From Daejeonella sp. (GTDB lineage Bacteria; Bacteroidota; Bacteroidia; Sphingobacteriales; Sphingobacteriaceae), in NCBI RefSeq assembly GCF_030695525.1, contig NZ_JAUYSS010000016.1, forward strand, positions 1 to 35,022: a stretch of 35,022 bases of DNA, given 5' to 3'. Shown piece by piece: positions 1-35,022 of the stretch (position 1 is its first letter; the number at the start of each line of letters is the position of its first letter). Position numbers and translations under genes: made by a program. The notes beneath the pieces were generated by a model. It did not search any database. It worked only from the letters and a program-made list of their open reading frames with translations, and had not been told where the DNA came from.

Positions 1-168
1 TTTCCGCCTCAGCTGGTGCGGGCAGCATAGGCCAAGCCAAAGCATTAACTTTAATAGCATCAGGTGCAGCGGCGGCATTTTGCTACTTTTCTGCTGCAGG
101 AAAAGTAGAGAGAAAATTATGAGATTTGATTTTTAATCTTATGATTTCAATTTCCCCGGACACTAGTG
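1..168 (-). mobile_element. Partial copy A of the MITE-like repeat element
   Basis: On the minus strand the element begins at 168 with CACTAGTGTCCGG, followed by a short A+T-rich stretch, a hairpin (stems CTACTTTTC at 83-91 and GAAAAGTAG at 100-108) and the conserved core CCGCCGCTGCACCTGATGC..., ending GCACCAGCTGAGGCGGAAA at the window edge. End, hairpin and core come in the same order as in the complete element at 12685-13151. The other end lies outside the window. No protein-coding potential is seen. The outer flank (from 169) is a word-repeat array. Confidence 0.7.
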
Positions 169-449
169 GTTGACAATTGACAGTTGACAATTTGAATCAA
201 GACAAAAAATGCTGATTTCAAATCATCTCCAATCTGTCTTGGCTCCTGGTTCTTGGTTCCTTGATCAAAGAAATAGAACCAAGTATCAAGTATCAAGAAC
301 CAAGACTAAAGATGCTAATCTTAAGTTGACTCCAATCTGCCTTTGCTCCTTACTCTTTGTTCCTTGATCAAATAAAGTATCAATACAAATGACGATAATC
401 TCCAATTAACCGCAATCTGTCTTGGCTCTTGGTTCCTGGATCAAAACCT
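169..449. repeat. Degenerate word-repeat array downstream of the HAD gene
   Basis: No gene is seen here. It begins with TTGACAATTGACAGTTGACAA-type words. Three imperfect units of roughly 110 bp follow, each containing 'atctccaatctg(t/c)ctt(t/g)g' and 'ttggttcc(t)tgatcaaa', with embedded words such as AAGTATCAAGTATCAAGAACC. It lies directly behind the stop codon of the minus-strand phosphatase gene, so it would be its 3' transcribed region. Its function is unknown; transcript end formation or slippage-generated junk are both possible. Confidence 0.6.
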
Positions 450-1088
450 TTATTTGCTTAATATTCCGGAATCATACAAATAGCTTTCCAATGTCTCATC
501 TGCTGTGAGCAGGTGGGTGTTCAGTCCCAGCATATCAGCTGTTTTCAAGTGTTGCGGACTGTCGTCTATAAAAAGGGTTTCATCAGGATTGAGATTGTTT
601 TCACGCAATACGAATTCAAAGATCTCCCGATTGGGTTTCCGCATTTTCATTAAATGTGAATAATAATCCTTTTCAAAGAAAATTGCGTTAGATTCTAACT
701 GATGTTCTCTCTGCAGGTAATCCATGATCCAGTTATAATGGATCTCATTATTATTGCTGAGCAGGAAGGTTCTGTACTTTTCTTTTACTTTCAACAGAAG
801 ATCATGATTTGGCTCAGGCACCCCAATCAGCAAAGAATTCCATGCCTTATCAATTTCATCGTCGTTCAAACTTTGGATCCCGGTAACTTTACGTATGCCA
901 TCTCTGAATTCTGAAGAGGATATATAACCTTGTTCAAACTGATCAAACAGTGAATCATGACCTTTGTGAGAGAAGAAATGTTCTATGTTTTTAACTCCTA
1001 GCTCGGTGAAACTGTGTTGCGCCTTATTGAAGTCTATTGTGAAAATTACATTACCATAATCGAAAATTATATTTCTAATCTTATTCAT
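450..1088 (-). CDS. HAD-superfamily phosphatase, YihX-like
   Basis: A 212-residue cytosolic hydrolase of the haloacid dehalogenase superfamily. Motif I is FDYGNV with the nucleophile Asp at residue 10; the usual second Asp is Gly12, as in the YihX branch (DLGNV). Motif II is LLSNNN (Ser111), motif III is MRKPNREIF (Lys151) and motif IV is FIDDS (Asp175, Asp176). YihX of E. coli is a sugar-phosphate phosphatase acting on alpha-D-glucose 1-phosphate; the overall layout matches closely, but the substrate here is inferred. The length is typical. It is transcribed alone, divergent from the histidine kinase at 1173, with a word-repeat array behind its stop codon. Confidence 0.85.
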   Translation of the reverse strand: MNKIRNIIFDYGNVIFTIDFNKAQHSFTELGVKNIEHFFSHKGHDSLFDQFEQGYISSSEFRDGIRKVTGIQSLNDDEIDKAWNSLLIGVPEPNHDLLLKVKEKYRTFLLSNNNEIHYNWIMDYLQREHQLESNAIFFEKDYYSHLMKMRKPNREIFEFVLRENNLNPDETLFIDDSPQHLKTADMLGLNTHLLTADETLESYLYDSGILSK

Positions 1089-1115
1089 ATATTTAGTGAA
1101 GTATATTATAATTTT

Positions 1116-1140
1116 AACCTTTTAAAGCGAAGGTTTTTTT
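1116..1140. terminator. Terminator-like hairpin in the divergent leader
   Basis: AACCTT (1116-1121), an 8-nt loop, AAGGTT (1130-1135) and a run of T. It looks like a rho-independent terminator read on the plus strand, yet it lies between two divergent start codons and 33 bp before the kinase ATG. It could be an attenuator in the kinase leader, an end signal for transcription coming from upstream, or chance in A+T-rich DNA. Confidence 0.3.
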
Positions 1141-1172
1141 ATGTTTTTTTCTTGCCCGATCTGATCTGCTAA

Positions 1173-2936
1173 ATGACATTTGTTCCAAACATTTATTCAA
1201 TTATTCTGATTATCTGTGGCCTCATCACACTCTATATGTGTGTCAGGATATTTCGCAGATATGAGATAGTTGTCCGCTGGTTTGGATTTATGATGTTAGG
1301 CATTGCAATCTGGGCACTAAGTTATGGATTAGAACTTTCAAGTACCAGTCTTGAGCAGATGTTATTCTGGATCAATATAGAATATCTTGGAATAGCATTC
1401 ATTCCGGCATTCTGGTTGTTGTTTCTTTTAAAGTTTACCGGCAAAGATAAGTGGCTGAACCCAAGATATTTTTATGCTTTCATGCTGCTGCCTTTAATCA
1501 CGCTACTAATGGTGTGGACTAATAAGCATCACCTTCTCCATTATAAAAGTGTAAGCATTGATAATTCTGGACCTTTTCCTTTATTAAGTCTTGAAACCGG
1601 GCCATGGTACTTTGTTCATACTATTTATTTCTATACACTTTTAGTTTGGGGAGTAATTTTGCTTGTTAACAAATACAGGAAATCTGATCAGGTTTTTCGA
1701 AAGCAGAATCTAACCATCCTCATTGCAGTTTTCATTCCATGGGTTGCAAATGTACTCTACTTGTTTGGTTTCCGGCCAATGGGACATATTGATAGTACGC
1801 CTTTTGCATTTATTATTACGATGCTGTTTCTTAGTATCGGCCTTGTTCGCTTCAGATTATTGGATATCATCCCAATTGCACGTGAGAAAGTAATTGAAGC
1901 AATGAATGAAGGTTTGATCGTCACAGATAATCAGGACCGGGTGGTTGATTTGAATCAGGAAATCAGAAAAATTCTCTCCTTAGAAGAGAAAAAGGTCATT
2001 GGTAAAAGACTCGATTTAATCCTTCCAGAGCAAACTGAGCTCTTTGGATTGATTAAGGCCCGGAGAGCAGGACAATTACAATTTAAACTAATGAACTCAG
2101 AGCTTTTTCTGGAAGCCAGTCTTACTCCCTTGTTTGAGAATCAGAATGCATACAGTGGATTGATCATTTTGATCAGGGATATTACAGAACGAGTAGCAAT
2201 TGAAAATAAGGTACGCTTGCAATCTGAGCAGCTTTTAGGCATGAACAAGCTGAAAGACCGGCTTTTCTCGATTATTGCACATGATCTGAGGGGCCCGCTG
2301 ATTAATTTAAATGACATTATCAAAATGCTTAATGAGGGCATGATCACGGAGGAAGAGTTCAAATCATTTGTTCCCCAATTATCAAGGAACATAGGGTATA
2401 CCACTGGCTTACTTGAGAATCTTTTATTCTGGTCAAAAAGTCAGCTCCAGGGAGAGGTGGTAAAACCTGTTTATTTTAATTTGAAAGAAGTAAGCGTTAA
2501 TATACTTCATCTTTTTGAGAACACAATTCAGGAGAAAGATATCTTAATTGAAAACAAGATTCAATTGAGTTCAAAGGTATATGCGGATAAGGACATGATT
2601 CAGTTGCTTGTCAGAAATCTCATATCGAATGCTGTGAAATTCTCAAAGCGTGGCGGAAGTATTAGGCTATCAACCAGAACTGAGGGAAATAATACAATTC
2701 TTTGTGTTACAGATACCGGAGTTGGAATTTCTGAATCCGATCAGAAAAAATTATTTGAACAAGAGACCTTTACTACCCGGGGTACTGATAATGAGCAGGG
2801 TACAGGTCTTGGTCTACTTCTTTGCAAAGATTTTATTGAAAAGAATGGGGGCTCTATCTGGGTGGAAAGTGAATTAGGGAAGGGCAGTAAATTTTGTGTT
2901 CAAATCCCTAATGCACCTGAGGGCAATTCTTATTAG
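1173..2936 (+). CDS. 7TM-PAS sensor histidine kinase
   Basis: A 587-residue membrane sensor kinase. The N-terminal ~230 residues contain seven hydrophobic segments of the type called histidine kinase N-terminal 7TM region. A PAS domain follows (about 237-340, 'AMNEGLIVTDNQDRVVDLN'), then HisKA with H-box SIIAHDLRGP (phospho-accepting His370) and a HATPase domain with N-box LISNAVKFS, G1 DTGVGIS and G2 GTGLGL. It should autophosphorylate on His370 after sensing a membrane or cytosolic signal. No receiver domain and no response regulator gene is adjacent, so the partner is unknown. The kinase is a single-gene unit ending shortly before a weak hairpin at 2942. Confidence 0.9.
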   Translation: MTFVPNIYSIILIICGLITLYMCVRIFRRYEIVVRWFGFMMLGIAIWALSYGLELSSTSLEQMLFWINIEYLGIAFIPAFWLLFLLKFTGKDKWLNPRYFYAFMLLPLITLLMVWTNKHHLLHYKSVSIDNSGPFPLLSLETGPWYFVHTIYFYTLLVWGVILLVNKYRKSDQVFRKQNLTILIAVFIPWVANVLYLFGFRPMGHIDSTPFAFIITMLFLSIGLVRFRLLDIIPIAREKVIEAMNEGLIVTDNQDRVVDLNQEIRKILSLEEKKVIGKRLDLILPEQTELFGLIKARRAGQLQFKLMNSELFLEASLTPLFENQNAYSGLIILIRDITERVAIENKVRLQSEQLLGMNKLKDRLFSIIAHDLRGPLINLNDIIKMLNEGMITEEEFKSFVPQLSRNIGYTTGLLENLLFWSKSQLQGEVVKPVYFNLKEVSVNILHLFENTIQEKDILIENKIQLSSKVYADKDMIQLLVRNLISNAVKFSKRGGSIRLSTRTEGNNTILCVTDTGVGISESDQKKLFEQETFTTRGTDNEQGTGLGLLLCKDFIEKNGGSIWVESELGKGSKFCVQIPNAPEGNSY

Positions 2937-2941
2937 AAAGG

Positions 2942-2961
2942 TAAACCTATGTTCAGGTTTA
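2942..2961 (+). terminator. Weak hairpin behind the kinase gene
   Basis: TAAACCT, 6-nt loop, AGGTTTA, followed by ATTCGATTT. The 7-bp stem is only 5 bp past the stop codon but lacks a strong T-run, so it is a possible weak terminator. Confidence 0.3.
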
Positions 2962-3311
2962 TTCGATTTCCAGTGTATTCTTTGTACCTCTTTCCTTCGA
3001 TAGTAATTGATATAAAGCTTCGTTGATTTAAGCTCTCATTAGAGCTTATTTTAATTTCATATTGTCTCAATTTGTCTCAATTTTGTCTCGCTAATTGAAA
3101 TAATAAGGATGTTTACAGTTAAAATTGATGATGGTTAAGGCAACAGTAATCGCAGTAAATTTCATTTCTGTATCCAGAATTCTACTGATAAAATCCCTTA
3201 TATATTACGAATAGTGATCAAAATCCAATATTTCCTAAATTCTATTTTAGAATCCCAAAGCATTTCCGTAAAATTGCAACCTCAAATCATTCCCGCACTT
3301 GCGGGATATGA
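2962..3311. other. Intergenic region without a gene
   Basis: About 350 bp of A+T-rich DNA between the histidine kinase and the tRNA. The only structure noticed is three closely spaced copies of TTGTCTC(AATT) near 3063-3093. The tRNA promoter should lie in its last part, but no convincing TTTG/TAnnTTTG pair was identified. No ORF has recognisable protein features. Confidence 0.5.
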
Positions 3312-3385
3312 GCGCCCATAGCTCAGTTGGTTAGAGTAGAAGACTCATAATCTTTTGGTCCCTGGTTCGAGCCCAGGTGGGCGCA
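3312..3385 (+). tRNA. tRNA with anticodon CAT (elongator Met or Ile2)
   Basis: A full cloverleaf folds by eye: acceptor GCGCCCA/TGGGCGC, D-stem GCTC/GAGT, anticodon stem GAAGA/TCTTT with loop CTCATAA (anticodon CAT at 3346-3348), T-stem CCTGG/CCAGG with loop TTCGAGC, and discriminator A at 3385. CCA is not encoded. The G1-C72 pair argues against initiator tRNA. The variable region TTGGTC and the GACTCATAATC core resemble E. coli tRNA-Ile2 (CAU read as lysidine-AU) as well as elongator Met, so the charged amino acid is left open. Confidence 0.9.
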
Positions 3386-3394
3386 CAAAAATTG

Positions 3395-3427
3395 AAACCT
3401 CAGAGTGATCTGGGGTTTTGTTATTTT
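3395..3427 (+). terminator. Rho-independent terminator of the tRNA
   Basis: AAACCTCAG (3395-3403), a 6-nt loop and CTGGGGTTT (3410-3418) form a 9-bp stem with one T-G wobble, followed by a T-rich tail. It begins 10 bp after the tRNA 3' end. Confidence 0.75.
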
Positions 3428-3618
3428 ATGCCTTTTTGAGTATTCTAAGCTAGTTTTTTAACCAATTTTGTACGGGGATTTTCAAAAACTTCATTGAAGC
3501 AGCCGGGTTTATAATTCTGTTAATTTAGGAATATTTGGGTTTCATTTGACTCATTAGCTGACTCATTTGACTAACCCGGGAATTGTCTGGGCCGTATTAA
3601 ATAAGCTATTTACGCCCG

Positions 3619-4395
3619 TTGGTTGGTTTACTATATTTTTTCATCAAGCTGTCCAACGTACCTCGTGTTAAATACTTATTTAGGACTTTACTTAAGATTT
3701 TATTTCTCAGGACTAGTGGTAAACGCAGGTTTGTTCAGCATCGTAAGATCGCTGCGACCTATCCGATGGAATACCTTTGTCTGGACATTAAATACATCTA
3801 TGTACATGCTGATAGGCGCAATTACTATCTGCTAACCATACTGGATGTATTCTCCCGCAGAACGGTAGATCAGATCTTCCAGAAAAGTATTCGCCAGATG
3901 GATGTAATTAACGCTTTCAGAAGAATACAGCAGCTATACGGTATCAAAGGAGTCACCATCAGGAATGATAACGGATCACAGTTTATCGCCAATAGTGTCA
4001 AGCAGTATCTACGAGCCGCAGAAGCTAATCAGGAGTTCACTCATGTAGCTACACCGGAAGAAAACTCCTACATCGAGGCCTTTCACAGCATCGTTCAGCG
4101 AGAGGTAGTGGACCGCTACGAGTTCGATAGCTTTTACCATGCAAAGCATATCCTGGCAGCGCACAGATCCTGGTATGACAACCGCAGAAATCACCGCATG
4201 ATCGGAATGATCCCAAAAGAAAAATGGGAGCAAAACATTCATATCACCGAAGCGAAACAGAGGCAGTTCAGTGAGCAACCAAAAGCGCCACTAAATGAAA
4301 CCAAAAATAACGAGCAAACTGAATATATGATTGAACAAATTCAGCTAACTTCGAACGAATATTACACAACTAATTCACAAATATTGTCCAACTAA
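3619..4395 (+). pseudogene. 5'-truncated IS3-family transposase (OrfB remnant)
   Basis: The open frame encodes the C-terminal integrase core of an IS3-family OrfB: first Asp in CLDIKYIYVH, second Asp in RNDNGSQF, and Glu in ENSYIEAFHS, ending with the typical YNRRNHRMIGMIPKEKW-like tail. The homologous part begins around the residues SGKRRFVQHRK (about nt 3709). The preceding 30 residues look like unrelated read-through, and OrfA plus the N-terminal helix-turn-helix half of OrfB are missing. The right inverted repeat follows directly at 4397-4410. It is a decayed copy unlikely to transpose by itself, though the catalytic triad is intact. It lies about 230 bp from the tRNA. Confidence 0.8.
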
Positions 4396-4396
4396 T

Positions 4397-4527
4397 AAGG
4401 GGTCGGTACAAACACTGTAGAAGACAACGTGCTATTGCTGCAGCAGCTAAAACAAGGATTTACAGAATAATGGAGACAAAATGGAATTAGATAAAAACAT
4501 ATACCTGAAAAGTTAAAAGTCGGTACA
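4397..4527 (+). mobile_element. IS3-type right end plus a second, older right-end copy
   Basis: AAGGGGTCGGTACA at 4397-4410 directly follows the transposase stop codon and ends in CA, as expected for an IS3 right inverted repeat. A second, similar motif, AAAAGTCGGTACA, occurs at 4515-4527 in the same orientation. The ~100 bp between them may be the 3' scrap of another related IS, though no protein homology was certain. No matching left end (TGTACCGACC...) was found upstream. Confidence 0.45.
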
Positions 4528-4663
4528 TATAAATAGTCAAAAAATAGTTATTACTTAATTGAGTAACTGAAGACTAATTTTCTTTATAAGTCGTTTATTC
4601 ATAGCTACTTACATAATTCGGTTTAGGCTCTTTAGGTCACAACCGATTTCCGCTGGAATCTCC

Positions 4664-5779
4664 TCATCCCCTCTTATCAAAACCCAAATATCCCCTGATA
4701 GCATCCTTAAGCCTGCTGCCCTCAGGGCCGAGTTTGGGATAGATCTCAGCCATCCGTTTGATCATATTTGTAATCCGGTAACCAAATGATTCTGGTATCT
4801 TTCCTTTTTTTCCTTCTTCTTCCAGTAAATCCCAGATCTCGTCAAAATGCTCGTCGGAGACATGTTCATATAAAAAGTCCATCAGTATATCCGAATTATT
4901 CTCACGGTCATAGGGAACGAATTTAATCTGTAGGTCGAGATGCGCTGCCTTACCCGTTCGCGCCAAGGCTTCAGAAAATATCAGGTCGATTTCTTCTGAA
5001 TATAATCGGAGACCTTCAAGGCTGGGCGAGGGCCCGAACCGTCGTTCCAGGTTTAATATAAAATTGAGCATAATCTCGTATACCGAAAGGATGACTTTTC
5101 TGATCGTTCTACCCGTTTTTTTTCGGCTTACACCAATTATTCTTATATCCGGGTCAAAAGCTTCTCTGAGAAAGTTGCGAATTAAAGGACTCATATGGTT
5201 AGCCGGGTCGGATGCAGATCCATCGTTGAGTAGAAAATTCTCGTAAAAGCCGGATACCGGTTCACATAGAAAAATCAGTCGGCCTTTTTCATCTTCCGGA
5301 TCCAGCAATTCGAAAGGTACCGGAAATTCTATGAATTTTTCATTTCCGCTTTCAAAATTCACTAAGTATTCATGCGGGTAGATACGGTAGTCGGCAAAAC
5401 CGGGATTTTCAAGGTAACCTACCAGTTCGCTATGTGACCATTCTAATAAATTTCTGCAGTTGATATTTTTCGCAAATGCTTTTACTCGGCTAAGCGCATC
5501 GTACAAGCCGATGGTATTGTAAAGAAGGTCATGTTTTAGATTAACTATCGATTCTGGCAGGGGATTTCTCGTAGTGGGGATGGTTTCATCTTCATCAATC
5601 CGGAGTTCAAGTATTCTGATAAGCCTTACTACCTCGTCATAGCCTGGTATTCTTACGCCCTTCTCCAGCCTGTCGTATGCCGAACGCGACATGTTTAATT
5701 TCTCTCCCATTTGTTTTTGGGTCAGCCCCTCAAGCATACGGTAATGCAGGAGCGCATTTGCGAGGTTAAATTTCTCCAT
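4664..5779 (-). CDS. XRE regulator with AbiTii-like domain
   Basis: 371 residues. Residues 6-60 form a Cro/C1-type helix-turn-helix (LTQKQMGEKLNMSRSAYDRLEKG). Residues about 76-145 (LYDALSRVKAFAKN, LLEWSHSELVGY, FADYRIYP) match the layout of the AbiTii domain of abortive-infection/toxin-antitoxin proteins: an amphipathic helix, then W..SEL.GY, then a YR.(Y/I)P strand. The remaining ~225 acidic residues are not recognised. It is probably cytosolic. It is divergent from the excisionase-like gene at 5960, in a patch with IS3 debris beside a tRNA. A role in phage defence is inferred from the domain resemblance only; a plain regulator is the alternative. Upstream, TATATTTA near 5820 (minus strand) could be a -7 box. 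Confidence 0.65.
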   Translation of the reverse strand: MEKFNLANALLHYRMLEGLTQKQMGEKLNMSRSAYDRLEKGVRIPGYDEVVRLIRILELRIDEDETIPTTRNPLPESIVNLKHDLLYNTIGLYDALSRVKAFAKNINCRNLLEWSHSELVGYLENPGFADYRIYPHEYLVNFESGNEKFIEFPVPFELLDPEDEKGRLIFLCEPVSGFYENFLLNDGSASDPANHMSPLIRNFLREAFDPDIRIIGVSRKKTGRTIRKVILSVYEIMLNFILNLERRFGPSPSLEGLRLYSEEIDLIFSEALARTGKAAHLDLQIKFVPYDRENNSDILMDFLYEHVSDEHFDEIWDLLEEEGKKGKIPESFGYRITNMIKRMAEIYPKLGPEGSRLKDAIRGYLGFDKRG

Positions 5780-5935
5780 TGGTAGACGGCTGAATATTTA
5801 ACAAACTGAGAGCTATAGTAAATATAAGGACTGGCTGCGACAAATAAAACACGAAATGGCATTGGGCTTGCTCTGCTTTTGCGATGCGCATAAATCGGGC
5901 AGGCTTTCTTCTTCATTCGCAGAATCTAGCCTCAA

Positions 5936-5959
5936 CTTTGTTTTGTTAAACTAACAAAG
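5936..5959. promoter_or_regulatory. Inverted repeat, possible operator
   Basis: CTTTGTT (5936-5942) and AACAAAG (5953-5959) form a perfect 7-bp inverted repeat with a 10-bp spacer, ending exactly at the start codon of the excisionase-like gene. Lying between divergent genes for two DNA-binding proteins, it is a plausible binding site for either one. Confidence 0.4.
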
Positions 5960-6265
5960 GTGGCCGACAAGATTAACCTATCCGAAATCCGCGAGCTTCT
6001 CTTAAAGCTCCAGCTCCTTCTTGACAAATATGAGTCAGGAATTCCGGCTGCTGAAACGATTTCCCATGTGGAACTCCCCTTATTACCTGATGAAGATATA
6101 TCTGACTGGTGGGATGATTCAGATCTGAAAATTAAACTCAAAATAAGTACCAGTACCCTGCGCCGCCGCCGCAAGGATGGCACCCTCAAACCCTTTTGTT
6201 TTGGCCGCCGCTACTATTACTTAAAGCAGGATATATTAAAAATCAGGCATCGCTTCATGAAATAG
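5960..6265 (+). CDS. Excisionase-like helix-turn-helix protein
   Basis: 101 residues with a GTG start. No internal ATG is available before the conserved part. The C-terminal half (about 55-98: KIKLKISTSTLRRRRKDG, then a YYYLKQDI strand) has the winged-helix layout of MerR-like/HTH_17 excisionase proteins common on Bacteroidota mobile elements. The first 50 residues contain a leucine-rich helix. Such proteins bind DNA as recombination directionality factors or as regulators. No integrase is present in the window, so this may be a leftover of a lost integrative element or a chromosomal regulator. It is divergent from the XRE/AbiTii-like gene 180 bp away. Confidence 0.7.
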   Translation: MADKINLSEIRELLLKLQLLLDKYESGIPAAETISHVELPLLPDEDISDWWDDSDLKIKLKISTSTLRRRRKDGTLKPFCFGRRYYYLKQDILKIRHRFMK

Positions 6266-6480
6266 TAGCTATCTGTTCTATTGAGCTGCAAGGTATTTCT
6301 ACTACTAATAGACTATGGCAAAGCTGCAATATTTATCACTCACCATGATTTTATCACCCTCTGATGCTACCTTGTAACCCTATCTTTATTAGCTGTTATG
6401 TTTAATATATTGCCATGACCCTGGTAGTCGCATGTTTATAGATGGTTTATTTTAATCATTGATTATTGATCAATAAATCG

Positions 6481-6760
6481 ACATTTGTCCCGCTCATGCC
6501 GCGGGAATGGCACCTACTTTTTGCTGTAGGTCAAAAAGTAGGCAAAAACCCCACCGCTGCGCCTGATGCTTCGGAAGTCAGTGATTTGGCCTGGTTTGTC
6601 TCTCCCGCACCAGCCAAGGCGGAAAAAAAGGTGAACGGAGATTTACTGCGTGGGCTTAAGAAACGTACCTATCGGACCTTAACGAGAGATACCGGCCTAA
6701 GGCCGGGGGAGCAAACGAACAAGCGAACAATTTTAGTCAGCAAGCTTAATCATTAATGAC
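6481..6760 (+). repeat. Copy B of the dispersed hairpin/GC-core repeat
   Basis: A perfect 11-bp stem (CCTACTTTTTG 6513-6523, CAAAAAGTAGG 6532-6542) is followed by the core CCGCTGCGCCTGATGC...CCGCACCAGCCAAGGCGGAAA and GAACGGAGATTT (about 6553-6650). The core aligns with copies at 1-80 (reverse), 12867-12972 and 33211-33317 (reverse). The CACTAGTGTCCGG ends are not recognisable here, so the copy is older or truncated. An open frame at 6466-6756 runs through the repeat and is not regarded as a gene. Confidence 0.65.
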
Positions 6761-7025
6761 CCCGGATTTACGGTAGGTACGATGGGTAACAAACTTTCAT
6801 AGATTTTCTGTCATTGCAGGTTGCAGAGATCGCCATCCTGAGATTTGGCAGGAAAGGCGCGTTTTATCCTTTGTAGTGTCCATTCATCCCATCACAACCT
6901 TTAAGCAATCCGGAGAAGTGTTGCAGATTCATTCATCTCTTGCATTGACTTACACACGGCTTGGATTGCACCCACAGGATAAAGCGTGGATTTACAACAA
7001 ATATCAGGAAGGCGCGGCTCTTTTG
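6761..7025. other. Intergenic region without a convincing gene
   Basis: Contains an imperfect inverted pair around 6860 (GCGCGTTTTATCC) and 6980 (GGATAAAGCG). An open frame at 6876-7103 exists, but its product has no recognisable domain and ends inside a repeat hairpin, so it is treated as spurious. Confidence 0.4.
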
Positions 7026-7055
7026 CTTACTTTTCCAGCTGCAGGGAAAAGTAAG
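7026..7055. repeat. Hairpin fragment (copy E) of the dispersed repeat
   Basis: CTTACTTTTCC (7026-7036), loop AGCTGCAG, GGAAAAGTAAG (7045-7055): a perfect 11-bp stem with the same TTTTCC..CTGCAG..GGAAAA plan as the hairpins of copies A and C. It is followed by a short C-rich stub and not by the full core. Confidence 0.5.
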
Positions 7056-7192
7056 TGCCCCCTCCGCCGGCAAGAGGCGTACGAAACAATATTTAATATT
7101 TGATATTTGTTGTTAAGAAGATACTGAAAAGAAAATAGATCATCATTTTTAGCTCAATATCCCTTGCCTGAAAGGGTCGTATTAAGGTACAG

Positions 7193-7233
7193 ACTTAACC
7201 CTGCCTTAGCCCTGCCTTAACCCTGCCTTAACC
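7193..7233. repeat. 11-bp tandem repeat
   Basis: About three and a half units of CCTTAACCCTG-type sequence (one unit reads CCTTAGCCCTG). The 11-bp period is close to one helical turn. The stretch lies about 200 bp upstream of the gene at 7432. Confidence 0.6.
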
Positions 7234-7300
7234 TCCGTAATTCCCCCAAAAAACCATCCATTCTTTTATCCCTGCCACCAACTTATTGGGATGCAAACGG

Positions 7301-7334
7301 TCAAATGCAGTCAGATCTGTTCAAATGCGGTCAG
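7301..7334 (+). promoter_or_regulatory. Paired direct repeats upstream of a promoter
   Basis: TCAAATGCAGTCAG (7301-7314) and TCAAATGCGGTCAG (7321-7334) differ at one base and are spaced exactly 20 bp apart. They lie just upstream of the -7 box at 7361, the place expected for an activator or repressor binding to one face of the helix. Confidence 0.4.
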
Positions 7335-7360
7335 AATAATGTACCCAACAAATCCTGCTC

Positions 7361-7368
7361 TATGTTTG
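7361..7368 (+). promoter_or_regulatory. Bacteroidota-type -7 box (TATGTTTG)
   Basis: A perfect match to the TAnnTTTG consensus. At the proper 19-bp distance upstream is AATG (7338-7341), a poor match to TTTG. It implies a transcript starting near 7375 and a ~57-nt leader for the gene at 7432. Confidence 0.45.
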
Positions 7369-7431
7369 ACCTAAGCACCACATACCGGTACAAAAAGGGC
7401 GCTCATTATTCAAATTTTAAATTTTAAAACA

Positions 7432-8001
7432 ATGGCAAAATCAAAATTCAATGTAATTACCCACGGCCTGAGCGGGCTGGTGGGTGATCTTCTGGTTTTT
7501 CGTCAAAAGGCGAATAAAACCATCGTGGCAAACAGGCCACGACCAACAAGCAAGCCTGTGAAGGCAATTTCCCTCGAAAATAGGGCAAGGTTCACACGGG
7601 CCTCGGCCTATGCTTCAGGTGTGATGAACGATCCTGTACTGAAAGCAGAATATCAGCTGGAGGCAAAGATCGGGCAATCGGCCTTCAACGTGGCTTTTAC
7701 CGATTATCAAAAATCCCCTGAGTTTTACGAGAACATGGATCTGGCAAGCTACACAGGCACTATCGGCGATGAGATCGCAGTCAGCGTGATTGATGACTTC
7801 CGTGTGGAATCCGTTGGGGTAGAGATTAAAAAGCCTGACGGATCTACGCTTGAGCAAGGCGCTGCCGTACAGGCGGATAATCAACTCGACTGGGTCTATA
7901 CCGTAACTGCGGTAAACACTGAGCTTCCGGGAAGCCGGATCATTTTCACAGCCACTGATCTTCCCGGCAATAAAACCCTGCTGGAAAAACTGCTGGTTTA
8001 A
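7432..8001 (+). CDS. Conserved-type hypothetical protein
   Basis: 189 residues. The N-terminus (MAKSKFNVITHGLSGLVGDLLVFRQ, then NRPRPTSKPV) resembles a family of Bacteroidota hypothetical proteins starting MAK.KFN...GLSG..GD..VFR. These carry a basic N-terminal part and a C-terminal beta-rich, Ig-like part (here about 110-180: VSVIDDFRVESVGVEIKKPDGS). There is no signal peptide and no membrane segment. The function is unknown. The gene has its own promoter with paired direct repeats upstream and a strong GC hairpin behind the stop codon, so it is a well-defined single-gene unit. Confidence 0.7.
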   Translation: MAKSKFNVITHGLSGLVGDLLVFRQKANKTIVANRPRPTSKPVKAISLENRARFTRASAYASGVMNDPVLKAEYQLEAKIGQSAFNVAFTDYQKSPEFYENMDLASYTGTIGDEIAVSVIDDFRVESVGVEIKKPDGSTLEQGAAVQADNQLDWVYTVTAVNTELPGSRIIFTATDLPGNKTLLEKLLV

Positions 8002-8008
8002 TTCAAAG

Positions 8009-8027
8009 CGGCGGCGTAATGCCGCCG
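8009..8027 (+). terminator. GC-rich hairpin after the hypothetical gene
   Basis: CGGCGGC, loop GTAAT, GCCGCCG: a perfect 7-bp G+C stem starting 7 bp after the stop codon. The tail (TTACTTAAAACTTATT) is only moderately T-rich, so termination strength is uncertain. Confidence 0.5.
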
Positions 8028-8053
8028 TTACTTAAAACTTATTACTCAAAATC

Positions 8054-8155
8054 ATGGAACTTATAGCCGAGATCATATTCTTCCTTTCCTGCTTTATTTT
8101 TTTAAGTATTATATTCGGAAAAATTTTAGCCAGATGTCAAACGATTATTTTTTAA
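8054..8155 (+). CDS. Possible 33-residue single-TM peptide
   Basis: A short frame with ATG start, MELIAEIIFFLSCFIFLS..., is almost entirely one hydrophobic helix followed by GKILARCQ. It overlaps the first 22 nt of the histidine kinase gene at 8134 in another frame, an arrangement seen in translationally coupled genes. If real it would be a tiny membrane protein made together with the kinase. There is no homology support, and hydrophobic short frames also arise by chance in T-rich DNA. Confidence 0.3.
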   Translation: MELIAEIIFFLSCFIFLSIIFGKILARCQTIIF

Positions 8156-9405
8156 GGAAAGACGAAGCCGGATTTGCGGATAATTCCTTTGTTAAAATAA
8201 TGAGTACTATTAGTGCCGCTAGCGGTGTTCTGGCGCTTATCAGTGCATTTTTTGGAAGAGACTCGGTACCTTATGCCATATCCCTGATTGCACTCGCGGG
8301 AATTATGACTTTTTCGTTGGTACTTTGCTATTTTAAAGCTAGAAATCTTGTACGGTATTTTTTGCCGATAAGCACAACCATCTGGATTATTTATTCATGT
8401 TTAGCATTTGGAACCAATCTTGGCAATCAAAATTATTTGATCATTGCCCTCATCTGTTTGGCAATTTTCGGTAAAAGTACCAGGTATAAAATAATTAGTA
8501 TGCTTATCATACTTGTAGTTGCTGGATTTATTAATTTACATCAGCAATTTTATCTTCCCTACTTTCCCTTACCCAAAGCGGCACCTGTATTTTATCTTAT
8601 AAACACCGTAATTCCCTTAATCGCCATTTCTTTTATTTATATCGTAGTCTTTAATAATGCTAAACGATCCGAAAAAATTATACAGGACCAAAAAATAGCC
8701 CTGGAGAATTCGATCATGTTTAAGAACAGGATGCTTACTGTCATTGGGCATGATATGCGTACCCCCTTTGTAGATGCAAAAGGGATATTGGAACTTATGG
8801 CGAACAATGAATTGACAGAAAACGAAAAGAAAAGCTTAACTGCTGATTTGCAGAAAAGCGTAGACCTTTCGCTGGAAACGCTGGATAATATTTTAGCATG
8901 GGCAACACAAAATTACTATGCTGATAATTCTGAAAGTAAGATTAAACCTGAACAGATAGATCTCCATCAGGTGGTTGAAAAAATAAAACTATTTTTCAAT
9001 CAGGCGGCTCTGAAGAAAAACATAGTTTTTAGAAACAATATCTCGCCGGCAACCGGCATTATAGCCGATTTGGAGCAGATTTCATTCGTTATAAGAAATC
9101 TAACAGCCAATGCTGTTAAATTTAGTCATAGTAACCAAACTATTATTTTCTCTGCAACCGAAGCTGAGGATAAATTGACTTTTTTAGTCAGGGACGAAGG
9201 TGTTGGCATGAGCGATGATGCATTGAGATCACTTTTCGATATGAACAGGCGAACGACAATGCGCGGTACCGCCAACGAAAAAGGCAGTGGACTCGGATTG
9301 ATTTTTTCAAAAGAGCTGATTACAAATCATCGTGGCGAATTATGGATTGAAAGTACATTAGGTAAGGGGACTACAGTTTGTTTTTCTTTGCCCAAATTGA
9401 ATTAG
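8134..9405 (+). CDS. Membrane sensor histidine kinase
   Basis: 423 residues. About six hydrophobic segments occupy residues 25-180. HisKA follows with H-box VIGHDMRTP (phospho-accepting His206), then a HATPase domain with N-box LTANAVKFS, G1 DEGVGMS and G2 GSGLGL. There is no PAS domain between membrane part and kinase core, so sensing is probably within the membrane domain. The catalytic half resembles that of the kinase at 1173 (both have NRRTTMRGT/TFTTRGT-like lids before the G2 box). No response regulator is adjacent. A word array follows the stop codon. Confidence 0.88.
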   Translation: MSNDYFLRKDEAGFADNSFVKIMSTISAASGVLALISAFFGRDSVPYAISLIALAGIMTFSLVLCYFKARNLVRYFLPISTTIWIIYSCLAFGTNLGNQNYLIIALICLAIFGKSTRYKIISMLIILVVAGFINLHQQFYLPYFPLPKAAPVFYLINTVIPLIAISFIYIVVFNNAKRSEKIIQDQKIALENSIMFKNRMLTVIGHDMRTPFVDAKGILELMANNELTENEKKSLTADLQKSVDLSLETLDNILAWATQNYYADNSESKIKPEQIDLHQVVEKIKLFFNQAALKKNIVFRNNISPATGIIADLEQISFVIRNLTANAVKFSHSNQTIIFSATEAEDKLTFLVRDEGVGMSDDALRSLFDMNRRTTMRGTANEKGSGLGLIFSKELITNHRGELWIESTLGKGTTVCFSLPKLN

Positions 9406-9427
9406 CTCTGGAATGCCCTTTCTTTGC

Positions 9428-9500
9428 AGTCCAAAGCCCAAAGCCCAAAGCCCAAAGCTCAAAGCTGATACCTGACACCTGATACCCCACACCTGATCAA
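9428..9500 (+). repeat. Word-repeat array behind the kinase gene
   Basis: Five CAAAGC(C/T)-type words in tandem (CCAAAGCCCAAAGCCC...), then ACCTGATACC/ACACCTGATC words. It begins about 20 bp after the stop codon of the histidine kinase, on its sense strand. No coding content. Confidence 0.65.
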
Positions 9501-9555
9501 TAGAACCATTCGGTAGATTATTTCAAAAATTTCAATACAGATTCGTAAAGATGGC

Positions 9556-9563
9556 TACATTTG
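9556..9563 (+). promoter_or_regulatory. Candidate -7 box (TACATTTG)
   Basis: A perfect TAnnTTTG match in the otherwise gene-free 9406-9736 stretch, upstream of the exporter gene. No good TTTG is seen at the expected -33 position. If used, the leader would be about 165 nt. Confidence 0.3.
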
Positions 9564-9736
9564 TCGCTCCTTGTAAAGAGGCCTGCCCCACTCGAATCTT
9601 ACAGACTTAAAAAGTACCGGACTGCTTTATGGTATATGAGTAATCTAGTCAGTCTATTGGTAAAGGAAACAGGTTTCGGATCAGAATACGGATGATTTAA
9701 TAAGGAGACTCATCATGCTTATATTTTAGTAGAATA

Positions 9737-10642
9737 ATGAACACCATAAATTTGCCTCCAAAACATCTTCTTCTGGTATTTACCATCGTGCTGATTTGGG
9801 GTGTCAATTTCGTTGCGGTTTATATCGGACTAAAGAGTTTTCCCCCATTTCTGTTAAGTGCGCTTAGGTTTGGTCTCTCAGCATTGCCTTGGGTGTTTTT
9901 CATGCCAAGGCCGAAAGGTTCATGGAAGTTGATTGTATATTATGGTCTTTTTAATTTTGCCCTGCAGTTCGGGTTCATTTTTACAGGAATCCATCTTGGG
10001 ATATCTCCGGGACTTGCTTCGCTCGTTCTCCAGATTCAGGTATTCTTTTCAATGGGTCTTGCTTTCTTATTTTTTCAGGACCGGCCAAGCATTTTTAAAA
10101 TTGCGGGTTCCCTGATATCATTCATCGGTATTGGGATTGTGGGATACCATGTTAATGGTGGAAGCACCTTTATAGGTCTGATACTGATGTTGCTTGCTGC
10201 CTTTTCATGGGCTGCAGGGAATATGTTCACCAAGAAGATCCATTCCGAATCGCCGCTTGCACTGGTAGTCTGGGGCAATCTGGCAGCCTTCCCGGTGATG
10301 GTTCTTGTCTCATACTTTTTTGAAGGGCCGCTTGTCATTCAGAGTTCTCTGCAAAACATGTCGTGGCCTGCGATTGCCTCTGTGTGTTATATTGTTTACT
10401 TCTCCACCCATATAGGATATGGTGCATGGGGTTTTCTGATGAAGTCCTATTCTACCTCAGTGGTTGTACCCTTTACGCTTTTGGTTCCTGTGGTAGGATT
10501 CATGAGTTCGGCAATATATTTGGGTGAAGAAATACAATCATGGAAGGTTTTGGCCTCTCTGTTCATATTGGGAGGATTAATCTTTGGCTTGCTTGAAAAA
10601 CAGGTACGTGTCCTTACAAGCAATTTACGAACACGAATTTAA
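9737..10642 (+). CDS. eamA: DMT-superfamily exporter, EamA type
   Basis: 301 residues with ten hydrophobic segments forming two EamA repeats. The pattern along the chain closely follows E. coli EamA, the O-acetylserine/cysteine exporter: WG.NFV near the start, PP..L..LRF, the G.P/SPGLASLVLQ.Q.FF block near residue 90-105, AAFSWA.GN.F.KKI near 150, and LLVPVVG..S near 245. The transport direction and substrate are inferred from that family. It is transcribed alone, and a short A+T-rich gap separates it from the cold-shock gene. Confidence 0.8.
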   Translation: MNTINLPPKHLLLVFTIVLIWGVNFVAVYIGLKSFPPFLLSALRFGLSALPWVFFMPRPKGSWKLIVYYGLFNFALQFGFIFTGIHLGISPGLASLVLQIQVFFSMGLAFLFFQDRPSIFKIAGSLISFIGIGIVGYHVNGGSTFIGLILMLLAAFSWAAGNMFTKKIHSESPLALVVWGNLAAFPVMVLVSYFFEGPLVIQSSLQNMSWPAIASVCYIVYFSTHIGYGAWGFLMKSYSTSVVVPFTLLVPVVGFMSSAIYLGEEIQSWKVLASLFILGGLIFGLLEKQVRVLTSNLRTRI

Positions 10643-10803
10643 GATTGAAAAAGGGCCGGGGTTTTAAAGAATTCCTGATAGATCCGGAAATCCGAAGTAA
10701 GGAGTATTTTAACTTTCCTTCTAAGTCCGTGAGCCTAAACCCATTTGCTTAAAAATATCTCATTTTTTTTCCATACCTTTATACCTTATCAAATAATAAT
10801 ATA

Positions 10804-10995
10804 ATGCAACAAGGAACAGTAAAATTTTTTAATGAAACTAAAGGTTTTGGATTTATCACGCCTAGCGATGGTGGAGCAGAAGTATTTGTTCATGTTTCAG
10901 GTCTGATTGACAACATTAGCGAAAGCAATAATGTTACCTTCGACATGGAAGAAGGCCGTAAAGGTCCAAATGCAGTGAATGTAAGAATAGCTTAA
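10804..10995 (+). CDS. Cold-shock domain protein (CspA family)
   Basis: 63 residues forming a single cold-shock domain. The start MQQGTVKFFNETKGFGFI carries RNP1 (KGFGFI) and RNP2 reads VFVHVS. Members are small OB-fold RNA/single-strand DNA binders that melt RNA secondary structure. The length is typical for Bacteroidota Csp proteins. A strong terminator follows 22 bp after the stop codon. The leader before the ATG is strongly T-rich. Whether it is cold-induced cannot be seen. Confidence 0.92.
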   Translation: MQQGTVKFFNETKGFGFITPSDGGAEVFVHVSGLIDNISESNNVTFDMEEGRKGPNAVNVRIA

Positions 10996-11017
10996 TAACT
11001 GTTATAAATTTATTGTG

Positions 11018-11046
11018 AAGCATCCGCCTTAGGCGGATGCTTTTTT
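11018..11046 (+). terminator. Rho-independent terminator of the cold-shock gene
   Basis: AAGCATCCGCC, loop TTA, GGCGGATGCTT followed by TTTT: an 11-bp perfect stem with T-run. This is the clearest intrinsic terminator in the window. Confidence 0.9.
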
Positions 11047-11102
11047 GTTAAAAAGGTACCCAGCCTGCCCATCATAATCAGGGCATAATTAATGTTAATA
11101 AA

Positions 11103-12650
11103 ATGGACAAAGAAATAAAAAACGAAGACCTAAAGATCGAGTTACGAACCCTCACTAAGGATGATTACCTTGGCTTAAAAACCTCTATGATCGAAGCGTA
11201 TTCAGAATGGGAGGGAGCGTCTTTCTGGGGCGAATCACATATTAATAAACTTGTTGAACTATTTCCTGAAGGCCAGATCTGTATCCTGGTAAACGGTACA
11301 ATAGCGGGTTGTGCCCTTTCTTTAATAGTAGACTATGATCAGTTTGGGGATAATCATACTTACACCCAAATTACCGGAAACCATACTTTTTCTACCCATA
11401 ATCCCAAAGGTAATGTGCTTTATGGAATCGACTTTTTTGTGCAACCGGATTTCCGGGGTATGCGTATAGGTAGAAGACTTTACGACGCACGAAAAGAACT
11501 CTGCGAACGTCATAATCTACGGGCCATTATTGCTGGCGGACGAATTCCTAATTATAAAAATTACGCCGGTACGCTAAATCCTAAAGAATACTTGGAAAAA
11601 GTTAAGGGCAAAGAAATACATGACCCCACCTTGTCCTTTCAGCTCGCCAATGATTTTCACGTCCTGAAAATCTTAAAAGGTTATTTGCCCGGAGATACTG
11701 AATCACTCGAATACGCCTCCTTACTCGAATGGAATAATATTTATTATCAGGAAGAGGCAGTTCATATCAACACCAAAAAATCAGTTGTCCGCTTAGGCCT
11801 TGTACAATGGCAGATGAGGCCTTTCCCGAATCTCGAATCTTTGTGCGAACAGATCGAGTTTTTTGTGGATGTGGTGAGCGATTACCAGAGTGACTTTATC
11901 ATGTTCCCGGAGCTGTTTAATGCGCCTTTGATGACCGCCTATAATCATTTAAGCGGGGCAGAAGCCATGAGGGAGATAGCTAAGAGTACCATTCCCTTGC
12001 GCGACAAGTTTATGGAATACGCCATCAGCTATAACATTAATATTATTACCGGCAGCATGCCTTACCTGCAGGATGGTGTATTGAAGAATGTAGGATTTCT
12101 TTGCCGCCGGGATGGTTCGTATGAGATGTACCAAAAGATACACCTCACCCCGGCCGAAAAGAGTGCATGGGGTATGGCAGGAGGCGATACGCTGACTGCA
12201 TATGATACCGACTGCGGTAAAATCGGAGTTCTGATTTGCTATGATGTTGAGTTTCCGGAACTTCCCCGTTTGTTAGCCGATCAGGGCGTGCAGATCTTAT
12301 TTGTTCCATTTATGACTGATACACAAAATGGATACACCCGGGTACGGAGCTGCGCACAGGCACGTGCTATCGAGAATGAATGTTATGTTGCCATTGCTGG
12401 AAGTGTAGGCAATCTGCCTAAAGTACATAACATGGATATCCAATATGCCCAATCAGCTGTTTTTACCCCCTCCGATTTTTCTTTCCCAAGTAATGGAATA
12501 AAAGCTGAGGCTACTCCAAATGCAGAGATGACGCTGATCGCGGATGTAGACGTGGATCTGCTAAAAGAGCTTCATAGTTTTGGAGCAGTGAGAAACTTAC
12601 AGGATAGGAGGAATGATATTTATCAGATAATCAATACAACAGGGAAGTAA
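11103..12650 (+). CDS. GNAT acetyltransferase-nitrilase fusion
   Basis: 515 residues. The N-terminal ~215 residues form a GNAT domain, with the acetyl-CoA loop VQPDFRGMRIGRRLYD at about 113-128. Residues 228-505 form a carbon-nitrogen hydrolase (nitrilase superfamily) domain with the complete catalytic triad Glu270 (MFPELFN), Lys345 (YQKIHLTP) and Cys379 (LICYDVEFPE). Bifunctional GNAT/nitrilase proteins of this order are a recognised family. The nitrilase part probably cleaves an amide and the GNAT part acetylates a small molecule or amine; the substrates are unknown. It is a single-gene unit between the Csp terminator and the MITE-like element. Confidence 0.9.
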   Translation: MDKEIKNEDLKIELRTLTKDDYLGLKTSMIEAYSEWEGASFWGESHINKLVELFPEGQICILVNGTIAGCALSLIVDYDQFGDNHTYTQITGNHTFSTHNPKGNVLYGIDFFVQPDFRGMRIGRRLYDARKELCERHNLRAIIAGGRIPNYKNYAGTLNPKEYLEKVKGKEIHDPTLSFQLANDFHVLKILKGYLPGDTESLEYASLLEWNNIYYQEEAVHINTKKSVVRLGLVQWQMRPFPNLESLCEQIEFFVDVVSDYQSDFIMFPELFNAPLMTAYNHLSGAEAMREIAKSTIPLRDKFMEYAISYNINIITGSMPYLQDGVLKNVGFLCRRDGSYEMYQKIHLTPAEKSAWGMAGGDTLTAYDTDCGKIGVLICYDVEFPELPRLLADQGVQILFVPFMTDTQNGYTRVRSCAQARAIENECYVAIAGSVGNLPKVHNMDIQYAQSAVFTPSDFSFPSNGIKAEATPNAEMTLIADVDVDLLKELHSFGAVRNLQDRRNDIYQIINTTGK

Positions 12651-12684
12651 AATTGTACGAGCTTTAATTTGCTTATTTACTAAT

Positions 12685-13151
12685 CAGTAGTGTCCGGGAA
12701 AAATTGAAATTGTGGAAATAGCGAACTTATTTATGTCCTATAATTATTCTCTTTTCCTGCAGCCCGCCCGGATGAACCCGTTCGGACGGGCAGAAAAGAA
12801 ACATGCCGAGGAGGTACGACGAGAACATGAGTACCTTAAAAAATAATAGACAAAAACGAATAAATGCCGCCGCTGCACCTGATGCGATTAAAGTTAGTGC
12901 TTAGGCTTGGCCTTTGCCTACCGTACCAGCTGAGGCGGAAAAAAACGTTAACGGAGATTTTGTGCTTAGGCCAAAGCTTATGAACAGTCCTGTCAGTATA
13001 GGTAAAAATACTGCAGGTTTTAAGTCAGTTAAAGTATAAAATTAATATTATACTGAAATGGGGGCTTGCTTTGTATTGGACAAAAAAGACATACTTTGTA
13101 GGATGTAAATGTCTATTTTATCTGAAATTTTATTTTAACCGGACAATAGTG
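12685..13151 (+). mobile_element. 467-bp MITE-like element with 10-bp target duplication
   Basis: The left end CAGTAGTGTCCGG (12685-12697) and the reverse complement of the right end, CACTATTGTCCGG (13151-13139), are imperfect terminal inverted repeats; similarity continues for about ten more bases. The identical 10-mer ATTTACTAAT abuts both ends (12675-12684 and 13152-13161). Inside are a long hairpin (12751-12798), a stretch with ATGCCGAGGAGG that is shared with the copy at 33211-33391, and the conserved core (12867-12972). No ORF of note is present, so it would be non-autonomous. A 10-bp duplication fits IS4-family transposases, but none is present in the window. The flanking 10-mer is also a word of the host array, which weakens it as proof. 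Confidence 0.65.
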
Positions 13152-13212
13152 ATTTACTAATTTGCTCATTTACTAATTTGCTCATTTGCTAATTTGCTCA
13201 TTTGCTAATTTA
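13152..13212 (-). repeat. Word-repeat array at the kinase stop codon
   Basis: On the minus strand, alternating words TTAGCAAATGAGCAAA... begin with the TAA stop codon of the histidine kinase gene (13210-13212) and continue for about 60 bp. A stub of the same array (AATTTGCTTATTTACTAAT) lies on the far side of the MITE-like element at 12666-12684, indicating that the element split the array. Confidence 0.65.
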
Positions 13213-14280
13213 CACAGGCAGATAAATCCTAAACTCAGCCCCTTTACCTAAAGAACTTTTCAACAGGATTTTGCCTCCCGAATTGCTCACAATTTCATTA
13301 ACTAAGTACAAGCCGATACCAGTACCTTCAACTGTATTTCCTACACGTCTAAATTTTGAAAAAACCTCCTTATGTTTTGCTTTATCAATGCCAATACCAT
13401 TATCCTTGATACTGATTACGATATACTTTTTTTCCCTTTTAGTGCTTATCAATATTTCAGGGCTTTTGTTAGGCGAATGGAACTTAATGGCATTGTTAAC
13501 CATATTATAAACTATGCTTCTTAGTTTTCTTCGTGAATACAATATCTGGGATACTTCAATATTGCTGGTAATTTTCGCGCCTGACTCAATGATAGTTCCT
13601 GCAAGGGTAATACGCACGTCTTCAAGGATATTTTCGAAATCTAAAAGCTCTTCCTCCACCTTGTATTTACCTTTCAATTCGCCTGCATCAGTCATCTCAA
13701 GGATAATTGCCTGCATTTTTTTAATGGAACTTTCTAAAATCCGGAAGTACAGTAAAAATGCTTTAGACTTATCTGTTGAAACTTTTTTAAGTTGATTGAT
13801 AGTCAATAACAAACTGGTAAGTGGTCCTTTAATATCGTGAGATATTGTGTCGAGCAAGCTTTCATGAGCAGCAATCTGCCGCTCCTGATCAAAGAGATCT
13901 TTTATGCGTGCTGTTATTTCTACAAACGTTATAATAACCCCATCAGTCTTTTTATTTTTGATAACATAGGGTATAATGTTCATTTGATACCAGCGCAAAT
14001 CTGTTGTTTGGATTTCTTTTTCAAGGATCTCATTACTGCCTATAACCTGTTCAATATTTTCAACTATTGAAGGGAAGCGAAAATTATCTTTAATATCATC
14101 GATATTTTTTCCTACGTCACCAATTTTTAATGAAAACTGCTTCATAGCCGGAGGAGTAAACTTCCTTAAAATCAAGTCGCGGTCTACGAATAATTGCGGA
14201 ATAATGGTATTTCTGAAATAGTTTTCCAGCTCATCATTAAGCTTGATGAGTTTTTTAATTTTTTGCTCCTGGTTAACCAT
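13210..14280 (-). CDS. Soluble PAS histidine kinase
   Basis: 356 residues without membrane segments, so cytosolic. The N-terminal PAS (about 18-128) has the layout of the PAS_10 domains found in CheR-fused proteins (YFRNTIIPQLFVDRDLILRKFTP). HisKA follows with H-box TISHDIKGP (His148), then a HATPase domain with N-box MVNNAIKF, G1 DNGIGID and G2 GTGIGL. It is the third orphan kinase in 14 kb; no response regulator is adjacent. The gene stands alone on the minus strand. The end of the coding sequence merges into a word array that starts at the stop codon. Confidence 0.88.
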   Translation of the reverse strand: MVNQEQKIKKLIKLNDELENYFRNTIIPQLFVDRDLILRKFTPPAMKQFSLKIGDVGKNIDDIKDNFRFPSIVENIEQVIGSNEILEKEIQTTDLRWYQMNIIPYVIKNKKTDGVIITFVEITARIKDLFDQERQIAAHESLLDTISHDIKGPLTSLLLTINQLKKVSTDKSKAFLLYFRILESSIKKMQAIILEMTDAGELKGKYKVEEELLDFENILEDVRITLAGTIIESGAKITSNIEVSQILYSRRKLRSIVYNMVNNAIKFHSPNKSPEILISTKREKKYIVISIKDNGIGIDKAKHKEVFSKFRRVGNTVEGTGIGLYLVNEIVSNSGGKILLKSSLGKGAEFRIYLPV

Positions 14281-14442
14281 ATTTTATAAAGTCGCTAACA
14301 TAAACATAATCCTTTTTGAATAATGACAATTGGTATTACAAGCAGAAGGTCCTGGCTTTCGCCAGGATGACAAATCGATTTTTAAGAAAAAGGAGATTCC
14401 GGTTCGGAGACCGGAATCTGATTATTTCCTAACATTTACAAA

Positions 14443-14506
14443 TCGACAAATTAGCAGATTTTTCCATTTGCTAATTTGCTCATTTGCTAATTTACTCATT
14501 TGCTAA
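14443..14506 (-). repeat. Word-repeat array behind the dipeptidase gene
   Basis: Sense-strand words GTTAGCAAATGAGTAAATTAGC... are the same words as in the array at 13152-13212, also directly behind a minus-strand stop codon. An inverted word (CTAATTTGTCG) near the distal end could pair with the others to form a hairpin. Confidence 0.6.
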
Positions 14507-14522
14507 CCCGATAGCTATCGGG
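14507..14522. repeat. Perfect 16-bp palindrome spanning a stop codon
   Basis: CCCGATAGCTATCGGG is self-complementary over its full length and contains the TAG stop codon of the dipeptidase gene (ACC CGA TAG on the minus strand). It may be a protein-binding site, a restriction-avoidance or mobile repeat, or part of the gene's 3' hairpin. Confidence 0.6.
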
Positions 14523-15777
14523 TTCCCGTCACCTCCCTAATCACCCTCAGCCAGTTCAAGCCCAGAATCTTTTTTATCCTGGTATCACTATATCCCAGCC
14601 TCTGCATCGCCATGGTCATCTGGGGATAATCACTGATATCTTTGATTTCGCGAGGTAGTTCTGGTCCGCCATCCAGATCAGATCCCAGAGCCATGTGGTC
14701 TTCGCCAACTAATTGTACACCATAGTCGATCACTTTTGCCAACTGATCAACATGCATCCAGTACTCCTCAGGAATGGTTCCTCTGAAACTCAATGGAACC
14801 TCCTTAAGTACTTCCTTATCTACTTCCTCAATGGTCTTTAAGGGTGCGGCCTGTACAGTGCCCGGCTTTGTCTCGTTCGATTTTTTCTGCCCTTGCTGCC
14901 ATTTCCAGTAAACAGGATTGTTAAAAAGGCTGCCAAAGTGAATACCAATCACTCCGCCTTTTGCTGCAAGCGCTTTTGCGGCTTCATCGGTAATACAGCG
15001 AGGATGTGGAACGATTCCGTAAAATCCACCGTGACTGTAGGTTAAAGGATGTCTGCTTTCCTGAACCGATTGCAGAATGGCATCATTCGAGGCATGGGCG
15101 ATGTTGATCACCATCCCAAGATCATTCATTTCCCGTATGATCCTTCTACCCAGATCGTTAATACCACCCCAGCGACTGACATCATTACAGGTATCGATAA
15201 AAGCATTGGTCGTATTATGTGCAGGAAGTTGTATTGATCTTAATCCTAAGCGATGCAAGGCACGGAGCAGGTTTATATCCCCATCCATATCCCAGGGACC
15301 TTCCAGGTCAAGAAAAGCCGCCATTTTACCCTTTCTGTTAATGCGCTGAATATCAGAAGCATTAAGTGCCAGTTCGATCTGCGAATGATTCTTTTTAATC
15401 TGGTCTAATGCCAGATTTACCACCCGGAAAGTGTTTTTTGTCTCAAACCTTCCCGGATAATAGTGCTCTGGAGTATATACTGAAAAGAACATCGCATCCA
15501 CACCACCTTCCCTTGCTCTTGGGAGATCGACAGTCCCATCGGTATATCGCTGCCCGATATCCGTGCCCATCAACAGCTCCCGGGTCATCACATGTGTATG
15601 CCCGTCCATTACAAATGCTTTGCGATGCAGATCAGGCATAGGTTTATTCTGCATCGCAGATGGCAGATTCAAAGGCGTATTATTTCCTGATACCGGAGTG
15701 GCAAAAATCGAATCTATTGGAAAACTTCCAGCTAATGGAAGTAGTGTTAATGTCTTTATCAGGTCTCTTCTTTTCAT
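14515..15777 (-). CDS. Exported M19 (renal dipeptidase-like) peptidase
   Basis: 420 residues. The N-terminus MKRRDLIKTLTLLPLAG is a signal peptide, with a twin arginine. The rest is an M19 metallopeptidase TIM barrel: metal ligand region DGHTH (60-62), bridging Glu159 (LDLEG), His228 (NIAHAS), His249 (YSHGG) and SDLDGG near the C-terminus. The usual HxD pair at the first ligand site reads HTH here, so the Asp ligand is replaced by His62. M19 enzymes cleave dipeptides or related amides and lactones in the periplasm. It is the last gene of a minus-strand cluster with the two Tat-exported paralogues, with a 146-bp gap that holds a word array. Confidence 0.85.
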   Translation of the reverse strand: MKRRDLIKTLTLLPLAGSFPIDSIFATPVSGNNTPLNLPSAMQNKPMPDLHRKAFVMDGHTHVMTRELLMGTDIGQRYTDGTVDLPRAREGGVDAMFFSVYTPEHYYPGRFETKNTFRVVNLALDQIKKNHSQIELALNASDIQRINRKGKMAAFLDLEGPWDMDGDINLLRALHRLGLRSIQLPAHNTTNAFIDTCNDVSRWGGINDLGRRIIREMNDLGMVINIAHASNDAILQSVQESRHPLTYSHGGFYGIVPHPRCITDEAAKALAAKGGVIGIHFGSLFNNPVYWKWQQGQKKSNETKPGTVQAAPLKTIEEVDKEVLKEVPLSFRGTIPEEYWMHVDQLAKVIDYGVQLVGEDHMALGSDLDGGPELPREIKDISDYPQMTMAMQRLGYSDTRIKKILGLNWLRVIREVTGTR

Positions 15778-15825
15778 GTATTCAGTTGTCTGTTGCCTGT
15801 TATCAAAACAAAGGCTGTTAATTTT

Positions 15826-15913
15826 AAATTTGAGGTCTGAAGACGGAGGTCTGGGGTCTGATGTCGGAAGACTGATGTCGGAAGTTTCCTACTTCAGACC
15901 TCTTACCACAGAC
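15826..15913 (-). repeat. Word-repeat array with inverted words
   Basis: Words GGTCTGAAG, ATGTCGGAAG, AGACTG and their complements alternate, so the single strand can fold into hairpins (GAGGTCTG against CAGACCTC). It begins about 10 bp past the stop codon at 15924 and shares words with the array at 17326-17462. Confidence 0.65.
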
Positions 15914-15923
15914 CTCCTGTCTC

Positions 15924-17261
15924 TTATTGGTCAAATCCCCTAATATACGGCCTTGCCGGTGGGCGTTCACCTTTATTAAATTGCGCACCCCTTGTGGTAC
16001 GATAAGTCATATTCAGGAAAGGGGTTTCAATACGGCGTCCGACCGGATTGAACTTGCTGCCTTCCCAGTTTGATTCCATATAATGGTTTGTAATTCCAGT
16101 AGTTAAAAGTAAGCGCTCTGCATTAAATGGTTCTTTTTTGGTAAGCATCATCTCAACGATCCAATGCGGTTGGGCGTTTGAGGCATGATACTGGTCGAAT
16201 GGTCCGGGGAACCCGAGTAAAGAAACGATTGCTGGTTCTTCCCTGCCTTCAATCTCGCCGGCGTAAGTCCATCCGGATAAGGGAACACCAATGATCGCTG
16301 CCATCGTTCCATCATTGTATTCAATTACACAAATATTGGTTCTTGGATTTGCCCGATAGCTCTCCGGGTTTAATTCCAGTCTTTTGGCTACCGCTTCCAG
16401 TAGATTAGCTGCCCAGCTGTTGCGTTCCACCCACTTCCATGATTCAGGTCCGCGAATGGATTGAATCGACTTCACGCCTGTCTCACCGCCCTTTCGCCTC
16501 TCAACAAATGCATGAAGCAATTCTATGCAATGAAAAATAGCTCCCTCATCCGGTGCAGCTCCAACCACGATCGAGTGCTTTATTGGGGTGTCGTTTTCCA
16601 GTTCTATCTCGGGTTTTCTATAGTAGACAGGAAGCAGGGAGCCCCCGGTCAATGGAAAGCCCAACTCACGTGATTTGTCAAACATCCACTTCGCATCATC
16701 CCAGTTGTAGGAGAAATGCTTATCGTTAAAGACCGGCACCGAGCGTTTGCTTTGCTCGAAAACGCTGATAACCTGATTGTATAACCACCAGCGTGGCAGC
16801 ATCCATCGTCCCCTGAGATCGGTGGTATAATTGCCATGTTCTCCAACAATCACCACGCCATCCACAGCAAGTTCCTTACCCCCAAGGGTCAAAGCTTCAG
16901 CTACCGATTTAAAGACCGGAAAACCTTTTGCTTTTGCGACTTTCTGTCCGAGCAGGCTTGTATCATGCTGGTGCAGGTATAACGATACAACTTCAATACG
17001 GGAAGGATGATAAGCACCCTGCCACCAATAACCGTCGATCAGCTTGTTTACCAGCCAATCGGCATGTGATCTTGTAGCTCCCCAAAACGTTGCCAAAACG
17101 GCAATCCGGGGTTTTTTCTCCTGACTCTGTCCAATAGCATCACTCGATATGCCCGATAAAGCGGCTAAACCTGCGATACCACCTATTCCCAGCATTTCAC
17201 GTCTGCTAAAAATTGGGTTTGACTCTATAATTTCATTAATTGGGAATGAATCTGCCTCCAT
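15924..17261 (-). CDS. Tat-exported Rossmann-like protein, paralogue 2
   Basis: 445 residues. A Tat signal lies at about 18-45 (FSRREMLGIGGIAGLAALSG). The mature part starts KPRIAVLATFWGATRSHADW and continues with VEVVSLYLHQHD, AKAKGFPVFKSVAEAL, and VDGVVIVGEHG, alternating strand/helix segments like a Gfo/Idh/MocA-type Rossmann fold. No clear GxGxxG nucleotide loop is seen. The C-terminus has an unusual Arg/Pro-rich tail (KGERPPARPYIRGFDQ). It is collinear with and strongly similar to the next gene over the whole length. The function is not known; a secreted oxidoreductase-like or binding protein is possible. It precedes the M19 peptidase in the cluster. Confidence 0.7.
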   Translation of the reverse strand: MEADSFPINEIIESNPIFSRREMLGIGGIAGLAALSGISSDAIGQSQEKKPRIAVLATFWGATRSHADWLVNKLIDGYWWQGAYHPSRIEVVSLYLHQHDTSLLGQKVAKAKGFPVFKSVAEALTLGGKELAVDGVVIVGEHGNYTTDLRGRWMLPRWWLYNQVISVFEQSKRSVPVFNDKHFSYNWDDAKWMFDKSRELGFPLTGGSLLPVYYRKPEIELENDTPIKHSIVVGAAPDEGAIFHCIELLHAFVERRKGGETGVKSIQSIRGPESWKWVERNSWAANLLEAVAKRLELNPESYRANPRTNICVIEYNDGTMAAIIGVPLSGWTYAGEIEGREEPAIVSLLGFPGPFDQYHASNAQPHWIVEMMLTKKEPFNAERLLLTTGITNHYMESNWEGSKFNPVGRRIETPFLNMTYRTTRGAQFNKGERPPARPYIRGFDQ

Positions 17262-17325
17262 AGTTTTAATTTCATTTTGTGTCTTTACTCTTTGCTTCTT
17301 GTGTCCGTATTGGTTCCGGCTCCAT

Positions 17326-17462
17326 GTGTAGGAGGTCGGAAGTCTGATGTCGGAAGTCTGATGTCGGAATTCTGATGTCGGAATTCTGAAGTCTGATGTC
17401 TGAAGTCAGATGTCCGAAGCCGGAAATCTGAAGCTGCCTAACTCAGACTTCAGACCTCTTAC
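17326..17462 (-). repeat. Word-repeat array between the paralogues
   Basis: About ten copies of words of the type GGAAGTCTGATGTC and GGAATTCTGATGTC, with complementary words (CAGACTTCAGACCTC) at the stop-proximal end. It starts within about 10 bp of the stop codon at 17472. The same words follow the paralogue at 15924, as expected if gene and array were duplicated together. Confidence 0.7.
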
Positions 17463-17471
17463 CTCAATCTA

Positions 17472-18839
17472 CTACTGATCAAACCCCCGAATATACGGCC
17501 TTGCCGGCGGTCTTTCCCCTTTGCTGAACTGTGCACCTCTGGTAGAGCGGTATTTAATGTTCAGTGCCGTTGTTTCGAGTCGGCGTCCGACTGGAGAGTA
17601 CTTGCTGCCTTCCCAGTTTGATTCCATATAGAAGTTTGTAATACCGGTCGACAATAAGAGTCGCTCGGCATTGAAGGGTTCCTTTTTAGTGACCATCATC
17701 TCTGTGATCCAATGCGGTTGAGCGTTAGAAGCATGATATTGGTCGTATGGTCCGGCCCAGCCCAGCATGGAGATGATCGTCGGATCATTTTTTCCTGCGA
17801 TTTCACCTGCATAAGTCCAGCCCACACCCCTTCCACCAATTACGGCCGCTTTTGTTCCGTCATTATAGTCGATGACACATATATTTGTTTGTGGGCTTTC
17901 CTGGAAAAAACCTGACTTAAATTCAAATCTTTTTGCAACAGCATCAAGCAATTTGCCGGCCCATGGATTTTGTTCAACCCATTTCCAGGCTTCTGGCCCG
18001 CGAATAGATTGTATTGACTTTACACCCGATTCACCGCCCTTTCGGCGCTCAACAAAGCACTGAAGCACATCAATAGCATGGAAAATGCCACCTTCATCTC
18101 CCGCACCTCCAATCACGATTGAATTCTTTATAGGAGTATCGATATCGATTTCGATCTCAGGTTTGCGGTAATAGACCGGTATTGAGGAACCTCCTGTTAA
18201 AGGAAAGTTCAGCTCGCGGGATTTGTCAAACATCCACTTTGCCTCATCCCAATTGTAGGAGAGGTGCTTGTCATTAAAGACCGGCACCGAGCGTTTGCTT
18301 TGTTCAAAAACCCGCACAACCTGTTGGTAGATCCACCAGCGCGGCAGGAGCCAGTGTCCCCTGAGGTCGGTTGCATATTCCCCATGTTCTGCAACGATGA
18401 CAACCCCATCTACTGCAAGTTCTTTGCCTCCAAGTGTCAGGGCTTCTGCTACTGTTTTAAAGACCGGTATTCCTTTCGCTTTGGCAACTTTCTGACCCAG
18501 TAAGCTTTCGTCATGCTGGTGCATATAAATTGATACAACATCTACCCTCGACGGAGTATAGGCGCCATCCCACCAATAACCATCAATCAGTTTATTTACG
18601 ATCCAGTCGGCATGCGATCTCGTGTAGGCCCAATAGCTGGCCAGAACGGCGATGCGCGGCCTTGCCTGGGCTGTTTTTCCAAAAGTAGTATTTGAGAGGC
18701 CAGTCAGAGCCGTTAAACCTGCCATACCCGTTATCCCGAGCATTTGACGCCGGGTGAAATGAGGGTTTGCCTCCATGATTTCAGTCATTTGGAAGGAATC
18801 TGCAGCTCCTGTTGCAATTTCCGCTTGTTTCTTTGCCAT
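17472..18839 (-). CDS. Tat-exported Rossmann-like protein, paralogue 1
   Basis: 455 residues. The N-terminus has a polar leader, then the Tat motif FTRRQMLGITGMAGLTALTG. The mature protein (PRIAVLASYWAYTRSHADW, VDVVSIYMHQHD, VDGVVIVAEHG, LRGHWLLPRWW, VPVFNDKHLSYNWDEAKWMFD) is the paralogue of the product of 15924-17261 and shares the C-terminal KGERPPARPYIRGFDQ. Conserved His, Asp and Trp residues (HQHD, EHG, NDKH) suggest a metal or ligand site. It is first in the minus-strand cluster, so the cluster promoter should lie within 18840-18960. The substrate is unknown. Confidence 0.7.
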   Translation of the reverse strand: MAKKQAEIATGAADSFQMTEIMEANPHFTRRQMLGITGMAGLTALTGLSNTTFGKTAQARPRIAVLASYWAYTRSHADWIVNKLIDGYWWDGAYTPSRVDVVSIYMHQHDESLLGQKVAKAKGIPVFKTVAEALTLGGKELAVDGVVIVAEHGEYATDLRGHWLLPRWWIYQQVVRVFEQSKRSVPVFNDKHLSYNWDEAKWMFDKSRELNFPLTGGSSIPVYYRKPEIEIDIDTPIKNSIVIGGAGDEGGIFHAIDVLQCFVERRKGGESGVKSIQSIRGPEAWKWVEQNPWAGKLLDAVAKRFEFKSGFFQESPQTNICVIDYNDGTKAAVIGGRGVGWTYAGEIAGKNDPTIISMLGWAGPYDQYHASNAQPHWITEMMVTKKEPFNAERLLLSTGITNFYMESNWEGSKYSPVGRRLETTALNIKYRSTRGAQFSKGERPPARPYIRGFDQ

Positions 18840-19020
18840 AAGGTTTTATTTCTTGTTTAGGAATTAATATTAGGCCTTGTCATTTAATCTGGATTCGGAA
18901 ACTAAATTAACAATTATTCAATGATTAGAAATGAATAAATGCCATGGTGTGTAATAAATCAGTAGAGGTAAAACATCAATTTTGGTAATCGATTGAAAAC
19001 TGTACAACAATAATTCGCTA

Positions 19021-19087
19021 TTGTACAGTTTAAGTGCAGCGGGGCTCTACGGATTGTCAAATGAGGAGGTTCTCAAGACTCCTCATT
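19021..19087 (+). repeat. REP-like double-hairpin repeat (copy 1)
   Basis: TTGTACAGTTTAAGTGCAGC...CTCTACGGATTGTCAA is followed by the second hairpin ATGAGGAG (19061-19068) / CTCCTCAT (19079-19086). It has the same order and words as the copy at 28573-28640. The first stem is decayed here. Confidence 0.65.
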
Positions 19088-19353
19088 CCATGAATTATAC
19101 CAATTAAATCTTACGAATCAGAGCGTTTCAATTCTATAGTTAACTAAGCCTTAATCCTCCTGTTAAAATTTAAGCATCAATTAAAATAGTTGAATACGTT
19201 ATTCTGTCAGAAATATTTAGATTTTTAACAAGTGAACAGTGAGTGAGTCTTAGGATTCCTATTTTTAGATTAATACAAAGGTAGAGGTATTTAACTATGC
19301 TAAATTGCCAGAAGGTAAATTTGTACGAGCAACCTCATAGTCAAAAGATTTGA

Positions 19354-19361
19354 TACATTTG
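19354..19361 (+). promoter_or_regulatory. Candidate -7 box (TACATTTG)
   Basis: A perfect TAnnTTTG match 54 bp before the ATG of the TPR/HTH gene. A TTTG exists at 19320 but is 30 bp away, too far for the usual -33 spacing. Confidence 0.4.
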
Positions 19362-19414
19362 CCTTTTAAGCCCTTTTTGCTTTAAAACTTTTGTTATTTA
19401 GTCTTTCCGGATAA

Positions 19415-21160
19415 ATGAAAATATTGCCTGCTCTATCATTATTTCTTTTATACTGGAGTTTTACTGCTAATGCTCAAAGTCGCCTGATTGCTCCATATAT
19501 CAATGCCTGGAAAACCTCCGACACCTCTCAAACCCATAAAGCGGAACAGACCTATAGCCTGTTAAAAGAAAAGCAGGATGTGCTTGAATATCGCCAGATA
19601 GTCAATGAGATGTACGCCTATTTAAAAGATCGCCCAAATGACAGGTTGTGGATTAGAACAGTGATGTATGATGTCTTTGGGAAAATTGAACTGGGTATCT
19701 GGACTGAAGCAGATTTTTCCAAAGACCGTCTTAAACTATTGAAGTGTATAAAATTGGCCAGCCAATTAAAAGATAATCAGTTAACTGCTGAACTATATGC
19801 CCAATATGCCGAGCTGAATAGAAAAAACAGCAATTATGTACTATATAATTTAAAGGCAGTAGAATTGCAGAAAAAGGTTGGTTTATCCCATTTTGAGTTC
19901 GTTGCTAACCGTTATTTTAATATAAGTTTCGGTCTATATACTAATGAGGATTACAGACAAAGTATCAATTACGGACTTAAATGTTTGTCCTTAAATAGTG
20001 AAAAAAGGAAGGCATTTGACCCACACTTGCAGATTCTGCAAACAGATATCGTTGGTGCATCTTACTTTAAGTTGGGTAAACTCGATAGCTCAAAGCATTT
20101 CTATCAACAGATCTTACATACTCTAACTAAAATACCAGACCCGGATACTAACTATCAAGACCTATGGCTGGCCATTGCTAAAGGTAATATGGGAAGGGTT
20201 TTAGCCCGTCAAAATCAAGCTGTCAAGGCTATTCCATTGCTTAATGAGTATTTAGCAAGCAGTTTGCGTCTAAACTCATTTAATAATGTCGCCGTGGCCG
20301 AAAGTAGTTTGGGCGGTGTCTATTTTAAAAATAAGGAGTATGGTACCGCATTAAATAAATTTAGAAATAGCTATCGATATGCCACAAAGGAAGACATGCT
20401 AAGCGAAAAGTTTATTGCGAGTAAAGGATTAGCTGATGTTTTCCGCGCAATCAAGCAAACGGATAGCGCTTTCGCCTATTATGCCTTATACCAGCAACAC
20501 AGGGACAAATTAATCGAAAGGGTGAATAAGGGTAAATTGTCAGCAATGAATGCCCGAATCGCATTTGATAACATGCAGGCGAGCTTAAATGAAGCAGAAA
20601 CGACCATTTCGAACCAGCGTTTAATCAGAAATCTCATCCTGGTGACTATTGTTCTCCTAACCGTTATTGCCTTGCTTTTTTACAACAGAAAAATGCTCAG
20701 GCAAAAACATGTTGCTGAAACCTTGAAAAGGGAGAGAAAGCTCGCTGAGCAGAAGGCCGAGCAAGCAAGAAGCCAAATAGTAACTTTTAAAGAGAATATT
20801 ATTGAGAAGGAAAACCTAATATTTAAACTTCAAAAGCAACTGGCATTTGATAACAAGCAGTTAAACGAAAGCCTTTTACAATATACGCTGGTTACAGATA
20901 CAGAATGGGAAAAATTCAGATTAGAATTTTCTAAGGCCTATCCGGATTTTTTACCATCATTACAACAAATACTTCCAGCGATAAATCCAGCCGAAGAGCG
21001 CTTAGCTACACTTTTGTGTCTGAAACTTACAAGCAATCAAATCGCCAATACTTTGGGCATTGGCAAGGAGAGTGTAGGCAGAAGCAAACGCAGGTTAAAG
21101 CAACGTCTGAATCTGGAAACCGGAGCCAAATTGGAAGACTTCATTTATAGTTTAACCTAG
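19415..21160 (+). CDS. TPR-TM-HTH transcriptional regulator
   Basis: 581 residues. A signal peptide (MKILPALSLFLLYWSFTANAQ) precedes an all-helical periplasmic TPR region (about 40-390). One membrane helix follows at about 406-426 (NLILVTIVLLTVIALLFYN), then a charged coiled coil (430-500) and a C-terminal helix-turn-helix (about 525-581: EERLATLLCLKLTSNQIANTLGIGKESVGRSKRRLKQRL) of LuxR/GerE-like form. This is the known Bacteroidota design of a membrane-bound regulator that senses periplasmic partners and binds DNA. The gene lies upstream of, and points at, the surface-protein gene, which may be its target (inference). Confidence 0.85.
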   Translation: MKILPALSLFLLYWSFTANAQSRLIAPYINAWKTSDTSQTHKAEQTYSLLKEKQDVLEYRQIVNEMYAYLKDRPNDRLWIRTVMYDVFGKIELGIWTEADFSKDRLKLLKCIKLASQLKDNQLTAELYAQYAELNRKNSNYVLYNLKAVELQKKVGLSHFEFVANRYFNISFGLYTNEDYRQSINYGLKCLSLNSEKRKAFDPHLQILQTDIVGASYFKLGKLDSSKHFYQQILHTLTKIPDPDTNYQDLWLAIAKGNMGRVLARQNQAVKAIPLLNEYLASSLRLNSFNNVAVAESSLGGVYFKNKEYGTALNKFRNSYRYATKEDMLSEKFIASKGLADVFRAIKQTDSAFAYYALYQQHRDKLIERVNKGKLSAMNARIAFDNMQASLNEAETTISNQRLIRNLILVTIVLLTVIALLFYNRKMLRQKHVAETLKRERKLAEQKAEQARSQIVTFKENIIEKENLIFKLQKQLAFDNKQLNESLLQYTLVTDTEWEKFRLEFSKAYPDFLPSLQQILPAINPAEERLATLLCLKLTSNQIANTLGIGKESVGRSKRRLKQRLNLETGAKLEDFIYSLT

Positions 21161-21171
21161 GAATTTGACTT

Positions 21172-21240
21172 GGGTTTAGGTATTAGTTTTTAGGTATTAG
21201 GTACTAGGCATTTGGCTTAGGTATTAAGGCTTAGGCTGTT
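21172..21240 (+). repeat. Word-repeat array behind the TPR regulator
   Basis: Words TTAGGTATTAG / TTAGGTACTAGG / TTAGGCTT in tandem, starting about 10 bp past the stop codon, on the gene's sense strand. No coding content. Confidence 0.6.
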
Positions 21241-21380
21241 TTAATTTCGCTCCCCCCGGCTCTTAAATCTCCTCATATTTTACACTGTCACGCCCCTAAT
21301 GCCTCTCTCTTTCTTAATTGTCCGTTTTTTGTCCGCCCACATTCCTAGTAAAAGCAGGCCTAAGTTTTGATTTTTGCTCA

Positions 21381-21488
21381 ATGAATCAGTTAAAAAACTA
21401 TAAATGGTTCATCATTATTGTTATTGTCGCTTTAACAGCGATGGCAATGGTGTGGTGGTACTTCGAAAAACGCATCAATCAAATTTAA
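21381..21488 (+). CDS. 35-residue single-TM peptide
   Basis: MNQLKNYKWFIIIVIVALTAMAMVWWYFEKRINQI: a short basic start, one clean 18-20 residue hydrophobic helix with an aromatic WWYF boundary, and a charged C-tail. It is a textbook single-pass membrane microprotein. It ends 6 bp before the start codon of the 1609-residue surface protein, so the two are probably co-transcribed and perhaps translationally coupled. No homologue is recognised; the function is unknown. Confidence 0.55.
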   Translation: MNQLKNYKWFIIIVIVALTAMAMVWWYFEKRINQI

Positions 21489-21494
21489 AGCAGC

Positions 21495-24400
21495 ATGGAA
21501 AGAAATTCGCAAGCTTCATTCTCAAAAAGACTTATTAAACCTAGTATTGCTTATTGCCTGCTATTGGTGTGTTTATTTCTAATAGCAAATACCGTTCAGG
21601 GGCAAACCTACACAAGTGAACAGAACTTCGTCGTAAATGCTGATGGTCGATATCAATTTTCAGTGAAGGGTGGGGCTGGAAGTGGTAAATTAAATGGCGA
21701 TGTAAGAGACCCCAGTGCCGTATCAGCAAATGGAAACTGGGGCGGAACAGGCGCAACCATTACTGCTGATTTTTATTTATTAAAAGATGATACTGTTTAT
21801 GTCGTACCAGGAGCTGCTGGACAATATGATCATGCTCCGGTTGGAGGAGGTGGAGGAGGATCCGCAGTCATCGTAAACCGTCTCGGTAATTTTCATCTTT
21901 TGGTAGTAGCCGGTGGAGGTGGTGGTGGAGGCTTTACTGAAATCGGCCTTGGAGGTAGTATAACTAATTATAATGGTACACAAACTGCTGCTGGCGGAAC
22001 GGGAGATGTTGCTGGTGGCGGCGGTGGAGGAGGGGTAGGCGCAGGATTTGGTGGTGGTTCAGGGAACAATACCAACGGTGGATCTCCGGGCATTATTGCC
22101 AATTATGTAGCTGCATCAGCAGGATCGGCCGTGAATGGTTCAAATGGCGCTAGTGGTTTTGGGGCCGGTGGCGGTGGTGGGGTAGCGAACAGGATTCCAT
22201 CAACTCCAGGCGGCGGCGGTGGCGGTGGCGGTTATATTGGGGGTAATGGGGCGGCACCAGGCACTTCTGCTCCAGGAGGTACTTCTTATGTTAACAATAC
22301 AGAAGTAGGTTTTTCTGCTTTATATATGAGCGCAATGGCTGGCATAGATGGCGGCAATACCGCATACAGTGGCAATGCAGGTTCCGTTACGGTTACCGTC
22401 TTGCCACCGCCACCCACAATAACCTCTTTTAGTCCTCTACAGGCCAAACCAGGTGATGCGGTAACGATTAGTGGTACAAACTTTAATACGACCCCTGCCA
22501 ATAACATAGTATTTTTTGGTGCAACCAAAGCAACAGTTACAATGGCAAATGCTACCACTTTAACGGTAACAGTGCCCGCAGGGGCTACCAATTCTGTGAT
22601 CAGTGTTTTAAATACCGGAACAAACTTAACCGCATATAGTCAGAAAGCTTTTCTACCAATATTTATTCCTGTAAAAAGCAGTATCGATCTTACTGATTTT
22701 GTTCCGCGAGTGAATTTTACAGCGGGTACTAACCCCGGCTATGTCACCATGGGCGATCTGGATGGCGATGGTAAACCGGATATGGCTGCAAGCAATCAGG
22801 CTGACAATACCGTTTCTGTTTTTCTAAATAACGGCAGTCTGGGCAATCCCTCTTTCGCAGCGGGTATCACTTTAACAACAGGGCAAGCTCCTCAGGGTGT
22901 TGCCATTGGCGATATCGATGGGGATGGTAAACCGGATATGGCGGTAACAAGTTATAATAGTAATCTTGTTTCTGTATTTCGCAATACGAGCACCACAGGC
23001 AATATCAGCTTTGCTGCCAAGGTGGATATTGCACTTGGTTCCTGTCCGTTTTTCGTAGTGATCAGGGATATTGACAGGGATGGAAGGGCCGATATGGTTA
23101 CAGCAAATAAAGATGCCAATACCGTGTCAATTGTTTTAAATACCGGGGAGGTAGGAAGTATCAGCTTTGCAGCAAGGGTAGATTTAAATACTGGTTTAAA
23201 ACCCTATTCTGTAGCCGTTGGTGATCTGGATGGAGATGGAAAACCGGATGTGGCGGCTTCCGCTTTTGAGGCAAATAGTATGGTGGTATTTCGTAATAAA
23301 AGTACTGTCGGGAATGTTAGTTTTGACGCGAGACAAGATTTCGCAGTTACCACACCTTATTCAATTTCCATCGGCGATTTGGACGGAGATGGAAAATCGG
23401 ATTTAGTAACTGGTAATTTATCTTCCAATAATATCTCTATTTTCAGAAACATGAGTGTAGTGGGAACTATTTCATTTGCTGGCAGAAGTGATATTGCTAT
23501 CGGGCAACGCATCTATAACGTTGCGGTTGGAGATCTGGATGGCGATGGGAAAAACGACCTTGTTACTTCAAATTACACAAACAGTACCGTTTCTATTCTA
23601 CAAAATACAGGTAGTTCGGGTACTATCAGTTATGCACCACAAGTGGCCTTACCAACAGGCGCCGGACCTAATTATGTATCTATTGCTGATATGGATGGCG
23701 ATAGTAAGCCGGATCTGCTTGTAACCAATTATGATGCTAATTCAATTTCCATACTTAGAAATGACCCGGTAGTTCTGAATGTTTCGGGTGCCTTATCGGC
23801 CGTAAACACCACTTACGGAGTAGCATCAGCAAGTCCCACAAGTTTTACAGTATCAGGAACAAATATGCAGGCTGGCGTTACCATAACTCCACCGGTGGGC
23901 TATGAAGTATCTCAAACAGCAGGTGGAGCATCAGGATATGCTGGTAGCGGAACGGCAATTGTTGTAGGTGCAGCCGGCACGATTCCTTCAACCACAGTAT
24001 ATGTACGTTTGGCTGCTAACCTTATCATAGGTGCTTATTCAGGAAATATAGTTTGCAGCAGTACTCGTACAACGTCAATAAATATTGCCACGGTGTCGAG
24101 TACCGTAAGCCCGGCTCCACTGACCATTACTGCTTCTAATACTAGTAAAACATATGGTACAACCTTGGCAGGCGGAGCAGGTTCAATAGCATTTACAGCA
24201 GTCGGACTTCAAAATTCAGAAACAATTGGTTCAGTAAGCATTGTTTACACTGCCGGAGCCGGCAACGGCAATACGGCTACTGATGCTGTGGGAATCTATA
24301 CTGCTAAAGTGACCCCGACAACAGCAACAGGAGGAACCTTTACAGCAGCTAACTATACGATCAGCTATTCAGCCGGGAACATCGCTGTTACTCCTTCAAC

Positions 24401-26324
24401 ATTGAGCATTACCGCTGCGAACGCCAGCAAAACCTATGGCACAACCTTAACGGGAGGCGCCGGCTCTGCCGCCTTTACTGCAACAGGATTATTGAATTCA
24501 GAGACCATCGGTTCTGTTAGCATTGCTTACACAGCCGGAGCCGGCTCCGGCAATACGGCTACTGATGCCGTGGGAACCTATACTGCTAAAGTAATTCCAT
24601 CAGCTGCAACTGGCGGCACATTTACAGCAAGCAATTATGCGATCACGTATACAGCCGGGAACATCGCTGTTACTCCAGCTGCATTGAGCATTACCGCTGT
24701 GAACGCCAGCAAAACCTATGGCACAACCTTAATGGGAGGCGCCGGCTCTACCTCCTTTGCTGCAACTGGATTAGTGAACGCAGAAACCATTGGTTCGGTA
24801 AGCATTGCATACACAACCGGAGCTGGCAACGGCAATACGGCTACTGATGCTGTGGGAATCTATACTGCTAAAGTGACCCCGACAACAGCAACAGGGGGAA
24901 CCTTTACAGCAGCTAACTATACGATCAGCTATTCAGCCGGGAACATCGCTGTTACTCCTGCAACATTGAGCATTACCGCTGCGAACGCCAGCAAAACCTA
25001 TGGCACAACCTTAACGAGAGGAACCGGCTCTGCCGCCTTTACTGCAACAGGTTTAGTGAATTCAGAAACCGTTGGTTCAGTAAGCATTGCTTACACAGCC
25101 GGAGCCGGCAATGGCAATACGGCTACTGATGCTGCTGGCATATATACCGGTAAGGTAATTCCCGGTGCTGCTACAGGGGGCACATTCGTGGCAGCTAACT
25201 ATGCCATTACTTATACTCCAGGAAATATTCTGATTACTAAAGCCCCGCTAACTATTACAGCACTAAATAAAACGCGGAACATGGGAACCTCTGATCCTGT
25301 ATTTGCCGGTATTTATACTGGTTTTGTGAATGCTGAGACGGAGGCAAACCTAAGCGTACCACCAGTATTCAGTACAACAGCAACATTATTGTCTTCAGCG
25401 GGTACTTATCCGATCAGTCCTTCTGGTGCTGTATCAAATAATTATGACATCACCTATGTGAATGGAGTTTTAACAGTTGTTTCGGTTAGTAATTTAGCTC
25501 CTACATTAGCTGCTATTGCCAATCAGTTGATCTGTTTCACGTCTCAGACACAAAACATTTCCTTGAGTGGCATTACACCCGGCACTGAAGCTGCCCAGCT
25601 AGTTACCTTATCAGTAAGCAGCAGTAACAGTAGTCTGTTCCGTACCATGACTGTAACCTCAGGGAGTAATGGCACAGGTATCCTGAGTTATTCTGTCAAT
25701 CCGGGTGCATCAGGAACTGCAACAGTAACTCTTACGGTCAAAGATGACGGTGGAACAGACTTCGGTGGAACAGATACTTTCAGCAGAACGTTTACCATTA
25801 CGGTTAATCCCATACCTATGATTTCCATTAGCAGCAGCTCCGGATCAGAGATAAGTAAGGGTATAACAACGGTGCTTACCGCAACAGGCGGTACAAGTTA
25901 TACATGGTCAACAGCTTCGGGTATCATCGGCGGACAAAATACAGCAGCCCTGAGCGTGAGGCCATCACTTACTACTACCTATACCGTTACGGCAACAAAT
26001 GCATCCGGATGTACATCTAGCCAAAATTTTACTGTGAATGTATTAGATGATTTTCAGGCTGTGGAAGGAATCAATGTTATGACCCCAAATGGTGATGGTA
26101 AGAACGATGCACTTGTAATCAAAAACCTGGATATGTTTCCAGACAATACACTAAGGATCTTTGATCGTGGAGGCCGACAAATTTATGTGAAGAAAAACTA
26201 TACGAATGACTGGGTTGGAACATTAAATGGCTCTGCCTTAAAGGATGATACGTATTACTATATTCTTGAATTTGGAAATGGAGGACGTATCAAAGGCTTT
26301 GTCAGTATTGTGGGAAATAGATAG
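21495..26324 (+). CDS. Giant T9SS surface protein: TIG, FG-GAP and MBG repeats
   Basis: 1609 residues. Signal peptide (about 15-36, ending VQGQ); Gly-rich domain with several G6-7 runs (about 40-300); IPT/TIG domain (about 307-385, ITSFSPLQAKPGDAVTISG); seven FG-GAP/VCBS calcium-loop repeats (about 403-758) with D.DGDGKPD motifs, the third degenerate (DIDRDGRAD); five MBG-type repeats of exactly 94 residues (877 to about 1340, each starting (S/T)ITA.N.(S/T)(K/R)); Ig/cadherin-like segments; and a C-terminal gliding-motility-type (type B) T9SS sorting domain (about 1525-1609: MTPNGDGKND...). It should be exported by Sec, passed through T9SS and attached to the cell surface as an adhesin-like protein. 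The PorP/SprF gene follows at once. Confidence 0.9.
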   Translation: MERNSQASFSKRLIKPSIAYCLLLVCLFLIANTVQGQTYTSEQNFVVNADGRYQFSVKGGAGSGKLNGDVRDPSAVSANGNWGGTGATITADFYLLKDDTVYVVPGAAGQYDHAPVGGGGGGSAVIVNRLGNFHLLVVAGGGGGGGFTEIGLGGSITNYNGTQTAAGGTGDVAGGGGGGGVGAGFGGGSGNNTNGGSPGIIANYVAASAGSAVNGSNGASGFGAGGGGGVANRIPSTPGGGGGGGGYIGGNGAAPGTSAPGGTSYVNNTEVGFSALYMSAMAGIDGGNTAYSGNAGSVTVTVLPPPPTITSFSPLQAKPGDAVTISGTNFNTTPANNIVFFGATKATVTMANATTLTVTVPAGATNSVISVLNTGTNLTAYSQKAFLPIFIPVKSSIDLTDFVPRVNFTAGTNPGYVTMGDLDGDGKPDMAASNQADNTVSVFLNNGSLGNPSFAAGITLTTGQAPQGVAIGDIDGDGKPDMAVTSYNSNLVSVFRNTSTTGNISFAAKVDIALGSCPFFVVIRDIDRDGRADMVTANKDANTVSIVLNTGEVGSISFAARVDLNTGLKPYSVAVGDLDGDGKPDVAASAFEANSMVVFRNKSTVGNVSFDARQDFAVTTPYSISIGDLDGDGKSDLVTGNLSSNNISIFRNMSVVGTISFAGRSDIAIGQRIYNVAVGDLDGDGKNDLVTSNYTNSTVSILQNTGSSGTISYAPQVALPTGAGPNYVSIADMDGDSKPDLLVTNYDANSISILRNDPVVLNVSGALSAVNTTYGVASASPTSFTVSGTNMQAGVTITPPVGYEVSQTAGGASGYAGSGTAIVVGAAGTIPSTTVYVRLAANLIIGAYSGNIVCSSTRTTSINIATVSSTVSPAPLTITASNTSKTYGTTLAGGAGSIAFTAVGLQNSETIGSVSIVYTAGAGNGNTATDAVGIYTAKVTPTTATGGTFTAANYTISYSAGNIAVTPSTLSITAANASKTYGTTLTGGAGSAAFTATGLLNSETIGSVSIAYTAGAGSGNTATDAVGTYTAKVIPSAATGGTFTASNYAITYTAGNIAVTPAALSITAVNASKTYGTTLMGGAGSTSFAATGLVNAETIGSVSIAYTTGAGNGNTATDAVGIYTAKVTPTTATGGTFTAANYTISYSAGNIAVTPATLSITAANASKTYGTTLTRGTGSAAFTATGLVNSETVGSVSIAYTAGAGNGNTATDAAGIYTGKVIPGAATGGTFVAANYAITYTPGNILITKAPLTITALNKTRNMGTSDPVFAGIYTGFVNAETEANLSVPPVFSTTATLLSSAGTYPISPSGAVSNNYDITYVNGVLTVVSVSNLAPTLAAIANQLICFTSQTQNISLSGITPGTEAAQLVTLSVSSSNSSLFRTMTVTSGSNGTGILSYSVNPGASGTATVTLTVKDDGGTDFGGTDTFSRTFTITVNPIPMISISSSSGSEISKGITTVLTATGGTSYTWSTASGIIGGQNTAALSVRPSLTTTYTVTATNASGCTSSQNFTVNVLDDFQAVEGINVMTPNGDGKNDALVIKNLDMFPDNTLRIFDRGGRQIYVKKNYTNDWVGTLNGSALKDDTYYYILEFGNGGRIKGFVSIVGNR
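24123..25250 (+). repeat. Tandem 282-bp DNA repeats inside the surface-protein gene
   Basis: Four consecutive units begin at 24123, 24405, 24687 and 24969; a divergent fifth unit starts at 25251. The spacing is exactly 282 bp each time. The 3' half of unit 1 (about 24254-24390) and of unit 3 (about 24824-24960) are almost the same at the DNA level, while units 2 and 4 share their 5' halves, pointing to duplication of a two-unit block or gene conversion. Confidence 0.85.
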
Positions 26325-26394
26325 GAAATATTTTAAGACTGATAAGCTGAACCCGAAATTCAGTAAGCGGATTTACAAGTATAAAGCAATAAAC

Positions 26395-27282
26395 ATGAAA
26401 CGAACATATAGAAATATAATCAATAAATTGACATTAGCTCTGTTTACATTTACTGTGAATCAGGCTTCTGCGCAGTTAAATCCAATGGGATCAGTGTATT
26501 TCCAGAATCAGTACCTTGCTAATCCCTCTTTTGCAGGTATCAACAATGGTCTAATCCTGAATGCCGGCTACAGTAAACAATTAACAAGCTTTCCGGGCAG
26601 TCCATCCATTCAGTCTGTTACTGTTGAATATGCAATGACCCCAAAAGCAGGTTTAGGACTTAATGTGTATAATGAGGAAGCAGGATTATTGCAAAGAACT
26701 CGCGCTTTGATGAGTTATGCTTATCATTTACCCCTGAGTGAAAACGCTAGTAGTAAATTATCCTTCGGTCTTTCAATGGGTGTTTTGAGCGAGCGTATTA
26801 TGAGTGAAAATTTGAACGGAGACCCAAACGATACCGAGTTGGGAAATTACAATAACCGTAAAGCTTATCTCGACGGTGATTTTGGTATAGCCTATAGCAG
26901 CAATAAATTGAATATACAGGCAGCCTTTCCAAATCTTAAGAGTGTTTTCAAAAAAGACCTGATTCAAAACACCTTAGACCGTTCTACCTTCTTTTCGGCA
27001 ATTAGCTATAAAATGGTTTTGGGGTCAGAATTTGATCTGGAGCCAAAGATTGCTTATCGCGGTGTAAAAGGCTTTGACAATATTATTGATGCAGGAGCTA
27101 ATTTTAGTTATCTGGACAAGGTCAACTTTTTCAGCATGTATCACAGTTCAAAGAGTTCCAGTTTTGGTTTAGGGATGATTTACCAGTCGTTTGCCATTAT
27201 GGGAATGTACACAACCTCTACATCAGCATTTAGTAATTATACGAATGGTAATTTTGAAATCAGTTTGAAATTGAATTTATAA
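26395..27282 (+). CDS. PorP/SprF-family type IX secretion membrane protein
   Basis: 295 residues from the ATG at 26395. A longer frame opens at 26245, but it would overlap the upstream gene and hide the signal peptide, whereas the 26395 start gives a clean one (MKRTYRNIINKLTLALFTFTVNQASAQ). The mature start, LNPMGSVYFQNQYLANPSFAG, is the hallmark of PorP/SprF proteins, followed by beta-strand-rich outer-membrane segments. These proteins are commonly encoded next to type B T9SS substrates and probably anchor or help export the partner. The gap to the surface-protein gene is 70 bp, consistent with one operon. Confidence 0.9.
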   Translation: MKRTYRNIINKLTLALFTFTVNQASAQLNPMGSVYFQNQYLANPSFAGINNGLILNAGYSKQLTSFPGSPSIQSVTVEYAMTPKAGLGLNVYNEEAGLLQRTRALMSYAYHLPLSENASSKLSFGLSMGVLSERIMSENLNGDPNDTELGNYNNRKAYLDGDFGIAYSSNKLNIQAAFPNLKSVFKKDLIQNTLDRSTFFSAISYKMVLGSEFDLEPKIAYRGVKGFDNIIDAGANFSYLDKVNFFSMYHSSKSSSFGLGMIYQSFAIMGMYTTSTSAFSNYTNGNFEISLKLNL

Positions 27283-27433
27283 GGTGTTAAAATTGGCGGT
27301 GGATAAAGGGGCAAGGATAATGTCTTTAATAGGGTATTTTGAGTCAAATCATCTCCGAGTACTAATCTTAAACCAGGGTGGATGTGAAGCTCAATTTCAA
27401 AGAGTTAAACTCTGCAGATTTTATGAATGGTAA
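27283..27433. other. Short gene-free stretch
   Basis: Nothing recognisable lies between the PorP/SprF stop codon and the RAYT-like remnant. The plus-strand open frame at 27378-27629 is the antisense of the remnant and is not regarded as a gene. Confidence 0.5.
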
Positions 27434-27626
27434 TTATGATTCATATTTCCTGGGAATAGCATTCACAACTATACAACAGCCATTCAATATTGCACTGAGA
27501 AATCTTTTCTTTAACCACTGTAACCTCTTCAGTAGGACATTAATGCTCCCTATTGAACAAAATAGGCTGTTTATTATTACTGCGATTGTATACGTGATCG
27601 ATTTCACCTTCAACAAATTGCATCAT
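27434..27626 (-). pseudogene. Decayed RAYT (REP-associated transposase) fragment
   Basis: On the minus strand from 27626 the frame reads MMQFVEGEIDHVYNRSNNKQ followed by PILFNREH and a stop. This closely resembles the N-terminus of Bacteroidota Y1 (IS200-like) REP-associated tyrosine transposases (HVYNRGNNKQPIFF). In a second frame from about 27538 the segment NVLLKRLQWLKKRFLSAILNGC could be the continuation (ILAYC region) after a frameshift. The catalytic HxH and Tyr regions are absent. The fragment is 3' truncated and dead. A REP-like hairpin repeat lies ~85 bp upstream of it at 27711. Confidence 0.45.
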
Positions 27627-27666
27627 TAAAACCAAGACTGAATTTATTATCCTCACAAATAATCAA

Positions 27667-27706
27667 TTAAACTCATCGGATGACTTGAGTCATCAGATGA
27701 GTTTAA
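27667..27706. terminator. Long near-perfect palindrome, bidirectional terminator
   Basis: TTAAACTCATC.GATGACT and AGTCATC.GATGAGTTTAA form an almost perfect ~19-bp stem with a tiny loop and A/T-rich flanks on both sides. It lies between the convergent PorP/SprF and SRAP genes and could end transcripts from both directions. Confidence 0.6.
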
Positions 27707-27710
27707 TAGC

Positions 27711-27748
27711 TGTTGTACAGTTTTAGCGCAGCGCCTCTACGGATTGTT
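27711..27748 (+). repeat. REP-like repeat (copy 2)
   Basis: TGTTGTACAGTTTTAGCGCAGC then GCCTCTACGGATTGT: the same words as at 28573-28613. The left stem has drifted (TGTACAG for CCGTAGAG) and the second hairpin is missing. It lies directly upstream of the RAYT-like remnant. Confidence 0.65.
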
Positions 27749-27803
27749 TAGTCTGACAGAACATACCGATTTGCGAACATTGCCATAATATGAACAGGAA
27801 TTC

Positions 27804-28463
27804 CTATGATTTAAACAATTGTTCATACTCCTCTGAATCTCCAACTCTATTTATTGCAGCTTTTTCCAATAACTGATCGGGGATGGCTTCCAATACTTGC
27901 AACCTTTCATCCAGCGGCATTTCCCGGCTGATCCAAAGTTTGGCCGATTTCTCAGTTAAAAGACAGGGCATACGATCATGAATGCTTTTCATGAACTCGT
28001 TTGGGCTACGGGTAATGATGGTACAACTGTTTATGATCTCACCTGTAGATTTATCGGTCCAGGAATCCCAAAGTCCAGCCATAAGGGTAAATTGCTGATC
28101 TTTCATCCTGATCAGGAAAGGCTGTTTAAGATTTCCCTTTTCATTCAACTTTTTCCATTCATAGAATCCATCAGTTATGATCACACAGTGGCGTTTGCCT
28201 AATAAATTCTTCCATGTTCCCGATTCCTGCAGATTTTCAAGGCGTGCATTAAAACTGCTGAATTTGGGTTTCTCCTTAGCCCAAAATGGGATTAAACTCC
28301 AGTAAAAATATTGCAGTTCTTCCGGTTTTTCATCTGTAATTACAGGTAGCTCAAGCGTTGGAGGCAGGTTGATACTTCCCGGTTTAATTAATTGATCAGC
28401 ATATTTAAGATGCAGCTTCCTTGCAATAAATTCCTGATCTGAAGTTGAAACTCTGCCACACAT
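27804..28463 (-). CDS. yedK: SRAP-family abasic-site sensor (YedK/HMCES)
   Basis: 219 residues. The invariant Cys2 follows the initiator Met (MCGRVS). Other active-site residues are Asn72 (FNARLE), Glu102 (DGFYEW) and His162 (IHDRMP), the set known in YedK and HMCES. SRAP proteins form a thiazolidine crosslink with abasic sites in single-stranded DNA and so shield them at replication forks; 'SOS response-associated peptidase' is the older name. It is a cytosolic, single-gene unit. The length is typical and the start is fixed by the requirement for Cys at position 2. Confidence 0.93.
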   Translation of the reverse strand: MCGRVSTSDQEFIARKLHLKYADQLIKPGSINLPPTLELPVITDEKPEELQYFYWSLIPFWAKEKPKFSSFNARLENLQESGTWKNLLGKRHCVIITDGFYEWKKLNEKGNLKQPFLIRMKDQQFTLMAGLWDSWTDKSTGEIINSCTIITRSPNEFMKSIHDRMPCLLTEKSAKLWISREMPLDERLQVLEAIPDQLLEKAAINRVGDSEEYEQLFKS

Positions 28464-28572
28464 TTATAAAGGGTGTTAAATGCAATTATAAAATTAATTT
28501 ATTTGCTATGAATGAAGATTCTACTCATAAAAGGGTTTAAACCCGAAAGCTGAAAAATAGCAGACTGTCGCA

Positions 28573-28640
28573 GACTGTCCGTAGAGTTTAGCGCAGCGCC
28601 TCTACGGATTGTCAAATGATGAGGAGTCTTCCGACTCCTC
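28573..28640 (+). repeat. REP-like double hairpin (best-preserved copy 3)
   Basis: Hairpin 1: GACTGTCCGTAGAG (28573-28586) pairs with CTCTACGGATTGTC (28600-28613) over 14 positions with two mismatches, loop TTTAGCGCAGCGC. Hairpin 2: GAGGAGTC (28621-28628), loop TTCC, GACTCCTC (28633-28640). It lies between two minus-strand genes. No coding content. Confidence 0.75.
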
Positions 28641-28678
28641 TGATTTTAAATTGGGTTAATCTGATCTGAAAATCAATA

Positions 28679-28897
28679 TTATATTCCTTTATCCTTATTA
28701 TCATATTCCAAAATGTCACCGGGCTGACAATCCAGGGCTTTGCATATTGCATCTAAAGTGCTGAATCGGATTGCCTTTGCCTTTCCGGTTTTTAAGATTG
28801 AAAGATTGGATAATGTCAAATCAACTTTTTCGGAAAGTTCATTCAGAGATATTTTTCTCTTTGCCATCATCACATCCAGGTTTACAATGATCGGCAT
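28679..28897 (-). CDS. Small XRE-type HTH regulator (YozG-like)
   Basis: 72 residues, all of them a Cro/C1 helix-turn-helix domain (ISLNELSEKVDLTLSNLSILKTGKAKAIRFSTLDAICKALDCQPGDILEY). This form is typical of the short regulators encoded with DUF2975 membrane proteins. It starts 3 bp after the stop codon of the DUF2975 gene, so the two are one operon. Such pairs are thought to act together in signalling or self-regulation; the signal is unknown. Confidence 0.88.
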   Translation of the reverse strand: MPIIVNLDVMMAKRKISLNELSEKVDLTLSNLSILKTGKAKAIRFSTLDAICKALDCQPGDILEYDNKDKGI

Positions 28898-28900
28898 AGA

Positions 28901-29440
28901 TTAAACTGTTAAATCGTTTTCATTTTGGATTTCAATTCCCCTTTTAATAATGGTCGCAATAATATAGATTATCGCTGACATCAGAATAAAGGCCTCACTG
29001 TCTGCCCAAAACCTGTCCAGTGTATCAACTTCAAATCCCCGATGCATTAAATTTTTGGTTGTATGTTGAGCTAAGGAGCTTAATAATCCAATGGAAAGTG
29101 TAAAGTAGCTTATTTGGGTTATTTGTTTTGAAACAAAACTGTTGAATGGTCTTGCCAGATCTAGTTTGCTGATTAGTATTATCACCAGATAAAATAAGTA
29201 TGCTTTCAAAATCGAAATGGCCAGGATAAAGGTGTACATATTGAAATAAGCCCATTTGCTCATTGTATAGAGTTCACTTAAGTCCAGCTTTTGATATAAG
29301 TTTTGGATAATTTGTGGCTTAAACAAACTGTATAAAAAATTCACAATTAAAGCTCCGGCTTCAATGCACAAGCCAACGAAAATTACCCAGGCCACAATAC
29401 TCAGGAAGGTAAATACGTAATTGTTTTTCTTTTCCATCAT
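28901..29440 (-). CDS. DUF2975 four-helix membrane protein
   Basis: 179 residues with four hydrophobic segments (about 10-35, 65-90, 105-125, 150-170), matching DUF2975 proteins. It is the first gene of a two-gene operon with the XRE regulator at 28679. The start could be either of two adjacent Met codons. Membrane location is clear, the biochemical role is not. Confidence 0.8.
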   Translation of the reverse strand: MMEKKNNYVFTFLSIVAWVIFVGLCIEAGALIVNFLYSLFKPQIIQNLYQKLDLSELYTMSKWAYFNMYTFILAISILKAYLFYLVIILISKLDLARPFNSFVSKQITQISYFTLSIGLLSSLAQHTTKNLMHRGFEVDTLDRFWADSEAFILMSAIIYIIATIIKRGIEIQNENDLTV

Positions 29441-29651
29441 TTAAAAAATTTAATTTTATGTCGCAAAATAATAATTATTTATTGATAAACAATAAATATA
29501 CATTAATTATCAAATAAAATAAATTTCTTGTTCGTTGGATTAATAACTCTTGATGAGTAGTGGTCTTGTAGAAGGAGCGCCAAAATGTAGTAATGATAAA
29601 ACTATCAGGAGGAGTAAATTTGATTAGGCAAATTGAATCTTGAACTCTTGT

Positions 29652-29903
29652 CTATTTTAACTTCCGATCTTTTAAAATACTATCTAATTCCTGATTATTA
29701 TAGTTCGACTTATTGACCAGCTTATATGCTAAGAACAGAGGGATTAGTGTCACCAATCCCAAAGTGTTTTTCACAACACTGTAAACAACAATCCCAACAA
29801 GAAATCCAATTAATACAGCATTCATAATTGAATTTGATTTCATTTTTTTCGCTTCCTGCAATAATTCTTCGTCTGTTAATTCTGAGAGCTTTTTTTCTGT
29901 CAT
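29652..29903 (-). CDS. Small two-helix membrane protein
   Basis: 83 residues: a charged amphipathic start (MTEKKLSELTDEELLQEAKKMKS), two membrane helices at about 27-45 and 48-66 (NAVLIGFLVGIVVYSVV, LGLVTLIPLFLAYKLV) and a charged tail. It resembles hypothetical Bacteroidota proteins of the 'LTDEELL.E.KK.K' type. It is probably an inner-membrane protein of unknown role. It stands alone, about 65 bp after the RibD_C gene on the same strand. Confidence 0.7.
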   Translation of the reverse strand: MTEKKLSELTDEELLQEAKKMKSNSIMNAVLIGFLVGIVVYSVVKNTLGLVTLIPLFLAYKLVNKSNYNNQELDSILKDRKLK

Positions 29904-29947
29904 TTTCTATATTTTTTATTGAATTATATTTTCAATGTTCTCTTTTT

Positions 29948-29987
29948 ACGAGCTTTTACCTTTCAGCTTTCAACTTTTGGCTTTCTC
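29948..29987 (-). repeat. Word array running into the RibD_C gene end
   Basis: Sense-strand words AAAGCCAAAAGTTGAAAGCTGAAAGG.. The last codons (EKAKS) and the TGA stop at 29970-29972 are themselves made of these words, so the array begins inside the coding sequence. Confidence 0.55.
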
Positions 29988-30542
29988 ATAGTGTAGTGCA
30001 ATCACTCCACAGGCAAATGATTTCGTTTCTATAAGATTCAACTTAGTCGTTTCCCTTATACCCTTAAATAAAGGAATGCCCTGTCCCAGTAAGACCGGAT
30101 TAACAAATAGCCAAAACTCGTCAATCAGATCTTCACTTAGTAAGGAATGAGACGCAGTCGGACTTCCAAAGATTAATATATTCTTCCCTTCCTGATTCTT
30201 TATTTTATTGATGTTGTCTACTAGTTTGTCGCTAATAACAATGGTATTTTCAAGTCCCTTTTCGCTGATTGTCCTTGATAAAACAAGTTTGGATACTTTT
30301 TTGTACCAGGCCGCATGTTCTTTGTCGTGTTTTGAAGCATTTGGATGATCAGCAGCGGTGGGCCAATAACTTTCCATCAATTGATAAGTTACCCGACCGT
30401 AAAGTGCTGTGTCGGCTTTGTCTGTCATTGTAGCAACAAAGTCAAAGATATCATCGTCTAATTTTGCCCAATTCAATTCTCCATTAGGTCCTGCAACAAA
30501 ACCATCAAGTGAAGTGTGCATAAAAAAAATTAAATTTCTCAT
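29970..30542 (-). CDS. RibD C-terminal/dihydrofolate reductase-like protein
   Basis: 190 residues. It has the RibD_C fold pattern: MRNLIFFMHTSLDGFVAGPNGE at the start, then ADTALYGRVTYQLMESYW, KLVLSRTI, ILIFGSPTASHSLL and DEFWLFVNPVLLGQGIPLF. These YyaP/YwjB-like stand-alone domains are NADPH-binding reductases of unknown physiological substrate, not true RibD (no deaminase domain). Cytosolic. A duplicated transporter fragment lies immediately upstream. Confidence 0.85.
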   Translation of the reverse strand: MRNLIFFMHTSLDGFVAGPNGELNWAKLDDDIFDFVATMTDKADTALYGRVTYQLMESYWPTAADHPNASKHDKEHAAWYKKVSKLVLSRTISEKGLENTIVISDKLVDNINKIKNQEGKNILIFGSPTASHSLLSEDLIDEFWLFVNPVLLGQGIPLFKGIRETTKLNLIETKSFACGVIALHYEKAKS

Positions 30543-30617
30543 GTTGTTATTTGATAATGCTATTCATGTATTCTTTTAATGGCCTGTTCAATTGCTTTCA
30601 GCTTAATGCTGATTTAC

Positions 30618-30720
30618 CATCTTCCCCGAACCCTGCAAAGCCAGCAGCGAAAGTCCCGCGGCAATTGTCAGATAATAGCTCACATAGGCTATTCCTTAAT
30701 TCTGCGCATGGGTGGTGGGC
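30618..30720 (-). pseudogene. Duplicated 3' scrap of an MFS transporter gene
   Basis: About 100 bp aligns nearly base for base with 31741-31841, the 3' end of the intact MFS gene. On the minus strand it reads AYVSYYLTIAAGLSLLALQGSGKM, compared with AYVGYYLTIAAGLSLLALLGSVKM in the transporter. A stop codon interrupts it just upstream (AQN*GI) and no other part of the gene is present. The two copies have diverged, so the event is not recent. It lies between the RibD_C start and the lipoprotein stop. Confidence 0.8.
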
Positions 30721-30732
30721 CACCATGACATC

Positions 30733-31500
30733 TCATTTGGCGCCATATCTTCCCGATGGTTCAGCATCTAACATCTTATAATTTTTGATTGTCTTGCGCG
30801 TAAGTTCATTCACAATTACTGTGTCATAGGTACGGGATCTGTAGTTTTTGGATATAAAATACGCGAGGCTATCTTTGATCTGTATTGATTTAAATGAATT
30901 AAATGCAGCTGTTTCCCTGTTGTACAAATCATCAAATCGGTAAACATAATCCCCTGTTTTCAGCTTGAGTTTACCAACCATTCCAATTGTATTAACATAA
31001 ACGAAGTCGTCTTTGATATAAGCAGGGCCGAGGTTAAAGCCTGCGACTGGTGCTTCCCAAATGCGTTGCTTTTTTGCCATGTCAAACATTTCTGCACTTG
31101 AACCGCCTTCAGTTGCAAAGTTTTCTTCATAGACAACAACAAGATTCTGATGATCAACGATAGCCAGATAAATATTCCCGATCCATGCATCGGTATTTAG
31201 ACGGACAGAATCTTTTATTTTTGAGCCCCAGGAAATGCGCCCATCAGTAGTTATTCTGAAGACAATACTATCTATAACTGCTGACAGGGTATCAGGTTCT
31301 AATTCCATTTTTTTCGGGTCTGATGCTTTTGTCATCTTTACTAAGCCAGAGTTGAGTGTAGTATCTGCTGACAAATTATCAGGATGAGAAGATTGTTGAT
31401 TTGTCATTGTATCAGTATTCTTGTCATTACTCGCTGTCTTTTTGTTTTTACATGCGGAGCAGAAGAATATGATTGAGGCTACTATTACGATGACTTTCAT
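30733..31500 (-). CDS. Hypothetical lipoprotein with beta-propeller-like repeats
   Basis: 255 residues. The signal peptide ends in FFCSAC, a likely lipobox with Cys17, followed by a polar Ser/Asn/Thr linker up to about residue 75. The rest has repeated beta-strand blocks with ISWGSKIKDS, AIVDHQNLVVVYEEN, KKQRIWEAPVAG, DDFVYVNTIGMVGKLKLKTGDYVYRF, compatible with PQQ-like propeller blades, but too few for a full propeller. It is probably anchored in a membrane facing the periplasm. The function is unknown. The C-terminal codons end 13 bp before the transporter scrap, so the original 3' end may have been altered. Confidence 0.65.
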   Translation of the reverse strand: MKVIVIVASIIFFCSACKNKKTASNDKNTDTMTNQQSSHPDNLSADTTLNSGLVKMTKASDPKKMELEPDTLSAVIDSIVFRITTDGRISWGSKIKDSVRLNTDAWIGNIYLAIVDHQNLVVVYEENFATEGGSSAEMFDMAKKQRIWEAPVAGFNLGPAYIKDDFVYVNTIGMVGKLKLKTGDYVYRFDDLYNRETAAFNSFKSIQIKDSLAYFISKNYRSRTYDTVIVNELTRKTIKNYKMLDAEPSGRYGAK

Positions 31501-31607
31501 ATTGCAGCTATATGTTTATCTAATATATAAATTGTGTAGGTCTCTTTAAATAAAAAAAGCTTGGCATTGGAGATTCAACAATCTCTAATTTAAACAAAGT
31601 ATTCCTC

Positions 31608-31644
31608 TTTCTGTAGTTTAAGCGAAGAATCTCTACAAACTGGA
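31608..31644 (+). repeat. REP-like repeat, degenerate (copy 4)
   Basis: TTTCTGTAGTTTAAGCGAAG then AATCTCTACAAACTGGAG keeps the GTAG..AGCG..CTCTAC order of the family. It lies between two minus-strand genes. Confidence 0.4.
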
Positions 31645-31686
31645 GGTGCTATTTATGTACCCATCTTATTAACTGGTATCTATTTA

Positions 31687-31726
31687 TGGCTTTTAGCTTT
31701 TAGCTTTCTGCGTTCAGCTTTCATCT
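31687..31726 (-). repeat. Word array running into the transporter gene end
   Basis: Sense-strand words GAAAGCTGAACGCAGAAAGC then TAAAAGCTAAAAGCC. The final codons (KDES) and the TGA stop of the MFS gene lie within the same word pattern, as in the RibD_C gene. Confidence 0.55.
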
Positions 31727-33015
31727 TTGGGTTCATTCATCATCTTCACCGAACCCAGCAAAGCCAGCAGCGAAAGTCCTGCAGCAATGGTCAGATAATA
31801 GCCCACATAGGCAAGTCCATAATTCTGTGCCAGGGTAGTGGCTAAATAGGGGGTGAGGGATGCTCCCAAAATCCCGGCAAGGGTAAATGCCAGCGAAGCA
31901 CCGGTATAACGAACAGGTGCCGGAAAGATCCCTGCCAGCGCAGTGCCTATTGGTCCGTAGCTAAGTCCCATCAGGAACATACCCAGCGACAGGAATATTC
32001 CCGTCAAAACTAGGTTGTCTTCGATGAATATAAACTCGAAAAAAAGTCCGAATAACATGATTCCGATACTTGCTGCCATTAGCATTTTATTGCGTCCGTA
32101 TTTATCAGCCAGCCAGGCAGAAAGGGGGATACCTATTCCGAAGAACAGCATGGAGATCATTTGAAGGATCAGGAAATCACTTTTTGTATAATTCAGCGAC
32201 GATGTACCCCAGCTCAGCGTAAATACGGTCATTAAATAGAACAGCAGGAAGGTGGTAATCGTGACCAGTGTACCTAAGGTAATGGCTTTGGTATGTTTTA
32301 CAAAAACATCTTTAACCGGCATTTTTGAGCGCTGATCATTTTCGACGATCTTCATGAAATCAGGGGTTTCGGTAATTTTTAAACGTACATACAGACCCAC
32401 AAATACGAGCAGGGCACTGGCTAAGAAAGGTATCCGCCAACCATAGTTGAAAAAGTCGCTTTCATTCATGGTTCTGCTCAGTATAAAAAAGGAGCCGGTC
32501 GATAAAAGGAAACCTATAGGTGCACCTAATTGTGGAAACATTCCGTACCATGCTTTTTTATGAGGTGGGGCATTTTCTGTCGCAAGTAATACAGCACCTC
32601 CCCATTCACCGCCCAGGCCTAATCCCTGACCGAAACGAAATACGGCCAGTAAGATCGGGGCAGCAATGCCAATGGAAGCGTAGCCCGGCAAGAGTCCGAT
32701 GGCCACAGTTGATGGACCCATAGTCATTAGTGAGGCAACAAGTGTTGCCTTACGTCCCTTACGGTCCCCGAAATGTCCGAATAGTGCTGCACCTAATGGC
32801 CTTGCAAAAAAAGCCAGAGCAAAAGTTGCCAGCGACTCGAGAGTTGCTATTTCAGGATCTGAAGCCGAGAAAAATAATTTTGGAAAGACCAGCACCGCAG
32901 CAGTGGCATAAATGTAAAAATCGAAAAACTCAATGGTAGTGCCTATGAGGCTCGCTGCAAGAATACGGCGTACCGGATTTGCTTGGATAGGTGGCTGGGT
33001 CATAGACTCAAACAT
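31714..33015 (-). CDS. MFS transporter, metabolite:H+ symporter (MHS) type
   Basis: 433 residues with 12 predicted membrane segments. MHS-family signatures: LAASLIGTTIEFFDFYIYATAA in helix 1, then the loop GHFGDRKGRKATL, and GLGLGGEWGGAVLLATENAP in helix 5. Relatives (ProP, ShiA, PcaK-like) import compatible solutes or organic acids with protons; the substrate here cannot be told. On the minus strand TATGTTTG (33016-33009) overlaps the assigned ATG. If it is a -7 box, translation would start at Met5 on a near-leaderless mRNA. Its 3' end exists a second time as a scrap at 30618. Confidence 0.88.
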   Translation of the reverse strand: MFESMTQPPIQANPVRRILAASLIGTTIEFFDFYIYATAAVLVFPKLFFSASDPEIATLESLATFALAFFARPLGAALFGHFGDRKGRKATLVASLMTMGPSTVAIGLLPGYASIGIAAPILLAVFRFGQGLGLGGEWGGAVLLATENAPPHKKAWYGMFPQLGAPIGFLLSTGSFFILSRTMNESDFFNYGWRIPFLASALLVFVGLYVRLKITETPDFMKIVENDQRSKMPVKDVFVKHTKAITLGTLVTITTFLLFYLMTVFTLSWGTSSLNYTKSDFLILQMISMLFFGIGIPLSAWLADKYGRNKMLMAASIGIMLFGLFFEFIFIEDNLVLTGIFLSLGMFLMGLSYGPIGTALAGIFPAPVRYTGASLAFTLAGILGASLTPYLATTLAQNYGLAYVGYYLTIAAGLSLLALLGSVKMMNEPKDES

Positions 33016-33109
33016 ATGAAATTTGAGTTTATTTTTATCTGCTCTGTGTAGGCGAAAGGGTAATAATTTAGAAACGAGTCTGTCCTGTATGTACCGGATT
33101 TTATTTACT

Positions 33110-33178
33110 AATCCGTAGAGACGCTGTGCTAAATTCTATGGACAGTGGTGAGGCTGCGCTGAACTCTATGGACAAGAG
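33110..33178 (-). repeat. REP-like repeat (copy 5, inverted, with extra half-unit)
   Basis: On the minus strand, CTGTCCATAGAATTTAGCAC then AGCGTCTCTACGGATT follows the family order. A second half-unit (GTCCATAGAGTTCAGCGCAGCC) precedes it, so the hairpin left arm is present twice. It lies between the MFS start and repeat copy D. Confidence 0.6.
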
Positions 33179-33210
33179 GGACAAACGTCAGAGAGAATTA
33201 AATTGTCATT

Positions 33211-33391
33211 CGGCCTAAGTAGTATCTCCCCGTTAACCTTTTTTCCGACTTGGTTGGTGCGGTAGAGACAAGCCAAGCCCAAATACTAACTTTCGAAGCA
33301 GCAGACGCAGCGGCGGGGTGTATTCGTATTTGTATATTGTTGTCAAGGTGCTCATGGTCTCGTCGTTCCTCCTCGGCATGGTCCTTTTTTC
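33211..33391 (-). repeat. Copy D of the dispersed repeat, interrupted by IS1182
   Basis: On the minus strand: AGGAAAAAAGGACCATGCCG..AGGAGGAACGACGAG, then the core CCGCCGCTGCGTCTGCTGC..CCGCACCAACCAAGTCGGAAA and GTTAACGGGGAGAT. The ATGCCGAGGAGG part is shared with the element at 12685-13151 and the core with all copies. The hairpin arm is cut at 33392-33395 (CTGC), where the IS1182 element begins. Confidence 0.65.
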
Positions 33392-33395
33392 CTGC

Positions 33396-35019
33396 GTGGC
33401 TGTTGCACAATGATTCAATTTCCTTAGACAATTATTTTGAACCAGAGGTCCAATTTAGTGTTGTATTAAATTTGACTAATTGAATCATCTCTTGGGTAAA
33501 TAAAGTTATGAGTACCACTAAGGCATTTTTGATTATTTTTAGACTATCAATGACCCTTTTTTGATTTATTAGGACTTGTTCAATAGCATTTTTGGGCCTT
33601 GTTATGTTGTGTTTTAATAATTTTTTCAGATTGTAGGCTATTGCTGCCATCGTCAGGCATTTATTTGCCTGTACCCTTCCAAGGGTATTTACCTGTTTCA
33701 TTCCCAGAAAGTTTACTAATGTCCCAATTACTGGTTTAACAGTACTTTGCCGTTGCTTCATTGCTATTTTGGCCTGATAAGATTGCATTCTTACATGCAT
33801 TCTCTCATAATAAGGTCGATCAATAGTTTCTCGAATTCGTGTTTTGTGCTTCCCATAAGCAGTACAGCTTGCTTGAAATCTGCAATTTTTACATCCTGAC
33901 CTGTCTAAACGATATTCTCTATTATAATATTTACCAAACTGATAAGTTCCACGATAGGTTAAACGTTTGTTGTTTCTGCACAGGTAATAATCTCCCTCTT
34001 TATTGTATGGGAAGTCCGCCCTTTCATAAATGAACTAGGCACGGTTTGGTATATACCCTTTAATATTGTTGTCTTCAAGTGACTGGAGGGCTTTTCCACT
34101 ACTATAACCTGTATCTGCTACGATTTCCTCTAGTGTCATACCTAGTCCCTGAAGATTGTCTTTAAGCTGCTGAACGACCTCCGGAAGGCAATCACTATCC
34201 CGAAGATCTGCAGGAAAAGCCTGGATATGGGTGATGGTGTGAGAAGAGGTGTCTACACTAACTTGTCCTAAATAATTTAATGCAACTGCCTTTCCTGGTT
34301 TTACAGAAATCTTAGCTTCAGGATCATTTCGGTTATAATGTGTTTCATTTGCTGGATTTTGCTTTTGTTTAGGTTCTTTTGCTGGTGCTAACTTAACAAT
34401 CGATGCAGATTCATCTTGCTCATTTTCGGCCAGTTCCTTGCCAAAGATCTCTGCATCATTCATGATTTCTCTGGATACCATACTGTCAAAAGAGGCGTTT
34501 GCTTTTACATAAACCCCATCAATTGCCTGTCTTTTACCGGATACCATTCCCTTATCTACACACTGCTTTAAGACATTTTTGAACAATTCCATAAACACTT
34601 CTTCACCATAAAGCTGCCTGGTTCTACTTAAAGTACTATGCCAGGGGAGTTCCTCATCGATATCATAGCCAATAAAATATAGGATATCTAAACGCATTTT
34701 AGAAATAGAAATAATGCGACGATCACTATTACAGTTTTCAAGATAACCAACTAGCATCAACTTCATAAATACAACAGGGTCAATACTTCGCTGACCTTCC
34801 GATCCATAATATTTGGCGGTGGCTTTATATAAAAAAGTAAAATCTATAAGTTGGTTTAATCTCCTGTAAAAATTGTCTTCGGGAACAGCGGATGAAAGCT
34901 GGAAATTTAAGAAGAGCTTTTCCTGATATTTTTTCTTGCCTTGCATGAACTAATTTCCACAAAATCAACTTTCTTTAAAAATTATAGTTATCAACCATTG
35001 TGAGTTGTGCAACAGCCAC
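33396..35019 (-). mobile_element. IS1182-family insertion sequence, 1624 bp
   Basis: Perfect 15-bp inverted repeats: GTGGCTGTTGCACAA at 33396-33410 and its complement at 35005-35019. They enclose one transposase reading frame on the minus strand. The left flank is CTGC (33392-33395) and the right flank begins CTG at the last bases of the window, consistent with a 4-bp CTGC target duplication. The insertion site is the hairpin of repeat copy D. Because the transposase has an amber codon, this copy is probably immobile unless helped in trans. Confidence 0.85.
33432..34946 (-). pseudogene. IS1182 transposase split by one amber codon
   Basis: Codons 1-303 (34946-34038) start MQGKKKYQEKLFLNFQLSSA and contain the DUF772-type N-terminal domain, a first catalytic region RQAIDGVYVKANAS, and the second in EIVADTGYSSGKAL. 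TAG at 34037-34035 interrupts the frame. The same frame then continues without any stop for 200 codons to 33432 (FIYERADFPYNKEGDYY, CKNCRFQASC cysteine motif, ERM..R..SYQAK.AMKQRQSTVKPVIG). All domains of a normal ~500-residue IS1182 transposase are present, so a single base change, for example CAG to TAG, explains the defect. Confidence 0.88.
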
Positions 35020-35022
35020 CTG

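Follow-up and report, generated by a model that had tools for sequence, protein, structure and literature searches.

The 467-bp sequence described here is almost certainly a MITE that derives from a DUF4372-type insertion sequence (IS) of the IS4 family with IS4Sa features, or is a chimera of one, and lacks the transposase. It shares its ends with autonomous IS elements, is flanked by a target duplication and carries no transposase gene of its own. The basis of this reading is that the ends are those of autonomous IS copies in the genus, that duplications measure 9-10 bp, that a sister copy has empty sites elsewhere, that several unrelated interiors lie between the same ends, and that a box is kept near one end only. 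The first-pass annotation had proposed a non-autonomous element with a duplicated target and an IS4-type enzyme, and the element's kin, the empty site and the IS copies all support that proposal. What counts against it is that 12 of 27 family members have inexact duplications, that the strain's own assembly has no transposase of the family, and that the window copy has no empty site.

Most likely, judging from the sequence, the element was moved in trans by a related IS4-type enzyme. The transposase of such an IS would bind the CACTAGTGTCCGG ends and perhaps also the box; the element would be excised by cut-and-paste and joined to target DNA cut with a stagger of 9-10 bp, with ATTNNNNAAT-like sites preferred. 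Such sites occur in rows in the octamer and heptamer arrays that these genomes contain. Intergenic repeats of a Bacteroidota genus are in this way assigned to a named transposition system, a reason is offered for their sitting in minisatellites, and one MITE system is seen to carry several unrelated interiors.

The element and its autonomous relatives

The window, the whole stretch of 35,022 nucleotides that was analysed, carries the element at 12685-13151, where it borders an octamer array and lies between a GNAT/carbon-nitrogen hydrolase gene (11103-12650, plus strand) and a PAS/histidine-kinase gene (13210-14280, minus strand). A direct sequence check confirmed base for base the earlier description of a 467-bp non-autonomous element with inverted ends and an exact 10-bp flanking repeat: ATTTACTAAT adjoins both sides with zero extra bases, in the order GCTT, ATTTACTAAT, CAGTAGTGTCCGG ... 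CCGGACAATAGTG, ATTTACTAAT, TTGC. The left end CAGTAGTGTCCGG and the right end CACTATTGTCCGG (reversed) are identical at 11 of 13 positions, and the longest open stretch inside the 467 bp is 62 codons, with no transposase frame. The features are as follows.

12675..12684, no strand: target duplication, left copy ATTTACTAAT, 10 bp (sequence; array register test)
12685..13151, plus: MITE, very probably, non-autonomous, interior type A, 467 bp (ends, own-genome matches, interior clustering)
12685..12697, plus: left terminal inverted repeat CAGTAGTGTCCGG (sequence; genome-wide count of the end)
12762..12791, no strand: GC-rich palindrome GCCCGCCCGGATGAACCCGTTCGGACGGGC, itself dispersed; the C19 and C3 copies lack it
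12790..12980, plus: "core" common to other dispersed repeats of the genus, approximate extent (copy comparison)
13061..13074, minus: subterminal box ACAAAGCAAGCCCC, lying 78-91 bp inside the right end (comparison with autonomous relatives)
13139..13151, minus: right terminal inverted repeat CACTATTGTCCGG (sequence; genome-wide count of the end)
13152..13161, no strand: target duplication, right copy, 10 bp (sequence)
13152..13211, no strand: octamer array ATTTGCTA / ATTTACTA / ATTTGCTC, the target (tandem repeat search)
1..168, minus: second family member, left end at the contig edge, CACTAGTGTCCGGGGAAATTG..., end at 168 (end search)

An IS4-like element with the same ends, for which a search had been proposed, was found in two genus mates (G104 and G124) and not in the own assembly (G000). 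Two autonomous copies share the ends of the window element: L052 (1395 bp, ATGAGTAAAT on both sides, a single long ORF of 401 aa) and L069 (1402 bp, GTTGAGAAT on both sides, a single long ORF of 403 aa). A further IS copy, L053 (1403 bp), has its transposase frame split. The last 22 bp of L004 are identical to the right end of L052. Both intact transposases match DUF4372 and DDE_Tnp_1 above cut-off in domain profiles, as well as NF033592 (IS4_1) in NCBIfam.

The IS4 family signature is given as D(60-110)D(100-150)E and Y(2)R(3)E(6)K (PMC2266710). L052 and L069 show this DDE spacing (D132/D202/E307), the YREK motif from residue 301 (L052) or 300 (L069), duplications of 9 and 10 bp, about one helical turn, and a single ORF. 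Table 1 of De Palmenaer et al. 2008 (PMC2266710) lists ends of CA------T, 8-10 bp duplications and lengths of 1150-1750 bp for the IS4Sa subgroup, and the genus IS copies resemble it in size (1395-1403 bp), CA....TGT ends, 9-10 bp duplications, single ORF, DDE spacing and YREK. The partner IS thus fits IS4Sa as characterised there by size, ends, duplications, DDE spacing and YREK; the window element differs from that subgroup in having no transposase.

Transposases of this kind occurred in G104 and G124 among 20 genus genomes, at 47-100% identity. The other genus matches were one at 28% in G109 and, in the own assembly, a single 31% fragment with an internal stop on C58 (tblastn); a profile search of that assembly with PF14294 gave 0 matches. 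Its two PF01609 matches were rejected as partners, one being the C58 fragment with its internal stop and the other the window's IS1182-like gene. In the present strain the partner enzyme would be either unassembled or lost.

In a wider contig scan, 79 loci with a related transposase were retained, most of them titled as Bacteroidota. By end motif alone 42 of the 79 had paired ends, which follow CATTNNTGTCCGRTAAA (by eye), and 24 of these 42 had an exact 9-bp duplication, nine of the 24 coming from one MAG. A search that rewards duplications, and whose score favours them, was run on 56 loci, the 23 short or partial ones being left out; it gave a duplication of at least 8 bp at 21, of which 20 were 9 bp.

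Family members, empty sites and interiors

Searching the own genome with the element gave 35 matches; among them are four long copies outside the window that extend as far as the right end or almost so. The 4.2-Mb assembly has 17 exact occurrences of CASTAKTGTCCGG, against 0 for a reversed-pattern control. The CACTAGTGTCCGG motif was found in 18 of 201 genomes of the taxonomic family: nine of the 20 genus genomes (2-12 matches each, 55 in total) and nine of the 181 outside the genus, with one match each. These last look like chance, since the reversed control also gave single matches, in seven genomes.

The proposed check for paired ends and flanking duplications in genus kin was run on 27 elements, chosen by hand from the own genome and genus mates with one end pair per element and lax pairs dropped. 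Exact duplications of 9-10 bp flank 15 of them, the length being 10 bp in eight cases and 9 bp in seven; the earlier remark that a 10-bp duplication fits the IS4 family holds for the type of enzyme and is amended to 9 or 10 bp. Shuffling the right flanks among the 27 elements gave a mean of 0.70 and a maximum of 6, with 15 or more in 0 of 20,000 shuffles, and only 4 of 702 cross pairs of left and right flanks match. The remaining 12 elements comprise four with 8-9/10 matches, two with 8/9 and six with fewer. The older C10 copy has a 9/10 duplication, ATAATGCAAT / ATAATGCTAT (by eye).

By interior, the 27 elements cluster into 13 of type A, five of type B (the C44 kind), three pairs and the three IS copies. 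Two type-A copies in G114, L078 and L079, have flanks that cross-match on one side (the left flank of L079 equals the right flank of L078 over 9 bp), which suggests recombination between copies or misassembly. Two type-B halves at contig edges of the own assembly (C2:120471-120480 and C50:319-328) have ATGAGCAAAT as a common flank, which would fit a single element spanning both contigs together with its duplication.

Empty sites were found for the C3 copy in two species, G129 and G109; in both of them TTTTCTTAT is present just once. The C19 copy lies in an array, and the three sister sites compared with it are without the element but have differing arrays, which do not give an exact empty site. 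These comparisons left out L213 and L217-L220, and used L221 for the core only. The search for empty sites suggested earlier was therefore successful for the sister copy C3, and found none for the window copy, where the sequence next to the close orthologue (L178) of the left neighbour is a different one. In G104 the sequence 3' of the hydrolase orthologue is different, and apparently reaches a dipeptidase-like gene as at 14515-15777 (by eye).

The interior of type A raises the question of which part is mobile. A 22-bp signature of the roughly 200-bp core was found in 10 of 151 genomes, all of this genus. It would be very unlikely, in our estimate, that this core is the mobile part and the IS4-type ends incidental. 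Such a reading draws on the presence of the core in genomes without exact CACTAGTGTCCGG, above all G098 with 22 exact core signatures, and on its presence inside longer repeats of about 0.6-0.85 kb, whose inner inverted repeats read CCGCTCATRGCCGCGG and whose outer ends appear to be CCAATGTCATTATTTA; near nine core copies read from G098, G134 and G149 there is no IS4-type end. Against it, the duplications adjoin the IS4-type ends, also in the window copy, and elements with unrelated interiors behave alike. Because the core also occurs in repeats without IS4-type ends, type A looks chimeric, with IS4-type ends around a piece common to another repeat family. The first-pass annotation had tied the whole core repeat family to transposition, and this stands for copies between IS4-type ends only, not for those in other dispersed repeats.

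The long core-bearing repeat is exemplified by L007:1361-2204 and its kin (among L281-L306), with no target duplication seen at the inner CCGCTCATRGCCGCGG ends. A longer stretch, which takes in a repeat of this kind and the C10 copy, is missing at the matching site of G109 (G109:C22). Another core copy, at 33209-33395 of the window, is interrupted by an IS1182-like element (32950-35022, minus strand) that has TTGTGCAACAGCCAC-like ends and an in-frame TAG; NF033551 matches it in two pieces, 33432-33800 and 34035-34946, both scoring below the cut-off.

Other identities for the core were tried and rejected. As RNA, a search of the whole window at gathering thresholds returned only a tRNA, five loci searched at E up to 5 gave one lncRNA family match far below its gathering score, and RNAalifold on 29 of 32 cores gave 7 pairs with zero two-sided changes. 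The element folds better than shuffled sequences on both strands (z of -3.85 and -4.13), and we do not take this as evidence for RNA because both strands fold and palindromes are present. A REP/RAYT origin was set aside: Y1_Tnp (PF01797) has matches in 13 of 20 genus genomes and none in G098, which has the most core signatures. As coding sequence, the core has its frames broken by indels between copies.

Still less likely than a mobile core is a full IS that decayed in place, losing its transposase and never moving as a short form. The retention of an IS end and of the subterminal box would agree with such decay. However, the thirteen type-A elements (384-534 bp) lie at different sites in four genomes with the same transposase-free interior, and six left ends at contig edges of the own genome differ by at most 3 mismatches over 71-141 bp. 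The short form itself thus seems to have multiplied, and the near-identical left ends suggest that it did so recently; such near-identity of copies would also account for the assembly breaks at contig edges.

Target arrays and the length of the duplication

The earlier caveat that the flanking 10-mer is also a word of the array is correct, and ATTTACTAAT taken alone is for that reason weak evidence, the array being the octamer array at 13152-13211. The caveat is answered by the array register, by duplications away from arrays and by the C3 empty site. When the site is closed with a 10-bp duplication, the register at lag 16 gives 15/16 matches; lengths of 2 and 18 give 12/16, and no other length from 0 to 18 exceeds 7. 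At lag 8 the score is 8/8 for lengths 2 and 18 and 6/8 for length 10, so that the register alone permits 2, 10 or 18 bp. Exact 10-bp duplications with no array word within 30 bp flank the C3 copy (TTTTCTTATA) and L058 (ATTGTATTAT).

In the 10-bp class the duplications resemble ATTNNNNAAT, although some, for instance TTTTCTTATA, do not. Of the 27 elements, 18 have an array word no more than 30 bp away, compared with 326 of 15,013 random positions (2.2%) and 1,116 of 18,343 random intergenic positions (6.1%) at the same loci, the array words having been picked after the flanks had been inspected; 24 of the 27 elements lie outside long open frames. The arrays may draw the element in, since they repeat its ATTNNNNAAT-like target.

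Least likely of all is a coincidence in which an intergenic hairpin repeat has a part of the same octamer array on either side by chance: ATTTACTAAT is indeed an array word and such words do occur near some random intergenic positions, but the register admits 10 bp and rules out most other lengths, exact duplications occur at the array-free sites, and the C3 empty site and the permutation test speak against it for the family.

Octamer arrays flank the histidine-kinase gene on both sides (13152-13211 and 14465-14506), and a heptamer array of the GTCTGAA / GTCGGAA kind lies between open frames at 17335-17433. The window also holds a 282-bp tandem repeat of 3.3 copies (24213-25134) inside a 1609-aa open frame (21495-26324), perhaps that of a repetitive surface protein.

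Known systems and a candidate subterminal site

The MITE is ordinary in kind, and no description of it was found in the open-licence literature that we searched. Nothing was found in that literature on MITEs in Pedobacter or Sphingobacteri-, on intergenic repeats in Pedobacter, or on DUF4372 transposases and the 13-mer end; for IS4-family MITEs with target duplications in Bacteroidetes, only work on Porphyromonas gingivalis was found. MITECca01 of Cardinium (PMC9769881) is likewise a Bacteroidota MITE, about 240 bp long, that keeps the termini of its parental IS. Unlike the window element it has an IS982-family parent, and a foreign dispersed core is not described in the available text of that paper. 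BrickBuilt and MITEPgRS of P. gingivalis are also Bacteroidota MITEs with IS-like ends, but according to the available text these ends are of the IS5 family, and BrickBuilt holds a minisatellite as content whereas the window element has one as its target (PMC4596501).

The new and testable part of this work is the box, a candidate cis-site in an IS4 subgroup that came from comparing MITEs with autonomous elements. The 14-mer was compared in 13 elements (four of the 13 of type A, two of the five of type B, both of type C, both of type E and the three IS; neither member of the fifth pair was taken in). ACAAAGCAAGCCCC or a variant matching it at 12-13 of 14 positions lies 77-80 bp from one end in all eight elements taken from types A, B and C; in L052 its distance from the transposase-3' end is 79 bp. 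The box-bearing right end of the window element is the counterpart of this transposase-3'-side end. In L069 and L053, two of the three genus IS copies, the box is not recognisable (8/14), and the two type-E elements score 9-10/14.

In a non-redundant set of 32 IS (the paired-end relatives plus L052, with near-identical ones removed), the 8-mer AWAGYADG was present in 25, at 81-84 bp (19 elements) or 92-93 bp (six) from the transposase-3' end, these two positions (about 80 and 92 bp) being one helical turn apart. Between 20 and 334 bp on that side, all the remaining 15-bp bins are without a match, and on the 5' side two bins have one match each. Among 24 MITEs, 17 carry the 8-mer 79-82 bp inside one end, in no case inside both; those without it there are L040, L051, L057, L058, L064, L066 and L075, five of which have near variants. 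The distance from box to end varies less than that from box to stop codon, and the stop lies on either side of the box.

These positions suggest that the box may act in transposition. What speaks against a function is its post hoc discovery (the box was picked after inspecting the data), shared IS ancestry, its nearness to the end of the ORF and the two genus IS without it. The MITE types may also have inherited the box once rather than kept it independently, because at the box-side end types B and C retain 72% identity over roughly 90 bp; types A and B are alike there over about 46 bp. A word search of the main text of PMC2266710 for internal sites found only a reference title.

We tentatively propose, as a possibility that falls a little short of an even chance, that DUF4372-type IS4 elements and their MITEs form an asymmetric transpososome. 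Besides the two CACTAGTGTCCGG ends it would use an accessory site required in cis, AWAGYADG (often MAAAGCAAGCCCC), about 80 or 92 bp inside the transposase-3'-side end and bound by the transposase or by a host bending protein. MITEs of three largely unrelated interiors retain the box, though they are gene-free there.
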